From positions 1 to 58,581 of the forward strand of contig NZ_NTMG01000032.1 in assembly GCF_002487355.1 (NCBI RefSeq): a stretch of 58,581 bases of DNA, in the 5' to 3' direction. The translations under genes and the position numbers were made by a program. Below are positions 1 to 58,581 of this stretch, piece by piece. The notes under the pieces were generated by a model. That model did not search any database. It had not been told where the DNA came from and saw only the letters and a program-made list of their open reading frames with translations. Positions within the stretch are counted from its first letter, which is position 1. Each line of letters starts with the position of its first letter. The stretch comes from Candidatus Methanoperedens sp. BLZ2. GTDB taxonomy: Archaea; Halobacteriota; Methanosarcinia; Methanosarcinales; Methanoperedenaceae.

Positions 1-499
1 AGCAATCACATCACCGAAATTAAGCATCTCCGGTCTTGGAATATAGCAGAGAGCTGCGAACGGCAAGGTGCTGTGAATCCAACGGGGTCTAAGACCGCAG
101 CATGGTATCAAACGGTGAATATGGGAACTCGGGAGACCCAGGATGCTCTCCCAAAAGGAGTATGTGATATCAAGCCTATAAACGGTAAGATATTGCAAAT
201 AACATTCTGGGAGTCGGATCAGTTCGTAGTACCGTTGAAGCAGGGTAATTCCTGTGGAGGGAAGGGACTGACAGAAGTATGGGTGACTTCAGGGTCACAT
301 CTACCACACTTAGAGGTGGGAAATAGATGACAACAAAACTGATGTCTAAGAACTCTAAAAGCTACACAAAAACGCATAGAGGATGTGCTTCTGAAGAGCC
401 GGATGAGGGAAATCTTCAAGTCCGGTTCTGTGAGGGGGCTCATAGTATAACCCTGGGGCTATTACCTCAATAAAAGGTGGGCTATGGGCTCTACTCGAC
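1..499 (+). mobile_element. Group II intron, ORF-less 3' portion (5' end outside window)
   Basis: The stretch has the conserved RNA landmarks of a group II intron and no credible protein. A 34-nt domain V lies at 396-429: the GAGCC...GGTTC arms pair over 8 bp, with the AGC triad at its start and a GAAA loop. A domain VI stem follows (about 435-444 pairing with 482-491), and the sequence ends in CTAC-TCGAC near 499, as expected for an intron 3' end ending in AY. Upstream, segments such as GGGAACTCGGGAGACCC at 122-138 resemble domain I elements. No reverse transcriptase/maturase is encoded between them, so it would need a maturase in trans or is dead. The 5' boundary lies outside the window; the 3' boundary is inferred. 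Confidence 0.75.
396..429 (+). ncRNA. Group II intron domain V
   Basis: 34-nt catalytic hairpin: 8-bp lower stem with the AGC triad at 397-399, a short bulged upper stem and a GAAA tetraloop. Size and pairing match the canonical domain V, the most conserved part of group II introns. Confidence 0.85.
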
Positions 500-587
500 A
501 GATTACAACTCTGTGATCTCTGCGTCCTCCGTGATTGATTATCCTTACCGAATTTATTTTCAATTTTCAGGAAAAACAGTAGAAACC

Positions 588-605
588 GCAGAACAAAAGT
601 TCTGC
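588..605 (-). terminator. Terminator-like hairpin after secY
   Basis: Perfect 7-bp stem GCAGAAC / GTTCTGC with a 4-nt loop, just downstream of the secY stop on the minus strand. It is followed in that direction by a pyrimidine-rich stretch containing TTTTT. Probably the 3' end of the ribosomal operon transcript; a processing hairpin is an alternative. Confidence 0.5.
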
Positions 606-609
606 AGTT

Positions 610-2094
610 TTATTCCTTCCCGAAGAAGCTTCTCATCATCGGGTGCATTTCCATCATCTGCTGGCTTGCAATATCCTCATATAACCTGTACATGATACTT
701 ACTGTCAGCAACAGGCCTGTTCCGCCTGCGCCGCCAAGAGTACCAAGTAAACTTGCAATGAGTGTAAGAATCCCGATAAATGCCCCGCCGATAACTGTTA
801 CTTTGGGAACATACCGCTGCATTACTCGTTCAAGTGTCCCGCTGCTTCTGCGGTAGCCTGGGATCTGCATTCCTGACTTCTGGATCTTTGCTGCGACCTG
901 CTTTGCACCCATCCCTGTGGTCTCGACCCAGAAAAGAGCAAAGATTATACCACCAATGATAAGCATGGACGCATCAGTGAAAACATGCAGGAGTATCTTC
1001 CATAACGCAGGCTCTGCAAAGCCAAGACTCGTGAATCTGGGCCCAACAAGAGAAGGTATCCAGTCACTTGGCCCGTTTATGGGTGAAAGGAAATACATAA
1101 GACCACCCACAGGCGTTCCATCTCGTGCATAAATTCCCAGTGTCGTTATACCTTTGCTTGAAAGAATCAGGCCTATCATCTGGATATTTGCCTGGAGCGC
1201 CCTTACAAGAATCATAGGCAAAACGCTTGCATAGATGAGTTTTACAGGGAATCGCCCGCGCGCTCCTCTTACAGCAGCATGGGCAAGAGGTATCTCGATA
1301 CGCGTGCTTTCCACATAAACAACCATTAGATAGATACCGATTGTACTAAACAGTGCAAGTATTCCTGCATTGTAGAGGAATGGAACCGTATTATTAACGA
1401 TATAATTCAAATCAATCCCTGAGGTCGGACCTGCCATGTATATCCATTTGGGAATGATACCAATCGGGACTACTCCCGTTTCATCGGTATTCCAGTTAAA
1501 CAGACCCTGGACTATCTGTTGCGATACGCCGGCGATAATAAACAATCCAACACCTGAGCCTATGCCCCACTTGGAGACTATTTCATCCATGTAGAGAATT
1601 AATACACCGCCCATACAAACCTGAAGGAATAGCAGCAGTGTTATAAAGCTCACGTCAACGCCAAGCGTCGCTGCAAGCCCTGCATCTGCTTTCATAAATC
1701 CGCCAAGAATCTGCGGCAGGGCTTCAAGAGCGATCATTACAAAAACAAGAAGTTTCTGCAAACCCTGGAAGATGGCCTGTTGATGTGGATCTGTCAGATC
1801 CATTTTTATGACATTTGCTCCCACAAGCAATTGCAGCACTATTGAAGCTGTCACTATCGGACCTATTCCCAGGACCATCAGTGAACCTGAGGCTCCGGCG
1901 AAGAATGCCCTGTAAAGTTCGAACAGATCGATCGAGCTTTTATCCAGCCCGAATAGCGGGATATTGGCCAAAACGAAATACAGGACAAGAATTCCCAATG
2001 TCCATCCAAGTTTTTTCTTAAAATGCACATGGCCTTCCGGGCGTGTAACCGCAGGAAGACGGTTCAATAGGGGTGCAAGACTTTCAAATGCCAT
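610..2094 (-). CDS. secY: Preprotein translocase subunit SecY
   Basis: Central pore subunit of the Sec translocon in the cytoplasmic membrane; with SecE and Sec61-beta it exports or inserts proteins. At 494 residues it has the usual archaeal SecY/Sec61-alpha length and about ten hydrophobic segments. The amphipathic N-terminus is followed by TM1 near residues 33-50, and the plug segment after TM1 is present. It is the last gene of the S10/spc cluster, 21 bp after uL15. In many euryarchaea adk, a DUF106 gene, cmk and truB follow secY; here the gene is followed by a terminator-like hairpin and a group II intron, so conserved synteny stops here. Confidence 0.97.
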   Translation of the reverse strand: MAFESLAPLLNRLPAVTRPEGHVHFKKKLGWTLGILVLYFVLANIPLFGLDKSSIDLFELYRAFFAGASGSLMVLGIGPIVTASIVLQLLVGANVIKMDLTDPHQQAIFQGLQKLLVFVMIALEALPQILGGFMKADAGLAATLGVDVSFITLLLFLQVCMGGVLILYMDEIVSKWGIGSGVGLFIIAGVSQQIVQGLFNWNTDETGVVPIGIIPKWIYMAGPTSGIDLNYIVNNTVPFLYNAGILALFSTIGIYLMVVYVESTRIEIPLAHAAVRGARGRFPVKLIYASVLPMILVRALQANIQMIGLILSSKGITTLGIYARDGTPVGGLMYFLSPINGPSDWIPSLVGPRFTSLGFAEPALWKILLHVFTDASMLIIGGIIFALFWVETTGMGAKQVAAKIQKSGMQIPGYRRSSGTLERVMQRYVPKVTVIGGAFIGILTLIASLLGTLGGAGGTGLLLTVSIMYRLYEDIASQQMMEMHPMMRSFFGKE

Positions 2095-2115
2095 ATTTTT
2101 TTACTCTTGTTTTAT

Positions 2116-2559
2116 CTATTCTGGTTTTTCTAAAGGGGAAATTATCTGCCCTTTAGCTTCTTCAATCTTCTGCTTTGCGACAGACGAGAACTCGGAAGCG
2201 GTTACGAATAATGGTTTGGTTACTTTTCCACTTCCAAGAACTTTTTCAATACCGATGCTGCCAAGGTCAATGTGGAATGCATTTCCTTTCTGTTCTGCAA
2301 ATCCATCTATTACCAGTTGCTCAATTGCTTCATCGATCTCTCCTATATTCACGATTATCAAATCTGATGTCACGGACTGCGGGCGTTTGAAACCGTGCTT
2401 ACCAAAACTCAAGCCGCGCTGCATTGAGCGGACAAAATGATGCTTGCATGTTCCGGCATTCCCGCGTCCACCGCTGCTTCCTCCGCCTCTTCTATTCTTA
2501 TGCGTGCCTCCGCCGCATGTCCTTGATCCCCTGAATTTCTTGGTTTTTTGTTTGCTCAT
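2116..2559 (-). CDS. rpl15p: 50S ribosomal protein uL15
   Basis: Large-subunit protein of 147 residues. It has the characteristic Gly/Arg/Lys-rich N-terminus ([20 protein letters not shown]), which threads into 23S rRNA, and a folded C-terminal half. It starts 5 bp after the uL30 stop and is co-transcribed with uL30 and secY. Confidence 0.96.
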
Positions 2560-2564
2560 GATAA

Positions 2565-3026
2565 TTACCTCATCTTGGTTAACAGGGCATTGATCTGGGT
2601 TCCGTGGAATCCGAGATCTCCTCCTTCCTGGAAAGTTCTCTTGGTACCCTTCAAGCCTTTTCTTGCCGGATGCATCCTGAAAACAGGTTTCATTTTAGGA
2701 ATGTCAGAGATTGATGTGCTTCCTTCGCATATGGCTTTAGCCAGTTCTTTGAAGGATTTGAATTTTGTGTTCTCGCTCAGGTATTTCTCAGTAAGATCAT
2801 TTCCGCCTTCGAGCTTGCCTCTATTCTCAAGCATTTCTGCAAGTGTTTCCGGGGTTATGACGCCCCATGCAACGTAATCCTTTGCTTTATGGATCATTCC
2901 ATGGTAGGTGGGCGTTTCAGGGACTACCACACAGTGATTTACCCTGTCAAGGTGTAACATTCTTAATGTATCCCTGATATCCTGCCTGGTTTTTACTTCT
3001 CCGCGAAGTTTTACTATAGCGTACAT
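2565..3026 (-). CDS. rpl30p: 50S ribosomal protein uL30
   Basis: 153-residue archaeal/eukaryotic-type uL30, much longer than the ~60-residue bacterial protein. The N-terminus [20 protein letters not shown] contains the uL30 core fold, and the C-terminal extension is typical of archaea. The ATG at 3026 follows a GGTG-type ribosome binding site. It sits 3 bp after uS5. Confidence 0.96.
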
Positions 3027-3029
3027 TTT

Positions 3030-3650
3030 TCACACCTTCATAGTTGTTGTTTTTATAAGTGCATCAAAAGTCGCTTTTGCGAAATTAAGGGTTGTTCGCG
3101 TTTCACCGCTAACGTTTGTCCATACGTCTTTTATTCCTGCAATTTCAAGCACTTTTTTAGCAGTCCCGCCTGAAGCAATCCCGAGTCCGCGGGGAGCAGG
3201 TAAAAGCCTGACTTCCACACTTCCGGTTTTACCCTTTACTTCAAAAGGTACTGTATGACCCTGTCCGCAGCCGCATTCCCATGAGCCGCAGCCGCGTTTA
3301 ATACCGATCACATTCATCTTGGCAGTGTCTATCGCTTTTCGGATAGCTATTCCAACCTGGACATCTTTTCCCTCTCCAATACCTATGAAACCATCACCAT
3401 TACCAACGATGACTGTTGCCCTGAATTTTACTCTTCTTCCTGAGTCTGTCATTCTTTGGACCATATTGATATCAAGAACTTCATCTCTGATCTCGGGCAG
3501 CAATGCATCCACAATCTGGGACTCTCTTATCGGCAATCCCGATGCAAGGGCTTCACTCATTGTTGTAACCTGTCCCTCCTTGACCAGTTTACCCAGTCTT
3601 GTCTGAGGGAACCATTCCTCTTTCTGTTGTTCAAATCCTTTGTCTCTCAT
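3030..3650 (-). CDS. rps5p: 30S ribosomal protein uS5
   Basis: 206-residue decoding-centre protein. It has a double-stranded RNA-binding-like N-terminal domain and the S5 signature around [17 protein letters not shown] chose ATG 3650 rather than the in-frame GTG at 3659, because that GTG is part of the AGGTGA Shine-Dalgarno sequence 5-8 nt upstream of the ATG. Flanked by uL18 and uL30. Confidence 0.96.
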
Positions 3651-3655
3651 TTTAT

Positions 3656-4174
3656 TCACCTGAATTCGCCCTCGATCTTTTGTTTAACGGTCTGGAATTG
3701 TTCTGCAATATTGGTTTTCCTGTATTTGTCAATATGCTTGCCCATGATCCTGTCTTCCGATGGGAATATTGCGGGGTCATGGGGTATGTCAAGACCTGCA
3801 TCTACAGCACCTTTTAATGCTGCAAACAGCAGTCCACCCTTGGTAGTATGGTACAATCCCAGGTCAGTTATTGCCTCTGTCTGCCCTTTTTTCTTTGCCC
3901 TGTATCCGAGCAATAATCCTGCCAGATACGCTGAGGTGATATTTCCGGTCGGGGCAGTATAGCCGTATTTTTTTAAATCCTGTGTGTTGGCCGAGACTAG
4001 TGTTGAATCTCCTGCTGATTGAGGTACTATTATCTGTATCTGCGTGTTTTTCAGGCTTTTTCTGATCACAAGCCTGGGTTTTTTTGATATCAACAATTGC
4101 TTTCTTGTGCGATAATCCGTTTTGCCCATCCGGACTCTTCTGAATTTTACTTTGTATCGTGATCCTGTTGCCAT
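3656..4174 (-). CDS. rpl18p: 50S ribosomal protein uL18
   Basis: 172-residue 5S rRNA-binding protein of the archaeal/eukaryotic L5e type, N-terminus [23 protein letters not shown] 4174 is preferred to TTG 4180, because GGGAGG lies 8 nt before the ATG. It follows eL19 almost without spacing. Confidence 0.96.
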
Positions 4175-4176
4175 AT

Positions 4177-4629
4177 TCAAGCCTCCCTGGCTTTAAGCTG
4201 TTCTACATGGGCAATAAGATGTGCCCTGCTTCTGTATTCTCCGCCTTTGGCTTTGCGGTATAATTTCCTGTATGTTGAGACTTCGATGGTCTTGTTCTCT
4301 TTCATTTCCTTAAGCTGGCTGCGCAATGCACGGATCTTTTTCATCCATTGTTCTTTCTTAGGGTTCCTTGCGCCTTTTGCTCCGGACCTTGAACCATGGC
4401 CTTTCCTGTGTCCGTATGCACGTGTCTCATCAACTTTTCTGGCTCTTCCGCGGCTTACTCCCCGGATATTTCTTTTTCCGATCTTCTCTTCGCTGATCAA
4501 TTTACGGATATCTTCCCGCGTAAGAGCTGTTGCTATATCCTTGAATGCTTCGGGATCCATCCATACGCGGTTGACCCCGATATCCATAACTTCTGCCGCA
4601 AGTCTTCTCTGATTTGCAAGATCTGTCAT
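4177..4629 (-). CDS. rpl19e: 50S ribosomal protein eL19
   Basis: 150-residue protein found only in archaea and eukaryotes. N-terminal globular part, then the very basic helix-rich region (RAYGHRKGHGSRSGAKGARN). Its place between eL32 and uL18 is the standard archaeal order. Confidence 0.96.
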   Translation of the reverse strand: MTDLANQRRLAAEVMDIGVNRVWMDPEAFKDIATALTREDIRKLISEEKIGKRNIRGVSRGRARKVDETRAYGHRKGHGSRSGAKGARNPKKEQWMKKIRALRSQLKEMKENKTIEVSTYRKLYRKAKGGEYRSRAHLIAHVEQLKAREA

Positions 4630-4630
4630 T

Positions 4631-5281
4631 TTAATCTACCTTCTGTGTGGGATTTAGAATCTTCAATCCCAATTCTGCAGCTTTCATTTCGATAATGCTG
4701 CGCTTTCTTGCTCCAACTGTTCTGCCTATTCTTCCAGCCTGCCTGTCGGTCTTAAGAGATTCAACATCTTTAATATTATTTACAATGATCTCTTCAAATC
4801 CTGATGGATGGAGCCCGCGAACAGCCGCCGGACTTCCATATCCTGCTTCTACAAGAGGACATTTTCCATGCTTTGCATACCGTGTCTTATTATGTATGCC
4901 GTCAGGTTTCCTCCAGTAATCTGCAAGCTTCTTCTTTTTATGGGAATCTGTCTGCTTGAATGTGGGTTTCTTGCTTTTCTGTTTTTTTCTTATATTAAGA
5001 AGTCTTTTTGTTTCTGTATCGAGTGTGATAGTAACAGGTGATGCCTCGATTTTTTCAGCAGTCTCCTCTTCTGTCTTTTCTTCTTCGATCACTATCTGGT
5101 CTGCAGCAGCTTTGATCTTCTGGCCAAGTTTTTCGCCGATTCCTTTTATGCCTGCAATCTCTTCTTCGCTTGCATTTTTTATAGATTCTATTGTCTCGAA
5201 TCCTGTATCATAAAGAATTTTCGCTTTAGCCTTGCCAACACCATCGATAGTTGTAAGTTGTTCGATCGCTTCATTTTCCAT
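4631..5281 (-). CDS. rpl32e: 50S ribosomal protein eL32 with N-terminal helix-hairpin-helix extension
   Basis: 216 residues. The C-terminal ~125 residues are the eL32 core (FKQTDSHKKKKLADYWRKP, then KTRYAKHGKCPLVEAGYGSP). The first ~60 residues form two helix-hairpin-helix motifs (TIDGVGKAKAKILYDTGF and GIKGIGEKLGQKI), followed by an acidic linker. Similar extensions occur in haloarchaeal eL32. ATG 5281 is chosen; a longer frame upstream would run into the end of uL6. Confidence 0.95.
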   Translation of the reverse strand: MENEAIEQLTTIDGVGKAKAKILYDTGFETIESIKNASEEEIAGIKGIGEKLGQKIKAAADQIVIEEEKTEEETAEKIEASPVTITLDTETKRLLNIRKKQKSKKPTFKQTDSHKKKKLADYWRKPDGIHNKTRYAKHGKCPLVEAGYGSPAAVRGLHPSGFEEIIVNNIKDVESLKTDRQAGRIGRTVGARKRSIIEMKAAELGLKILNPTQKVD

Positions 5282-5294
5282 ATTTTCACCTTCC

Positions 5295-5816
5295 TTACTG
5301 TTCCACCAGGTAAATTCCGTCCTGGAACACCCTTGGGTCAAATCTTTTGATCTTTGTAGCCTGGCGGATATTGGCTGCTGTCTGCCCTACATCTTCCTTA
5401 TTGATACCATTCAGTATGACCTGGTCACCTTTTATTGTGACTTTGGTATTACCCAGGATATTGGCTTTTCTTGCCTTCTTTTCGCCCAGGAAATTAGCAA
5501 TTATTACTTTGTTCCCTTCGGTCTTTATCTGGATAGGGAAATGTGAATAAACGACTTTCATCTTATATTCGTATCCCTTAGTCACGCCCGCGATCATATT
5601 TTTTAAGTGGGACTCATACGTACCAAGGATAGCGAGCTGTTCTCTTCGTGGAATGTTTGTCTCCACAGTAAGTTCGGAATCAGCCTTCTTTATGGCAACT
5701 CCCGGATACCAGAGTTTTTTCTGGAGCTGACCCTGCGGGCCTGATATCGATACGTTCGTGGTGTCGATGTTAATATTGACGCCTTCAGGGATCTCTATAG
5801 TTCTTTTTGTTTCCAT
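5295..5816 (-). CDS. rpl6p: 50S ribosomal protein uL6
   Basis: 173-residue two-domain uL6. N-terminus METKRTIEIPEGVNINIDTT and the conserved SHLKNMIAGVTKGYEYKM segment. GGTGATAGT precedes the ATG. It lies between uS8 and eL32 in the spc order. Confidence 0.96.
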   Translation of the reverse strand: METKRTIEIPEGVNINIDTTNVSISGPQGQLQKKLWYPGVAIKKADSELTVETNIPRREQLAILGTYESHLKNMIAGVTKGYEYKMKVVYSHFPIQIKTEGNKVIIANFLGEKKARKANILGNTKVTIKGDQVILNGINKEDVGQTAANIRQATKIKRFDPRVFQDGIYLVEQ

Positions 5817-5824
5817 ACTATCAC

Positions 5825-6214
5825 CTAATAAACAAAAGCAAGTAATTCTCCGCCAATACCATTATCCCTGGCTTCACTGTGGGTCATGACACCCTCAGGA
5901 GTTGTCAGGATAATAGAACCGAAGCCCTTTGCTGGCAAATACCGCTTTTCCCATTTCTCAAAATCGGTATTCTTCACGGCATGACGCGGTCTGATTACTC
6001 CGCATTTGTTGATTTTTCCTTTAAGCTGTACCTTGAAATTGCCCGATTTCCCATCATCGATGAATTCGAAATCGCCAATATAAGCTTTATCCTTCATGAC
6101 TTTAAGCACGTTTCCTATTAGTTTTGAAGCGGGCTTGATAGTGCAATCTGGTTTGCCTATGGTTTCTGCATTTTTTATTGTTGATAATGCATCTGCAAGT
6201 GGATCTAATAACAT
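5825..6214 (-). CDS. rps8p: 30S ribosomal protein uS8
   Basis: 129-residue archaeal uS8, N-terminus [17 protein letters not shown] and conserved C-terminus with [20 protein letters not shown] 6214 is used; the upstream in-frame GTG at 6223 is inside the GGTGATT ribosome binding site. Confidence 0.96.
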
Positions 6215-6223
6215 TGTAATCAC

Positions 6224-6376
6224 CTATGTATATTTCTCAAAGCCCATCTGGTATGCTGTGTCCCTGAAGCACTGTCTGCAGAGGTATAATCCATATTTCC
6301 GGACTAGCCCCTGTTTCCTGCCGCAGCGTTTGCAGGCATTGGCACCGGCTCCAAATTTTTTATTACTTCGTTCCAT
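6224..6376 (-). CDS. rps14p: 30S ribosomal protein uS14, zinc-binding type
   Basis: A 50-residue gene between uS8 and uL5, read directly from the minus strand. It starts [20 protein letters not shown] and ends GFEKYT. Two CxxC pairs (CKRC and CRQC) form the zinc knuckle expected of archaeal uS14. It binds 16S rRNA in the 30S head. It begins at the base after which uL5 ends, so the two are translationally coupled. Confidence 0.95.
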
Positions 6377-6883
6377 TTAAATTACCTCCACACCGTATTT
6401 CTCTTTAACAAAAGAAATTACGTCGTCTTTTTTCAATCTATGATCATGGGATACTTTGTGTTTCTCAATTTTTCTTGACTTTATCCTGTATCCCGCTCTT
6501 TTTAGAGCCACATTGATATCCATTCCGTATATCCCGATTGAGGGATCGTATTTCATTCCTGGAAAATCAGTATGTTCCTCAACCCCGAATGAAAAATTCC
6601 CATTTTCATCGAATTGTGTTGCACTTATCTTATTTTCAATGATCTTCAATGCGGTTTTAAGGAATTCCTGGGCATGGAGTCCCCTTAAGGTCACCTTGCA
6701 TCCGATCGGTTCATGTTTCTTGATTGAAAAATTCGGCAGCGTTTTCTTTGCCATGGATCTGACGGGTTTTTGCTTGACTATGGTACCGAGTAATTTTTCT
6801 GCATTGGTCAATCGCTCGCCTGATTCTCCTGTACAGATATGTACAGTCACTTTATCAATTGAAGGTGTTCTCATCGTATTCAT
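6377..6883 (-). CDS. rpl5p: 50S ribosomal protein uL5
   Basis: 168-residue 5S rRNA-binding protein with the segments [20 protein letters not shown] and [23 protein letters not shown] precedes the ATG at 6883; an alternative ATG three codons later (6874) cannot be excluded. It abuts eS4. Confidence 0.96.
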
Positions 6884-7573
6884 TTATACCACCTTGATCT
6901 GTGGTGTGGTTTCACCTATTACATATACATAATCTTCAATTGTCTCAAATTCAGTTTCATTGGATATTGCTACCATGTTCGTTCCTGAGCCTCTGACTTT
7001 TCGGATCTGTTTAATCTTCCCGATTTCACCCGAATGTTCGCCACCCACGATCATTGCAAGATTTCCGGTTTTGTAACCTATGTGTTTCATGATCTTGCGG
7101 TCAGTATCAAGAATTACTGTATCAAAAGTCTTGTAATCATTGGATGCAAGGACATTAGTACCGTCATGCAGGTTAAGCTGTACAGCCCCTTTTCTAACAA
7201 TTGTTTTATTGTTTATCCTGCATAGTTTTCCAGCATTTGCATCTTCTTTGAACAGTTTGAACCTGTTCTTTGAATCAAAAAGAACACGATAGTATTCATT
7301 AGTAGCTGGTAATGATATTATATCGAAAAGACCAATCATGTATTTATAGTCTGTTCTTATCACACCGTCTATGCAAATGTTCTTTTCATTAATTATCCTT
7401 TTAGCTTCCCTGGCATTGTTTGCGATCTTAAGGATGTCACGTACGACCACAAGTAGCGGAATACCGGTTTCCGTTGAATGGGCTCCAGGATTAGCTCCAA
7501 CTACCCAGTGATATGTTTTTCTGGTAATAGGCCATGATATGGGCGCGGCTACTCTTTTCTGATGTGTTGCCAT
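6884..7573 (-). CDS. rps4e: 30S ribosomal protein eS4
   Basis: 229-residue archaeal/eukaryotic small-subunit protein. Basic N-terminus (MATHQKRVAAPISWPITRKT), an S4-like RNA-binding segment near residues 40-90 (AREAKRIINEKNICIDGVIR) and a KOW-like C-terminal part (GEHSGEIGKIKQIRKVRGSG). The ATG follows GGGTGATTAA. Confidence 0.96.
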   Translation of the reverse strand: MATHQKRVAAPISWPITRKTYHWVVGANPGAHSTETGIPLLVVVRDILKIANNAREAKRIINEKNICIDGVIRTDYKYMIGLFDIISLPATNEYYRVLFDSKNRFKLFKEDANAGKLCRINNKTIVRKGAVQLNLHDGTNVLASNDYKTFDTVILDTDRKIMKHIGYKTGNLAMIVGGEHSGEIGKIKQIRKVRGSGTNMVAISNETEFETIEDYVYVIGETTPQIKVV

Positions 7574-7915
7574 TTAATCACCCAGGCGTTTTTCATCTTT
7601 TGTTTCTAATTTCGTTATCATTACATTCGAAGGTTGTACAGGTCTTGGCACTTCTGTGCCGTCGGATTTTGTAACACTTACACCATCAACGGTAATTGTC
7701 ATACTTGTAAGATTTACTTTTGCTACCTTTCCTTCTGTACCTTTATGGTCTCCGCGCATTACTTTCACAGTATCTCCTGCATGGATAGGAATGCTTTTGA
7801 TTTCATGTTTTTCCCGAAGTTCAGGACTTAACATCGCACCCATGAATTTATGCCTGATATGGAGAGGCGCCTGATACCTGGATTTTCTTTGTTTTCTTGG
7901 TTGTGTTGATACCAT
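7574..7915 (-). CDS. rpl24p: 50S ribosomal protein uL24
   Basis: 113-residue assembly-initiating protein with a clear KOW motif ([18 protein letters not shown]). ATG 7915 is chosen over GTG 7924, which is part of the AGGTGAG ribosome binding site. It lies between uL14 and eS4. Confidence 0.96.
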
Positions 7916-7924
7916 TTTTCTCAC

Positions 7925-8323
7925 CTAAACTATTATCGAAGCTGCGGATGAAATTTTAGAATAGCGTTCCGCTGCTTCCCTGGCTACAGGTCCTTTTATT
8001 TCCGTACCCTTGGGCACGCCTTCATCATCTACGATCACTACTGCATTATCTTCAAAAGAAACCCTCATTCCATCGGGGCGCCTGAATTCTTTTTTCTGGC
8101 GTATTATAACAGCTTTGAACATCTGTTTCCTTGTTTCCGGGGTTCCTTTTTTGACACTTACTATAAGAGTATCTCCTACACCACCGCGAGGCATTCTGTT
8201 CCTGACACCGCGATATTTCAATACAGATATGACTTCTACAATTCGCGCACCTGTATTATCAGCAACTTCCATTCGTGCTGCTGTATTTATTGAGCGGGGT
8301 ATTTTTGCCTTCATCCCTCTCAT
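7925..8323 (-). CDS. rpl14p: 50S ribosomal protein uL14
   Basis: 132-residue five-stranded barrel protein. It carries the signature around [19 protein letters not shown] and the basic loop [20 protein letters not shown]. It overlaps the uS17 stop by 4 bp (ATGA-type), supporting coupled translation. Confidence 0.96.
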
Positions 8324-8643
8324 TTTAGCACCTCTATTATTACATAGGATTTTGTCTTACTCAAAGGGCGGCATTCAGCAATCGTTACTTTTGCACCTTC
8401 TTCTGCATTCATGCAGGGAGGATTATGAGCATGTACTTTGGTTTTTCTTTTCTCGTATCGCTCATATTTTGTGTTCTTTTTCACATATGTTCTCTGTACG
8501 ACCACTGTTTTATCCATTTTGTCGCTTACAACTACTCCACTTAAAACCTGCCCTCTGACCGGCAGGGTTCCATGAAATGGACAATTCGGGTCTATGCATT
8601 CTTTTGTTGGCGGTTGAACATCCAACCCAATATCGCGTGTCAT
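8320..8643 (-). CDS. rps17p: 30S ribosomal protein uS17
   Basis: 107-residue OB-fold protein of the archaeal type: N-terminus [15 protein letters not shown], a [10 protein letters not shown] segment and the core [23 protein letters not shown] 8643 is preferred to a longer frame that would run into Rnp1. It follows Rnp1 by 13 bp. Confidence 0.96.
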
Positions 8644-8656
8644 TATTATACCTCTT

Positions 8657-8968
8657 TTATTTCCTGAATTTCTTCTTGAATTTTGTCTGGATTCTGTTTT
8701 CGGGTTGCGAGAGCAATAATCTTCCGTCAACTTTTAGTGTCAAAGGCAAGTAACGTTTGCCGTCAACCGACGGAATTGTGAATCTAAAAGATGAACAGGA
8801 TTTTGGAATGTTTTTTTCCTGGACATCAGTTTCTATGGTCAGTAAATTCTTTGTTTCATTAACTATTTTTCCCTCAATTCCGATGAGGGACATGTTCGTG
8901 CTGTCCACTACCTGTGTATCAAGACCTATGAGTTCATGGTGTATGATATTGTGTGGTGTCAGCTTCAT
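8657..8968 (-). CDS. rnp1: Ribonuclease P protein component 1 (Rpp29/Pop4 family)
   Basis: 103-residue archaeal Rpp29 homologue that assists RNase P RNA in 5' maturation of tRNA. The Sm-like barrel is visible in [30 protein letters not shown] and [12 protein letters not shown]. Its start overlaps the uL29 stop (TAATG). Many archaeal operons carry an aIF1 (SUI1) gene between uL29 and rnp1; there is no room for it here. Confidence 0.93.
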
Positions 8969-9168
8969 TATTTATTTTTCTCCGTCTGGATAGTTCTGAT
9001 CCTTGCTATCGTTCTTTTTATTTCTTTCATTTTTCCCGGACTTTCAGGTGCGCCGCCTGCTGAAGCAATAGCGCGTTCCCTGATCAACTCCATTAATATT
9101 TTATCCAGTTCCTCTTGCCTCTCATCATTGTTCATTTTCCGTATTTCATCACTTCTCAATATTGCCAT
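8968..9168 (-). CDS. rpl29p: 50S ribosomal protein uL29
   Basis: 66-residue two-helix protein at the polypeptide exit tunnel. N-terminus [20 protein letters not shown] and C-terminal helix [15 protein letters not shown]. It starts 2 bp after uS3 and overlaps the rnp1 start. Confidence 0.95.
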
Positions 9169-9170
9169 GA

Positions 9171-10031
9171 CTACTCCTCCATCTTATGAGTGCGTGATGC
9201 CGGGTGCCAGTAATCGTATTGCGCATGTTTATGTTCTAAGACATCGCCATGCATCCTTTCCTCGATATTACCAGTATGGATCTCTTCAGGAACTGTTTCC
9301 TTTGCTGTTTCAGGTGCTGGTCTGGTTATCTCCGGTTTTATCTCCGGTTTTTTTTCGGCAGGAACAGGTGCAGCCTTTACGAGTTCTTTAATGCCTTCCG
9401 GTTTCTTTCCAGCAGCTGCAGCTTCCTGTGGAACTGCGATCTCTGTTGTCTTAAACCTGCCCGGAAGTTTAACGCTTGGCCGGATTAACCTTACACGGCA
9501 TCCGATAACTCCAAGTTTCTTTATCGCAATGGCAAAGCCTTTATCAACCAGTTCCATTGCAGGGTTACCTGCATGGAGCATATTGCCTGCCACGAATTTT
9601 TCAGTCCTCTTCCTGGGGCCTGTCAATTTGCCGGCAATATCAATTTCGCATCCGAGAGCTCCTGATTCCATTATTCTTCTTAGCATGTTATGGCCGGCTT
9701 TCCTGAAGTACAGGCCGCGTTCGATTGCTCCGGCCAATCTTGATGCCATCATCTGGGCATTCAGTTCAGGGATTTTTACTTCCTGGACATCTATTTGCGG
9801 ATTATCAACACGGAAAACCGTTTCAAGGTCATGTGTCAACTTGTGAATCGTCCTTCCGCCTTTTCCGATTATCATTCCAGGCTTTTCAGCAAAAATTGTC
9901 ACCTGGGTACCCATTGGGGTCCTGTTGATATTCATGCCTCCATAACCTGCTCTTTCCAATTGTTTTGAAAAGTATTCTGCCATCTGGGTTTTATCAAACC
10001 CGTTTTTGACGAACTTTTTCTCAACGCCCAT
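9171..10031 (-). CDS. rps3p: 30S ribosomal protein uS3
   Basis: 286 residues. An N-terminal KH-type domain contains [16 protein letters not shown], and the C-terminal S3 domain runs to about residue 215. The last ~70 residues are an Ala/Pro/Glu/Lys-rich, probably disordered tail ending in a His-rich segment. The start overlaps the uL22 stop (TAATG). Confidence 0.96.
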
Positions 10032-10477
10032 TATTGCACCTCTGCTATCATTTCTACTGTAACTGTTTCCTGTCTCTTGGGCGTTGCTCTTCCCTGTGCT
10101 CTGGGGAACTGCCCCATATAACTATGGCCCTTCTTTGTTTCTACATGAATAATTCTCATGGATTCCGGATCAAGGCCTTTGTATGTGGCATTACTTTGTG
10201 CATTTTTTATAATACATAAAAATTCCCTGGCGGCTTTCTGCGGGTATCTGCCACTGCACATTCCTTTCCTGTGGGGGATATTCCGTGTGAATCTTTTATA
10301 AGGCACAGCCTGTTTCAATGCAGCTACATTTTCAAGAAATTTCTGCGCAATGTCGAGTTTCATGCCTTTGATGGCTGTTGCGATCTCATGTGCCTGTTTT
10401 CTTGAAATATGAAGTTCCTTTCCCATGGCCTTAGATGTTTTTTCAGGCGCGGGTTCAATAGAGAAATTTAATTTCAT
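10031..10477 (-). CDS. rpl22p: 50S ribosomal protein uL22
   Basis: 148-residue exit-tunnel protein. KELHISRKQAHEIATAIKGM and the C-terminal beta-hairpin YMGQFPRAQGRATPKRQETV are typical of archaeal uL22. ATG 10477 is preferred over GTG 10486, which belongs to the ribosome binding site and overlaps the uS19 stop. Confidence 0.96.
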   Translation of the reverse strand: MKLNFSIEPAPEKTSKAMGKELHISRKQAHEIATAIKGMKLDIAQKFLENVAALKQAVPYKRFTRNIPHRKGMCSGRYPQKAAREFLCIIKNAQSNATYKGLDPESMRIIHVETKKGHSYMGQFPRAQGRATPKRQETVTVEMIAEVQ

Positions 10478-10482
10478 GTAAA

Positions 10483-10896
10483 TCACTTCAATGGAACGAA
10501 TTTGCTTGATTTTGTTGCACCGATACCTGCTGCTCCGTGAGAAACTTTCTTTCGTGTAAGCACAAACTCACCGAAATAATGACCCATCATCTCAGGAATA
10601 ATATCGATCGGCACGAATTCTTTACCGCTATGGATAGCTATTTTCAAACCTACCATTTCCGGAAGAACTATCATGTCTCTTAAGTGCGTCCTGATATTCT
10701 GGTCCTTTATTTTAACTTTATGCAGTAATTTTTTATGATCCTCTGAAAATCCGCGCTGTATAGTGCGGCGCTGTCTTGAGGGAACAAGCAGTGCGAACTC
10801 ATCATAACTTAACTTTTTGAGATCCTCTACGGATTTTCCTCTGAATGTGAATTCACCCTTTCTCTTTGGTATTTTCGATGATTCTTTTCTCGCCAT
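10483..10896 (-). CDS. rps19p: 30S ribosomal protein uS19
   Basis: 137-residue 30S head protein of the archaeal length. It has the conserved C-terminal block [20 protein letters not shown] followed by a basic tail. It lies between uL2 and uL22. Confidence 0.96.
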
Positions 10897-10901
10897 TTAA
10901 C

Positions 10902-11612
10902 TCACCTCTTTCCTGTCCTTCTTGCGGCAATAGAGCCGACTTTTCTTCCGGGCGGCGTGCCCCTTGCTACGGTCTTTGGTCTTCCAGGGTGCTGGCGTCC
11001 TCCGCCTCCGAACGGATGGTCAACAACATTCATTGCTACGCCTCTGCTTCTTGGCCATTTTCGTGCCCTTACTTTCATCCTGTAGAATTTCTTTCCTGCC
11101 TTGACGAACGGCTTCTCGGTACGTCCGCTTCCTGCGACGACCCCGATGGTTGCCCTGCATTTTGGATTAAGCCATTTCATCTCTCCACTTGGCAATTGCA
11201 CTACGGTCTTACCCACATCATGCGCAACAAGTATCCCGTACATGCCTGAGGCGCGGGCAAATTTCCCACCATCGCCAGGCTGTGACTCTACATTACAGAT
11301 TGGTATTCCTTCGGGTATTTCTGCCAGTACCAGGGTATTTCCCGGTTCCACTGGAGCTGAAATGCCGCACTGTATTGTCTGGTTGACTTCTGTGCCTTCA
11401 GGGATAAGCATCAGGCGTTCCTGCCCGTTGTCGAACGATATGCGGGCAATAGGAGCCGAACGTGCTGTATCGTGTATTATTTCAAGCACTTTTCCAGTTA
11501 TAATTCCCTCTTCCACTTTCAAATGCATTAGATTCGCTTTGAATTTATGAGACGGTGCTGTATATGTAGGAGAACCTTTTCCCCTGCTTTGACCCATTAC
11601 TCTTTTTCCCAT
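10902..11612 (-). CDS. rpl2p: 50S ribosomal protein uL2
   Basis: 236-residue protein at the peptidyl-transferase centre. It shows the uL2 C-terminal signature RGVAMNVVDHPFGGGGRQHP, containing the histidine important for activity, and the N-terminal OB-like part. It follows uL23 by 9 bp. Confidence 0.96.
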   Translation of the reverse strand: MGKRVMGQSRGKGSPTYTAPSHKFKANLMHLKVEEGIITGKVLEIIHDTARSAPIARISFDNGQERLMLIPEGTEVNQTIQCGISAPVEPGNTLVLAEIPEGIPICNVESQPGDGGKFARASGMYGILVAHDVGKTVVQLPSGEMKWLNPKCRATIGVVAGSGRTEKPFVKAGKKFYRMKVRARKWPRSRGVAMNVVDHPFGGGGRQHPGRPKTVARGTPPGRKVGSIAARRTGKR

Positions 11613-11621
11613 TTTCTCACC

Positions 11622-11867
11622 TTAGAATATTCCTAGCCTTGAAGCAAGTTCTGTCGCAGTATTTGGGTCTGCGAAACTCACAATGGCTTTCTTTTTTCCT
11701 TTTGAGGTCATCATCATATTGACGCTTGCCACTTTTACTTTAAAAAGTGTCTCAACCTCTCTTTTTACATTGGTTCTGCTGTCATTGGTATCAACGATGA
11801 ACTGGAGAACATTGTTATTTTCAGCCATCAGCGTTGCTTTTTCTGTGACATAAGGATGCTGTATCAT
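11622..11867 (-). CDS. rpl23p: 50S ribosomal protein uL23
   Basis: 81-residue exit-tunnel protein and docking point for SRP. N-terminus [16 protein letters not shown] and C-terminal [10 protein letters not shown]. Its ATG overlaps the uL4 stop (ATGA). Confidence 0.95.
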
Positions 11868-12616
11868 TGCATTTTCTCCTCGAGTTTTGATATTGCTGAC
11901 TCGGTATATATTGTCAGGCGTCCTGCATGCGTTCCAGGAGCCAGTAATTCTGCATTGAGCTGATCATAATTTACTACATCAACACCTGCAAGATTGCGTG
12001 CAGCCTTGACCACACCTTTGTCTTCAGCGGTGACGATCAGAATGCTTTTTGGCTGTTTATATCGCCTGCCCCTGAGCTTGCCTTTGCCTGCCCGGACCCT
12101 TGTATGTTTTGCTCTGATGATATCATCGTACAATTTGGCTGCCTCAAGGAATGATTTAACATCCTTTGTTCTTGTCAGGGCGCTAAATTCATCAGCAACG
12201 ACTAATGGCAATAATGCAGAGAACTGGTGTCCTCTCTTTTTGACAAGTTCAAGATTTCCGGTCGCAGCAAGTGCTGATCTTATAGCTTTCTTTCGCTCCT
12301 TGTCGTTGATCTTTTCAGTCCTGTCAGTTTCAGGCTTGGGAGGATGTGCCTCTCTGCCTTTAACAGCCTGCGGGATTCTTGCTGCCTTGCTGCCATTCAT
12401 AAGTCTGGCGACACGCGATACGCCTCTGCCTGGTCCCCACCCTTCAGCTGATGTCCTCATTCCCGCATACATATGCGGCCCATAAGGCTGCATGCGATTC
12501 GCCTGAGCCGCCAATACTGCTTTCTTAATTAGGTCGGGTCTGTATGGCTCATCGAACAATGTTGAAGTAATTTTTTTCGTAGATTTTCCAGATAAATCGA
12601 TTATATTCAAATCCAT
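11864..12616 (-). CDS. rpl4p: 50S ribosomal protein uL4
   Basis: 250-residue archaeal/eukaryotic-type uL4 with the long internal loop reaching the tunnel ([20 protein letters not shown], then [10 protein letters not shown]). ATG 12616 is preceded by GGGGTGATC, a near-perfect Shine-Dalgarno, so the longer frame upstream is not used. Confidence 0.96.
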
Positions 12617-12620
12617 GGGA

Positions 12621-13643
12621 TCACCCCTGTTTTGACTCAAGGCTTATATACGTTATTTCAGGTGCCTGGCCCTTTGTTTGTTTCTTTGGTCTGATAGCGG
12701 GCCGCATGCGGACTAATCTCTTGACCGGTCCCGGTACGCTTCCCTTTATAATAACATAATCATTTCTGACAATACCGTAATTTATGAATCCGCCTTCAGG
12801 GGTAACGTTCTTTCCATCTTTACCCATCTGCATGATCCTCTTGTTAAATTCGGTTCTTTGATGATATCCTGTTTGCCCCAGTTGTGGAACTCTCCAGCTT
12901 ACATGTGATGGATGCCACGCTCCGAGCGTACCGATCTCCCTGACACTTCCTGCTCTTGAGTGTTTGGCTTTCTGGAGCTGGATACCCCAGCGTTTTACAG
13001 GTCCCTGTACTCCTTTTCCTATTGTTATTCCTACAAGATCTATAACATCACCATTATTGAATACATCGTTTATGCTGATATTTTTCCCGATAAGACCTTT
13101 TGCATACTGGAAACGTGCCATAAGGTCAGTTCCACCTATGCTGTTTTCCATGATCTCCGGTTTTTTCTTGGGAATTCCTGTTACTTTATCGGGCATTGTG
13201 TACATTACCACCCTCAAATCCTTTGCAACACCGTCTTTAATAAGCTGCTCGATCCTGGCAATAGCTGCTGGCAAGTCATGTTTCTTGGGTACGGTTATTG
13301 CACGGTTGAGTTCCTTATCCAGCTCGGTTGTCCATGCTTCTGCGATAGCAGTTGCTCCATAAGTGGTATTTTTATATAGCCTGATAGCTGCTACTTTCAT
13401 TGCAGGAACTTCCATAATTGTTACCGGTACTGAAATCTCCATCCCGTTCGTTAAACTGTTTGGGATTTCATCTCTCATTATGAGATGTGTCATACCGGCT
13501 TTGTACCCTGCAAATCCTAAAAGCTTTGGCTCCTTTTGTACATTTTGTGCAGGCCATGCTCTCACACGAGGTACTTCGCTTCTTGCTCTAACGCGCGGAC
13601 TGAATCCAATAGAACCGCGTCTTGGTCTGTGCGGATGTGACAT
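12621..13643 (-). CDS. rpl3p: 50S ribosomal protein uL3
   Basis: 340-residue archaeal uL3, first gene of the S10-type operon here. N-terminus [20 protein letters not shown]; the central loop with [20 protein letters not shown] approaches the peptidyl-transferase centre. AAGGAGG lies just before the start. An upstream TATA-like element (13664-13671) marks a likely promoter. Confidence 0.97.
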
Positions 13644-13663
13644 TTTTTCCTCCTTTTCGATAA

Positions 13664-13671
13664 TATATAAA
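13664..13671 (-). promoter_or_regulatory. TATA-like element before uL3
   Basis: Minus-strand TTTATATA about 20 bp from the uL3 ATG. This is too close for a long leader, so it would give a very short one. A second candidate (CATTATATAG, about 13876-13885 read on the minus strand) would give a leader of about 220 nt. I cannot decide between them from sequence alone. Confidence 0.4.
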
Positions 13672-13961
13672 TTAATACGCGGGAGTATTTTTACGGCAAG
13701 TGCAAACCCAATATGGGTTATTGCAATTATGTCTTCACAAATAGATTTTGACTTACACGCATTTTACGGGCATACGGTAGCCGCATTGGCCCTTTGCAAT
13801 TCATCAAATCCGACTTTGATCGACTTCAACTTGCGTAATCTATACGCATCGTACTTTACGCCTTAAATGAATAAGAACTATATAATGCTTTGGTGATTAA
13901 ATAGAAAAAATAATGCTGTACTTCAGGCCAATTTTCCCTATTCGCAGGGCGCAAGATAAAG
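13672..13961. other. Non-coding spacer between uL3 and tRNA-Gly
   Basis: About 290 bp with no convincing gene. It has short frames on both strands but no start with a ribosome binding site. It probably holds the leader and promoter of the uL3 operon on the minus strand and, at its right end, the tRNA-Gly promoter. Confidence 0.5.
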
Positions 13962-13970
13962 CTTTTTATA
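13962..13970 (+). promoter_or_regulatory. TATA box of tRNA-Gly
   Basis: CTTTTTATA 27 bp upstream of the mature tRNA 5' end, the expected distance for an archaeal TATA box with transcription starting at or just before the tRNA. Confidence 0.65.
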
Positions 13971-13996
13971 CCTTTTAAACTATCTACAACCTACTT

Positions 13997-14068
13997 GCAC
14001 CGATGGTCTAGTGGCTATGACTTTAGCCTTCCAAGCTAATAACTCGGGTTCAAATCCCGATCGGTGCA
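13997..14068 (+). tRNA. tRNA-Gly (anticodon TCC)
   Basis: A full cloverleaf can be drawn. Acceptor GCACCGA/TCGGTGC with discriminator A, anticodon stem TTAGC/GCTAA enclosing CTTCCAA (anticodon TCC), and T arm CTCGG/CCGAT-type with GTTCAAATC. CCA is not encoded. 72 nt, no intron. Confidence 0.95.
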
Positions 14069-14233
14069 TCTCATTTTTCAAAAATAATTCTGAGGCTAAA
14101 GCCAGGAGTTTGGTTACGATCTCTTGTTCGGAAGTCAGGGTATTCGGAAGTACTGAACCTCCAGAAACCTACATGTCCAGAAATCTATATGAATAATGGA
14201 GTTGTATGCGAAGGAAAATGGAGATAAATAATT
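14069..14233 (+). other. Spacer upstream of eS17
   Basis: 165 bp between tRNA-Gly and rps17e with no gene. It may hold the rps17e promoter; no strong TATA box was identified. Confidence 0.4.
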
Positions 14234-14434
14234 ATGGGAAATATTAGACAAGGATATGTAAAATCATTAACAGCCCAATTACTTGAAAAACATAGTGATG
14301 CTTTTAGTCTTGATTTTAACCAGAACAAGGAAAACGTTACTAAATATACAGACGTCGAAAGTAAGATTATCAGGAATCGGGTAGCCGGGTATGTAGTGAG
14401 GCAATTGAGAGTTAAGGCTACAAGAAAGAGATAA
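14234..14434 (+). CDS. rps17e: 30S ribosomal protein eS17
   Basis: 66-residue archaeal/eukaryotic protein with the characteristic start MGNIRQGYVKSLTAQLLEKH and core KIIRNRVAGYVVRQL. It lies 6 bp before dapA. The order rps17e-dapA-dapB is familiar from Methanosarcina-type genomes and supports that affiliation. Confidence 0.95.
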   Translation: MGNIRQGYVKSLTAQLLEKHSDAFSLDFNQNKENVTKYTDVESKIIRNRVAGYVVRQLRVKATRKR

Positions 14435-14440
14435 GGATTT

Positions 14441-15322
14441 ATGTTAAACGGTGTTCTGCCTGCTCTTATTACCCCCTTTACGAAGGATAATAAGGTCGAC
14501 AAAGAAGGTTTACGGCAGAATATCGGTTTTCTTATCGAGAACGGAGTTTCTGGTATTGTTCCTTGCGGGACCACAGGCGAATCTGCGACACTTTCCATAG
14601 AAGAACATGAAAAGGTCATTGAGATCGCAATAGAATGCTCCACTGTTCCGGTTGTTGCAGGAACAGGTTCAAATAATACGACCGAGGCACTGGAATTGAC
14701 CAATTCTGCCAGAGATGCAGGAGCAGATGCGGCACTTTTGATCACCCCTTATTATAACAAGCCCAATGACCGTGGAATGCGTGCTCATTTTAAGAAGATC
14801 GCCAATGAAGTTGATATTCCAATAATCCTCTACAATGTACCTTCGCGAACAGGTATCAATCTCAAGCCTGAGGTCGTGGCCGAGCTTGCAAAAGAGAGCA
14901 ATATAATCGGTGTAAAAGAAGCAAGCGGCAACCTTGACCAGGTTACAAAGATCCTGGAACTTACCCAAGATGAGGATTTTGTTGTTTTTTCCGGAGATGA
15001 TGGCCTGACACTCCCTATAATGGCAATTGGAGGAGCAGGAGTAATTTCCGTTGTAGCTAATATAGCCCCGAAGCTTACGGTTTCCATGGTCGAGGCGTTT
15101 CGCGATGGGAATTTTGAAGAAGCAAGAAAATTGCATATTAAGCTTGCTCCTCTCATACGCGCAGTCTTTCTGGAGACAAATCCTATCCCGATCAAGAAAG
15201 CTGTTGAACTTATCGGACTTCCTGCCGGGGATTTGAGGCTTCCTCTTGCTCCCATGAGCCAGGATAATGAGCGAAAGCTGACAGTTGCTTTAAATGACCT
15301 TCATCTTTTGAAATTGAAGTGA
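14441..15322 (+). CDS. dapA: 4-hydroxy-tetrahydrodipicolinate synthase
   Basis: Condenses pyruvate with aspartate semialdehyde, the first committed step of diaminopimelate/lysine synthesis. The 293 residues form a (beta/alpha)8 aldolase. The pyruvate-binding GTTGE motif is at 43-47, catalytic Tyr131 is in LYNVPSRTG, and the Schiff-base Lys159 is in GVKEASGN. These are the residues that separate DapA from generic relatives. It is followed 4 bp later by dapB, so the pair forms a lysine operon with eS17. Confidence 0.96.
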   Translation: MLNGVLPALITPFTKDNKVDKEGLRQNIGFLIENGVSGIVPCGTTGESATLSIEEHEKVIEIAIECSTVPVVAGTGSNNTTEALELTNSARDAGADAALLITPYYNKPNDRGMRAHFKKIANEVDIPIILYNVPSRTGINLKPEVVAELAKESNIIGVKEASGNLDQVTKILELTQDEDFVVFSGDDGLTLPIMAIGGAGVISVVANIAPKLTVSMVEAFRDGNFEEARKLHIKLAPLIRAVFLETNPIPIKKAVELIGLPAGDLRLPLAPMSQDNERKLTVALNDLHLLKLK

Positions 15323-15326
15323 TCCT

Positions 15327-16121
15327 ATGATAAAAATAGCCGTAACAGGTGCCTGCGGAAAAATGGGCGGCCTTATTATTGAAAATGTCCTGAAATCAAA
15401 AGAGATGAAGCTTGTATCCGCCATTGATGTCACAAATATAGGCAGGGATATAGGCGAGGTCATGAGGACAGGAAAGCTGGACATCCCTGTAACGGATGCA
15501 AATGATATTGAAAATGTCCTGAAAAAGTCAAAACCTGATGTTCTTATTGATTTCACGATAGCCCTGGCCGCTGTGAAAAATGTAACTGCCTGCGCGAGGA
15601 ATAAGGTCAATCTGATTGTGGGTACGACAGGTTTCACAAAAGAGCAAAGAGCCGAAATGGATAATGCAATATCCGAAAATAATATCAGCGCAGTCATCAC
15701 ACCAAATTTTTCGATAGGTGTTAATGTTTTCTGGGGCTTGCTTGCAGAAGCTGCAAAGCGGCTTGAGGATTATGATATTGAAATAATAGAAGCCCACCAC
15801 AACCAGAAAAAGGATGCCCCCAGCGGTACTGCCTTAAAGGCTGCTGAGGTTATTTCAAATACGCTTGGCAAAAAAGAGCTGGTATATGGGAGACACGGGA
15901 TTGCTCCCAGGCATAAAGAGATAGGCATCCATGCAGTACGCGGCGGGGATATCGCGGGAGACCATACAGTGCTTTTTGCGGGTGACGGCGAGCGAATCGA
16001 GATAAAGCACCAGGCGCATAGCAGGCAGGCATTCGCAAAAGGGGCTGTGACAGCTGCACTCTGGGTCTCAAAAGCACAACCGGGCATATATGAAATGGCG
16101 GATGTTCTGGGGATCAAATAA
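15327..16121 (+). CDS. dapB: 4-hydroxy-tetrahydrodipicolinate reductase
   Basis: NAD(P)H-dependent reductase following DapA in lysine synthesis. 264 residues. The N-terminal Rossmann fold has VTGACGKMGG at about 7-16. The signature EAHHNQKKDAPSGTAL (about 154-169) contains the catalytic His pair and Lys, and GTTGFTKEQ binds cofactor/substrate. Full length. Confidence 0.96.
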   Translation: MIKIAVTGACGKMGGLIIENVLKSKEMKLVSAIDVTNIGRDIGEVMRTGKLDIPVTDANDIENVLKKSKPDVLIDFTIALAAVKNVTACARNKVNLIVGTTGFTKEQRAEMDNAISENNISAVITPNFSIGVNVFWGLLAEAAKRLEDYDIEIIEAHHNQKKDAPSGTALKAAEVISNTLGKKELVYGRHGIAPRHKEIGIHAVRGGDIAGDHTVLFAGDGERIEIKHQAHSRQAFAKGAVTAALWVSKAQPGIYEMADVLGIK

Positions 16122-16153
16122 ATATAATAGATGATCACAAATAGTTGATCACA

Positions 16154-16399
16154 ATGACTGAAGATGAGAATATCAAACCAAAATTACTTGTAGATTGTGT
16201 TGGACTCTATTGCCCAATACCGATTTTTAATACAACCACTGAAATGGAAAAATTAATGCCGGGTGAAGTCCTGGAGATGGTTACCGGAGACCCTGCTGCT
16301 GTTCAGGATATCCCGCGATGGGCAAAAAGGGCAGGACATAAGTTGATAAAACTATTCAAGGAAGGCGAACAGTTCCATTTTCTAATACAAAAAGGTTAA
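16154..16399 (+). CDS. TusA/SirA-like sulfur-carrier family protein
   Basis: 81 residues with the TusA core DCVGLYCPIPIFNTTTEM, whose CPxP motif carries the sulfur-accepting cysteine in TusA proteins. The TTGATCAC segment precedes ATG 16154. TusA-like proteins relay persulfide sulfur for tRNA thiolation, cofactor synthesis or dissimilatory sulfur metabolism; which applies here is not visible. It stands alone after dapB with no tus or dsr genes nearby. Confidence 0.85.
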   Translation: MTEDENIKPKLLVDCVGLYCPIPIFNTTTEMEKLMPGEVLEMVTGDPAAVQDIPRWAKRAGHKLIKLFKEGEQFHFLIQKG

Positions 16400-16838
16400 T
16401 TATTACCATTTCTTTTTTTGAATCAAAAAGAATGCCATTAATGTCAGAATAATAATGAGGATAGAAAAACCTCTCAGATGATTAATTGTAGTTCCTTTAG
16501 GCTTAAAACTTAGCAAATTTTGCTATCACTATTTTAGGTATCATAATATTCCTTGATTTTTTGGGTTTTTTTATTTTTTGTTCATGTAAAATTTTTTTAA
16601 TATAGTGATTCTACTATTGCTCTGATGAGGGAATCTGTTAGCGATTATCAAAAACGTGGCATTACTGAGATGATTTTCTCAAAATGGCTATTAATAAACA
16701 ATAGAAAACTAATCAGTACTTTTTTCTACTTTTTATAAAAAACATGAACTTAAGGCATATTTATGGTAAAAGACTGTAATCAAGAGATTGTGATTTATTA
16801 AAATATACTATTATATTTGAAAATGGTTTGTGAAAAGA
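16400..16838. other. AT-rich spacer after the TusA-like gene
   Basis: About 440 bp, very AT-rich. On the minus strand, about 16405-16505 could encode a hydrophobic stretch ending in QKKKW, like the tail of a membrane-anchored protein. It has no start codon and is preceded by a stop, so at most it is a gene remnant. No other feature can be supported. Confidence 0.4.
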
Positions 16839-17078
16839 ATGGTGGTTACAATAGGAAAATGTGGTATCGCATGCGGATTATGCAAGAACTTCAATAATGG
16901 ATGCTCTGGCTGTGAAATAGAAAACATATCAAAACATTCATGCATCATTTTCAATTGCGCTGAGAATAAAAATATTGAACACTGTTTGAAATGTAATGAT
17001 TACCCGTGCAATTTGATGCGCGGTCTTTCCAAGGCATATTGTCCTGTATTCCCTTTAACTAAGTTGAACTTACAATAA
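16839..17078 (+). CDS. Cysteine-rich DUF3795-like protein
   Basis: 79 residues with at least ten cysteines, in the pattern GKCGIACGLCKNF, GCSGCE, HCLKCNDYPCN. This resembles the DUF3795 family common in methanogens and anaerobes, thought to bind zinc or iron-sulfur; function unknown. The start is ATG 16839 or the GTG three codons earlier. It ends 6 bp from the convergent purQ. Confidence 0.7.
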   Translation: MVVTIGKCGIACGLCKNFNNGCSGCEIENISKHSCIIFNCAENKNIEHCLKCNDYPCNLMRGLSKAYCPVFPLTKLNLQ

Positions 17079-17084
17079 ATCTCT

Positions 17085-17870
17085 TTACAAATTATCTTTC
17101 ACATACTCAACTGCATTTCGAAATATGGCTATTCCAGCCCCTTCCTCAGGCAATTCCTCCCGCGTCCATCTGGGATGGTTAGTCCTGTGCTGGAACGCCT
17201 CAGGATGCGGCATCATCCCGAAAATGCGGCCTGTTTCATCGCATATTGCTGCAATATTATCTATCGAGCCATTTGGATTATGGGGATATCCGGCAGAATT
17301 TCCCTGTGTATCCGTATATTGGAGAACAATATGATTCCCTTTTCTTAATTCTGCAAACACCTGTGGGTTTTTTGCTATGAACTTCCCCTCGCCGTGGCGC
17401 ACGGGAAGATATATCCTGTCAATCCCTTTCATAAATACGCATTTTGATCTTTCGTTTGCCTTAAGATGTACCCATCTGTCCTCGAATCTCCCCGAATCAT
17501 TAAAAGTAAGTGTAACTTCCTGTGTAGCATAATCGCCATTGAACCCGGGCAGCAAACCCATTTTCACCATGGCCTGGAAACCATTGCAGATACCAATTAT
17601 CAATTTTCCCGTATCAATGAATTCCTGTATTTGCTCTCCAATATTATATTTGATCATATTCGCAAGTACTTTACCGGATGCTATGTCATCCCCGAATGAG
17701 AAGCCTCCCGGGAAAGCAAGGATATGATAATCTTCGAGCCTTTCCTTTCCATTGATCAGGTCGTTGATATGAACACGTTTGGCTTCGGCGCCTGCAAGTT
17801 TGAATGCATGCTGGGTTTCCATATCGCAATTTATGCCATAGCCAGTGAGGACAAGAACTTTCGGGGTCAT
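17085..17870 (-). CDS. purQ: Phosphoribosylformylglycinamidine synthase, glutaminase subunit PurQ
   Basis: Glutamine amidotransferase subunit of FGAM synthase (with PurL and PurS) in purine synthesis. 261 residues, class I GATase fold. The nucleophile Cys is in IIGICNGFQAMVKMG; the catalytic His/Glu are in MMPHPEAF. ATG 17870 begins MTPKVLVLTGYGINCD; the longer frame upstream overlaps argF's promoter region and is not conserved in type. TATA-like TTATTTAAAT lies just upstream. It is divergent from argF. Confidence 0.95.
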   Translation of the reverse strand: MTPKVLVLTGYGINCDMETQHAFKLAGAEAKRVHINDLINGKERLEDYHILAFPGGFSFGDDIASGKVLANMIKYNIGEQIQEFIDTGKLIIGICNGFQAMVKMGLLPGFNGDYATQEVTLTFNDSGRFEDRWVHLKANERSKCVFMKGIDRIYLPVRHGEGKFIAKNPQVFAELRKGNHIVLQYTDTQGNSAGYPHNPNGSIDNIAAICDETGRIFGMMPHPEAFQHRTNHPRWTREELPEEGAGIAIFRNAVEYVKDNL

Positions 17871-17956
17871 TGTAATGTCACTATGGAAAAGAAATTTAAA
17901 TAAGTATCTACATCTAGAAGTCTGGAATAATAAACTACAAAAGGAGTGTCCTGGTT

Positions 17957-18865
17957 TTGTCATCTCATCTATTATCTATTTCCGACTTATCGTATGCAGA
18001 TATTATCTATTTACTTGATACTGCTTCTGACCTGAAAGAGAAAAGGGCACGCGGAAAAACGTTTGATATACTCAAGAATAAAACCCTTGCCATGCTTTTT
18101 GAGAAATCCTCAACCCGCACAAGGTTATCCTTTGAAGTGGCGATGACTGACCTTGGCGGGCATGCGATATATCTTAATTATAAAGATATGCAGCTCGGGC
18201 GCGGGGAATCTGTAGCTGATACGGCCCGTGTGATGTCCCGTTATGTCCATGCGATCATGGCGCGGGTGTATAAGCACGAAACGCTTGTCGAACTTTCAGA
18301 AAATGGTACTGTACCTGTAATAAACGGTCTTTCTGATCTTGAACATCCCTGCCAGCTCCTTGCTGATCTTCTTACTATCCGGGAATACAAAGGAAAATTC
18401 AAGGGTTTGAATTTTGTATGGATCGGAGATGGAAATAACGTATGCAATTCTGCTATGCTTGCATGTGCGCTCACGGGCATGAAAATGACCGCAGCATGCC
18501 CGCAAGGGTATGAGCCGAATGCCGAAATCCTCGCGAAAGCGAGGGCTCTGGGAGGAACAATAAATATCATTAATGACCCAATGAAAGCAGCAAAGAAAGC
18601 TGATATCCTCTCAACCGATGTATGGGTATCAATGGGTGATGAGGAAGAATATGACCAGAGGTTACACGACTTTGCACCCTACCAGATCAATAGCAAGCTT
18701 TTAGAACAAGCCAAGCATGATGTGATGGTGCTTCACTGTCTTCCTGCCCACAGGGGCGAGGAAATCACAGCAGAAGTTGTTGACGGGCCAAACTCGGCTG
18801 TATTTGACCAGGCCGAGAACAGGCTGCATGTCCAGAAGGCATTGCTCCTGAAATTGCTGTCATAA
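17957..18865 (+). CDS. argF: Ornithine carbamoyltransferase
   Basis: Transfers carbamoyl phosphate to ornithine to make citrulline in arginine synthesis. 302 residues, with carbamoyl-phosphate motif SSTRTR, HPCQ and the ornithine-binding [10 protein letters not shown] near the C-terminus. These last two distinguish it from aspartate carbamoyltransferase. No ATG fits: the start is TTG 17957 ([11 protein letters not shown]), with AAAAGGAGTG about 9 nt upstream. Confidence 0.96.
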
Positions 18866-18874
18866 GACCCTATT

Positions 18875-18959
18875 GCGGGGGTCGCCCAGTCCGGTCAAAG
18901 GCGTTAGCTTCAGGGGCTAATCTCGCAGGAGTTCGTGGGTTCAAATCCCATCCCCCGCA
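18875..18959 (+). tRNA. tRNA-Leu (anticodon CAG)
   Basis: Type II tRNA with a 7-bp acceptor GCGGGGG/CCCCCGC, discriminator A, anticodon loop TTCAGGG (CAG) between TTAGC and GCTAA, a long variable arm (TCTCGCAGGAGTTCG) and a T arm with GTTCAAATC. No CCA encoded, no intron. It begins 9 bp after argF. Confidence 0.95.
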
Positions 18960-19146
18960 TAATTAATTTTTTTATGAAGAAAACAAGTCATTTCTTCCTG
19001 AAAAGGCTAAAATTTGACATGGAATCCAATGGTATAGACATCTGTGTTAATGGAATCGAACTGCGCCTGTTCTTTGATTTTTATGCAGAGCTATTTAAAA
19101 ATTTATCAAAAGTTTGAAAACAGCTCTGGAAAGAACAGAAAAACAG
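18960..19146. other. Spacer after tRNA-Leu
   Basis: About 190 bp. A 47-codon plus-strand frame starts at 18974 (MKKTSHFFLKRL), but it has no ribosome binding site and no recognisable family, so I do not call it a gene. Confidence 0.35.
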
Positions 19147-19380
19147 TTTTTGCATGCTAAATACTTTGTTCCTGGCTCACAAGCTGCATGGAACGATCTA
19201 CTTTATTACTCAGATCCTTTTTTTTCCTGGTTGTGTAATGCAACTGCATTCTTATGTAATGCAGTCAGATCTTCCCGCTTTTTCTTTAGATATTAATTTT
19301 CGTAATGCAGTTGAGATGCATTTGCATTCTCCTGGGATGCATCTACACTCCTCCGGAAGTCAATTATCTTGCCTGGAAGA
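19147..19380 (-). pseudogene. Decayed partial copy of the coiled-coil gene at 20162-20590
   Basis: The stretch aligns along its length with 20219-20460, part of the intact gene a kilobase away. Shared blocks include ATACTTTGTTCCTGGCT, ACAAGCTGCATGG, CTTATGTAATGCAGTCAGAT versus CTCATGTAATGCAGTCAGAT, and CCTGGGATGCAT. It carries scattered substitutions and small indels. Both the N-terminal ribbon-helix-helix part and the C-terminal WWQFW end are missing, and no continuous frame survives. It is a fragment of a duplicated gene, in the same orientation as the intact copy. Confidence 0.8.
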
Positions 19381-19643
19381 TCTCGGCGCATAAATCCCCA
19401 TTTATTACATTACAATTCTATAATAAAACACCAAAGACCCTCCGGCATGGGCACATAAGAATGAAAATCTGTTGAGCCAATTTTCATAAGAAAATATAAC
19501 ATTTTTTGACTATAATTAAATTAAAACTTAAAAAACTCAAAAACTATCGCCATTTAGATATTAAAGTAATACATTTTAAGAAAATGGCTCTGGAATAATC
19601 AATTCAGAGAATATATTTAATTTAAAATATTGGGAGGTTTAAT
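19381..19643. other. AT-rich spacer with a MITE-like inverted repeat
   Basis: No gene. GAGCCAATTTTC at 19474-19485 and GAAAATGGCTC at 19580-19590 form an imperfect inverted repeat bounding about 117 bp of AT-rich DNA, which could be a small non-autonomous element. The promoter of the lipoprotein gene must also lie here (AATATATTTAATTT near 19609-19622). Confidence 0.35.
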
Positions 19644-19994
19644 ATGGAAAAGAAATGGGTTATCGGACTCTTAACATTAGCGGTACTACTGAGTGGGTGT
19701 ACCGGACCAACAACAATACCAGGGACGACGCCGGGGGTTACACCAGCACCAACAATGACGCCAGAGGTTACACCAACACCAGCGATGACGTTAGAGGTTA
19801 CACCAGCACCAACAATGACGCCAGAGGTTACACCAACACCAGCGATGACGTTAGAGGTTACACCAGCACCAACAATGACGCTGGGGGTTACACCAATATC
19901 AACAATGACTCCAGGGGTTACATCAACATCAACGGGTTTTGGAGTTACACCAGTATCAACAGCGACACCAGGTGTTACACCAGCATCAACATGA
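19644..19994 (+). CDS. Short lipoprotein made of Thr/Pro repeats
   Basis: 116 residues. Lipoprotein signal peptide with lipobox LLSGC (Cys19), then almost only tandem decapeptide repeats of the type VTPAPTMTPE, encoded by near-identical 30-bp units from about 19737 to 19900. Preceded by GGGAGG. Such Thr/Pro stretches are usually stalks, probably O-glycosylated, linking a lipid anchor to an outer domain. Here no domain follows: the frame stops at 19994. It may be a truncated gene or a pure stalk. A rho-independent-type hairpin follows at 20074. Confidence 0.65.
   Translation: MEKKWVIGLLTLAVLLSGCTGPTTIPGTTPGVTPAPTMTPEVTPTPAMTLEVTPAPTMTPEVTPTPAMTLEVTPAPTMTLGVTPISTMTPGVTSTSTGFGVTPVSTATPGVTPAST
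19737..19900 (+). repeat. 30-bp tandem repeats in the lipoprotein gene
   Basis: About five in-frame units of 30 bp beginning GTTACACCA(G/A)CACCA, alternating two sub-types (with ACGCCAGAG or ACGTTAGAG), so a 60-bp higher-order unit is also visible. Likely prone to copy-number change. Confidence 0.85.
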
Positions 19995-20073
19995 TGCCAA
20001 TGGTTATACCAACAAATACATCAACAGATACCACACAATAAGTGGAAAAGCTGTAAAAGATTCGTATAGAGTG

Positions 20074-20104
20074 TGCCCCCTTGTTTAAGTGGGCATCTTT
20101 TTTT
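20074..20104 (+). terminator. Hairpin with T-run after the lipoprotein gene
   Basis: TGCCCCCTT / AAGTGGGCA stem with one mismatch and a 4-nt loop, followed by TCTTTTTTT. It lies between the plus-strand lipoprotein gene and the end of the minus-strand coiled-coil gene. Confidence 0.65.
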
Positions 20105-20161
20105 ACATTACAATTCTGTCCATAAAGGTTTTTGTTTGCGCTGCCGCATAGATTCTGAGCA

Positions 20162-20590
20162 TCACCAAAACTGCCACCATGACTTTTTTGTGATCTCTTG
20201 AGGCGTCGGCATGAGTTGTTTTTGCATCGACATATTAATACTTTGTTCCTGGCTTACAAGCTGCATGGCACGATCTAACTTATTGCTCAGATCCTGTTTT
20301 TCCTGGCTGTGTAATGTAAATGCATTCTCATGTAATGCAGTCAGATCTTCCAGCTTTTTCTTTAAATATTCATTTTCATAATGCAGTTGGGTTACGTTTG
20401 TAATTTCCTGGGATGCATTTGCACTCTCCTGTGAGTCAACCGTTTTCTCCTGGGATACAACCTCATTTTTTTGGGATGCAAAATAAGCTATTATGACATC
20501 CCGTAGGAAAGTACTTCTATCTTTATCCCCCTTCTTTTCTTCAATACTATCGTATAATTCCTGCTCAATTCTTAAAGTAATCTGCGGCAT
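20162..20590 (-). CDS. Ribbon-helix-helix-like coiled-coil protein
   Basis: 142 residues. Residues 1-40 (MPQITLRIEQELYDSIEEKK...STFLRDVIIAYFASQ) resemble a CopG-type ribbon-helix-helix DNA-binding module. Residues ~45-125 are Gln/Ser/Glu-rich and predicted coiled coil. The protein ends in the aromatic tail SWWQFW. It could be a small DNA-binding or plasmid-maintenance-type protein; no function is assigned. A decayed partial copy lies at 19147-19380. Confidence 0.6.
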   Translation of the reverse strand: MPQITLRIEQELYDSIEEKKGDKDRSTFLRDVIIAYFASQKNEVVSQEKTVDSQESANASQEITNVTQLHYENEYLKKKLEDLTALHENAFTLHSQEKQDLSNKLDRAMQLVSQEQSINMSMQKQLMPTPQEITKKSWWQFW

Positions 20591-20864
20591 TTTGCATTCA
20601 CCTGTATCACAAACGCCTCCCGGATATAAAAAACAGCATGCTTAGAAAAACTGGTCATAAATCCTTTCACGGTTCCATCCCGCTAAAAACACCACTCATG
20701 CTCCCAAGAAGCTTGTTACCCTTTCCAGTTGGCATGCCTAGCGCGCGACAGCCGCCAGCCCGCCAAAAAAAGGATTTCCGGATCTATACGCAAAAAACCC
20801 GTCATCAAAAATCTGCCCGGGTTTAGAAATCTACTTAAGCTTAATAAAACAATTATTGGAAAAT
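20591..20864. other. Spacer between coiled-coil gene and toxin-antitoxin pair
   Basis: About 270 bp without a supportable gene. It contains an 18-bp GC-rich sequence (20745-20762) repeated on the other side of the toxin-antitoxin pair. Confidence 0.4.
20745..20762 (+). repeat. 18-bp direct repeat, left copy
   Basis: GCGACAGCCGCCAGCCCG. It matches 21413-21430 at 16 of 18 positions, in the same orientation, bracketing the RelBE-type module. The GC-rich composition contrasts with the surrounding AT-rich DNA. Confidence 0.5.
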
Positions 20865-21104
20865 ATGAACGAAGTAACTGGCATAAGTAAGCACACCATA
20901 CCTCAAGCTGTGGGAAATGATCTTGTCTTGATAGATAGAAATTTAATGGTAAAACTGATTTCTGAAATAGAAGATAAGCTGGATGAACTGGAAACAGTAA
21001 CAGATCCTGAGTTTATGAAGCAGGTTTCTTTGAGGGTCAGTGACATTGAGAGTGGAAAGATAGAAGGACTGGATGAAGAAAAGATTTTTGAACTTCTCAA
21101 ATGA
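20865..21104 (+). CDS. Putative antitoxin of a RelBE-type pair
   Basis: 79 residues, acidic C-terminal half (IEDKLDELETVTDPEFMKQV, then DIESGKIEGLDEEKIFELLK). This is typical of small antitoxins that wrap around a RelE toxin; the N-terminus should bind DNA. ATG 20865 is used (an in-frame TTG lies three codons earlier). It ends 6 bp before the RelE-like gene, the usual antitoxin-toxin order. The family is inferred mainly from this arrangement. Confidence 0.7.
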   Translation: MNEVTGISKHTIPQAVGNDLVLIDRNLMVKLISEIEDKLDELETVTDPEFMKQVSLRVSDIESGKIEGLDEEKIFELLK

Positions 21105-21110
21105 TGACTC

Positions 21111-21383
21111 ATGGCATGGTTATTAAAAGCACATCCGCTTATTGAGAAAGACATAAAGAAACTGAGCAAGACCGATAAGGAACATCTCAGAGGGCTGATT
21201 TTAAGAATAAAAGAAAATCCCAATAGATTCAAACCGTTAACTGGATCTGCTGGATGTTTCCGGATAAGGTTCAGTGGTTTAAGACTTGTTTATGCGATCA
21301 AAGGGGAAACAATATGGCTTATCATTGTGGATAAGCGCAAAAAAGTTTATAAAGAAATGGCAAAAAGAATTAAGAGATTGTGA
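21111..21383 (+). CDS. RelE/ParE-family toxin
   Basis: 90 residues with the RelE-superfamily pattern: basic N-terminal helices (KAHPLIEKDIKKLSKTDKEH), LRGLILRIKENPNRFKPLTG, then the beta strands CFRIRFSGLRLVYAIKGETI and IIVDKRKKVYKEMAKRI. RelE proteins cleave mRNA on the ribosome. The catalytic set varies within the family, so ribosome-dependent RNase activity is not certain. Paired with the antitoxin upstream. Confidence 0.85.
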   Translation: MAWLLKAHPLIEKDIKKLSKTDKEHLRGLILRIKENPNRFKPLTGSAGCFRIRFSGLRLVYAIKGETIWLIIVDKRKKVYKEMAKRIKRL

Positions 21384-21412
21384 GGATTTTTCGCAAAAAG
21401 CAATACCAGTGT

Positions 21413-21430
21413 GCGACGGCCGCCAGCCTG
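21413..21430 (+). repeat. 18-bp direct repeat, right copy
   Basis: GCGACGGCCGCCAGCCTG, the partner of the repeat at 20745. It sits 30 bp downstream of the toxin stop. Confidence 0.5.
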
Positions 21431-21540
21431 TCCCAATAAATCCGCTCTTAGAACGATTGTATCATGTAAATGCGTGTTCTATAACAATTATTACTTATCA
21501 ATAGAAAAAAGAGATTTTTAGTAAACTAGACTCTGTTGTA

Positions 21541-21548
21541 TTTATATA
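21541..21548 (+). promoter_or_regulatory. TATA box of the Fic gene
   Basis: TTTATATA centred about 27 bp before the ATG at 21572. This spacing predicts a leaderless or nearly leaderless transcript; no Shine-Dalgarno is visible in front of that ATG, which fits. Confidence 0.55.
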
Positions 21549-21571
21549 TAAGTATATCATTATTACCACAT

Positions 21572-22801
21572 ATGCCCACACCCGGCAAATATGATCTACT
21601 GATTTACCTGCATTTCAACGGCCCGATCACATTCAATGATCTTGAAAATATTCTCCGGGGAAACATCCTGTTTGAAGACCTGAACACCCAGATATTGTAC
21701 AGGCATTTGCGGGAATTGATAGATAGTGATTTTGTATTGAAAATACCCCTGTCGGCTGCAAGAGGTTATGAATACTCTTTGAACCTGGAAAACGATTCAC
21801 TTATCAATCACATCTCATTTCTTCTCTGGTGTAGAAAAGAAGGTTTGGACTACAACAAGATACTGACTCCGTCAACAGAAGCTCTGATCTTAAATATCCT
21901 GAAATCTGATAATATATCCCATGAGAATCTTCTACAAACTTCAAACATATCCACAAAAACACTCAGGAAGCATGTACGGAATCTTATCGATTCCAGGTTC
22001 ATTCACATAATCCGTCAAAAACCAATGGTTTTTGAGTTCCTTGTAAACGATGTAACCCTGTGGTACCTGACAATGAAAGGTCTGCCAGTTCCGAATATGG
22101 AATGCAAATGCAAAGATTCTATCTCCAATATGGATGCCAATAGAGATATTTCAGGATCAAGAGAAATTATGGATAAACTTATAAAACTTCACATTTACTC
22201 TTCAACAGTTACAGAAGGGAACACGGCGTCCAATGAAGATGTTGAACGAATTATAAATGACCTTCCCACAAACCTTACGCCAAAGGAAATAATCGAAATT
22301 AAAAACACAAAGGATGCCCTGGATCTTATAATAGAAGTGTATAAAGATACGGACTTGAATATTGACCTTATTAAAAACACTCATCAAATACTGATGCGTG
22401 GATTGATAAAAGAAGCAGGGATGTTCTTCGCTTCGCCAACAAAAAGAATCGTGGGTTCCAAATTGAAATTGCCATCCACAAATAAAATGATCGAATACTT
22501 GATGAAATCCCTGGTGAGTTTTTATGATCTAAACAAAAACCACATTCATCCCCTCATACTTGGTTCGATATTCCACTTCCTTTTTGTTTCGATCCATCCA
22601 TTCAAAGACGGTAACGGCAGGGCGGCACGACTTATTCATTCTTTCATACTGCTAAAGAGCGGATTTCCTATCTTTGCTTTTAACCCTGAAAGGAAATATG
22701 AGTATTTCAACTATCTTGAGAAAGGCAGGGAGTCGGATATAAGTGATTTTGTCAGATTTATAATAGATGAACACAGAAAAATACTTCCTGGAAAGCAATA
22801 A
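21572..22801 (+). CDS. Fic-domain protein with N-terminal winged-helix region
   Basis: 409 residues. The first ~180 look like winged-helix DNA-binding repeats (KYDLLIYLHFNGPITFNDLE; SHENLLQTSNISTKTLRKHV). The Fic domain follows, with the complete active-site motif HPFKDGNGRAAR near 342-353. Fic enzymes transfer AMP or other phosphate-containing groups to proteins. The segment STVTEGN near 209-215 fits the (S/T)xxxE(G/N) inhibitory motif placed N-terminal to the Fic core, so it is probably self-inhibited. Start ATG 21572 fits the TATA spacing. Its position after a RelBE pair suggests a defence/persistence island. Confidence 0.9.
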   Translation: MPTPGKYDLLIYLHFNGPITFNDLENILRGNILFEDLNTQILYRHLRELIDSDFVLKIPLSAARGYEYSLNLENDSLINHISFLLWCRKEGLDYNKILTPSTEALILNILKSDNISHENLLQTSNISTKTLRKHVRNLIDSRFIHIIRQKPMVFEFLVNDVTLWYLTMKGLPVPNMECKCKDSISNMDANRDISGSREIMDKLIKLHIYSSTVTEGNTASNEDVERIINDLPTNLTPKEIIEIKNTKDALDLIIEVYKDTDLNIDLIKNTHQILMRGLIKEAGMFFASPTKRIVGSKLKLPSTNKMIEYLMKSLVSFYDLNKNHIHPLILGSIFHFLFVSIHPFKDGNGRAARLIHSFILLKSGFPIFAFNPERKYEYFNYLEKGRESDISDFVRFIIDEHRKILPGKQ

Positions 22802-22803
22802 GA

Positions 22804-22968
22804 ACGCAGGATAATTATGACGAGGTCACAAATGTAAGGGAAATATCCATCAAACCGAATACAAGTCACGAATGGTACAATGGAAAATATATACATAGCG
22901 ATAATCCGGCCTCGGAAACCGCAGTACTGATATTCAGCACTGACCGCATGAGGGTAAGCAATGAATGA
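22804..22968 (+). pseudogene. Possible remnant of a protein C-terminus
   Basis: After the Fic stop, one plus-strand frame stays open for about 54 codons and reads like a folded-protein end (IKPNTSHEWYNGKYIHSDNP, then ETAVLIFSTDRMR). It has no start codon. It may be the tail of a lost gene; I do not recognise a family. Confidence 0.3.
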
Positions 22969-22999
22969 AATAAATGATGGGAGTGTACAATACGGATGA

Positions 23000-25822
23000 T
23001 TATTGAGTGCCCTTCAACACCTTCTTCAAATAATACCCCGTATATGATCCCTCGATCCTTGCTACCTTCTCAGGCGTTCCTTCTGCAATGATCCGGCCCC
23101 CGTTATCCCCGCCTTCGGGCCCAAGGTCAATTATATGGTCTGCGACTTTTATGACATCAAGATTGTGCTCGATCACCACTACGCTGTTACCAGCATCCAC
23201 GAGCCGGGAAAGCATATCGATGAGTTTCTGTATATCCGCAAAATGAAGCCCTGTCGTGGGCTCATCCAGTATATAAAGAGTCCTTCCCGTGCTTCGTTTA
23301 CTCAGTTCCGTGGAAAGTTTGATGCGCTGTGCTTCCCCGCCTGAAAGCGTGGTTGCGGGCTGTCCCAGCCTTATATATCCGAGCCCGACATCAAAAAGCG
23401 TCTGAAGCTGCCGTTTTATTTTTGGAATGTTCTCAAAGAACGCCAGGGCTTCCTCCACGGTCATATCCAGTACCTGTGCAATATTCTTTCCTTTGTATGT
23501 AATTTCAAGTGTCTCGCTGTTGAAGCGTTTTCCGTGGCAAACTTCACATGGCACATACACGTCCGGGAGAAAATGCATTTCTATTGTGATAATCCCGTCC
23601 CCGCTGCATGCTTCGCATCGTCCTCCCTTAAGGTTGAAACTAAAGCGCCCGGGCTGGTAACCCCGCGCTTTCGCTGATGGGAGTTTTGCGAAAATATCCC
23701 TTATCGGTGTAAAAAGTCCTGTATATGTAGCAGGATTTGAGCGCGGCGTCCTTCCGATTGGCGACTGGTCGATTATTATGATCTTATCGATATTATCAAG
23801 CCCGATTATTCCCCTGTGCTTCCCTGGCTTTTCCTTTGCATGATAGAACTTTTGCGCAAGCGCCTTGTAAAGAATATCATTAACAAGAGTGCTCTTTCCC
23901 GACCCTGAAACGCCTGTTACGCATGTCATGACCCCAAGAGGGATGTTTACATCTATCTGTTTCAGGTTATTCTCTCCTGCTCCGACTATTGTAATTTTGC
24001 CTTTTGGTTTTCTTCGGTGATCAGGCACTGCAATCGATTTTCGGTGGCTGAGGTAGTCACCAGTGAGGCAATTTTCACAATTGATTATATCATCAAGGCC
24101 TCCAGTCTTCACGACTTCACCGCCATGAACTCCAGCCCCGGGCCCCATATCAACTATAAAATCGGCGCTTCGTATCATCTCTTCATCGTGTTCTACAACT
24201 ATCACCGTATTTCCAAGATCTCGAAGCCTGGTGAGCATATTTATAAGCCTCCCGTTATCGCGCTGATGAAGGCCGATACTGGGTTCATCAAGAATATAAA
24301 GAACGCCTACAAGGCTTGAACCGATTTGTGTGGCAAGCCGGATCCTCTGGCTTTCTCCTCCGGAAAGCGTGCCCGCCGCCCTGTCAAGGGTAAGGTAATC
24401 AAGACCAACATCCATTAAGAATCCCAGGCGAGCCCTCAGCTCTTTCATGATGGGCTTTGATATGATCATTTCTTTTTCTGAAAAACTAATTTCCTCAAGG
24501 AACTCAAGAGCTTTTTTCACGGACAGGCGTGTAGTCGCAATGATCGACCTGTCGGCGATCGTGACTGCAAGACTTGATGGTTTTAATCTTTCGCCATTAC
24601 ATACCGTACAGGGCTTGATGCTCATGTATTGCTGGATTTTCTCCCGCGCTTCCTCTGATTGAGATTCCCTGTATTTTCTATTAAGGTGTGGAATTATCCC
24701 CTCAAAAACGCTCCTGTGTTCCCAGAGGCCGTCCCTGTCCCTGGGCACATACTTAAAAAGTATCGCTTCAAGGCTCCCATGCAAAATTATCTGCTGGTGT
24801 TCAGGCTTAAGCTCCGAAAACGGTGTATCCAGTGAAAAATCATAGTGTTTTGCAACAGATTGCAGCATCTGGCGATAATACCCATGTTCATATCCCCATG
24901 GTTCTATGGCGCCTTCACTGATCGATCTGGTTTTGTCGGGAATTATAAGGTCAGGATCAAATTCCATCGTGTTCCCAAGTCCCTGGCAAGTCGGACAAGC
25001 CCCGCGCGGGCTGTTGAATGAGAACATGTTGGGTTCAAGAGGCTCAAAACTTATCCCGCATTTTATGCATGCTGCATGCTCGCTGAAAAGAAACTCTTTG
25101 CCATCAAGAACTTGCGCCACAGCAATGCCATTTCCCTCACGCAGGGCCGTGGCAACGGAATCCGCAAGCCTTTCTTCAATACCTTTTTTTACTACCAGGC
25201 GGTCTACTATGACATCGATATCGTGTTTTTGCTGTTTGTTAAGCGTGATCTCTTCAATCAGTTCAAGCATTTTGCCATCAACACGAACCCTGCTGTACCC
25301 GGATTTTGAGAGCTCCTCAAATATCTGCTTATATTCTCCTTTCCTTTGCCTTGCAATAGGAGCAAGTATATGAAGCTTTGTATTTTCAGGAAGCAGCATC
25401 AGTCTGCCCACGATCTGTTCTACGGTCTGCGGTGTTATCTCGCTCCCGCAATTCGGGCAGTGCTGTTTTCCTATGCGGGCATACAGGAGACGCAGGTAAT
25501 CATAAATTTCCGTAACTGTTCCTACAGTTGAACGGGGATTCTTGCTTGTGGATTTTTGTTCTATAGATATTGCGGGAGATAATCCTTCAATATATTCCAC
25601 ATCAGGTTTATCCATCTGTCCCAGGAACTGGCGGGCATACGCCGACAGCGATTCAACGTACCTGCGCTGGCCTTCCGCATACAATGTATCAAAAGCAAGG
25701 GAGGATTTTCCCGAACCCGAAAGTCCGGTTATGACTATTAGTTTGTTCCTGGGAAGTTCCAGGTCTATATTCTTAAGATTGTGGACGCGTGCGCCTTTTA
25801 TTATGATTTTATCTGTTGACAT
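23000..25822 (-). CDS. uvrA: Excinuclease ABC subunit A
   Basis: Damage-recognition ATPase of bacterial-type nucleotide excision repair. 940 residues, full length. Two ABC cassettes: Walker [13 protein letters not shown] near 33 and [13 protein letters not shown] in the second half; signatures LSGGESQRI and LSGGEAQRI. There is a CxxC zinc module in each half (CIKCG...CPTCQG and CEACSG...CEVCHG). Present in many mesophilic methanogens, probably by ancient transfer from bacteria. uvrB and uvrC are not in this window. It lies 59 bp after a permease gene on the same strand. Confidence 0.97.
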
Positions 25823-25881
25823 AAAGAGAGTGGTTTTATATTGTTTTGAAAAGCTAAAGAATTATGTAATGGTACTTATAG

Positions 25882-27189
25882 CTATTCGTATCCTGTCTTC
25901 TTTCTTTTTTTGTTGTAATAATATGCCATCATGCCAATCGCAATCCATGCTCCTGCAAACATAATAGCATTGAGGTTCAAATAAAGAGCAAGGATAAAGC
26001 AGAACAATAATCCGAGTACTGGCGGAACAGGGTATAATGGTATCTTGAATGTACGGTCTGCATAAGGCATTTTTTGCCTTAGCCGCACCGCACTTAGATT
26101 GATGAAAAAGAAAGTCAGCAGTGTTCCGAAGTTAAAGACCGAAGCAAGCCATTCCAGATTGCCCCGGGTAACAATAACAATTAATGCAATTACAACTCCG
26201 GTGATCAGAACCGTGAAGAAAGGAACACCATTTTTTGAAACTCTTGCAAGTGAAAGCGGGATTACATGCTGTCTTGCCATTGCAAAAAGGGCCCTTGAAC
26301 CACCGAGTATGGAGGCCATAACCACGGATGCTGTTGCAAACAGCGCGGAAATAGAGATGAATTTCAGCAGGAAAAAATTATTTGTTGCTACCCTCATTGA
26401 TACTTCCAGCGGTGCGCTCGAAGTGCCTATGATCTTCCAGTTCAACAGTCCGACCTCAACCGCCGAAACACCGATATAAAGCAAAGTGCTTACTCCGAAT
26501 GCGAGCATTATTGCCCTTGGTACTGTCTTTTCAGGGTTCTTTATTTCTTCAGAAAGCACAGTGACCGTATTGAAGCCTATGAACGCAAAGAAAATTATTG
26601 CAGCGCCTGAGAGCATTCCTGCAAAACCCCTGGGAAAAAACGGATGATAATTGGAATAATCCCCGCTTGAAAATATGAAAAATCCTCCTACAATTATGAA
26701 AAGTACAAGTGCTGTAACCTTCAGTATCACCAGTAAATTGTTTGCGCTTGAAGCTTCCTTTGTTCCTTTAAGGTTTAACAGCATGAAGAGCAAAGGCAGT
26801 GCTGCCCCGACAATTATTATTACATTTTGCATGGCCGGGATTCCAATAAAATATGTAAAGTATGTTGCGAATCCTATGCTAACTGCGCTTGCTCCCACTA
26901 TATAGTCGAATGATTTAGTCCAGCCAACCAGGAATCCCCAGAATTTTCCGAACGCCTTATCTGCATAAATGTAGGAACCTCCGGCTTCGGTAATGAATGA
27001 GGACAGCTCGGCAGAACTCAATGCTGTAAGAAATGCAGTAGCTCCTGCAATCATGAATGAAAGTATGACAGCAGGTCCTGCGATCCCGGAGGCAACACCG
27101 CTCAGGACAAAGATTCCTGCGCCAATTATTGCACCGATACTTACGTTCGTGGCCCCTAACAACCCCAGACTTCTTTTCAATTGAGGCAT
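25882..27189 (-). CDS. APC-superfamily amino-acid permease
   Basis: 435 residues with about twelve membrane segments. The APC hallmark in TM1 is [20 protein letters not shown], and TM6 has [20 protein letters not shown]. It likely imports or exchanges an amino acid or polyamine; substrate not deducible. It follows clpP by 15 bp and precedes uvrA on the same strand, so the three may be co-transcribed. Confidence 0.9.
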
Positions 27190-27204
27190 CTATTCTCCCG
27201 ATTT

Positions 27205-27804
27205 TTATAACACTCCTTCTCCAGCCCTTATTATTCTATCTACTATACCATATTCCACTGACTTTTCTGCTGTAAGGAAAAAGTCCCGGTTCGTATCATT
27301 CTCAATGACTTCTATGGGTTGCCCTGTATGATAGACCAGGATGTTATCCAGAACTTTCTTGACCCTGTCCAGTTCTTTTGCCTGGATATCTATCTCAGTT
27401 GCCTGTCCATGCATGCTGCCAAGAGGCTGGTGTATCATCACTCGTGCGTTAGGAAATGCCATTCTCCTCCCTTTTGTACCTGCTGCCAGCAAAATCGCTG
27501 CCATCGATGCAGCTTCACCGATACAGATAGTTGCAACATTGCACTTCATACACTGCATGGTATCGTAGATAGCAAGACCTGCACTGATCACACCTCCGGG
27601 GCTATTTATATAAATACGGATGTCACCTTCGAAATCTTTGTCTTCCAGATAAAGAAGCTGCGCAATAATACTTTCAGCCATGTCCACATCGATATCACCA
27701 TTGAGAAAAATTATTTGTTTATCCAATAGATGAGAATATAAATCCATCTGTCGAGGACCATGTGGTGTTTGTTCGGATACATTGAATACGTGTGAATTTG
27801 TCAT
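27205..27804 (-). CDS. clpP: ATP-dependent Clp protease proteolytic subunit
   Basis: 199-residue ClpP, collinear with the bacterial enzyme. Catalytic Ser100 in GEAASMAA, His125 in VMIHQPLG, Asp174 in DTNRDFF; oxyanion glycine motif INSPGGVISAG at 67-77. No N-terminal propeptide of note. It starts behind GAGGGACGGG. Archaea normally use the proteasome and LonB, and ClpP is rare among them. No ClpX/ClpA/ClpC is nearby, so its unfoldase must be elsewhere or absent. Confidence 0.95.
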   Translation of the reverse strand: MTNSHVFNVSEQTPHGPRQMDLYSHLLDKQIIFLNGDIDVDMAESIIAQLLYLEDKDFEGDIRIYINSPGGVISAGLAIYDTMQCMKCNVATICIGEAASMAAILLAAGTKGRRMAFPNARVMIHQPLGSMHGQATEIDIQAKELDRVKKVLDNILVYHTGQPIEVIENDTNRDFFLTAEKSVEYGIVDRIIRAGEGVL

Positions 27805-28074
27805 TATCCCGTCCCTCTTTTATGTCTGAACCATTTTCGAACTGAATCCGGCCAGGAATTGATATTCTTACAGTATGCCAATTTAACCCCTGCAAATCAT
27901 CTGATAGATCCAGAGATGAAACGTAAATATGATATTTCTCTTGATACTAAATAAATGTTTATAACGTGGGAAAACGGCGGGGACTTAGAATCTGTCCGAA
28001 AAGTTAAACCACAAATAAAATCGGCGCTTAGAGCGCAGAGATTTTTAAACATGTTTCTGATTAGATGAAATCCT
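27805..28074. other. Spacer between clpP and marker-8 genes
   Basis: 270 bp with no gene. It holds the clpP promoter (minus strand, high-coordinate side) and a short GC hairpin at 28024-28036 downstream of the marker-8 genes. Confidence 0.45.
28024..28036 (-). terminator. Short hairpin after the marker-8 genes
   Basis: GCGCT-TAG-AGCGC, a perfect 5-bp stem with a 3-nt loop, about 40 bp past the stop of the marker-8 gene at 28075. It is followed in the direction of transcription by CGATTTTATTT. A weak terminator candidate. Confidence 0.35.
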
Positions 28075-28932
28075 TCATACCAGCGGTTTTGGTTGCATAT
28101 CACACGGTAAAACTGGTAACTCTGTTGTGTTTACAAGAATTTGGGAGTCGATTTCTTTTGCCCTTTCCAATAATAACCTCTTACCACGTTTTGTTAAGGC
28201 AAAGATAGGTATAGATACTCCGAACTGTGCAACTGCCTTTCCTGCCACACCATTTCTGATATATTTGGACATACAACCTGTAGTAATATCAACAAGACGG
28301 GTAAGCTCTCTAGCTTCTTCTTTTCCTATACCTGTTAAATGCACACCAAAAGTAATAATGTCAACACCGTGTTTTGGTTCAAGCTGTCTGCATGCTTTTG
28401 CTACTTCTACAGAAGACACGGGTACACCAATTTTTTTATAACCGAGTTCAATTGCTTTTTCAACTCCTGCCACAGAATCCAGCTTTGCAGTGATCCGGTC
28501 CAATACGATTCCGCCTGCACATTCTATTCTTTTGATAAGTATTGGAATAGGACTCGTCTCCAATAATCCCGGCATCAAGGCGCCTATCCCCTGCACTAAA
28601 ATGGGGTTGCTGGTTATGACAGTACCTGCCCCATCGCAATTAATGACACAGGAATCTATCAATTCCGCGTCCAGAGCAGTCATGAAGGTCTCAGAGGCCC
28701 CAAAGCCAACAAAGACATCCATATTAATTCTCCTGCTGGAAGTAAACATGCCAAATTCCCGTATCCTGTATTCAATATTTTCCTTTGCAATCCGGGAAGT
28801 GATTTTTTTTATACCTTTTACTCTGTCCCAGATAGGGCAATATCTGGTCAGGGGATTGCCGACATCAACCACTCTCCCGTCCTCTATGGTGATGCGGGTT
28901 CTTCCCATTGCTTCTACAACATGTTTATTCAT
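28075..28932 (-). CDS. Methanogenesis marker protein 8 family (DUF2099), copy B
   Basis: 285 residues, DUF2099/methanogenesis-marker-8 type, a family found essentially in methanogens and related methyl-CoM reductase-bearing archaea; role unknown. It is collinear with the neighbour at 28952: both open with HxxEAxGxTR, then YCPIW, FGASETFMTAL, CDGAGTVIT and NPxLVQGIGA, and close in QPKPLV. Cys residues in CDGAG and in the (S/T)(T/S)xCxSK segment are shared. It has two extra cysteines of its own (e.g. ACRQLEPK). It starts 19 bp after copy A and is probably co-translated from the same mRNA. Confidence 0.85.
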   Translation of the reverse strand: MNKHVVEAMGRTRITIEDGRVVDVGNPLTRYCPIWDRVKGIKKITSRIAKENIEYRIREFGMFTSSRRINMDVFVGFGASETFMTALDAELIDSCVINCDGAGTVITSNPILVQGIGALMPGLLETSPIPILIKRIECAGGIVLDRITAKLDSVAGVEKAIELGYKKIGVPVSSVEVAKACRQLEPKHGVDIITFGVHLTGIGKEEARELTRLVDITTGCMSKYIRNGVAGKAVAQFGVSIPIFALTKRGKRLLLERAKEIDSQILVNTTELPVLPCDMQPKPLV

Positions 28933-28951
28933 GCTTTAAAGCACCTTAATT

Positions 28952-29812
28952 TTAAACTAATGGCTTTGGTTGCCTCTCGTCTGGCAGTTCAGGCAGCTTC
29001 GCTGTATTCACAAGAATCGAGTCGCTTACATCCTTTGCTCTTTCCAGAAGCAGTTCTTTACTCCGTTGCGTAATTGCGAATATAGGTATACCATTGCCGA
29101 ACTGTGCTATGGTGTTACCCTCTATTTGTCCTCTTATCCATTTTGATGTACAGCTTGTGGTCATATCAATAAGCCCGATAAACTCCTTTGCCTCGTCTTC
29201 TGGCATAGCTGTTGTATGCACGCCAAAGGCGATCACATCTACGCCGTTCGATTTCTCAAGCATGCGTATCCTCTTTAACTCTTTAATATTTGTAACCGAG
29301 ACCCCTATTTTTTTATATCCGGCATCAATTGCCCTTTTCACACCTTCTGGTTGATCTATAGCAGCGGTGTCCTTATCGAGCACAATTCCGCCAGCCTGCC
29401 CGATTCTTTCTATAAGTTTCGGTATTGGAGAGGTTTCTACCAATCCTGAAATTTTTGCGCCTATCCCCTGTACCAGTTTTGGATTACCGGTAATTACAGT
29501 GCCTGCACCATCACATGCTGTTACACAAACATCGAGCAATCCCTTTTTAAGGGCAGTCATAAATGTCTCGCTTGCACCAAATCCAACGAAGGTCTCCATT
29601 TCAATTGCTCTGTCGGCTGTGAACATACCGAACTCTTTCATTCTAAGGCCGATGTTTTCCTTTACAATCTGAGGTGTAAATTTCTTTACTCCTGTTACCT
29701 TATACCAGATAGGGCAGTATTCAGTCATAGGCTCTCCTACCTCGACTATCTTTCCATTTTCTACCACCACGCGGGTTTTTCCCAACGCTTCCATTATGTG
29801 CCTGTCTTTCAT
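28952..29812 (-). CDS. Methanogenesis marker protein 8 family (DUF2099), copy A
   Basis: 286 residues, first of a tandem pair. N-terminus MKDRHIMEALGKTRVVVENG; conserved blocks TEYCPIWYKVTGVKKFTPQI, VGFGASETFMTALKKGLLDV and ACDGAGTVITGNPKLVQGIG. The pair looks like a duplication that has diverged well beyond allelic level while keeping all motif cysteines. GAGGTGATTTT precedes the ATG. An IS66-type element begins 21 bp upstream, between this gene and its ancestral promoter region. Confidence 0.85.
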   Translation of the reverse strand: MKDRHIMEALGKTRVVVENGKIVEVGEPMTEYCPIWYKVTGVKKFTPQIVKENIGLRMKEFGMFTADRAIEMETFVGFGASETFMTALKKGLLDVCVTACDGAGTVITGNPKLVQGIGAKISGLVETSPIPKLIERIGQAGGIVLDKDTAAIDQPEGVKRAIDAGYKKIGVSVTNIKELKRIRMLEKSNGVDVIAFGVHTTAMPEDEAKEFIGLIDMTTSCTSKWIRGQIEGNTIAQFGNGIPIFAITQRSKELLLERAKDVSDSILVNTAKLPELPDERQPKPLV

Positions 29813-29833
29813 AAAATCACCTCGGCTTATGAA

Positions 29834-29841
29834 GCCTTATT
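29834..29841. repeat. IS66 target-site duplication, left copy
   Basis: GCCTTATT, identical to 31306-31313 directly outside the other end of the element. Eight bases is the duplication length known for IS66 elements. Confidence 0.92.
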
Positions 29842-31305
29842 GTATTTGTATAGCTCACCTAACGCATAATTCCTTTTTGAGTAAAGTACCTAATTCTTGG
29901 AAAATATCCTTTCCTTGTAGTCTCCAAGTGGCAAACATAGATGCAATGTACTGATAGTTTTCTGCACCTTTTTTTGATCTGAACATGCCGATGATCTTTC
30001 GCATAAGTACATGTTCTCTCATAGCCTGCTCACCAAGATTATTGGTTGGTTCCATTCCTGGAAAAAGCACACAGGTATACCAGCTACCCAATCCATTTTT
30101 AATATATGTAAGTGGCTTTTTCAAATCTTTAAAGTTAGTGAACTTTTTCAACAATTTTTCCATTTCATGGTCAAATATCTGCTTTTTCAGCATCCTCTCC
30201 TCCATAGGTGGATCTTTATCCAAGAATAGCTTTAGTCTGTTAAACTTTCGGTGCACAATTCCAGACAGTTCTCTACCGCCTGGTTTATCAATAAAGTCAT
30301 CGACCTCTCTTAATAGATGAGACCAACACCGTTGAAGTTGAGCGATTATATTATAGGCACTCCATCCATCGTTAATAGTTGCAATGTCTGTGTTTTCTCC
30401 AAGGATCTCTTTCAGAACATCGCTGCCTCTGGATGGTCTTATTACCACTAATATTTCATCATTAGATCTAAAAATCCAGAGCCATTGGTTTGCTGCTTCG
30501 ACTCTCATACCGGTCTCATCAACATATACAAATTCGACTGTTCTGATTCGGCCAAGAATTCTAAGATATTCCGCTTTGCATGCTTCAGCTACACGATAAA
30601 GCATATCCAGTAATCCTTTTGGACTGATGATAAAAGAGATTGCTGCAGCAGCAAAATCTCCGATTCTGCGGATTACACCACGAAGACTGAATTTCAGCAT
30701 TGCAACATATATCAATAGGTTGATGCCAAACCGTCCTTCTTCAGGATAAGTGTAATTATTGTCTTTCGCGGTGAACCTGTGTCCGCATTTTCGGCATTTA
30801 TAGAAGTGAACATTATATTGCGTTACTTTGATTTTTGGAGGAGGTGGTATATCTTCAATTGTTGTCGATTCCACATTTTCTATTTCCAGATCATAGCTAT
30901 TACAACTCTCACAAAAATCTGCTTTGATATCGATGATCTCATCAGGTTCTGGAGTTTGACGAGTGGCTCCTTTATGCCCAAAAGGTGCTCCTTTTTTGTT
31001 GGATGTGATTTGTTTGGGAGGGTTCTTTTTGAACCGCTGTGCTGATGGGGGTGTATGTGGATTCTTATATTTTCTAATTTCCGATTCAAGTTCGGAAATT
31101 TTGGCTGCTTGCTCCTTATTGGTTCGCTCAAGATACTCAATCCTTTTCAATAGTTCTTGATAACTTTGTTGAATTGGACAATCTTGACAGATCGATTTCA
31201 CCTGAAACATGGCCGCCCACATAGTAGAATATATTTCGCTATGAAGTACATAGAATTTTGCAATAAGGCAAAAAAGTTATTTGCAAAAGTTAGCTATACA
31301 AATAC
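29842..31305 (-). mobile_element. Complete IS66-family insertion sequence
   Basis: 1464 bp. The outermost 14 bp are perfect inverted repeats (GTATTTGTATAGCT at 29842-29855 and its complement at 31292-31305), flanked by 8-bp direct repeats GCCTTATT. One full-length transposase gene fills it. TnpA/TnpB accessory genes are absent, as in the ISBst12 subgroup. Intact ends and exact target duplication point to a recent insertion. Confidence 0.93.
29855..31222 (-). CDS. IS66-family transposase
   Basis: 455 residues. N-terminal coiled coil (residues ~20-50), linker rich in Pro/Lys, and a zinc-binding region with two CxxC pairs (CESCNS, CRKCGH). The DDE catalytic domain has Asp in VYVDETGMRV and ATINDGWSAY and Glu in TNNLGEQAMRE, followed by the family's RKIIGMFRSKKGAENY block. 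Start is ATG 31222 or 31210 (MFQVKS). It fills the element and shares its last base with the left inverted repeat. Confidence 0.95.
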   Translation of the reverse strand: MWAAMFQVKSICQDCPIQQSYQELLKRIEYLERTNKEQAAKISELESEIRKYKNPHTPPSAQRFKKNPPKQITSNKKGAPFGHKGATRQTPEPDEIIDIKADFCESCNSYDLEIENVESTTIEDIPPPPKIKVTQYNVHFYKCRKCGHRFTAKDNNYTYPEEGRFGINLLIYVAMLKFSLRGVIRRIGDFAAAAISFIISPKGLLDMLYRVAEACKAEYLRILGRIRTVEFVYVDETGMRVEAANQWLWIFRSNDEILVVIRPSRGSDVLKEILGENTDIATINDGWSAYNIIAQLQRCWSHLLREVDDFIDKPGGRELSGIVHRKFNRLKLFLDKDPPMEERMLKKQIFDHEMEKLLKKFTNFKDLKKPLTYIKNGLGSWYTCVLFPGMEPTNNLGEQAMREHVLMRKIIGMFRSKKGAENYQYIASMFATWRLQGKDIFQELGTLLKKELCVR

Positions 31306-31313
31306 GCCTTATT
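31306..31313. repeat. IS66 target-site duplication, right copy
   Basis: GCCTTATT, partner of 29834-29841. Confidence 0.92.
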
Positions 31314-31414
31314 TACTGTTGTAATATCAGAGTATAATGGTTGTTAAATAGGTAACAGAAGCAAAACATGCGGCAACCATTGCCTTACTGCGGTGATGCA
31401 CATTGATTTATCGA

Positions 31415-31729
31415 CTATAAAGGAATGCATGAAAAGTTAGCCACCTCGTCCGCTGTGCTTGTGTGATTTTTTAGCCCATATAAAGTCTGGCGTGCGTCTC
31501 TATGTATGCGTTTTTCTATAAGTCCTTCTTTATCCAGTATATTCAGGGCATATCTCACAGTTCTGTTTGGAAGACCACTTTCATCTGCAATTTCTTTCTG
31601 AGTTAATAGCCCATTATAATCCAGGATTTTGAAAACAAACTTTGCAGACATAGTTAAATTTTTGAATCTCTTTATGCGCCAGTCTTCCTTGGCAATTATC
31701 TCTGTCCTGGCCTTAACAAAATTTAACAT
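31415..31729 (-). CDS. Winged-helix transcriptional regulator (MarR-like)
   Basis: 104 residues with one winged-helix domain: KFVFKILDYNGLLTQKEIAD, then the recognition helix SGLPNRTVRYALNILDKEGL and wing IEKRIHRDARQTLYGL. Small archaeal MarR/ArsR-type repressors look like this. It is divergent from aspartase, and the shared spacer holds a perfect palindrome (31752-31771) that is a good candidate operator. Effector unknown. Confidence 0.8.
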   Translation of the reverse strand: MLNFVKARTEIIAKEDWRIKRFKNLTMSAKFVFKILDYNGLLTQKEIADESGLPNRTVRYALNILDKEGLIEKRIHRDARQTLYGLKNHTSTADEVANFSCIPL

Positions 31730-31751
31730 GCCATTTTATATTATTGCTGCC

Positions 31752-31771
31752 ACACAATAAAGATTGTGTGT
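31752..31771. promoter_or_regulatory. Palindromic operator candidate between regulator and aspartase
   Basis: CACACAAT-AAAG-ATTGTGTG: 8-bp perfect arms around 4 bp, 22 bp from the regulator start and about 84 bp before the aspartase start. The two-fold symmetry suits a dimeric winged-helix protein. Confidence 0.55.
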
Positions 31772-31854
31772 TTTTTGGAGAATCCAATAAGATTTTAAAC
31801 GAACAAATAATATATGGCGAACAATAATATGTGGTGCAACGCGAAGGAGTCAAC

Positions 31855-33291
31855 ATGAGCAGGATAGAGAAAGATAGTATCGGGGAAATCGAAGTCCCGG
31901 GAAATGTTTTATATGGCGCATTTACAACACGCGCTTCAAAGAATTTCAGGATAAGCGGCATAAAAGCCAGTCCTGATTTTATAAAAGCACTTGCCATCAT
32001 CAAGAAAGCATGTGCAAAAACCAACATCAAGCTTGACATGTTAAATGAAACCATCGGGGATGTGATAATCCAGGCAGCAGATGAGATCATCGAAGGAAAA
32101 TACAGGGACCAGTTCATTCTTGATGTGTTCCAGGCAGGCGCTGGCACTCCTTTTAATATGAATATGAACGAGGTTATTGCAAATATTGCGATATTGAAAC
32201 TTGGCGGTAATCCTGGAGAATACTCGAAAGTCCATCCGAATAATCATGTGAACATGGCGCAATCATCAAATGATGTTATTCCGACCACAATAAGATTAAG
32301 TGTTCTTCTTTCACTTTTGCCCATGAAAAGGGAACTGGAAGAATTAATTAGGATATTTAATTTAAAAGCAAAGGAATACGACCATGTGATCAAAGTTGGC
32401 AGGACTCATCTTGAGGATGCCGTACCGATAAGGTATGGCCAGGTGTTTAGCGGATATGCGGCATCACTTGAAAAATGCCTGGAACGACTTGGAACCTCTG
32501 AAAAGAGCATGCTTGAGCTAAGTATTGGCGGCACTGCTATCGGGACTGGTATAAATACACATCCGAATTTCAAGAACAGGGCTATTTCGGAATTGAATAA
32601 TCTTACGGGTTTTGAATTCCATGCAGGCAACAGTATCATGTTATCATGGAGCATGACCGCTTTTGTGGAAGTTTCCAATGCCCTGAGGATACTTGCTATT
32701 GAATTAAATAAGATATCAAATGATCTGCGCCTTCTTAATTCCGGACCCAGAGCCGGAATTTCAGAAATTATCCTTCCCGAAGTTGAACCCGGCTCTTCCA
32801 TAATGCCTGGCAAGATCAATCCCTCAATAGCTGAAGCTGTGAACATGGTGTGTTTCCAGGTCGCAGGCAACGATCATGCTGTTGCAATGGCAGCAGAAGC
32901 AGGCCAGCTTGAGCTTAATGTGATGACACCGCTTATCGCATTTGATCTTTTATGGAGTACCGGGCTCCTGGCGAATACAATGAAGATGTTCCGTGAAGAT
33001 TGCATATCAGGATTGATAGTGGATGAGAAAAGATGCAATGAACTCATTGAAAATAGTCATGCACTTGCGACAGTATTGAATTCATATATCGGTTATGATA
33101 AAGTTGCTCAATTGGTTAAAACAGCGCTTTTGGAAAATAAATCCCTTAAACAGGTACTCATTGAGAACGATATTATCCCGCGGAAATATCTGGACGAGAT
33201 CCTTGATGCTATGAAGATGACAGAACCCCGGATAGTGGATAAAAGGATCATCAATGAGATTAGATCCCATGGGAAAAAGGACATGATTTGA
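31855..33291 (+). CDS. aspA: Aspartate ammonia-lyase (fumarase/aspartase superfamily)
   Basis: 478 residues. Superfamily signature GSSIMPGKINPS; also QAGAGTPFNMNMNEVIAN, GRTHLEDAVPIRYGQ and HPNNHVNMAQSSNDV. The downstream block AMAAEAGQLELNVMTPLIAF and SGPRAGISEI match aspartases better than class II fumarases, so deamination of aspartate to fumarate is the likely reaction; fumarase cannot be wholly excluded. ATG 31855 has GAAGGAG before it. Divergent from a winged-helix regulator that may control it. Confidence 0.88.
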   Translation: MSRIEKDSIGEIEVPGNVLYGAFTTRASKNFRISGIKASPDFIKALAIIKKACAKTNIKLDMLNETIGDVIIQAADEIIEGKYRDQFILDVFQAGAGTPFNMNMNEVIANIAILKLGGNPGEYSKVHPNNHVNMAQSSNDVIPTTIRLSVLLSLLPMKRELEELIRIFNLKAKEYDHVIKVGRTHLEDAVPIRYGQVFSGYAASLEKCLERLGTSEKSMLELSIGGTAIGTGINTHPNFKNRAISELNNLTGFEFHAGNSIMLSWSMTAFVEVSNALRILAIELNKISNDLRLLNSGPRAGISEIILPEVEPGSSIMPGKINPSIAEAVNMVCFQVAGNDHAVAMAAEAGQLELNVMTPLIAFDLLWSTGLLANTMKMFREDCISGLIVDEKRCNELIENSHALATVLNSYIGYDKVAQLVKTALLENKSLKQVLIENDIIPRKYLDEILDAMKMTEPRIVDKRIINEIRSHGKKDMI

Positions 33292-33328
33292 AGGATTTAA
33301 TAGATTATAATCATTGTTGATTTCAAAT

Positions 33329-33348
33329 AACTATAAATATTTAGAGTT
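33329..33348 (+). promoter_or_regulatory. TATA region with near-palindrome before a small gene
   Basis: AACTATAAATATTTAGAGTT, a 20-bp sequence symmetric except for one base pair. It contains TATAAATA, about 40 bp before the ATG at 33377. It could be the TATA box combined with an overlapping operator. Confidence 0.45.
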
Positions 33349-33376
33349 ATAATATTATTTTAAGGAGGCTAGACTA

Positions 33377-33556
33377 ATGGATATATTCGAAGTATTATCC
33401 GCCGTTTCAAAGAGAAGAATTAAATTAATGAAAAGCGGCATAACAAAACACAAAGCTCTCATTAAAGCCGAGAGAGTTGTATCTAAAGAATATCACATAT
33501 CATTATCCGATATACAGAGACTTGTCGGGGATAAGACCAAACCAGGAAGTTTATAG
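33377..33556 (+). CDS. Small basic protein of unknown function
   Basis: 59 residues, MDIFEVLSAVSKRRIKLMKS at the start, ending GDKTKPGSL; rich in Lys/Arg and probably all helical. Support for a real gene: TAAGGAGG 8 nt upstream, a TATA box at the right distance, and its own intergenic space. No family recognised. It lies between aspartase and nikR. Confidence 0.6.
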   Translation: MDIFEVLSAVSKRRIKLMKSGITKHKALIKAERVVSKEYHISLSDIQRLVGDKTKPGSL

Positions 33557-33754
33557 ATATATCACAAGCTTTTTAGGATTTGAGTTTGCATCCCGATTAT
33601 GGTTTAAAGAGTGGTAACATCGTATAAAATATAATTGATCGTTATCTCTTTTCCTTTTGTTTTGAGTTTTAATATTTGAATAAGTGGGGTTAATGTTAAT
33701 AATGAAAAGATATATCAACTCTTAAATTATATTTGAATTTAGGAGTCAGGATAC
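33557..33754. other. Spacer before nikR
   Basis: About 200 bp, AT-rich, with no gene. TTAAATTATATTTG about 33722-33735 is the likely nikR TATA region. No clear inverted-repeat NikR operator could be read. Confidence 0.4.
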
Positions 33755-34177
33755 ATGGAACAGGATTTAGCAAGAATAGGCGTTTCTCTTCCCGAGAATT
33801 TACTTGAGAGATTTGATGAGATAATCACTAAAAGAGGTTATTCTTCAAGATCAGAAGGAATAAGGGACGCTATCAGGGGTTATATTCGTTATTATGCCTG
33901 GATGAGCGAAGTAGAAGGCGAAAGGGTGGGAACCATCTCGCTTGTGTACGACCATAACCAGCGCGGTCTTGTTAATTCCTTGCTTGACATAGAGCATGAA
34001 TTCACAGATATAATCCGCTCCTCGATCCACATGCATATAAATCATGATATGTGCATGGAAGTGTTGATGGTACGGGGAGAAGGAAAGGACGTTAAGGCAG
34101 TTACTGAAAAGATAATGACGCTTCGCGGCGTTAAGCATGTCAAGTTGACAACCATTATCCCGGATGAAGAGATCTAA
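33755..34177 (+). CDS. nikR: Nickel-responsive transcriptional regulator NikR
   Basis: 140 residues. Ribbon-helix-helix domain 1-50 (ARIGVSLPENLLERFDEIIT, then RSEGIRDAIRGYI). The C-terminal ACT domain has the nickel ligands: His in IEHEF, HMHINHD and Cys in MCMEV, matching the His-His-His-Cys site of NikR. Represses nickel uptake when nickel is plentiful, fitting a lineage dependent on F430 and nickel enzymes. It overlaps nothing and is followed 4 bp later by trmY. Confidence 0.94.
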   Translation: MEQDLARIGVSLPENLLERFDEIITKRGYSSRSEGIRDAIRGYIRYYAWMSEVEGERVGTISLVYDHNQRGLVNSLLDIEHEFTDIIRSSIHMHINHDMCMEVLMVRGEGKDVKAVTEKIMTLRGVKHVKLTTIIPDEEI

Positions 34178-34181
34178 AGCT

Positions 34182-34733
34182 ATGCGCGAATTTATTTTAT
34201 ATTCAAGAACCGGACGAACAGATTCAAGATTTTCCAACCTGAGAGAAGCCGGAAGACTTGATGTCGTTTACCAGTCCATATTGATGTCGCTTTTTCGATC
34301 ACATGGGATTAGAAGAGATGTTACATTCCATGCATTGCTGGGAGGACCTCCGAACCCACCGCTTGAACTCATGGTTGAAGGAGAAACACTCAGGGATGCC
34401 AGGACTGATGAAAAAACATGGGAAGATATAATGCGAAAAGTCCTTTCAGGAAGGGAACATCCGGGGATAACAGTTCAGAAAAATAGTCTTCAGCACCTTG
34501 TTAAAGAGAAACAGAACATATTTGTGCTTGAAGAATCCGGAGAAAGCATAAATACCATTGACCTTGGAAGCGACCCTGTTTTTGTCCTTGGCGACCAGGT
34601 GGGATTACCCAGGAAGGATGAAGAATTCGTGCTGAGGTATGGTAAAAAAGTCTCGATCGGGGAAAAAGCGTATCTTGCTTGTGCGTGCATTTCCATTATT
34701 AACTATATTCTTGACAGGAGAGAATCTTTTTAA
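34182..34733 (+). CDS. trmY: tRNA (pseudouridine-54 N1)-methyltransferase
   Basis: 183 residues of the SPOUT-fold TrmY family, N-terminus MREFILYSRTGRTDSRFSNL. The knotted cofactor site is visible in DPVFVLGDQVGLPRKDEEFV. It makes m1-pseudouridine at position 54 in archaeal tRNA. ATG 34182 is chosen over an upstream frame that overlaps nikR. Confidence 0.93.
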   Translation: MREFILYSRTGRTDSRFSNLREAGRLDVVYQSILMSLFRSHGIRRDVTFHALLGGPPNPPLELMVEGETLRDARTDEKTWEDIMRKVLSGREHPGITVQKNSLQHLVKEKQNIFVLEESGESINTIDLGSDPVFVLGDQVGLPRKDEEFVLRYGKKVSIGEKAYLACACISIINYILDRRESF

Positions 34734-34889
34734 GAGTATCAAAATTGCTCTTATAGTCTGTCTTATAAAACTTAATTGATTGTCTTGCTCCCTGTCAAGA
34801 TACATCAGGTCTTTGCCACTGAATATTATTGGCATTGTATGTTATATCTTCGCTATTCATATATTCAAGTATCGCTAACTTGAATAAAT

Positions 34890-35573
34890 ATGTATACCAT
34901 TCCATTACAGGCAATTGTGCTTTATTTGATTTCAGGATACTTACATCGCTCCCTATCGTCAATATCGAAAATTCTGTACATTCTTCTTATGCTTCCCGGA
35001 ACGATCGCTCATGAGACCAGTCACGCATTAGCCGCTTTGCTCATGGGCTCACGTATCACAGAATTCAGCGTCATCCCATCAGGGGACACATTGGGACATG
35101 TAGAATATACTGCTCCAAAGATACCCATCATCGGCAATGTTGCCATATCGATTGCCCCATTGATCGGATGTCCGGTAATATTACTGCTTATAAGCAGCTA
35201 TTTTGGAGTTCATTTTGATCTCCATTCAGGCTCTTTTGACATCCTTACCGAAATAAAATTTTTACTCGATGGAACTCATTCTTTTATAACAGGTCTGGAT
35301 TACTTAAGCTGGAAAACATATCTTTTCCTTTACTTTGCGCTAACCCTGGGAGCAGGCGCAGCACCCAGTAGAACCGATATCCTGAGCATGCTTCCAGGTC
35401 TGATCATAATTGTTACGGCATTCTATGCATTGAATTACTTCGGGATCAAAATTCAATATCTGGATATAATATTCTCATCGTTAAGTGCATCTCTTTCTAT
35501 AGCGATAATTCCATTACTGGCCGTGGCAGTCATTATTGGGATGCTGGAGTTGATTGCGGTTGTAAAATCATGA
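34890..35573 (+). CDS. Integral membrane protein with HExxH-type motif
   Basis: 227 residues, about six hydrophobic segments. After TM1, LPGTIAHETSHALAALLMGS contains HETSH, the pattern of zinc membrane metalloproteases (M50-like), but no clear third-ligand motif (such as NxxPxxxLDG) is seen. It could be a divergent membrane protease or a degenerate homologue. Its stop overlaps a short frame leading into the molybdenum oxidoreductase gene. Confidence 0.6.
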   Translation: MYTIPLQAIVLYLISGYLHRSLSSISKILYILLMLPGTIAHETSHALAALLMGSRITEFSVIPSGDTLGHVEYTAPKIPIIGNVAISIAPLIGCPVILLLISSYFGVHFDLHSGSFDILTEIKFLLDGTHSFITGLDYLSWKTYLFLYFALTLGAGAAPSRTDILSMLPGLIIIVTAFYALNYFGIKIQYLDIIFSSLSASLSIAIIPLLAVAVIIGMLELIAVVKS

Positions 35574-35641
35574 TGATCTTTATTGGCGATAAAAGGCAGA
35601 TAACTATATACCCATTATCAACCAAGATTTATTGGGAGTAT

Positions 35642-36274
35642 ATGAACCAGGAAAAAGGACAAAATCCTGTTAGCCGCAGAAGGTTTTTGATACTGCTGGG
35701 AATTCTTTTCGCAGCAGTAATAGCAGGCCTTGCCTACCTTAAACAAATCGGGATAAAAACAATTAATAGATTCAGGATACGAAGCATCGAACAGAACCCT
35801 GCTTTTGACCCTGATACCTGGAAACTCACAATAGAGGGGCTTGTAAATATTCCGTTCACTATACGTTATGATGAACTTCTCAGGCTTGAAAGCGAGGAAC
35901 AAATTTCTGATTTTCATTGCGTTGAAGGCTGGTCTGTGGAAAATGTGAAATGGAAAGGAGTGCGATTAAAAGTGCTATTTGATAAAGCCGGACTTAAATC
36001 CGAAGCTGCTTTTGCTACATTCCATTCCGCAAGCGGCTTATACAGTGACAGCCTCTCCGTAAAAGAAAGTCTTGAACCTGAGGTCATGCTTGCTTATTTA
36101 ATGAATGATGAGCCATTGCCTGAAGAGCAGGGCTTGCCATTGCGTCTTGTGATGCCAAGGATGTTCGGATATAAGAACGTAAAATGGGTGAACAGGATCA
36201 CACTTACAGGAATACAGGAAATAGGTTACTGGGAAAGATTTGGTTACAGGATAGATGGAGTGTCTTATCCTTGA
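35642..36274 (+). CDS. Molybdopterin-dependent oxidoreductase (sulfite oxidase/MsrP-like)
   Basis: 210 residues. Twin-arginine signal SRRRFLILLG near residue 12, then a sulfite-oxidase-fold molybdopterin domain. The Mo-ligating Cys is in FHCVEGWSVENVKWKG, and there is RLVMPRMFGYKNVKWVNRI near the C-terminus. Catalytic part of a membrane oxidoreductase on the outer face; substrate unknown (sulfite or methionine sulfoxide reductase-like chemistry are options). ATG 35642 follows GGGAG and puts the Tat motif close to the N-terminus. The next gene encodes its likely cytochrome b partner. Confidence 0.85.
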   Translation: MNQEKGQNPVSRRRFLILLGILFAAVIAGLAYLKQIGIKTINRFRIRSIEQNPAFDPDTWKLTIEGLVNIPFTIRYDELLRLESEEQISDFHCVEGWSVENVKWKGVRLKVLFDKAGLKSEAAFATFHSASGLYSDSLSVKESLEPEVMLAYLMNDEPLPEEQGLPLRLVMPRMFGYKNVKWVNRITLTGIQEIGYWERFGYRIDGVSYP

Positions 36275-36867
36275 AAATATTGCGATTCGATATTTCTTCA
36301 AGATTATTGCACTGGTCTCATGCACTGTTTTTTTTCTGGCTCCTGATAACAGGCATTGCTTTATTTTTCACCCCAAAATCCCTTCTTGGCGACCCTTTTA
36401 TAAAAATGGTTCACCTGTATGCATCCCTTCCTTTTATTTTATTGCCTCTTATAATATATCTTCGCGCAAGTATATCCACACGAAATGATATTAAAGAACT
36501 TATGGAATGGAGGAGGGATGATCTGCACTGGTTTATTGAATTATTTAAAATGAATAAAACCGATGTTCCAGGAAAGTTCAATGCGGGACAGAAAGCGAAT
36601 TTCCTGTTTGTCCTGCTTCTTATTATTGGCTTTTCTTTGACAGGTTTCATTGTCTGGATGAAATCAATGTTCAGTCGTAGTTTTGTTGAATTGAATTTCA
36701 TTATTCATGATTCCCTTGCGATATTGTCCATATTGCTTCTCGCAGGGCACATCACTTTAGCTGTGTATTACAGCGAATCGTTGAAATGCATTATTTACGG
36801 AAAAATTGATGCCGCATGGGCAAAGGAGCATTATCCGAACTGGTTTTTGAAAGAGAGACGGGGCTGA
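36271..36867 (+). CDS. Cytochrome b561-type membrane subunit
   Basis: 198 residues with four membrane helices and histidines in the positions of the formate-dehydrogenase-gamma/b561 heme ligands (RLLHWSHALFF, KMVHLYA, IIHDSL, LAGHITLAVYY). It probably passes electrons between a quinone and the adjacent molybdenum enzyme. TTG 36271 overlaps the upstream stop (TTGA) and has GGAG upstream; an ATG at 36184 would overlap the previous gene by 90 bp. Its 3' end overlaps the convergent P-type ATPase gene by 77 bp. Confidence 0.82.
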   Translation: MKILRFDISSRLLHWSHALFFFWLLITGIALFFTPKSLLGDPFIKMVHLYASLPFILLPLIIYLRASISTRNDIKELMEWRRDDLHWFIELFKMNKTDVPGKFNAGQKANFLFVLLLIIGFSLTGFIVWMKSMFSRSFVELNFIIHDSLAILSILLLAGHITLAVYYSESLKCIIYGKIDAAWAKEHYPNWFLKERRG

Positions 36868-39277
36868 ATATTTTCTTGATCTCCAGTAAACCTATAATGA
36901 ATAACATCACCAGGGCAATAAGAATCAGCTGAATAAAGTTGATCGCAACAAGATTAAATCTGTCATTTAAGAACGGGATATAAATCCCAAGAATCAGAAA
37001 GCTGATTGCTGCTACTGCCCACAGGTTAATAATCTTATTAGCAAATATTCCAAGGGAAAAAATGGATTCTTTATCTGAACGGGAAATATAAGCAAGAAAG
37101 ATATGACCAAAAATCCATGCTGAAAAAGCATAGGTTTGTGTCTCCCTGAGATTTAAATTCTGGCTTTGTGCATAAAAATACACAGAAATAACTGCCGCAA
37201 AAAGCACTATTCCCCTGGTCAAAAAGTCCTTAATTACCTGATTATTGAATATGTTTTCTCTGGGGTTTCGAGGCGGCCTGGAATAAATATTTTTTTCTTT
37301 CGCCTCCGCAACAAAACCCGCAGATGCTGCCAGATCCATAAATAATTCCAGGAGGATTATCTGGATAGGAGCAAAAGGCATTGGTGTTCCCAAAAGAACA
37401 GGCACAAGGAAAATCAATACTAAAGCCACCTTCACCGATAGATAATATTTGATACCTTTTTGAAGATTATCAAAAAATTTCCTGCCCTCAAAAATACCCT
37501 GGGCAATGGTATTATAGTTGTCATCTGCTAAAACAACTTCAGCTGCTTCCCTGGCCACATCTGTTCCCCTGATCCCCATTGCGATGCCGATATCAGCACC
37601 TTTTAAAGCCAGTGCATCGTTAATCCCATCACCTGTTACAGCTACTACTTCACCGTTTTTTTGCAGGGCTTTCACGATCCTGTATTTATGTTCAGGCGAA
37701 GCCCTGGCAAAAACAGAGAACTCTTTCACAGTATTCTGTAATTCATCGTCAGTTATCTTATCCAGCTCAATGCCTGTCAATACTTTACTGGTGGTTGAGA
37801 TACCAACTTCCCGTGCAATGAAACCGGCCGTTTGCGGATGGTCTCCTGTTACCATAATTGTCCTGATTCCAGCCATCATTGACAAAGCGATGGTTTCTTT
37901 GACTCCTTCCCTGGGCGGGTCTTCAAAGCTTATAAGTCCTGCAAAATTCATTTCCTTTTCGATATCATTAAAATCAAGGCTCTTTTCCCGGGGTTCCAGT
38001 TTTTTATAAGCAATGGCGATTACTCTTCTGCCTTTTTCAGTTTCACTATCTAATGCAGCTTTTATATCATCACTTGTGTTAGAGCAAACTCCGAATATCT
38101 CCTCCGGCGCACCGCTTAAGATCAATTCATGGCCTGAATTCTCTCTTATAACTGCTTTTGTTTTCCTGCCGTCTCCAAAATTTCTCTGCCTGACAACTTT
38201 TAGTTTTAGTGGCGCCCCATCTATTTTCAATTCCCTGGCTTTATTTCTAATCTCATGGTCAAGAGGAGATAAAGAGTATTCAGTCAGTGAAGCCAGGGCA
38301 ATTTCCAGGATTTCTTTTCCTTTATCTGCAGGATAAAACCCGGCGATTTTCATTTTATTTTCCGTTATAGTTCCTGTTTTATCAGTAACAATCACAGTTG
38401 CATTGCCTAATGTTTCAGCAGCTTTGATCCTCTTAACTAAAAAATTATTTTTAGAAAGAGTATAAGCTCCGAGCCCCAGAACCATCGTAATTATAATCGG
38501 AAGCTCTTCAGGAATAGTGGCAAAAGAAAGGGAAAGACCTGTCAAGATCATGGTTTTTAAATCCTGTCCTCTCAGTATTCCAAGAAGCGGAATAATAATT
38601 GAAAAAAATAAAGCCACGAAGACCAATTTACCCGTAAGTGATTTCATCGCCAGCTGCAGCCGGGTCTTTGGTGGTTTGATTATTTTGGAAGCAGTTGCAA
38701 TTTTACCAAGCCTTGTATTCTTACCTGTTGCAAAAACAACAGCCGATCCTTCGCCGGAAAGCACTATTGTACCTGCATAAATCTCGTCTCCGATCTCTTT
38801 GTCCCGGGGAAACGATTCGCCGGTCAAGGCAGATTCATCGAATTTCATGCCGATTGATGTATTAACTTTTGCATCAGCAGCGACTTTAGTTCCTGAAGTA
38901 AGAATTAACATATCGTCCGGAACAACATTTTCCGAGTCGATCTCCGTTATTTTTCCGTCCCTTAACACCCTTGTTCTGGGTGCAGCAATTTTTTCTAAAG
39001 AAGCAATTGCTTTTTTTGCCCTGAATTCATTATAGACTTCTGCAAAAACCAACAAAATGATCACTATAAAGATGGTAATAGCATCTTCGAGTTTTCCCCA
39101 TATGCTGTAGAAAAAGCCAACGACTAATAAAAGAAGGATCATAGGCTCCGTTACTTCATGCCTGGCAATGCCAAAGAAACTGATCTCGGTTGCTTTGAAA
39201 ATCCGGTTCGGGCCTGACTTTAAAAGTTTTTCTTGAGCTTCGCTGGAACTGAGCCCATTGTTATTCTTCAGATCCAT
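36791..39277 (-). CDS. Cation-transporting P-type ATPase (P2-like)
   Basis: 828 residues. N-terminal cation-ATPase domain, TGES loop in FDESALTGESFP, TM4 motif ATIPEELP, phosphorylation site VIVTDKTGTITENK, hinge MVTGDHPQTAG and GDGINDALALKGADIGIAMG. The PEEL motif and overall layout fit Ca2+/Mn2+- or H+-type P2/P3 pumps. It is shorter than typical SERCA but complete. Ion not certain. The final ~25 codons overlap the cytochrome b gene in convergent orientation. Confidence 0.93.
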   Translation of the reverse strand: MDLKNNNGLSSSEAQEKLLKSGPNRIFKATEISFFGIARHEVTEPMILLLLVVGFFYSIWGKLEDAITIFIVIILLVFAEVYNEFRAKKAIASLEKIAAPRTRVLRDGKITEIDSENVVPDDMLILTSGTKVAADAKVNTSIGMKFDESALTGESFPRDKEIGDEIYAGTIVLSGEGSAVVFATGKNTRLGKIATASKIIKPPKTRLQLAMKSLTGKLVFVALFFSIIIPLLGILRGQDLKTMILTGLSLSFATIPEELPIIITMVLGLGAYTLSKNNFLVKRIKAAETLGNATVIVTDKTGTITENKMKIAGFYPADKGKEILEIALASLTEYSLSPLDHEIRNKARELKIDGAPLKLKVVRQRNFGDGRKTKAVIRENSGHELILSGAPEEIFGVCSNTSDDIKAALDSETEKGRRVIAIAYKKLEPREKSLDFNDIEKEMNFAGLISFEDPPREGVKETIALSMMAGIRTIMVTGDHPQTAGFIAREVGISTTSKVLTGIELDKITDDELQNTVKEFSVFARASPEHKYRIVKALQKNGEVVAVTGDGINDALALKGADIGIAMGIRGTDVAREAAEVVLADDNYNTIAQGIFEGRKFFDNLQKGIKYYLSVKVALVLIFLVPVLLGTPMPFAPIQIILLELFMDLAASAGFVAEAKEKNIYSRPPRNPRENIFNNQVIKDFLTRGIVLFAAVISVYFYAQSQNLNLRETQTYAFSAWIFGHIFLAYISRSDKESIFSLGIFANKIINLWAVAAISFLILGIYIPFLNDRFNLVAINFIQLILIALVMLFIIGLLEIKKIFSPVSLSKTSSDNAPLPMRHQFFRK

Positions 39278-39316
39278 TATCTATAAAACATCCCTTCCGG
39301 TTAAAAATATTTTCTT

Positions 39317-39319
39317 TTA
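39317..39319 (-). other. Ancestral stop codon of the phosphatase gene, cut off by the IS1634 element
   Basis: On the minus strand the left flank of the element reads GGTAAAT-TTGAAG-TAA. Joined to the phosphatase reading frame at the duplicated GGTAAAT, it gives the ending NYLVNLK-stop, two codons past the insertion point. This reconstructs the gene before insertion. Confidence 0.75.
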
Positions 39320-39325
39320 CTTCAA

Positions 39326-39332
39326 ATTTACC
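39326..39332. repeat. Putative target duplication of the IS1634-type element, left
   Basis: ATTTACC, repeated at 41179-41185 just outside the right end. Exact length (6-8 bp) is uncertain, because the first bases of the inverted repeats are imperfect. Confidence 0.7.
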
Positions 39333-41178
39333 CTATATTCCGCACATTTCCATCATGCAACATACCACTTTTAAGATTTTCAACGGACCAGTCATATACT
39401 TCGTTAAGTAAAGGTTGAATCTGTGTGAAATTTATTCCCAAATTCACAAAATCTTTTTATCAGACTTGTAGAACTCATGGTATAGATGTGTAGCATATTT
39501 TATTCAGCTCATAATATAATTTATGCACAGTATATTCTTTCATATATGTTTCCAAAAAGTGAGAGTATTTTCCGATGCATGTCATTCAAGTTCATGATCA
39601 TCACTCTTTTCTCATTTTCATAAAGAACTGTGATTCCTTCAAATACCTGGAAAACACGTCTCATAGTCGGTTTTTTGGTAGGCTTCCCTGTTTGATCCGG
39701 TATTGCTTGATTCTCTCTGAGAAGTGCCTCCCTCAGCTTCCTCTGAGCTATACTATAGATCATAAGAGCAAGTCCCATAACCATTACAAGTGCTATTATC
39801 CTGCTTTCGTTTTTCAGGAATATACTATGGGCAAAAAATAATGGGTCTTTTAAAAATCTAAAACCTCTTTCAACGGATTGCTGATCCTTGTATGTTTTTA
39901 ATATATCTTCATCACTCATTTTATCATCATTGGTTGCCAGGATGAACTTTCCTTTTCTGAAAAGCACTTTTTTGATTTTTTCCTCATCTTCTTCAAAACT
40001 CGATGTCACATTACACATTATCTTCAGAACATCATTCTTTTTTGGTCTTCCAACATTACCTTCTTTCTTCTTTCTGCTCTCTTGGATAGCGATATTCTTT
40101 ACTTTGTGATATTTCCATTCACGAGCCATCTCCTGCAGAGCTTGCAGAGCATCTTCTTTACAGTAAAAATCATCATTGGAAAAATGCCATAACTGCTTTT
40201 CTATCACTTCCCTTTCTTTAGTTATGCTCTTTTTAAGGGTTTTACTTTCTCTCTCATACGCTTTCTGGGAGAATATCACTATCCATCTCTGCTTTACTCC
40301 ATATGTAATTTCCGTGCTTAACAAACTATAACCATCTAACGATGTCTGATTCATGTCTTTTAAGTCAGAGATTTTAAGCAATTCTTTTGCATCAGATAAT
40401 GTTTCTGGGACTCTTGTTATCCATTTATGTTTTTCTGAAATCGCTTTCAGGTTATCCTTACTGTAGAAAGCACTATCCCAGACCCAAATGCAATCCTTAT
40501 CCCAATTTTCTTTCAAGAAATTTCCATAGTTTTTGGCAATCTCTCTGAAGTGATTTTTGTCCGATGCGTTGCCGCTCAATGTCTGTATAAAAAGTGGCAA
40601 TTCTTTGGACATGATCAGGGATGTAACGAACTGTTTTAGATCCGGTCTATTATCTTTAGAATGGCCATAGGTGACCTCGATAGGAACTGCATCCAGATCA
40701 CCTTCTTCATGTTCGTATTCTCCGTGGACACTGAACGTTGTAGTATCGTGATGAAGAAATCTACCCTTGAATCCATACTTTTTGTAAGCATTTATTGCTA
40801 TCTGTAGAAAGGTCTCTTCTGTTCCTGTTTCATACAATCTGTCCAGACTTCTTCCAAGCGTATCATCATTGAAGTCTTTCCATGAAAGATGTTCACCTAT
40901 CAATAGTTCCACTGGTTTTGTTTTCATGAATTCAGGAAAAAGATACAATGGTTTGCTTACAAATCCTAAAGCGTTCAAGATCATTGCTTCTACGGATTCA
41001 CCGGTGGTTACCTTTTGTCTTTTATCTATTCCTACTATTCGGTCTATCTCTGCTGCAAGTTCAATTTCCTTGCAAACTCCTGCTACTATGCCAAGATGAT
41101 CCAGGCTTTTACTGCTGTATTCCATTAATCTAATTCCTGATTTAGCAGGAGGTTATATTAAAATGTGCGGAAAATGGG
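39333..41178 (-). mobile_element. IS1634-family insertion sequence
   Basis: About 1.85 kb. Imperfect terminal inverted repeats share the 12-bp core TTCCGCACATTT (39338-39349 and, inverted, 41161-41172), flanked by ATTTACC direct repeats. A single intact DDE transposase gene occupies it. The element sits inside the last codons of a phosphatase gene. Confidence 0.85.
39521..41125 (-). CDS. IS1634-family (IS4 superfamily) transposase
   Basis: 534 residues, intact. DDE-type catalytic residues: Asp in FLHHDTTTFSVHG, Asp in CIWVWDSAFYSKDNL and Glu in QQSVERGFRFLKDPLFF, the C-terminal signature of IS1634/IS1549-like enzymes. Related elements are frequent in Methanosarcina. The full-length frame suggests the element is or was recently active. 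Confidence 0.93.
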   Translation of the reverse strand: MEYSSKSLDHLGIVAGVCKEIELAAEIDRIVGIDKRQKVTTGESVEAMILNALGFVSKPLYLFPEFMKTKPVELLIGEHLSWKDFNDDTLGRSLDRLYETGTEETFLQIAINAYKKYGFKGRFLHHDTTTFSVHGEYEHEEGDLDAVPIEVTYGHSKDNRPDLKQFVTSLIMSKELPLFIQTLSGNASDKNHFREIAKNYGNFLKENWDKDCIWVWDSAFYSKDNLKAISEKHKWITRVPETLSDAKELLKISDLKDMNQTSLDGYSLLSTEITYGVKQRWIVIFSQKAYERESKTLKKSITKEREVIEKQLWHFSNDDFYCKEDALQALQEMAREWKYHKVKNIAIQESRKKKEGNVGRPKKNDVLKIMCNVTSSFEEDEEKIKKVLFRKGKFILATNDDKMSDEDILKTYKDQQSVERGFRFLKDPLFFAHSIFLKNESRIIALVMVMGLALMIYSIAQRKLREALLRENQAIPDQTGKPTKKPTMRRVFQVFEGITVLYENEKRVMIMNLNDMHRKILSLFGNIYERIYCA

Positions 41179-41571
41179 ATTTACCAGGTAATTTACAAAA
41201 TTTTGATTAAATAAAGCGCCTGGTCTTTTGCTCCTGATATAGTTAACGATCTCTTCTCCACTCATCCCTTTCATCCATAAAATCATACCGTTTATCAAAC
41301 TTGCCCGATTAATCCCTTGTTCACAATGAACCAGGACTTCCATCTTCTTTTTATAAGCCAGATCATATCCAAAAGACGCAACCAGTTTTAAAATATCTAA
41401 ATCCGGCAACCTGGCATCTTCTATTGTCCAGTTTAGATATATTTTAAAATTGCTTGAATCCGGATCTATGCCGCCTGCCAGGTCGATGCAAACGTCAAAC
41501 ATCTTTGTTCTTTCCACATCGTCTATCATGGAACTCTGATATAGATGTTCGTCAATTTGAAATATTTCCAT
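41158..41571 (-). CDS. Dual-specificity/tyrosine-phosphatase-like protein, C-terminus altered by IS insertion
   Basis: 137 residues. Residues ~100-110 hold the P-loop VHCEQGINRAS, a CX5R-type motif (HCxxGxxRAS), with an aspartate-bearing loop upstream (ARLPDLDI). This points to a dual-specificity phosphatase fold. The last residues PIFRTF are encoded by the inverted repeat of the IS1634 element, which replaced an original LK ending. The core is untouched, so activity is probably retained. It follows the zinc-ribbon gene by 33 bp. Confidence 0.8.
   Translation of the reverse strand: MEIFQIDEHLYQSSMIDDVERTKMFDVCIDLAGGIDPDSSNFKIYLNWTIEDARLPDLDILKLVASFGYDLAYKKKMEVLVHCEQGINRASLINGMILWMKGMSGEEIVNYIRSKRPGALFNQNFVNYLVNPIFRTF
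41179..41185. repeat. Putative target duplication of the IS1634-type element, right
   Basis: ATTTACC, partner of 39326-39332; it lies in the phosphatase reading frame. Confidence 0.7.
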
Positions 41572-41604
41572 TTTCGATTGAATTAGAATGGATTCATTGG
41601 AATT

Positions 41605-41820
41605 CTAATCGGTTTCGCCTTTTAGAAGTGAATTGATTACATCCTGAGTCCTTAGCTCACCTATGGCAACACGCTTTATCATAGGATATATGTACTTGCA
41701 GTCATCGATGTTATTCAAGACATCCGGGCCTACCTCTTTTATGACTTTATTTATTATCCGTGTGCATCTATCACATATTTTATTGTTTGATGTGGATTTA
41801 CCACATATTTCGCAATTCAT
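41605..41820 (-). CDS. Small zinc-ribbon protein
   Basis: 71 residues. The N-terminal zinc ribbon MNCEICGKSTSNNKICDRC has two CxxC pairs, followed by a helical domain of unknown function. ATG 41820 is preceded by GTGGGG. It probably forms an operon with the downstream phosphatase gene (33 bp gap). No specific function recognised. Confidence 0.65.
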   Translation of the reverse strand: MNCEICGKSTSNNKICDRCTRIINKVIKEVGPDVLNNIDDCKYIYPMIKRVAIGELRTQDVINSLLKGETD

Positions 41821-41973
41821 ATTTTTCCCCACATGAATATTAGAACTTGTCGAATAAATAGATATCGCAGTTTTTTTACCCTGTTGAATATGGATTTTAT
41901 TTATATGGATTTTATTTATTAAGTACAGGTATTTTTATATACTATTCTAGACAATCCATATTTGGTGGTAATT

Positions 41974-42771
41974 ATGATTCAGAGAAAAATAACTTTTATA
42001 TTAATTATAATCCTTTCATTACTAATCGTATCTGGTTGTGTGAGTCAAGAACCAACAGGCACTCCAACGGTTACACCAATGGCTACGCCCAGAGGAACAG
42101 CAGCAGTGGTTCCAACTCAGCAGCCGGGTACAGGTGTGGATATCCTGAATGCGCCCGGGACGGCAGTTCCGGAAAAGAGTTTTGATGTGATCTGGAGGGT
42201 GAATAGTCCTGTTGAAAAAACCATTCCGCATACAGCCGTTCACTATGGCCCGCAATCGAAAGCCGAGCCTCTGACGCTCACAAGTTATCCCAACCTTACT
42301 CAGGTACAAAACGGGACGATTCCTGCTGATTTCAGTGCCAAGATCATTATAAACTCAACTGGAACTACGTATTTCCGTGCGCATGCTATAATCGATGGCG
42401 TTAACTACTGGTCACCGGAAAAAATTATAACAGTGTCCTCTCCTGCGACAATAACAATAACATCCATTCCAGGCAGACCGGTTGAAAATTCAAATTATAC
42501 TATTAAATGGCAGGTATCAGGAGGAACAGCAGGAGATATCAGCAAAACAGAGCTTCTCTGGGATTCCAAGAAAGGGAATGCGACTGTTACTGATTATTCC
42601 CGGAGTACACCATCTATGACCGGGAAAGCTCCCATGGAATTCAGCCAGACATTGAAGGCGGGTCCGAGCAGTACCATTTATTTCAGGGCTCATGCCATAG
42701 TTGATGGAATAGAGATATTTTCGGATGAAAAACAGATGACCATATACCCGGAACGTGAAGAAGGATATTGA
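41974..42771 (+). CDS. Surface lipoprotein with two beta-sandwich repeats
   Basis: 265 residues. Signal peptide and lipobox LLIVSGC, a Thr/Pro-rich linker (GTPTVTPMATPRGTA), then two related domains of about 95 residues: one with FDVIWRVNSPVEKTIPHTAV ending TTYFRAHAIIDGVNYWSPEK, one with YTIKWQVSGGTAGDISKTEL ending TIYFRAHAIVDGIEIFSDEK. The internal duplication is obvious. Likely a lipid-anchored outer-surface protein; ligand unknown. ATG 41974 follows GGTGG. Confidence 0.75.
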   Translation: MIQRKITFILIIILSLLIVSGCVSQEPTGTPTVTPMATPRGTAAVVPTQQPGTGVDILNAPGTAVPEKSFDVIWRVNSPVEKTIPHTAVHYGPQSKAEPLTLTSYPNLTQVQNGTIPADFSAKIIINSTGTTYFRAHAIIDGVNYWSPEKIITVSSPATITITSIPGRPVENSNYTIKWQVSGGTAGDISKTELLWDSKKGNATVTDYSRSTPSMTGKAPMEFSQTLKAGPSSTIYFRAHAIVDGIEIFSDEKQMTIYPEREEGY

Positions 42772-42961
42772 ATATGTTATTCTAATCGACATCGAAATAC
42801 AATTTATTATATCATTGAAAAAGGTGCACTTTGGAGCCACTTGCCTTATGGCCATCGAATATAATTTTCTACTTTTTTTTAAGTTTTTAATTTGAACGCC
42901 GCCGCAAAAAAGGTTTAATAAGTGAAACTTAATCTTCATATCAAGCTAATAAGAGGCAATA
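42772..42961. other. Spacer before the CNNM/CBS gene
   Basis: 190 bp. No gene supported; it has a T-rich run near 42871-42880 and the promoter region of the downstream gene. Confidence 0.4.
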
Positions 42962-44290
42962 ATGTCAGATATCACTTTTCAAATTATATTCATTATTTTA
43001 CTTACCATTGCTAACGGTATTTTTTCCATGTCTGAGATCGCCATCATTTCGGCACGCAAGGCACGGCTTCAACAATGGGTCAATGAAGGTAATACAAAGG
43101 CACAGGCTGCGCTGGATCTTGCAGATTCACCCAATCGTTTACTATCCACTGTTCAAATCGGGATTACACTTATAGGCATACTGGCTGGCGTATTAGGCGG
43201 AGCAACCATAGCAGACGAACTGTCGGCACGCCTGATCTTTATACCATTACTTGCGCCCTACAGCGAAGCCATTGCTCTGGGTATTGTGGTTCTTGGGATT
43301 ACATATCTTACTCTGGTTATTGGTGAACTTGTACCCAAAAGGATAGCATTACATAACCCGGAGCGAATAGCCTGTACAGTGGCCGCTCCTATGCGCATGT
43401 TATCCAGGATAGCCTCCCCTGCTGTCCATCTGTTGAGCATTTCGACAGATACGGTACTCAGGGTCCTGGGTATACGACCGGTTTCCGAGCAGCCCGTAAC
43501 AGAGGAAGAGATTAACATCCTGATCGAGCAGGGCATGAAAGCCGGAACATTTGAAGAAGCAGAACGAGATATGGTAGAGCATGTATTTCGCCTGGGCGAC
43601 CTGCGTGCCGGTGCATTGATGACGCCGCGTACCGAGATAGTCTGGCTCGACATCGATGACTCTCCCGAAGAAACACGACGCAGGATAGCCGATAGCGGTC
43701 ACTCCCGTTTTCCGGTAGGTCAGGGCAGTCTTGATAATATTCTTGGCATAGTGCAAATTAAGGACATGCTGGGCCGTAACATGGAAGGTAAGTCTCCCGA
43801 TCTGAAGGCATCCCTGCGGCGCCCATTGTTTGTGCCCGAAAGTACGCATGCTTTGAAAGTTCTGGAACTATTCAAGCAATCCGGCATACATATCTCGCTC
43901 GTAGTCGATGAATACGGCAGTGTTCAGGGATTGGTAACACTGAAGGATATACTGGAAGAGATCGTCGGGGATATACCATCAGTAGAGGACCTGGAGGAAC
44001 CGCTGGCTGTGCAGCGCGAGGATGGCTCATGGCTGCTGGATGGAATGCTGCTCGTGGATGATTTCAAAGAGATATTCAGCATCAAAGAGCTGCCAGGAGA
44101 GGGCATCTATCAGACATTAGGCGGCTTTGTGCTGATGCATATGGGGCGTATCCCTGCTGTAGGCAACCATTTTGAATGGAGCGGATTACGCTTTGAGGTG
44201 GTGGATATGGATAAAAACCGGATAGACAAGGTACTGGTCATGCCTGCCCGAAAAGCTCCCCCTGCCCAACAAACTAAACAAACCAAATAA
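42962..44290 (+). CDS. CNNM-transmembrane/CBS-pair protein (hemolysin C/CorC-like family)
   Basis: 442 residues. The N-terminal CNNM (DUF21) domain has about four membrane helices (residues ~1-190, GTLIGILAGVLGG-type helix, GELVPKRIALHNPERI). Then a CBS pair (~210-335: MTPRTEIVWLDIDD; SLVVDEYGSVQGLVTLKDIL) and a C-terminal CorC/transporter-associated domain ending near 430. Homologues export Mg2+/Co2+ or sense adenylates; exact role unknown. The DNA is more GC-rich than neighbouring genes, hinting at transfer from bacteria. It converges on the NrfD gene. Confidence 0.88.
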   Translation: MSDITFQIIFIILLTIANGIFSMSEIAIISARKARLQQWVNEGNTKAQAALDLADSPNRLLSTVQIGITLIGILAGVLGGATIADELSARLIFIPLLAPYSEAIALGIVVLGITYLTLVIGELVPKRIALHNPERIACTVAAPMRMLSRIASPAVHLLSISTDTVLRVLGIRPVSEQPVTEEEINILIEQGMKAGTFEEAERDMVEHVFRLGDLRAGALMTPRTEIVWLDIDDSPEETRRRIADSGHSRFPVGQGSLDNILGIVQIKDMLGRNMEGKSPDLKASLRRPLFVPESTHALKVLELFKQSGIHISLVVDEYGSVQGLVTLKDILEEIVGDIPSVEDLEEPLAVQREDGSWLLDGMLLVDDFKEIFSIKELPGEGIYQTLGGFVLMHMGRIPAVGNHFEWSGLRFEVVDMDKNRIDKVLVMPARKAPPAQQTKQTK

Positions 44291-44305
44291 ATTAAAAAAT
44301 AAATT

Positions 44306-44339
44306 CCGGACAAGGCTGCCCGCAAACAGCCCTATCCGG
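44306..44339 (-). terminator. Strong hairpin between the CNNM and NrfD genes
   Basis: CCGGA...TCCGG outer stem and GGCTG...CAGCC inner stem, 28 bp beyond the NrfD stop. In the minus direction it is followed by AATTTATTTTTTAAT. It lies between convergent genes and most likely ends the minus-strand respiratory operon. Confidence 0.65.
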
Positions 44340-44366
44340 CTCCTATCCCCCAACTTCATCACCAAT

Positions 44367-45635
44367 TCAGTGCCCGTCATTCGGGTAATCGGGATGGTCC
44401 CGAAGGACAGGCATCCTGTTAACGATCCATCGGTAAACCAGTACCTGTATTATGACAACCGATATAACTACCAGCACTTCCTTCCAGTAGAAAAGTTCCC
44501 CGCGGGGGAGCTGGTAGTTGAATGTCAGCAATGTCAGGTTGAACCTGTTAAGGATAATTCCGATCATCGTCACCGCACCTGTTACCTGGATAAGTTTAAC
44601 GTTCTTCTTCATTACCCCGTAATAATACAGGAATGGAACTAATGCAAGGATCGCTATCTCAACCATGAACCAGTGACCTGTTGGCGTATCGAGGTATTTC
44701 CATGCTCCTTCATGTGTAATGCTTATCAATCTCATTCCCAGATATGTAAACATGACAAGTGAAGAGGCTTTCCCAAGACCGATCGTAACATCATCGATAC
44801 TTCCAAGATATTCTGCCGATGCCCTGTTTCTGAAATATATCGTAGTTAGTTTACTAACAACTATCATCAGTGCCATCGCAGCTCCTATGGCCGAGATAAG
44901 GGCAAGCCACGGCAGGTATGATGTATACCAGAGCGGATGCACCTTACCAGGCGCAAGAAGGAACATGGCAGACAGAGCCGACTGATGCAGTGTAGAGAGC
45001 ATTACTCCGAATATAGTAAGACCCAGTGTCATGCTCACAGCTATCTTTCGCAGATACCCCTGGTTTAGCCAGGCCAGGACTGACGGGCAGAATTCAAAGA
45101 ATTGCACAGATAGATACAGGGCTACATGCCAGGCCACAAGGAACATTACTGATGCTGTCCCGAATGATATGGCCATAGGATAATATATTCTCCACGGGCG
45201 GCCAAGGTCTATCATAAGGAATATTACTGCAAACAGATATCCCAGGAAACCCAGCAGGATAGCATTCTTGACAATTGGCTGGTATCTCTTAACCCCGAAA
45301 ATATAAACTCCAGTCCCTATGACAAATCCTGATGCTGAGAACGGGACTCCACTGAATAATCCCCATGTAAGGAATAGTCCCCATGGCTGCTCATTCGAAG
45401 CTTCAGTTACCTGGTCAAGTCCGTAAATGAACCGCATTGCTATCAGGAACAGGCCCGCAAAGACAATGAGACCCGCACCAATGTTAAGAGGAGTGATGAG
45501 TGTCTTCATATATTCTTTGAACGATAGTCCCAGAAATATCTTCTCCCTGAACCAGTTAGAAATTATTTCCGCACCGGTCAGTTCATTTGCGGGATACACA
45601 TGTCTTTCCACAGTTTCGTTTCCAAATTCATTCAT
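44367..45635 (-). CDS. NrfD/HybB-type membrane subunit
   Basis: 422 residues with about ten membrane helices, polysulfide-reductase NrfD family; HybB-like features include the C-terminal LPRGELFYWKEVLVVISVV. Such subunits interact with membrane quinone and pass or accept electrons through the attached FeS protein. Its start overlaps the end of the FeS gene by 8 bp, so the two are translationally coupled. With the FeS protein and the seven-heme cytochrome it forms module 1. Confidence 0.92.
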   Translation of the reverse strand: MNEFGNETVERHVYPANELTGAEIISNWFREKIFLGLSFKEYMKTLITPLNIGAGLIVFAGLFLIAMRFIYGLDQVTEASNEQPWGLFLTWGLFSGVPFSASGFVIGTGVYIFGVKRYQPIVKNAILLGFLGYLFAVIFLMIDLGRPWRIYYPMAISFGTASVMFLVAWHVALYLSVQFFEFCPSVLAWLNQGYLRKIAVSMTLGLTIFGVMLSTLHQSALSAMFLLAPGKVHPLWYTSYLPWLALISAIGAAMALMIVVSKLTTIYFRNRASAEYLGSIDDVTIGLGKASSLVMFTYLGMRLISITHEGAWKYLDTPTGHWFMVEIAILALVPFLYYYGVMKKNVKLIQVTGAVTMIGIILNRFNLTLLTFNYQLPRGELFYWKEVLVVISVVIIQVLVYRWIVNRMPVLRDHPDYPNDGH

Positions 45636-46560
45636 GTTTTATATCCTCCTCAGGTTTTTTCTCATTCTCATTCTCATTCTCATGTCCTTCATGCGGTTTT
45701 TTATGTGTCGCCATATAGAAACCTCCAAGCAGCGCAGGCCATGTGACGAGCGTTAGATTTACCATACCCAGGAAATCCTTTGTCAGTTTCGGAAATGATG
45801 TTGTCCCGATGTTTTCAGGGAACCCCATTTTCTCAAACGGCAGTTTTGAAACATATAACCAGCCAGTTCCTCCGGCTTCGGTTTCACCATACACATGGTC
45901 GATATATTTATCGGGTTCACCCCATATTCTCTGCTTTGCCATTTTTATCAGGTCATTTCTTTTTCCGAACTGTATGGCTTCAACAGGGCATGCTTCCGCG
46001 CAGGCGGGAATGAGACCATCTTTTATCCTCTGGCTGCACATGAAACATTTCTGGATCTTCGGTTCAAAGGCGCTTGAATATTCAAAGGCCGGGACATAGA
46101 ATGGACATGCTGTGATGCAATAACGGCATCCGATACACAGCTTTTCATTCCATACTACCGGTCCTTCTTTTGATTTTGTCAATGCAGCTACGGGGCAGGC
46201 CGTAACACATGCCGGTTCATCGCAATGCATACACTGGACCTTGCGATATACCGGCTTTCCATCCTCGCCCTCGAACCTGTTGACAACCGTATATGACTGC
46301 ACATCTGCGACGTAAGGTTTCCTCTTTTCTTCAAAAACAGAGGTATCTTCAAACGATGTTTTCGCAGTTGGAAGATTATTAGCCTTGTTACATGCAGCTT
46401 CACAGCGGCGGCATCCGATGCACCTTGTTGTATCAGTCAGCATACCCAGGCGGTCTGGATTTCCTTCAAAATCCTGTGCTCCAAGAACGCTTTCGCTGCC
46501 AAGAATGCTTGCTGCAACAACAGTTCCGCCTATTTTGAGCAAGTTTCTCCTGTTTATCAT
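45628..46560 (-). CDS. HybA-like [4Fe-4S] ferredoxin-type protein with Tat signal
   Basis: 310 residues. Twin-arginine leader INRRNLLKIGG, then four cysteine clusters (CIGCRRCEAACN, CMHCDEPACVTACP, CIGCRYCITACP, CFMCSQ...CAEACP) for four FeS centres. A C-terminal hydrophobic anchor (VTWPALLGGFYMA) is followed by a His/Glu tail coded by a CTCATT microsatellite. The layout matches HybA. It sits outside the membrane and links NrfD to the multiheme cytochrome upstream. Confidence 0.92.
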   Translation of the reverse strand: MINRRNLLKIGGTVVAASILGSESVLGAQDFEGNPDRLGMLTDTTRCIGCRRCEAACNKANNLPTAKTSFEDTSVFEEKRKPYVADVQSYTVVNRFEGEDGKPVYRKVQCMHCDEPACVTACPVAALTKSKEGPVVWNEKLCIGCRYCITACPFYVPAFEYSSAFEPKIQKCFMCSQRIKDGLIPACAEACPVEAIQFGKRNDLIKMAKQRIWGEPDKYIDHVYGETEAGGTGWLYVSKLPFEKMGFPENIGTTSFPKLTKDFLGMVNLTLVTWPALLGGFYMATHKKPHEGHENENENEKKPEEDIKHE

Positions 46561-46563
46561 AAT

Positions 46564-47367
46564 TTATCCTCCAATTAGTTTGTGACAGCCCTGGCATGTA
46601 TTGCCAGCTCTTCCTGCATGATCTTCAGGCACTAACGCCGCTCCTGCAACTCCTGTTGAATGGCACTTAAGACAGCTGTCATGATAAACGATCTTTGACT
46701 CCATGCCCCCATTTGGTATCCCTTTCGGATGGCACCTGTTACATGTATCCCATGTAAGCTGGTGCGGACGGATTGGAGCTGAGACTATGGCTGATGCTTT
46801 TAGCTCCCCTGTGTGGCAGTTAATGCAGCTGTCAGGTCCATTGAAATCTCCAGGATGGCAGGAAATGCATCTCTCATGATAAGCGGCCTTCAGACCCGGT
46901 TTGGTCGAATTATGCGGATTAGCCGGACTGTCATGACAATCCTTACATGCATGGATCTCATCCCCGCTGTTATGATGGCATGTAATACAACTGACCTTTT
47001 CACTCATGATCTTATGGAAATCAGTCGCTGGCCCGTATTTGATTGAAAGGTACTCAGATTTATTTACTGTTGGCCATCCGTTATTCGAAGCAAGTCTGAC
47101 CTGCCTGATATTATCGGATTGTATGGCCACTGTTGCGTTTGAAATATTCGGGGCTGCAACATCAGAAGTATCTGAAGATGTAAGTACGATCGCCCCGCCC
47201 CCAAAGACCAGTGCAAGGGGAATAACGAAAGATACTATTGTTGACCTTTTCATCTTATCCCTGGAGTTTACCAGTATCCACAGGGCGATAAACCCGAAGC
47301 AAAACGCTATTACAATCAGGTATTCAACCCCTTTGACAAACGTCATGAATTCAAGTAATGTATTCAT
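46564..47367 (-). CDS. Membrane-anchored seven-heme c-type cytochrome
   Basis: 267 residues. Two N-terminal hydrophobic segments (VEYLIVIAFCFGFIALWILV; IVSFVIPLALVFGGGAIVL) are followed by seven CxxCH sites: CITCH, CKDCH, CISCH, CINCH, CNRCH, CLKCH, CQGCH. Probably carries electrons between the NrfD/FeS unit and outer acceptors or donors. The start follows AGGTG. It is the first gene of electron-transfer module 1, directly after RHH/V4R protein 1. Confidence 0.93.
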   Translation of the reverse strand: MNTLLEFMTFVKGVEYLIVIAFCFGFIALWILVNSRDKMKRSTIVSFVIPLALVFGGGAIVLTSSDTSDVAAPNISNATVAIQSDNIRQVRLASNNGWPTVNKSEYLSIKYGPATDFHKIMSEKVSCITCHHNSGDEIHACKDCHDSPANPHNSTKPGLKAAYHERCISCHPGDFNGPDSCINCHTGELKASAIVSAPIRPHQLTWDTCNRCHPKGIPNGGMESKIVYHDSCLKCHSTGVAGAALVPEDHAGRAGNTCQGCHKLIGG

Positions 47368-47441
47368 TTTAACACCTATTATTTAGTTCAATTTTTTGTA
47401 TTGTTCTTCTGCGATCCCGACTTCATCCAAAATTTCTGATT

Positions 47442-48884
47442 TTATGGCACTCGTATTAACACCTCACAACAATTGTCCCCGTGCGACAATAATTTCTTAA
47501 CATCAAGCTCGGCCCTGTTCCCAAAAGCGTGGTTCACTGCCCCTTTAAAAGTTTCCCTTATCGTATGGCAGATGTATTTATCGACTGAATTACCTTCAGC
47601 TACAATATTGCATTTCTTGATTGTATATAGTAGATTTTTCCCATCCGGTTTCCATTCGCTTTCCCTGTGGAGTTTAGAATCAATTATTTCAAGAGCTTTC
47701 TGGAAATTCTGGAATTCCCAGCTTTTTATATTATTCTCTTTTTCGTACTCCTGCATCAGGGATATCCCTATCCTTCTCCCCAGGGCTGTCAGCGATACAG
47801 GTATATCAGGAATGTTCTTTAGCCCTTTTAAAAAAGCCATGAACATTATCAAGTCCTGGTCCACCCTGCTGTTACTGATCTTGAGGTTGCTTACTATCTC
47901 GTTTATCCTGATCCCCACATCCGGCCTGTGTGTCAACACGACCATATTGGCAGTTGACTTGGCATCATAAAGGTGGCCGTTCGCTTCCAGAAGTGAGACT
48001 ATGCTTGTTTTCAGTTTGTCTATTACCTCCTTGTTCCTGTAATTATGGAACAATATGAGATTCTCCCGGTCAACCTCTACCCTGTCCACAACTCTTGAAG
48101 TTTCATATACTTCCTTAATCAGGGACAGCATTTCGCGAAGAGGAATTTCCTGGATAGGTTTCTTGGCAAGCGTTTCTATTGTTATCTCGCCCATAGGAAC
48201 TTTACCAGAAAGCAGATCCTCAAAGTAGTTCCTGTGAACGGTTACCATATTGTAATTGCTCAGGAGATGTCCGTTGATTATTGATTTCCAGAAATCAGGG
48301 CGGCTTTTGATGGCCTGGATAATTTCATTCAAACCTCCAAAAGAGGTAATAAGGCTATCATATCCTTCCTTCTTGTTTGATTTTGATAGTTCAACTCTTA
48401 TACCTCCATCGAGATTAAAAACCGAAGTTATCTCAAGCGGAGCATGCTCAGGTGAGTTTTTCACAAGATACTGGGCAAGCATCCTCGCAACGAATCTTAT
48501 TTTCTGGGGCGAGCCTTTGACCTCTATCAATACTTCTGATGCAGATGTATCATTATCGTATTTCAGGGAAAGGTCAACATCCCACTCCAGTTCGCTGAAT
48601 TTGTTCTTGAGATATTCTTCAAGTTTTCCCATCGAATTTATCAGCATGGGACCTATCAGATCATCCAGTACATTGTCCGGGACAAGCAAACCGTCGATCT
48701 CGTTGAGCATCCATTTGAACAACGTATTGTCAATTGTGGAAATATTCTCAAGTTCACTGTTCTTTCCAGCCCGGTCTATTATCTCTCTTATTGCGGCGCT
48801 GAAATTACCTTTATGTTTTTCAACATAAGGCTCCATCTTCTGTATGCAATCATTGTCAAGAGAGATATGTCTTGTAACGATCAT
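47442..48884 (-). CDS. RHH/V4R-like putative sensor-regulator, copy 1
   Basis: 480 residues, one of three paralogues here. Residues 1-40 (VTRHISLDNDCIQKMEPYVE, then NFSAAIREIIDRAG) look like a ribbon-helix-helix DNA-binding segment. The middle ~330 residues match no family I know. The end (KKCNI, YICHTIRETFKGA, LLSHGDNCCEVLIRVP) resembles a V4R small-molecule-binding domain with conserved Cys and His. The RHH, V4R and regulator calls are inferences from pattern. ATG 48884 aligns with the starts of the other copies (xxxxRHIS). It is immediately upstream of the seven-heme cytochrome operon. Confidence 0.65.
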   Translation of the reverse strand: MIVTRHISLDNDCIQKMEPYVEKHKGNFSAAIREIIDRAGKNSELENISTIDNTLFKWMLNEIDGLLVPDNVLDDLIGPMLINSMGKLEEYLKNKFSELEWDVDLSLKYDNDTSASEVLIEVKGSPQKIRFVARMLAQYLVKNSPEHAPLEITSVFNLDGGIRVELSKSNKKEGYDSLITSFGGLNEIIQAIKSRPDFWKSIINGHLLSNYNMVTVHRNYFEDLLSGKVPMGEITIETLAKKPIQEIPLREMLSLIKEVYETSRVVDRVEVDRENLILFHNYRNKEVIDKLKTSIVSLLEANGHLYDAKSTANMVVLTHRPDVGIRINEIVSNLKISNSRVDQDLIMFMAFLKGLKNIPDIPVSLTALGRRIGISLMQEYEKENNIKSWEFQNFQKALEIIDSKLHRESEWKPDGKNLLYTIKKCNIVAEGNSVDKYICHTIRETFKGAVNHAFGNRAELDVKKLLSHGDNCCEVLIRVP

Positions 48885-48917
48885 AATTACCCCATTTCTT
48901 TCTCTGGTGGTCTTCAT

Positions 48918-49199
48918 TTACACTTTCCCAAATTGCTCATAGAGAAGTTCTTTTTCCCGTTTCAGTTCTGCTTCCCTTCGTGCAAGCGCTTTCATAGCAT
49001 CATTTGCTTTTACTGAGATTGTGATCCTGTTCTTACTGTCTTTAATATATCCTCGCAGTCCAGCTGCCAGGAAAACAGCCGCTGCGATCGGTAAAAGAAT
49101 GACCCATCCTGTCAGGAAAGCTATAAAACTTTCAGATGGCAGGAAATAGACAGTTCCAATTACGATCCCGGCTGCAAAATACCGTTTCCAATTATACAT
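48918..49199 (-). CDS. Small two-helix membrane protein (partner of RHH/V4R copy 1)
   Basis: 93 residues. Two membrane segments form a hairpin (YFAAGIVIGTVYFLPSESFI; WVILLPIAAAVFLAAGL), then a charged coiled-coil tail (MKALARREAELKREKELLYE). ATG 49199 is preceded by GGGTGAAG and is preferred to a start 35 codons earlier. It shares the pattern Y(F/Y)LPxExFxAxxxGxxxLxP with the 55-residue protein at 54242. It ends 33 bp before RHH/V4R copy 1, suggesting a membrane-linked sensor pair. Confidence 0.65.
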   Translation of the reverse strand: MYNWKRYFAAGIVIGTVYFLPSESFIAFLTGWVILLPIAAAVFLAAGLRGYIKDSKNRITISVKANDAMKALARREAELKREKELLYEQFGKV

Positions 49200-49370
49200 A
49201 TGCTTCACCCAATTATGATTATCCAATGCCAATGTTAAAAGAATATTTGACAGGAAGATAGCATGGAAAGCCATGAATAGACATAGTTTAACATAAAAGA
49301 GCATAATATGCCATTACATGGCCTGGAAAATACAGGGTATGGCAAATGACAGGATTATTTTGAAATAAGG

Positions 49371-50813
49371 TCAAGGCATCCTTATGATCACCTCGCAGAA
49401 ATTATCTCCATGTGTCAGTAAATGTTTCGTACACATCCGGGCTTTGTTTCCAAAAGCGTAACTCAATGCCCCCTTAAATGTCTCCCTCACAGTATGACAA
49501 ACGTAATTATCAAATTCATTTCCATTTCCTGCAATATTACATTTCCTGATTGTATAAAGCAGATCCTTTCCTTCTGATTTCCATTCACTTTCCCTGTGGA
49601 GTCTTGCATCTATGCTCTGTAATGCCTTCTGGAAGTTGTCCAGTGTCCACGTCTTGATGTTATTTTCCAATTCATATCCCTGCATTAAGGATTTACCTGT
49701 CCTTCTACCCAGGGATGTCAGGGATATGGGAATATCAGGAATGTCCTTTAATCCTTTTAAGAATCCAAAAAATACCAGAAGTTCCTGGTCAAGCCTGGTA
49801 TTGCTGTTTTTCAACGTCTTAACGATCTCATTTATTTTTATTCCAACATCAGACCTGTGGGTCAATATTACGATGTTGGCTGTTGCCCTGGCATCAAACA
49901 TATGGCCATTTGCTTCCAGGAGCGCATGAGCGCTTTTTCTTAGTTTTTCAATAGCTGCCCTGTCCCTGTAACTATGGAATAAAACAAGTATGTCTTTATC
50001 GATTTCCACCCTGTCAACTATCCTTGATGTTTCAAAGACCTCTTTCATAAGATGAAGCATTTCTGTAAGAGGGATTTCCCGGATGGGTTTTTTTGCAAGA
50101 TTTTCTATTGCGACCTCCCATGCCGGTATTTTACCCTCAAGCAGGTCCTCAAAATAATTCCTGTGGACAGTGACCATATTATAATTACTTACAAGATGCC
50201 TGTTGAACAGGGATTTCCAGAACGCTGGGCGGGTCTTTATAGTCCTGACAAGCTCGTCTGTCTTTCCAAAAAAAATCTCAAGGCTAAGGAGCGCATCTTT
50301 ATTATTTGAACCTGATAATTCAACTTTTATACCTTCATTAGTATTAACGACCGACATGACTTCAAGAGGTTTAATTTTAAGTGAATTTTTGACAAGATAC
50401 TGGGTAATTAAGCTTGTAATGAATTTTATTTTTTGATTGTTGCCTTTTATTTCCATTAATACTTCACCAGGGGAAATATCATTATCAGATCTTAATGTGA
50501 TGCAAATTCCCCACTTAAGTTCCTCAAATCTTCGATTAAGATAACTTTCCAGTTTGTCCATCGAATTCATCATTATAGGATCTACGAATTCATTAAGTAT
50601 CTCAGAAGGAAGGAGCTTTTCATCTATTTCCTTGAGTATCCAGTTAAATAAGGAATGGTCTATTGCAGATGAATTGATCCTGGTATCATACTTTCCAGCC
50701 TGGCAAATCATATCCCTTAATGCTGCGCCAAAATTCCCGTTATGCTTATCAGCATAGGGTTTTAATTTCTCAATATATTCATCTTCAAGTGAGATATGCC
50801 GTGTAATATTCAT
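49371..50813 (-). CDS. RHH/V4R-like putative sensor-regulator, copy 2
   Basis: 480 residues, collinear with copies 1 and 3 from MNITRHISLEDEYIEKLKPY to HGDNFCEVIIRMP. Shared invariants include NYNMVTVHRNYFEDLL, DIPISLTSLGRRTGKSLMQ, RLHRESEWK and CHTVRETFKGA. Three cysteines in the C-terminal domain are common to all copies; this copy has an extra one (MCTKHLL). It lies between the cytochrome b module and the small membrane protein plus copy 1. Confidence 0.65.
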   Translation of the reverse strand: MNITRHISLEDEYIEKLKPYADKHNGNFGAALRDMICQAGKYDTRINSSAIDHSLFNWILKEIDEKLLPSEILNEFVDPIMMNSMDKLESYLNRRFEELKWGICITLRSDNDISPGEVLMEIKGNNQKIKFITSLITQYLVKNSLKIKPLEVMSVVNTNEGIKVELSGSNNKDALLSLEIFFGKTDELVRTIKTRPAFWKSLFNRHLVSNYNMVTVHRNYFEDLLEGKIPAWEVAIENLAKKPIREIPLTEMLHLMKEVFETSRIVDRVEIDKDILVLFHSYRDRAAIEKLRKSAHALLEANGHMFDARATANIVILTHRSDVGIKINEIVKTLKNSNTRLDQELLVFFGFLKGLKDIPDIPISLTSLGRRTGKSLMQGYELENNIKTWTLDNFQKALQSIDARLHRESEWKSEGKDLLYTIRKCNIAGNGNEFDNYVCHTVRETFKGALSYAFGNKARMCTKHLLTHGDNFCEVIIRMP

Positions 50814-50968
50814 TTTTCTTTTTCCACTCCTTTATTATACCTATAAAATGACAATCCTAAAAGAGTATTTGAGAAGACATTCGGGTTTTGTGTCCATTGG
50901 AGGTTTTTTATGACATGAAATGACAACAAAAAAGAAAAAAAATCGTTTTTGAAAACCTCTATAACATG

Positions 50969-51802
50969 CTATACCACGCGCAGGACATACGTCTTAACCG
51001 CTTCCATAAGCACGCTATACGATATCCACACCATCCATATGCAAATTGTAAGGAAGATAATCGTGAACACAAGTTTCGCAAATCCCACTATCAATATATT
51101 TTTGTGTTCCTTGCGTTCCTTGTTTTCCATATTTTCCGGATTTGCAATTTTTTGGCTTTTCATGGCTTCTTCGTATTCCAGGGGATGCTCATGGCGCATT
51201 TCCTCCTCCGGGATATTCCCTGTCAGCCAGGCAAGATTTGGGAATTTTTCGAATTGCTCGTCATAAAAATGTCCTATGAAGATTGCAATGGATGCAAGTA
51301 CTGCCTCCCATGTATGGAACAGGTTCGCTATCTGAACAAATCCTATTGGAAAATATTTCATGGCTTCAAAAGGCTGCCACATCAATAATCCTGTAAAACC
51401 CATTACTACTGCTCCGAATCCTGCCCCGAAATACTCGAATTTCTGTTTCCAGGTATATCGTCCGAATTTTGGATGCTCATCCGAATATCTCAGGTAATAC
51501 CTTACCTGCTGCTTGAAATCCTCGACATCCTTAAGATTAAATAGTATGTCATAACGGGGTTTCTCAAGAATATGGTAAACAGCATGATATATACTCACTC
51601 CTATCATTACAAGGCCGGAAAAATGATGGATAAATGTCCTGTTATCGAATCCACCTACTGATTCTATCATCCACCTTGACCACCATTCTTCAGGGAACTT
51701 GAGAGGAAAACCCGTGTACGCAAGCAGAATAAAAGAGGTAAAGAATATTATATGCTGTATGCGCTGGTTCAGGGTAAACCTCTTGAATTTTAATTCTACC
51801 AT
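50969..51802 (-). CDS. Cytochrome b (formate dehydrogenase gamma/b561-like)
   Basis: 277 residues. Four membrane helices with His pairs in RIQHIIFFTSFILL, FIHHFSGLVMIGVSIYHAVY and LFHTWEAVLASIAIFIGHFY, as in FdnI-type subunits that exchange electrons with quinone. A charged loop and a fifth hydrophobic C-terminal helix follow. ATG 51802 has GGAGG upstream and lies just before (3 bp) the cytochrome c stop. With the seven-heme protein it forms electron-transfer module 2. Confidence 0.9.
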   Translation of the reverse strand: MVELKFKRFTLNQRIQHIIFFTSFILLAYTGFPLKFPEEWWSRWMIESVGGFDNRTFIHHFSGLVMIGVSIYHAVYHILEKPRYDILFNLKDVEDFKQQVRYYLRYSDEHPKFGRYTWKQKFEYFGAGFGAVVMGFTGLLMWQPFEAMKYFPIGFVQIANLFHTWEAVLASIAIFIGHFYDEQFEKFPNLAWLTGNIPEEEMRHEHPLEYEEAMKSQKIANPENMENKERKEHKNILIVGFAKLVFTIIFLTICIWMVWISYSVLMEAVKTYVLRVV

Positions 51803-51804
51803 GA

Positions 51805-52665
51805 TCAATGCCTCCTTCTTATCTCAAAATTTGATGTAATTCCAAGGAAAATAAGCCCTATTGTAAAGGTAAGTTCAAAAAGGATCATAAGTATATAGAA
51901 ATACGTTACAAGCCTTTTTGCATCAAGGGAAAGCAGGTAAACAGACTGCTCTTCATGGATCTTACCTCCTGTGATAAAGACATTATTTGCACCCGGATGA
52001 CACCCGCTTTTTCCGCAAGTAGACGGCAGATTCGCGGGATTTATTGCTGATTTCGGATCACTTGCCTGCCTTGTATCATGGTTTTCATGACAATCCGAAC
52101 AGCTTGCAAGTAACCTTCCGCCGCCTGCATAAGACTTATAATGGAAAGATTTTTTGTAAGTGTCAAACCTGTCTGTCCTGATGCCATAATATAAGGCTTG
52201 CATTCTGGTCTGGTTTTCATGACATTTTGCACATGTTTCCGGTACATTTGCCGAATATGTCGAAGAATCGGGATTTTTCGATGAAAGGATATTGTGGATG
52301 CCGTGGCAATCGGTACATGATGCTGATGTTCTTCCTTCCCTGAGTCTTTGCCAGTGAATGCTGTCCTCATATACCCGGGTTTCATTCCCATGACATTTTG
52401 AACAAAAGTTCGTGACATTTACAGGTGAAGGTGTTCCTGTAAAATTCGTGTGCATCACATTTATGGAAACAACACTCCCGCTGATATTTACGTCTCCGCC
52501 ATGACAGTCCGCACACGTATTTTTATTAAAATGTATGCTTGCCCGGAATTCATTCACCTGTGCCGGATGGCAATGATAACAGGAGATATCCGTATTTTCA
52601 TCCTGCACAGATGCCCCGGTCAAAAAGAAAATACCGATTAATGCCAGGATTATTATCCTGCTCAT
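51805..52665 (-). CDS. Seven-heme c-type cytochrome with C-terminal membrane anchor
   Basis: 286 residues. Signal peptide (SRIIILALIGIFFLTGAS). Six CxxCH motifs (CYHCH, CADCH, CSKCH, CTDCH, CAKCH, CSDCH) and a seventh of the rare form CGKSGCH (CX4CH). A C-terminal helix (YFYILMILFELTFTIGLIFL) anchors it. It resembles NapC/NrfH-linked or octaheme-type electron carriers that receive electrons from a cytochrome b. Start 52665 begins the signal peptide; a longer frame would overlap RHH/V4R copy 3. Confidence 0.9.
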   Translation of the reverse strand: MSRIIILALIGIFFLTGASVQDENTDISCYHCHPAQVNEFRASIHFNKNTCADCHGGDVNISGSVVSINVMHTNFTGTPSPVNVTNFCSKCHGNETRVYEDSIHWQRLREGRTSASCTDCHGIHNILSSKNPDSSTYSANVPETCAKCHENQTRMQALYYGIRTDRFDTYKKSFHYKSYAGGGRLLASCSDCHENHDTRQASDPKSAINPANLPSTCGKSGCHPGANNVFITGGKIHEEQSVYLLSLDAKRLVTYFYILMILFELTFTIGLIFLGITSNFEIRRRH

Positions 52666-52694
52666 CCAATTTTTTATTATGTTGAAATCTGGTT

Positions 52695-54131
52695 CTATTG
52701 AATTCGTACTACCACCTCGCAAAAATTATCACCTTGAGATAATAATTTTTGAACATCTAATACTGCTTTATTACTGAAAGCATAGTTCATTGCTCCTTTA
52801 AACGTCTCCCTTATAGTGTGGCAAATGCATTTACTGGGATCATTCCGGGCAATGCTGCATTTCCTGATAGTATAATGCAGGTTTTTTCCATCCGCTTTCC
52901 ATTCACTTTCCCTGTGAAGCTTTGAGTCAATAATTTCAAAAGCGTTTTTGAATTTCTCCAGGTTCCATTCCTTGATGTTATTTTCCAATTCATATTCCTG
53001 CATTATGGATTTACCAAGTCTTCTTCCCAGGACAGAAAGAGATAAAGGAATATCGGGAATGTCCTTCAGGCCGTTCAGGAAAGTAACGAACATCAATAAT
53101 TCCTGATCAACTTTATTGCTGCCCGTTTTCAGATTATCTATTAATTCATTGATCTTTAAACCGATATGGGGCCTGTGTGTCAGCACGATCATATTTGCTG
53201 TTGATTTCCCATCGTACAGATGGCCGTTTGATTCCAGCAGTGTTAAAATAATCCTTTTTAATTTATCCACTGCTTGTTTTGCCCTGTAATTATGGAAAAT
53301 GACCAGTTTGTCGTTTTCGATTTCCACCCTGTCAACAATCCTTGAGTTCTCATAAACCTCCTTTAAGAGCCAGAGCAGATCTTTAAGAGGTATTTCCCGG
53401 ATTGGTCTTTTTGCAAGAAATTCTATCATCACTTCCCCCCCTGGTATATCATTAGCAAGTATGTCTTCAAAAGAGTTCCTGTGGATTGTGACCATATTGT
53501 AATTGCTGAGGTGATGACCTTTGATAATCGGGATCCAGAAATCAGGACGGCCTTTTACAGTCCCCAGAATTCCGTTCAATCCTCCGAAAAAAGTGATTAA
53601 ACTATCTTCTGCCTCTGTTTTATCTGACAGTGATAACTCAACTTTTATGCATTCATTGAAATTGACGACTGACCGTACTGCCAGTGGTGAGCGGATGAGT
53701 GAATTTTTCACGAGGAACTGTGACACTAATCCCGCAATAAACTTTATTTTCCGTGGTGAGCCTCTTATTGTTAAAAGGACCCCGGCTGGAAAATTATCAT
53801 TATCGCATTTCAAACAAAGGTTTACTCCCCACTCAAGTCCTGTTAACCTCTTGTTTATATTTTCTTCAAGTTTTCCCATGGAATTTATCAACATCGGGCT
53901 GATCAATTTATCAAGAACGTCCCCGGGAACCAGTATATCATCGATCTCCTGTAACATCCAGTTAAACAAAGAAGTATCTATTGCCGATGAATTGAAGGCC
54001 TGATTGTATTTTCCTGCCTGGCAAATCATATCCCTTAAAGCGGCTCCCATATTCCCATTATGTTTATTTATATATGGCTCCATTTTTTTCAGATATTCAT
54101 CGTCAATGGATATGTGTCTTGAAAAGTTCAT
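52695..54131 (-). CDS. RHH/V4R-like putative sensor-regulator, copy 3
   Basis: 478 residues, third paralogue. N-terminal MNFSRHISIDDEYLKKMEPY, RHH-like helix NMGAALRDMICQAGK; C-terminal RKCSI, ICHTIRETFKGA, QGDNFCEVVVRIQ. ATG 54131 is preceded by GAGGGACC and matches the starts of the paralogues. It directly precedes the module 2 cytochromes (stop 30 bp from the cytochrome c start) and follows a small membrane protein. Confidence 0.65.
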   Translation of the reverse strand: MNFSRHISIDDEYLKKMEPYINKHNGNMGAALRDMICQAGKYNQAFNSSAIDTSLFNWMLQEIDDILVPGDVLDKLISPMLINSMGKLEENINKRLTGLEWGVNLCLKCDNDNFPAGVLLTIRGSPRKIKFIAGLVSQFLVKNSLIRSPLAVRSVVNFNECIKVELSLSDKTEAEDSLITFFGGLNGILGTVKGRPDFWIPIIKGHHLSNYNMVTIHRNSFEDILANDIPGGEVMIEFLAKRPIREIPLKDLLWLLKEVYENSRIVDRVEIENDKLVIFHNYRAKQAVDKLKRIILTLLESNGHLYDGKSTANMIVLTHRPHIGLKINELIDNLKTGSNKVDQELLMFVTFLNGLKDIPDIPLSLSVLGRRLGKSIMQEYELENNIKEWNLEKFKNAFEIIDSKLHRESEWKADGKNLHYTIRKCSIARNDPSKCICHTIRETFKGAMNYAFSNKAVLDVQKLLSQGDNFCEVVVRIQ

Positions 54132-54241
54132 GGTCCCTCTTAGAATGTTAAATAGATCCTGCATGAAGTTTCACACAGGATCTTGTTCTTGTGCCTCTTT
54201 CCCCGCTTCATTGTTATGCCTGTCTTTAATGGAATACGGAA

Positions 54242-54409
54242 TCAGGCGCTTGCTACTGATTGCATCATGTACACAAAGATAGATGCTGGTATAAGGAACA
54301 ATCCTCCTGCAAAGGCAGCAAGGAATGTTTCTGCCGGGAGATAATACGCTGCTGTCATAAAAGCTGCCGCAGCTATTGCAGCTATTATAGATTTGGTTTT
54401 ATTTTGCAT
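54242..54409 (-). CDS. Small two-helix membrane protein (partner of RHH/V4R copy 3)
   Basis: 55 residues read from the minus strand: starts MQNKTKSIIAAIAAAAFMTA, ends MMQSVASA. Two hydrophobic segments joined by YYLPAETFLAAFAGGLFLIP, matching the same joint in the 93-residue protein at 48918 (YFLPSESFIAFLTGWVILLP). GAGGTG lies 9 nt upstream and a TATA-like ATATATAG further up. It precedes RHH/V4R copy 3. Confidence 0.6.
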   Translation of the reverse strand: MQNKTKSIIAAIAAAAFMTAAYYLPAETFLAAFAGGLFLIPASIFVYMMQSVASA

Positions 54410-54578
54410 AATTCATAACACCTCAATACAATCTATATATTGACATTATTAAATAATCAGTTGATAATAAAATGTCAGGAAAAGAGTGTAAGCCGTCATA
54501 TCCGGTTTTTTGTGGGAAAAAAACACCAATAAATAAAATGGTGTGTATTATATAATTTAAAAAAGCCTGTATTACTAA

Positions 54579-54614
54579 AATATTGGAATTAAAAATGCAT
54601 GAATTCCAAATATT
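54579..54614. repeat. Imperfect palindrome in the divergent spacer
   Basis: AATATTGGAATT, 11 bp, then AATTCCAAATATT: arms match with one inserted base. Possible operator or hairpin. Confidence 0.5.
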
Positions 54615-54659
54615 GGTTTAAGAAACCCATTAATTTTTAAATTTGGCTTATTGAAGCCA

Positions 54660-54708
54660 TTATGAGGACTATAGTTGATTTTTTTATATGAGAATTATAG
54701 TTGATTTT
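54660..54708 (+). repeat. Tandem 24-bp direct repeat upstream of the cohesin genes
   Basis: TATGAG(GA/AA)(C/T)TATAGTTGATTTTTT occurs twice in tandem, with two mismatches between copies, about 65-110 bp before the cohesin-dockerin start. Repeated sites at this place suggest a regulator-binding array. Confidence 0.6.
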
Positions 54709-54772
54709 TTCATGATTTCATGAGGTTCAATGACCATATCCTTCATACCCATGTTCATTACTCACAATAATT

Positions 54773-56659
54773 ATGATACGCATAAGATTCGAACTGACAT
54801 TATTCGTAATGATAATGATAACCGGGCAGGCAATGGCTGCCGATGTAAAAGTATTTCCTTCAAGTTATCCCGCGAACCAAGGAGAGACTTTTAATTTGAA
54901 TGTAACAATAGACCCGCAGGGAGCAGCAATTGCAGGTGCGCAGTTAAATATCGATTTTGATCAAACAAAGATCAAAATAAATAATATTACTGAAGGAAAC
55001 TTATTCAAACAGAATGGAGCAAGCACTTTCTTTGCAAATGGCATTATAAATAATTCAACAGGTACTGTGATAAATCTGTTTGGTGTAGTAATTGGCAGGA
55101 CGAATGTATCAAATCCTGGCACATTCATCATTATTAATGCTACGGCCATTGGTTCATCAGGTACATCCGGAATAAGTCTTTCAAATGTTAAGATCAGCAA
55201 TTCTGAAGCCCGGCCTGTTCCTCCGGTAGTATATAACGGAAGTGTGACCATTAACAGCCCGCCAGTACTTTTGAAGATCGGTGATAAGAAGATTTTTGAA
55301 GGCCAGGCACTTACTTTCACTTTATCTGCAACTGATAATGATTCAGATACTCTTACATACTCAGCTTCAAACCTGCCGGCTGGTGCGATTTTTAATCCTG
55401 CCACAAAAACTTTCAGCTGGATGCCTGATCTCACACAATCCGGTATTTATCAGAATGTACATTTTGAAGTTTCAGATGGGACATTGAGGGATTTTGAGAA
55501 TATCGCAATAACTGTAAATAAGCGTTCAAATATAGTCGTAACACCGTCAAGCAAGATCGTAAATCCCGGGCAGACCTTGCGCCTTAACATATCAATTGAC
55601 CCGATGGGTAATCCGATCTCAGGAGTACAGCTTTCTCTTACATATGACAGATCGATCCTTAGAGTGGATAGCGTAACAGAGGGAACTCTCTTCAAACAAA
55701 ATGGAGCAAGCACGATCTTTAATGGCGGTGTAATAGATAATACATCAGGAAAAGTAAACAATATTTATGGGTCCATCCTCGGTCCTTATAATGTTACAAC
55801 TGCAGGGACGTTCTTTGCTATTGACTTCACAGCAATTGGTTTATCAGGGGCATCCATTGTTAATATTTCAGATATAATGATAAGCGACCAGTCCGGATAT
55901 CCGGTGGCGTTCAATCTGACCAGTGGAAGCGTATTAATAAACAGCCCGCCGGTGCTCAATACAATTGGAAATAAGACCGTTGATGAAGGCCAGGCTCTTA
56001 TTTTCACTTTATCAGCGGCTGATGCAAATGGAGATGCGCTTACATATTCCGCAACAAATCTTCCCTCTGGCGCTGTGTTTATCCCTGCAAACAGGACGTT
56101 CTTGTGGACACCAGACTTCACACAATCGGGCAATTACCCGGATATTCGTTTTGAAGTATCTGATGGCAGTGTGACGGATTTTGAAAATATGATGATAACT
56201 GTAAATAACATCAACAGGCCACCCACATTTACTTCTTTCCCGTACAATGGCTCAACGTTTGATGAAACACAGAGTATCCCGATCAGCATTATAGCAAACG
56301 AGCCTGATAACGACACACTTAGCTACATAATAAAATTGGATGGCAAACTGGTGAGTACAACGGCAAGTTATCTCTGGGTAACTAATTATTCCAGTTCAGG
56401 CAACCACAATATAGAAATATCAGTAAGCGATGGGACAGTATCTGTTATGGGAATAACAATCGTTTACATAAATAATGTATATCCAAGATACGATGTTAAT
56501 AAAAACGGAGTAGTTGATATTGGAGACCTGACAATAATCGGACAGCATTTCACTGAAAAGGTCAATGCGCCATATCCGGGATATGATGTTAACATGGATG
56601 GGGTTATTGATATCTCAGATATTACAATTACCGCCCAGCACTTTGGAGAAAATACATGA
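54773..56659 (+). CDS. Secreted scaffold protein with two cohesin domains and a dockerin
   Basis: 628 residues. Signal peptide 1-23. Cohesin-like domain 24-161 (NQGETFNLNVTIDP; AGAQLNIDFDQTKIKINNIT), putative Ig/cadherin-like domain 162-250, second cohesin-like domain 253-390, second Ig-like domain 391-478, third Ig-like domain 481-568. A C-terminal dockerin 572-628 has two calcium loops (DVNKNGVVDIGD, DVNMDGVIDISD), each followed by (T/I)xxxQHF. It should bind cohesins through the dockerin and dockerin-bearing proteins through its cohesins. No catalytic domain. The next gene starts 4 bp inside its end. Confidence 0.88.
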   Translation: MIRIRFELTLFVMIMITGQAMAADVKVFPSSYPANQGETFNLNVTIDPQGAAIAGAQLNIDFDQTKIKINNITEGNLFKQNGASTFFANGIINNSTGTVINLFGVVIGRTNVSNPGTFIIINATAIGSSGTSGISLSNVKISNSEARPVPPVVYNGSVTINSPPVLLKIGDKKIFEGQALTFTLSATDNDSDTLTYSASNLPAGAIFNPATKTFSWMPDLTQSGIYQNVHFEVSDGTLRDFENIAITVNKRSNIVVTPSSKIVNPGQTLRLNISIDPMGNPISGVQLSLTYDRSILRVDSVTEGTLFKQNGASTIFNGGVIDNTSGKVNNIYGSILGPYNVTTAGTFFAIDFTAIGLSGASIVNISDIMISDQSGYPVAFNLTSGSVLINSPPVLNTIGNKTVDEGQALIFTLSAADANGDALTYSATNLPSGAVFIPANRTFLWTPDFTQSGNYPDIRFEVSDGSVTDFENMMITVNNINRPPTFTSFPYNGSTFDETQSIPISIIANEPDNDTLSYIIKLDGKLVSTTASYLWVTNYSSSGNHNIEISVSDGTVSVMGITIVYINNVYPRYDVNKNGVVDIGDLTIIGQHFTEKVNAPYPGYDVNMDGVIDISDITITAQHFGENT

Positions 56660-57807
56660 GACTGATCGGCCATAAATTTTTCTTATTTTTCTTAATTGCC
56701 ATTATTGAAAGTCCAGCTGCTATTGCTGCGACTGTTTACCCGGACCAGCTTCCGTCCAATATTTCTGCTGGCCAGACGTTTGATATTGGAGTAAAAGTTG
56801 ATCCGCAAAGTATAGCGATCGCAGGTGCACAGATGGATATCTCATATAATAAATCCGTACTTAAGATAAACAGTATTACGGAAGGAAATCTCTTCAAACA
56901 GTATGGGACAACTACAATTTTTAATGGCGGTGTAATAGATAATTCGCTTGGCAGGGCAGTAAATATTTATGGTTCGATCATAGGACAAAAAAACGGACAA
57001 AATTCCGGAACCTTTATTATTATCAATTTTACTGCACTTAATTCTATAAATGATCCACAGATACAGATCAATCTTGAAAATGTCCGGGTCGTTGACCCTG
57101 ATGGAAATCAAGTTTTTCCGACTCCTGCTTCGACACCTGGCCAGCAGGAGAAAGGAACTTCCAGTTCTGGTGCAGGGGGAAGCAGTTCGGGTGAAAACCA
57201 TACAAACATTGAATTGATAGAAAAATATGACCTTTATATTTACAGGAATGTCACAACTTCCTACAGGTTCAGGGAACAAACAAATCCGATAGTTTTTGTA
57301 AATATTACGGGTAATACAGATTCATTTGAAATAACTACTTCTGTAGAAGTATTAAAAAGAACTTCAACCCTTGTGAAATCCGGTGCTCCTGGATTGGTCT
57401 ATAAGAATATCAATATCTGGGCAGGGAATTTTGGATATGCGACACCGGATAACATAAAACATGCAGAAGTAATATTCAGGGTGCCTATTGCATGGATGGA
57501 GGCCAATAATATCGATCCGGACTCGATTGAAATGATGCGATATGATGATGAGTGGCAGTCTTTGCCCACAAGAAAGATCGGAACGTATAATAGTGATATC
57601 CTGTATGAATCCAGTACCATTGGTTTCTCATTTTTTGCAATAAACGGAAAAAAATCAACCGGGGAAATGAATAATTATTCCGGAACTACAACCATTCAAC
57701 CAGAAAATCATGCCAATTTAAACAATTATGTATTGGTTGTTGTCTTCGCAAGTATTGTAACAGGTTCAATCCTGGTTTATAGAATAAGGATGCTTAAGAA
57801 GAAATAA
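56656..57807 (+). CDS. Membrane-anchored cohesin protein (PGF-pre-PGF-like C-terminus)
   Basis: 383 residues. Signal peptide ~1-24, one cohesin-like domain ~25-157 closely related to those of the upstream protein (AGAQMDISYNKSVLKINSIT; TIFNGGVIDNS; VNIYGSIIG). Then a Ser/Gly linker 157-180, a ~150-residue domain resembling the PGF-pre-PGF module of archaeal surface proteins, and a C-terminal helix 357-376 with a KKK stop-transfer end. It overlaps the upstream stop by 4 bp (ATGA), so it is co-translated. It would anchor the upstream dockerin protein to the cell surface. Confidence 0.85.
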   Translation: MRLIGHKFFLFFLIAIIESPAAIAATVYPDQLPSNISAGQTFDIGVKVDPQSIAIAGAQMDISYNKSVLKINSITEGNLFKQYGTTTIFNGGVIDNSLGRAVNIYGSIIGQKNGQNSGTFIIINFTALNSINDPQIQINLENVRVVDPDGNQVFPTPASTPGQQEKGTSSSGAGGSSSGENHTNIELIEKYDLYIYRNVTTSYRFREQTNPIVFVNITGNTDSFEITTSVEVLKRTSTLVKSGAPGLVYKNINIWAGNFGYATPDNIKHAEVIFRVPIAWMEANNIDPDSIEMMRYDDEWQSLPTRKIGTYNSDILYESSTIGFSFFAINGKKSTGEMNNYSGTTTIQPENHANLNNYVLVVVFASIVTGSILVYRIRMLKKK

Positions 57808-58194
57808 TTTCGCCAGTATGGCAAAAGGGATAGCGGAGGACAGGATTTCTATTATTTTGCAAATACAGGAATATATGATTTTTTTAAAGCAATTAAATCG
57901 ACAATAAGTGAAGTCCTAATCGTCAATTGCGCCCATGCATTCATGTTTTGACCACAAAAGATTTAAAAGGGTACTGACTATAATCGGATGTAATCCATGA
58001 TGGGATTAAATAGAGGGTGATGAAATCGCCTTTTATGGCAGCCATTAAACCGGCTGTCCTGACATCGGCGGTTTAGCGATGGCGGCTGAATGAAAGTTCG
58101 GCCTTTGATAACTATCACTCCTTGCCGTTAAATCGGCATATCTCGAAGGAGAACAAAATAATAAAACCATATAAGATATGGAGGTAAAGAAATA
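57808..58194 (+). promoter_or_regulatory. Spacer and long leader of the S-layer gene
   Basis: 387 bp with no gene. TATA box ATTTAAAAGG at 57961-57970 predicts transcription from about 57992 and a leader of about 200 nt. The leader is more GC-rich than the flanks and can form hairpins, for example CAGCC-ATTAAACC-GGCTG (58042-58059) and GCCG-TTAAAT-CGGC (58125-58138). GGAGG lies 9 nt before the ATG. Long structured leaders can stabilise highly expressed S-layer mRNAs. Confidence 0.5.
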
Positions 58195-58581
58195 ATGACG
58201 AAAAAAATATTAGCTGTTGTATTAGCAGTGTTTATGCTATTAGTAGTAGCATTTCCTGTAAGTGCAGCAGTACAGGCAACAAAAGTTGAAGTACGTGGAT
58301 CTGTATGGAATCAAGGTGATAACGTATCAGATGCCTCATGGAATTCTCAAAAGTTTGCAGGTTTCTACTATGACCTCAAAAACAACCTTACCACAGAATC
58401 GTTAAGATTCCTGGCTACACCAGGCAGGTCAAATCTAGAAGATACAATTGAATACAAAACAGGAATAGTACCTGTTGAATTCAAAGTAAAAGAGAAGGAA
58501 GGTCTATATGTAACAAATATTTCCGGTACAGCAGCAACAACTTACAGTGTTGTTGGCTGGCAGGCTGAGAAATGGATAGCT
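58195..58581 (+). CDS. S-layer protein, N-terminal part (runs off the window)
   Basis: 129 codons visible, open to the window edge. Signal peptide MTKKILAVVLAVFMLLVVAF-PVSA, then VEVRGSVWNQGDNVSDASWN and KFAGFYYDLKNNLTTESLRF. This is the start of the Methanosarcina-type S-layer domain (DUF1608, related to the major sheath protein). It would form the outer protein lattice of the cell. Strong ribosome binding site and long leader agree with high expression. Confidence 0.9.
   Translation, partial: MTKKILAVVLAVFMLLVVAFPVSAAVQATKVEVRGSVWNQGDNVSDASWNSQKFAGFYYDLKNNLTTESLRFLATPGRSNLEDTIEYKTGIVPVEFKVKEKEGLYVTNISGTAATTYSVVGWQAEKWIA

Follow-up and report, generated by a model that had tools for sequence, protein, structure and literature searches.

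The window is the whole stretch of DNA analysed, 58,581 nucleotides of Candidatus Methanoperedens sp. BLZ2 (contig NZ_NTMG01000032.1). Its minus strand encodes three paralogous proteins of about 480 residues (FAM1-3), with pairwise identities of 57-60%, interleaved with two electron-exit modules (Table 1). FAM1 is followed by a cytochrome with seven CXXCH motifs, an HmcB/HybA-like FeS protein, and an HmcC/NrfD-like protein, and FAM3 is followed by a c-type cytochrome and a b561/FDH-gamma-type cytochrome b. This layout agrees with the original prediction, made from the sequence alone, except that the cytochrome after FAM3, described there as seven-heme, carries six canonical CXXCH motifs and one CX4CH. 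A 31-bp element (TCAAATATTCTTTTAACATTGTCATTAGATA) heads all three units, which read element-SMP3-FAM3-cytochrome-cytochrome b, element-FAM2, and element-SMP1-FAM1-cytochrome-HmcB-HmcC, where SMP denotes a small membrane protein. The same gene order, complete or in part, is seen on over 15 further Methanoperedens contigs and is thus not a product of chance.

Table 1. Features of the locus, from 5' to 3' on the minus strand; positions are those of the window.
Feature	Position	Strand	Basis or remark
Promoter element copy A (TCAACTGATTATTTAATAATGTCAATATAT)	54435..54464	-	25 nt 5' of SMP3; 24.5 bits
SMP3, 55-aa two-TM small membrane protein	54242..54409	-	SMP family profile and alignment
FAM3 (copy 3), probable RHH - tandem alpha-beta-beta-alpha-beta-beta-alpha - V4R, 478 aa	52695..54131	-	Sequence, AF2 model, fold comparison
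c-type multiheme cytochrome (6 CXXCH + 1 CX4CH), NapC/NirT-like	51805..52665	-	Start 52665 probable
Cytochrome b, Ni-hydrogenase/formate-dehydrogenase gamma type	50969..51808	-	TIGR01583 E 2e-19, under cut-off
Promoter element copy B (TCAAATACTCTTTTAGGATTGTCATTTTAT)	50843..50872	-	29 nt 5' of FAM2; 38.5 bits
FAM2 (copy 2), 480 aa	49371..50813	-	AF2 model; not immediately followed by its own cytochrome gene
Promoter element copy C (TCAAATATTCTTTTAACATTGGCATTGGAT)	49221..49250	-	21 nt 5' of probable SMP1 start; 42.9 bits
SMP1, small membrane protein of 93 aa with two TM segments and a cytoplasmic tail	48918..49199	-	Start moved from 49304
FAM1 (copy 1), 480 aa	47442..48884	-	Sequence
7-heme cytochrome, HmcD-like N-terminal membrane segment	46564..47367	-	NF045722 TmcA, NF045713 HmcA C-terminal region, NF045712 HmcD; 7 CXXCH
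HmcB/HybA-like TAT-exported 4Fe-4S protein	45628..46560	-	NF045715 HmcB 380.9 bits, cut-off 420
HmcC/NrfD-like integral membrane quinone-type subunit	44367..45635	-	NF045714 HmcC 384.7 bits, cut-off 550; Pfam NrfD over cut-off

The modules are menaquinone:cytochrome c oxidoreductase clusters of types already described. The excerpted text of Leu et al. 2020 (PMC7327174) sets out, as in the window, a cytochrome b with a 6-heme MHC and an NrfD-like protein with FeS protein and MHC. The cluster descriptions in that excerpt mention neither FAM, SMP, nor the regulatory element; only two of its module types are found with FAM, and a paralogous cytochrome b cluster stands without one. Among curated names, those of the Hmc complex (HmcABCD) of sulfate reducers fit best, both for the NrfD-like and FeS subunits and for two parts of the 7-heme cytochrome, its N-terminal segment and its heme region. 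However, all three window proteins score under the equivalog cut-offs, and the cytochrome is far smaller than the 16-heme HmcA.

Scored singly against Pfam and NCBIfam, FAM1-3 give no RHH or V4R match over cut-off, and domain calls therefore need family profiles and fold comparison. As modelled by AF2, the FAM C-terminus is a genuine domain of the V4R/TRAPPC3/H-NOX fold: Foldseek matches it to TRAPPC3 (6aq3, E 1e-4) and further to TRAPP, H-NOX, and MopR-sensor structures, and hhalign profile-profile comparison with V4R proteins returns a probability of 91. V4R HMMs match two relatives directly. Weak PF02830 matches occur in 5/18 cases and in none of the window copies, with the best members at E ~4e-4 and 22 bits, under the gathering threshold of 31. 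Residues C425, C439, and C473 are invariant in an alignment of 50 sequences and align with three V4R Cys positions, while the Cys eight residues before the last one is replaced by Leu.

The FAM N-terminus is probably a divergent RHH, judging from its sequence. It contains the motif (G)N-x-S-A-A-I-R, matches RHH_1 in 9 of 32 N-termini (best E 0.0011, all sub-threshold), and finds NikR as a weak PDB match (E 0.13-0.2); the AF2 model places helices at residues 11-23 and 28-40, with a strand that is not confident. Both domains had been proposed beforehand: fold, profile comparison, and direct HMM matches support the V4R, and the RHH stands as probable on its sub-threshold scores. Between them lies an alpha-beta-beta-alpha-beta-beta-alpha region, twice in tandem, which is left without assignment because its fold matches, to de novo LHD101 proteins and I-DmoI LAGLIDADG (E 3e-3, poor TM), are weak. 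A search of viral_contigs found no virus-borne FAM copies.

SMP1 and SMP3 are homologous two-TM proteins with the common motif Y-x-x-P-(A/S)-E-(T/S)-F, as had been noticed for the genes ahead of copies 1 and 3, and they represent a family of small membrane proteins, not described before, that is linked to FAM/respiration units. The annotated SMP1 start at 49304 is rejected because the element falls inside that reading and homologs begin at a later Met; the true start is at about 49199. SMP is the first product in most units, and some SMPs occur solo, yet with the promoter element. RHH antitoxins autoregulate at operator-promoters, and a small two-TM partner that can stand alone behind the element would suit an autoregulated toxin-antitoxin-like pair fixed near respiratory genes. 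This reading is highly improbable: the large sensor region of FAM is unlike antitoxins, FAM keeps its place in fixed operons and occurs in almost every Methanoperedens genome, the SMP cytoplasmic tail is conserved, and PADLOC gives no FAM match.

The 31-bp promoter element at FAM/SMP units is new here. Copies A-C are 63-80% identical across the element and 30-42% in the flanks, and a scan of the window finds these three matches over 5 bits and no more. In the 3.74-Mb genome of the same organism, degenerate patterns rather than a full PWM locate four sites at no more than one mismatch, all at the four FAM units. Across 31 Methanoperedens genomes there are 66 sites, against one for a reversed-pattern control, and 65 of them adjoin SMP or FAM genes; 72 matches occur in 0.9 Mb and 0 in shuffled sequence. 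The element was found directly ahead of a cytochrome, FeS, or cytochrome b gene in 0 of 86 cases. Several orphan FAMs have no element in front, and there the adjoining SMP has it. No element was found in ANME-2a/b/c or Methanosarcina loci, where weak matches of 10-11 bits were ignored. Imperfect hairpins 5' of SMP3 (about 54540-54690) were also considered and were dropped for the 31-bp element, as they are not conserved between orthologs.

One element common to FAM units and present almost nowhere else in the genome points to a dedicated, so far undescribed control circuit. The favored reading, with a probability of about 0.7, is that FAMs are one-component transcription regulators acting at this element, each autoregulated and controlling its own electron-exit module. 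Its main competitor makes the element a specialised core promoter (BRE/TATA/initiator) for a particular TFB or another regulator, with FAMs as regulated passengers rather than binders. The element does hold a TATA-like TTTTA core, suitably spaced from the start codon, which follows about 20-30 nt after the element's end. A search for an operator dyad or direct repeats found no strong symmetry, and ANME-2 FAM promoters have CAAAAGnCTTTTTATATT, which resembles BRE/TATA, in a comparable position. Yet its information reaches well beyond BRE/TATA (TTGnCAT...AT), a separate TFB should also act at genes beyond SMP and FAM, to which the element is confined in the 31 genomes, and FAM has a probable DNA-binding domain of its own. 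Such a passenger role is unlikely.

Linkage between FAM and the modules is strict. All 22 HmcC orthologs in Methanoperedens lie behind a FAM, as do 18/19 group-A cytochrome b orthologs, the 19th being on a short contig with nothing seen upstream; the paralogous group-B cytochrome b does so at 0/22 loci. Within Methanoperedens, homologues are found mainly with cytochrome genes (60/86 FAMs in cytochrome clusters), whereas in ANME-2a/b/c the copies are oriented divergently to Usp-Mrp genes and convergently to Rnf. The proposal that FAMs are dedicated regulators of the adjoining modules gains strong support from this unbiased linkage and from the confinement of the element to FAM/SMP units; the 26/86 orphans without adjoining cytochromes weigh against it, as do the ANME-2a/b/c members, with their Usp-Mrp and Rnf neighbours and no element. 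The same linkage, together with the fold matches to H-NOX heme domains, would also fit an assembly or cofactor-handling protein, such as a heme or quinone chaperone for the adjoining cytochromes. That role is improbable given the probable RHH, a FAM sequence in which no signal or hydrophobic stretch is seen, the orphan copies, the ANME-2a/b/c copies beside Usp-Mrp, and the paralogous cytochrome b-MHC modules that manage without FAM.

As a regulator, FAM would bind DNA as a dimer through its N-terminal RHH, with the C-terminal V4R as sensor and the tandem region as linker. Because the element heads each unit, each module would share a transcript with its own FAM, which would control both the module and itself. 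Binding would most simply block TBP/TFB and repress, given the TATA-like core and its distance from the start codon. Redox or hydrophobic (quinone-like) signals would release or enforce this repression via V4R, as in MsvR, and the two-helix SMP may couple FAM to the membrane. A more elaborate version, a membrane-coupled redox circuit, is a doubtful though conceivable extension. In it, SMP would sense the quinone pool (or the state of the membrane) and accordingly retain or release the RHH-V4R regulator, and this regulator, acting through the private element common to its paralogs, would select the electron-exit complex to be built for each acceptor.

The closest known counterpart is MsvR, a methanogen-specific, redox-sensitive HTH-V4R regulator studied in M. 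thermautotrophicus and M. acetivorans. MsvR recognises a motif that precedes every known msvR gene, and its repression works by obstructing the promoter (PMC3729527). Like MsvR, FAM is archaeal, putatively a one-component regulator, with conserved cysteines in a C-terminal V4R and a private motif placed 5' of its own genes so as to block the promoter. The C439-C473 spacing (34) equals that of C206-C240 in MaMsvR; the MsvR C232 position is Leu, and C425 is a further invariant Cys of FAM. Redox sensing by FAM is plausible by analogy with MsvR and in view of its three conserved cysteines. Unlike MsvR, FAM has an RHH-like N-terminus in place of the HTH, an extra tandem alpha-beta region, several paralogs per genome, and SMP and cytochrome modules within its unit. 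The elements also differ: the MsvR motif TTCGN7-9CGAA is not in the shared FAM element TCAAATATTCTTTTAACATTGTCATTAGAT. Archaeal MetOD1 response regulators (Galperin et al. 2018, PMC5847659) share the MetOD1/V4R/HNOB fold superfamily, a three-Cys cluster, and methanogen-related lineages, but FAM has no receiver domain and carries its probable RHH output in the same chain.

Methanoperedens switches menaquinone:cytochrome c oxidoreductases on nitrate, iron, or electrodes, and expression of modules of this kind differs by electron acceptor, one study finding significant change in 3/4 oxidoreductase clusters of one species (PMC10542353). A literature search found no regulator named for these modules and no paper on V4R together with Methanoperedens or ANME-2. 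The locus yields candidate regulators, a private 31-bp candidate binding site, and a gene list for oxidoreductase switching, making the switch testable in vitro without a pure culture. FAM regulation would widen V4R-based control from oxygen-stress regulators such as MsvR to extracellular respiration.

A short FAM of Methanosarcina, about 350 aa, comprises the probable RHH and tandem region without V4R and is homologous to FAM over residues 1-320. One copy is located after mtrEDCBAFGH-type operons.

The minus strand of the window carries SMP3, FAM3, a multiheme cytochrome, cytochrome b and FAM2, followed by SMP1, FAM1, a seven-heme cytochrome, an HmcB-like FeS protein and an HmcC/NrfD-like protein. 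FAM1, FAM2 and FAM3, paralogs of about 480 residues, are 57-60% identical in pairs, and SMP1 and SMP3 belong to one family of two-TM small membrane proteins. This gene order agrees with the original prediction of three same-strand paralogs interleaved with two electron-transfer modules, of related small membrane proteins before copies 1 and 3, and of a seven-heme cytochrome, HybA-like FeS protein and NrfD behind copy 1. The predicted seven-heme protein after copy 3 is a cytochrome, but its heme motifs are six CXXCH and one CX4CH. The 3.74 Mb genome encodes one further full-length FAM, with an SMP, on contig C11, plus shorter relatives. Near the cluster is an IS-type transposase-like ORF, and the window also encodes two exported proteins, divergently oriented, in which cohesin-like segments are repeated; the first has dockerin-like repeats (DVNKNGVVDIGDL, DVNMDGVIDISDI) at its end.

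No window FAM copy alone matches a domain at curated thresholds. Searched against the PDB up to E 10, a profile built from 18 relatives matches just two chains: TRAPPC3 at profile residues 357-415 (E 0.002) and NikR at residues 2-48 (E 0.13). The C-terminus is well supported as a V4R domain, as had been claimed. In an AF2 model (mean pLDDT 76, 50 sequences), its top PDB match is TRAPPC3 (E 1e-4), with H-NOX and the phenol sensor MopR next. A profile-profile alignment to V4R proteins from related genomes, a set including a few noise ORFs, gives a probability of 91 and places the invariant FAM residues C425, C439 and C473 against V4R cysteines, and two relatives match the V4R HMM directly with scores under the Pfam cut-off. 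The N-terminus is probably the predicted RHH domain because it contains the motif (G)N-x-S-A-A-I-R and matches RHH_1, below threshold, in 9 of 32 N-termini. The model places RHH-type helices at residues 11-23 and 28-40. The model further contains two alpha-beta-beta-alpha-beta-beta-alpha repeats (residues about 85-182 and 249-336, FAM2 numbering), whose topology recalls LAGLIDADG proteins; the fold matches are too weak to give this middle region an identity.

FAM is linked to the modules across the genus. Among orthologs collected by unbiased search of Methanoperedens genomes, FAM precedes 22/22 HmcC genes and 18/19 group-A cytochrome b genes, the last of which lies on a short contig with no FAM seen upstream. 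None of 22 paralogous group-B cytochrome b genes has a listed full-length FAM within 10 kb.

Promoter comparison reveals a conserved 31-bp element, located 8-50 nt 5' of most SMP starts and several FAM starts. Each of the three window units is headed by one copy, with 63-80% identity within the element and 30-42% in the flanks. In the same genome, a degenerate pattern with at most one mismatch finds four sites, all at FAM units; the pattern was derived with these sites known, so their match is by construction and the absence of others is informative. At three mismatches, matches are close to the control level. The element is confined to SMP/FAM units. Scanning 0.9 Mb of Methanoperedens loci with a PWM gives 72 sites, of which 70 lie upstream of SMP/FAM and two just 5' of FAM genes without an annotated SMP; shuffled sequence gives none. 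A 30-position pattern with at most two mismatches finds 66 sites in 31 whole Methanoperedens genomes versus one for the reversed pattern; by position, and after three unassigned loci were fetched, 65 of the 66 are at SMP/FAM genes, including two solo SMPs. One good match (26.8 bits) lies inside an ORF with no SMP/FAM nearby. The element is absent 5' of the cytochrome, HmcB and cytochrome b genes themselves (0/86), and transcription of these genes would therefore start from the unit head or other promoters.

The evidence for FAM as a regulator is comparative throughout. FAM would bind the candidate element, with promoter blocking (repression) as the simplest mode because of the TATA-like core and its distance to the start codon; the element could instead be a specialised promoter for a factor other than FAM. 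The downstream module genes would probably be co-transcribed (gaps are 30-110 nt), the V4R domain may sense redox state or a hydrophobic molecule, and SMP may provide a link to the membrane. An experimentally studied precedent for this logic is MsvR, a redox-sensitive archaeal regulator with V4R cysteines that acts by promoter blocking and has its own private motif in front of every known msvR gene (PMC3729527). However, FAM is not an MsvR, as DNA-binding domain, motif and architecture all differ.

Leu et al. (PMC7327174) described clusters of the type found in the window, menaquinone:cytochrome c oxidoreductases, and the expression of such clusters varies with electron acceptor (PMC10542353, PMC7082337). 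The searched passages of these papers and of an ANME comparative study (PMC9012536) name no regulator for such clusters, and no paper among those searched links V4R with Methanoperedens or ANME-2. Within the searchable literature, the element and the two protein families, regulator and SMP, appear undescribed, as originally supposed for the whole composition; the modules themselves were already described.

Full-length FAM is present in nearly all Methanoperedens genomes and also in families of ANME-2 type that belong to its order; the Methanosarcina-type genomes examined yielded only a form of about 350 residues without V4R. No FAM was found in viral contigs. The fetched Methanoperedens loci contain 86 full-length FAM genes. 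The anticipated co-occurrence with cytochromes is true of the 60 that belong to the module clusters, but not of the other 26 or of FAM in ANME-2a/b/c. There, FAM is divergent from UspA genes adjoining Mrp antiporter operons (also L115, L130 and other loci) and, in one ANME-2 family, also convergent with an Rnf-cytochrome operon; the energy-metabolism association is therefore wider than cytochromes. With the orphan genes, this context extends the reach of FAM beyond cytochromes. Orphan FAM genes are often near S-layer and apparent cobalamin-biosynthesis genes (also L097 and similar loci).

Coordinates of features in the window and in compared loci (L)
Feature	Location	Strand	Genome
SMP/FAM and module cluster	window 54409-44367	-	BLZ2
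Exported cohesin-like proteins	window 54773-57807	+	BLZ2
Transposase-like ORF	window 39521-41125	-	BLZ2
Solo SMP with element, no FAM nearby	L187:3472-3783
Solo SMP with element, no FAM nearby	L188:3550-3861
Element match inside ORF	L189:3999	-
FAM with UspA and Mrp	L116:5332-17058
Orphan FAM, S-layer and cobalamin context	L108:4467-9263
Short FAM directly 3' of mtrEDCBAFGH-type operon	L181:8586-9716		G165
Short FAM directly 3' of mtrEDCBAFGH-type operon	L182:8893-9972		G037

The two short FAM genes (RHH and tandem region, without V4R) behind mtr operons are from Methanosarcinaceae-type genomes, and G165 elsewhere carries three tandem short copies (L180). In the Mnv1 assembly (G009), several stop codons break the second FAM copy of contig C211 (L063/L014), and a second, diverged HmcC cluster is also present, suggesting mixed strains or decay.

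Follow-up and report, generated by a model that had tools for sequence, protein, structure and literature searches.

At the end of one contig of Candidatus Methanoperedens sp. BLZ2, two overlapping genes encode proteins built around cohesin and dockerin modules, which raises the question of what these modules would hold together on an archaeal cell surface. The stretch analysed, here called the window, is 58,581 nucleotides long and is contig C59 of a MAG of 3.74 Mb in 85 contigs (99.99% complete). Cohesin-dockerin proteins are already known from ANME archaea and from Archaeoglobus. For ANME-1, 2a and 2c, scaffoldin-like proteins that combine a dockerin with several cohesins have been described, with surface attachment as the proposed role (Chadwick et al. 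2022, PMC9012536), and that paper summarises the experimental verification of archaeal cohesin-dockerin binding. Within ANME-2d, the clade to which Methanoperedens belongs, Timmers et al. 2017 (PMC5244752) counted few cohesins and dockerins; in its two ANME-2d datasets the table apparently puts cohesin domains at 4 and 12 and dockerin domains at 4 and 6, the column order being inferred, and it presents counts alone, with no gene pair, anchor or partner. Dockerin-like proteins also appear in a 2025 paper on Lake Cadagno Methanoperedens (PMC12246660).

Architecture of the two proteins

The features of the locus are as follows, in window coordinates.

54773 to 56659, + strand: scaffoldin-like protein of 628 residues (signal peptide, cohesin, Ig, cohesin, Ig, Ig, dockerin)
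54773 to 54841, + strand: scaffold signal peptide LFVMIMITGQAMA-A, about residues 1-23, read from the sequence
54872 to 55252, + strand: cohesin 1, PF00963 at 44.0 bits, above the cut-off
55259 to 55516, + strand: Ig-like domain 1, He_PIG (Pfam)
55547 to 55933, + strand: cohesin 2, PF00963 at 49.9 bits, above the cut-off
55940 to 56170, + strand: Ig-like domain 2, He_PIG/Big_9 (Pfam)
56240 to 56416, + strand: Ig-like domain 3, Big_7, weak in the window and above the cut-off in two homologues
56474 to 56656, + strand: type I dockerin, class A (YDVN...QHFGE), PF00404 above the cut-off, class A profile E 4.5e-34
56492 to 56527, + strand: dockerin calcium-binding loop 1, D574-D585, read from the sequence; D574, N576, D582 and D585 invariant in six homologues
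56585 to 56620, + strand: dockerin calcium-binding loop 2, D605-D616, read from the sequence; D605, N607, D609 and D616 invariant in six homologues
56656 to 56659, + strand: ATGA overlap of the first gene's stop codon with the second gene's start codon, read from the sequence
56656 to 57807, + strand: anchor protein of 383 residues (signal peptide, cohesin, PGF-pre-PGF, C-terminal transmembrane helix, basic tail)
56764 to 57105, + strand: cohesin 3, PF00963 at 44.2 bits
57193 to 57645, + strand: PGF-pre-PGF domain, TIGR04213 (PGF_pre_PGF), 147.9 bits, cut-off 28
57730 to 57786, + strand: C-terminal transmembrane helix VLVVVFASIVTGSILVYRI, hydropathy peak 2.23
58195 to 58581, + strand: S-layer protein gene, first 129 codons, cut by the contig end

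The sequence-only reading, whose coordinates and reading frames proved exact, had described the first product as a secreted protein in which a pair of cohesins and three Ig-like domains are joined by a dockerin with two calcium loops, and the second as a cohesin on a membrane anchor; profile searches bear out both descriptions. In the scaffold, Pfam places Cohesin (PF00963) on two stretches with E 4e-20 and 72.9 bits (cut-off 24.1). The He_PIG/Big_9 Ig-like domains occupy residues 163-248 and about 390-466, and residues 490-548 reach 16.1 bits for Big_7, below its cut-off of 24.1 and above it in two homologues. Dockerin_1 (PF00404) covers residues 573-619 at 31.9 bits against a cut-off of 22.9. 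The dockerin is a duplicated F-hand of the type I kind: its halves have 15 of 23 residues in common, and both calcium loops are complete (D574-x-N-x-N-G-x-x-D-x-x-D585 and D605-x-N-x-D-G-x-x-D-x-x-D616). Apart from its signal peptide the scaffold has no transmembrane helix by hydropathy and by eye, the means by which all signal peptides and transmembrane helices were called here, with no dedicated program. In the anchor, Cohesin scores 41.0 bits over the whole protein (Pfam cut-off 24.1), and the hydrophobic helix at residues 359-377 is followed by a basic tail.

Comparison with solved structures points the same way. The scaffold dockerin matches solved dockerins of cellulosomes such as 2y3n_B, with E 1.7e-6 as a single sequence and 1e-9 as a profile. 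A single cohesin used as a phmmer query matched no solved structure, whereas profiles of related cohesins did, with 5lxv_A at E 1.4e-9 and also 1g1k, 2vn5 and 2xdh. We take 2xdh to be an Archaeoglobus cohesin. The cohesin and dockerin genes of Archaeoglobus fulgidus, presumably AF2375/AF2376 (Bayer et al. 1999; Haimovitz et al. 2008), resemble the present case as adjoining archaeal genes outside any cellulosome, the link here being the cohesin-profile match to 2xdh only. AlphaFold2 models reached a pLDDT of 38 and 36 on thin alignments of 9 and 6 rows, low values because the aligned sequences came from three genomes only. The architecture, cohesins with Ig-like domains and a dockerin on one protein and an anchored cohesin on the other, is right and lies far beyond chance. 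The first protein, predicted to be secreted, thus combines cohesins and a dockerin, and the second presents a cohesin, a PGF-pre-PGF domain and a transmembrane helix in what is predicted to be a surface location, so that a scaffold and anchor at the surface are well supported as a prediction. The 4-base ATGA overlap makes translational coupling of the two genes likely.

Conservation and neighbourhood of the pair

Close relatives keep the pair in its setting. In LFW-24, a Little Forest MAG of 'Ca. Methanoperedens' (PMC8561730), both genes are present on contig CABMCA010000123.1 with 85-90% protein identity, followed by the S-layer gene and lying divergent to a redox cluster (NrfD, FeS, class III cytochrome, b561 and NapC-like genes), in the order of the window, where that cluster lies upstream of the pair. 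The genome G021 has the same order of pair, S-layer gene and redox cluster within the stretch compared, and its intact S-layer homologue (L055:6262-8331) has 689 residues, two S-layer domains and a PGF-CTERM motif. A 5-kb piece, L052, holds the pair and the adjoining upstream gene. In both genes of the pair dN/dS is 0.24-0.37, and the pair is under purifying selection.

Some further observations concern these loci. L052 (CAJPFH010000048.1) is filed under a Flavobacteriales MAG and is Methanoperedens DNA, with proteins 83-94% identical in the same order; its filing is probably a binning contamination. G021 carries the entire locus on two contigs, C5 (L054) and C20 (L055), with near-identical proteins, either a duplicate or an assembly artefact. 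On the minus strand of the window, three paralogues of about 480-490 residues (47442-48917, 49371-50813 and 52695-54164) are interleaved with the redox genes, an order kept in relatives; the two that were scanned gave no Pfam match.

The two-gene unit reaches beyond this setting. Among more distant Methanoperedens, G002 encodes a scaffold that has a single cohesin, two Ig-like domains and a dockerin, and the overlapping gene after it codes for a cohesin; G013 has the same kind of scaffold with a truncated overlapping cohesin partner. Neither lies in an S-layer context. Two further families of the order (G024 and G032; G039) have a small cohesin-dockerin protein that precedes a cohesin-PGF-pre-PGF anchor, and the unit thus occurs in three families in all. 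In a cohesin tree, the anchor cohesins of the genus group in a separate clade with support of 100/98 that excludes the scaffold cohesins. The earlier idea of a scaffoldin and a membrane-anchored cohesin beside an S-layer gene is therefore upheld, by S-layer synteny in close relatives and by the recurrence of the unit in three families. Among the sequence evidence, the recurrence of the pair is the strongest indication that the two products work jointly.

Dockerin classes and candidate cargo

The sequence-only reading had supposed that free cohesins would serve other dockerin proteins, and such proteins were found: the genome encodes three dockerins, at C59 (the window), C40 and C15, together with five cohesins above the Pfam cut-off. 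A class-specific profile added a sixth at C43 that Pfam had not picked up, and a candidate at G000:C28:10865 was not counted since it scored 15.6 bits, below the cut-off. The C43 cohesin is of the window type and sits with a CarboxypepD_reg domain on an unanchored secreted protein of 263 residues (L136:4970-5761; G000:C43:55275-55691); single-cohesin proteins similar to it occur in LFW-24 and G021.

The class A dockerin profile finds two places only in the genome, the scaffold (E 4.5e-34) and the C40 protein (E 1e-27), against which the C15 dockerin scores 0.4. Across the genus, class A dockerins are present in 10 of 31 Methanoperedens genomes, all ten of which have class A cohesins (called at E below 1e-20), compared with only 2 of the 21 genomes that have no class A dockerin. 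With both modules on one protein in several genomes and kinship ignored, this co-occurrence has a Fisher p of 1.5e-6, or 5.8e-5 for genomes at least 90% complete only.

The C40 protein has 764 residues, comprising a signal-like N-terminus, a catalytic-like region, an Ig-like stretch that falls below the cut-off, a CBM_4_9 module and the dockerin. A profile of the catalytic region matches the Cwp19 glycoside hydrolase structure 5oq2 with E 1.7e-6, and a paralogue of the region has a weak GHL10 match. Its gene is unlinked to the pair and lies among polysaccharide-synthesis genes for a hexapeptide transferase, a FemAB-like protein and a GT2; a full-length homologue (74%) was found in G021 only. 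The statement that the system comes without any polysaccharide enzyme hence stands for the locus and fails for the genome, where a class A dockerin is carried by this glycosidase-like protein with a CBM. Around the C40 dockerin gene and elsewhere there are many copies of an Ig and CBM_4_9-like repeat (L011; G000:C40:18655-33304; C42:84153-90084), in open frames of up to about 5,600 codons and some with in-frame stops.

Elsewhere in the genus, the domains that accompany class A dockerins are beta-helix/disaggregatase-related and fn3 in G015, beta-helix in G013 and a lectin domain of laminin-G-like type in G022. LFW-24 has its second class A dockerin (L073) on a protein of 769 residues that differs from the C40 protein and, by phmmer, has no family besides the dockerin and no enzyme family. 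The converse arrangement, an enzyme carrying a cohesin, is seen in G015 (L091:5317-8403), where an apiosidase-like glycosidase that also has PKD domains is fused with a window-type cohesin. LFW-24 has in addition at least six secreted proteins (L074-L079) with a third dockerin class (GDINGNGKVTLVDAIYLAKHVGGF), on domains as unrelated as polysaccharide deacetylase, CAP and beta-propeller.

A separate cohesin-dockerin set with a large repeat protein is found at the C15 locus (L010:4550-11603). The dockerin there belongs to a different class (TCQGDI...), the two cohesins form a separate clade with the cohesins of G003 (100/100), and a 219-residue protein with a transmembrane helix comes next. Sets of this type occur elsewhere at L059:2057-7102 (G003) and L084:7000-7743 (LFW-24). 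The homologous dockerin protein has a cytochrome c-like domain directly before the dockerin in LFW-24 (CANCH; PF13442 at 27.3 bits, cut-off 27) and in G003 (CASASCH; 24.8 bits, below the cut-off), a domain that is absent from the C15-type dockerin protein of the window's genome and of G017. In LFW-24 and G003, this protein is a possible heme protein held by cohesins.

Proposed role, alternatives and significance

From these sequences we infer the following arrangement. The anchor would be exported and kept in the membrane by its C-terminal helix, with its one cohesin facing outward. The scaffold would be secreted, and its dockerin, predicted to be calcium-dependent, would plug into the anchor cohesin and leave the two scaffold cohesins free to collect other class A dockerin proteins at the S-layer. 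As the single other class A dockerin protein in the genome, the glycosidase-like C40 protein is the candidate cargo, and proteins of this putatively glycan-acting kind would be held there to trim or bind exopolysaccharide or surface glycans made by the archaeon itself. Cargo of this kind is suggested because the sole other class A dockerin is on a protein with a glycosidase-like region, a CBM and polysaccharide-synthesis neighbours. A surface-tethered cohesin-dockerin scaffold that probably holds glycan-acting proteins at the cell surface is, in our judgement, a reasonably good bet.

The division of labour among the cohesins leaves room for other arrangements. Since the three window cohesins are about 41-46% alike and form one broad class, the scaffold dockerin could equally bind the scaffold's own cohesins, and the C40 protein could bind the anchor directly. 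Dockerin helix positions were tried as a guide to pairing: G11/G17-Q18 in scaffold dockerins versus S17 in cargo dockerins is a difference that holds for several Methanoperedens, yet as a predictor it fails in G013 (L066), and positions 11, 17 and 18 fail as a scaffold/cargo rule in other families.

The shared cohesin class would also suit a self-assembling surface fibre, in which the scaffold dockerin binds other scaffold copies and the chains end on the anchor, structural or adhesive and with no enzyme cargo. Ig-like repeats typical of adhesive surface proteins, the small number of class A dockerins in the genome, and the connection of cohesin/dockerin proteins with adhesion in ANME-SRB consortia (Murali et al. 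2023, PMC10553843) are in keeping with such a fibre; the class A dockerin on a glycosidase-like protein with a CBM, and the distinct clade of anchor cohesins within the genus, make it fairly unlikely all the same. That domain shuffling left behind cohesins and a dockerin that do not bind, with the Ig and PGF-pre-PGF parts doing the work, would agree with the lack of both modules in many Methanoperedens genomes and with the description of the Archaeoglobus pair as an "enigmatic vestige" in the title of Bayer et al. 1999 as cited in PMC9012536. Such a relic is very unlikely given that both calcium loops are intact in all homologues, that dN/dS speaks for constraint, that the unit is kept over three families and that class A dockerins strictly co-occur with class A cohesins.

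Display of cytochromes was, beside partner contact, a function that the sequence-only reading had ventured; on this view the free cohesins would hold multiheme cytochromes. The conserved divergent position beside the redox cluster (NrfD, FeS, cytochrome b561, NapC-like) and the cytochrome c domain on a dockerin protein of a different class in LFW-24 and G003 lend it some colour. However, neither CxxCH nor CX4CH occurs in any of the three dockerin proteins of the window's genome, and the class A dockerin proteins at the genus loci examined have no CxxCH; display of cytochromes by this locus is unsupported for that reason, and we regard it as very unlikely. With only two class A dockerins in the genome and no heme motif on either, glycan-active cargo appears more likely than cytochromes. 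A broader reading, for which we see only a slim chance, is that two non-crossing sets plug the Methanoperedens surface, the window's set with glycan-acting proteins and the C15-type set with a large surface-repeat protein and sometimes a cytochrome c. If that were true, part of an extracellular electron path would be assembled through cohesin-dockerin plugs.

The proposed glycan-holding scaffold resembles a bacterial cellulosome in having a scaffold with cohesins and a C-terminal dockerin and an anchor cohesin on the cell surface, and differs from it in having no cellulase set and no SLH or sortase anchor. Instead of several dockerin-bearing plant-polysaccharide hydrolases, the genome has one glycosidase-like class A dockerin protein, and Pfam finds no cellulose-binding module in the scaffold. 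It shares with the scaffoldins of ANME-1, 2a and 2c the presence of a dockerin and several cohesins on a single secreted archaeal protein; in contrast to them, the Methanoperedens (ANME-2d) scaffold has just two cohesins, its gene overlaps one that encodes a membrane anchor with a cohesin, and the candidate cargo is a glycosidase-like protein where the cargo in those ANME groups includes ABC-transporter binding proteins and S-layer proteins (PMC9012536). An overlapping scaffold-anchor pair with a PGF-pre-PGF anchor and a glycosidase-like class A partner was not found described in the open-access ANME literature compared.

What emerges is a compact archaeal set of three cohesins at the locus, a fourth class A cohesin elsewhere and a pair of dockerins. 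With it comes a concrete unit conserved across three families of the order, in which a cohesin-PGF-pre-PGF anchor comes after a cohesin-dockerin protein. The set bears on what cohesins and dockerins do in archaea outside cellulosomes, and the locus points to glycan handling over electron transfer.
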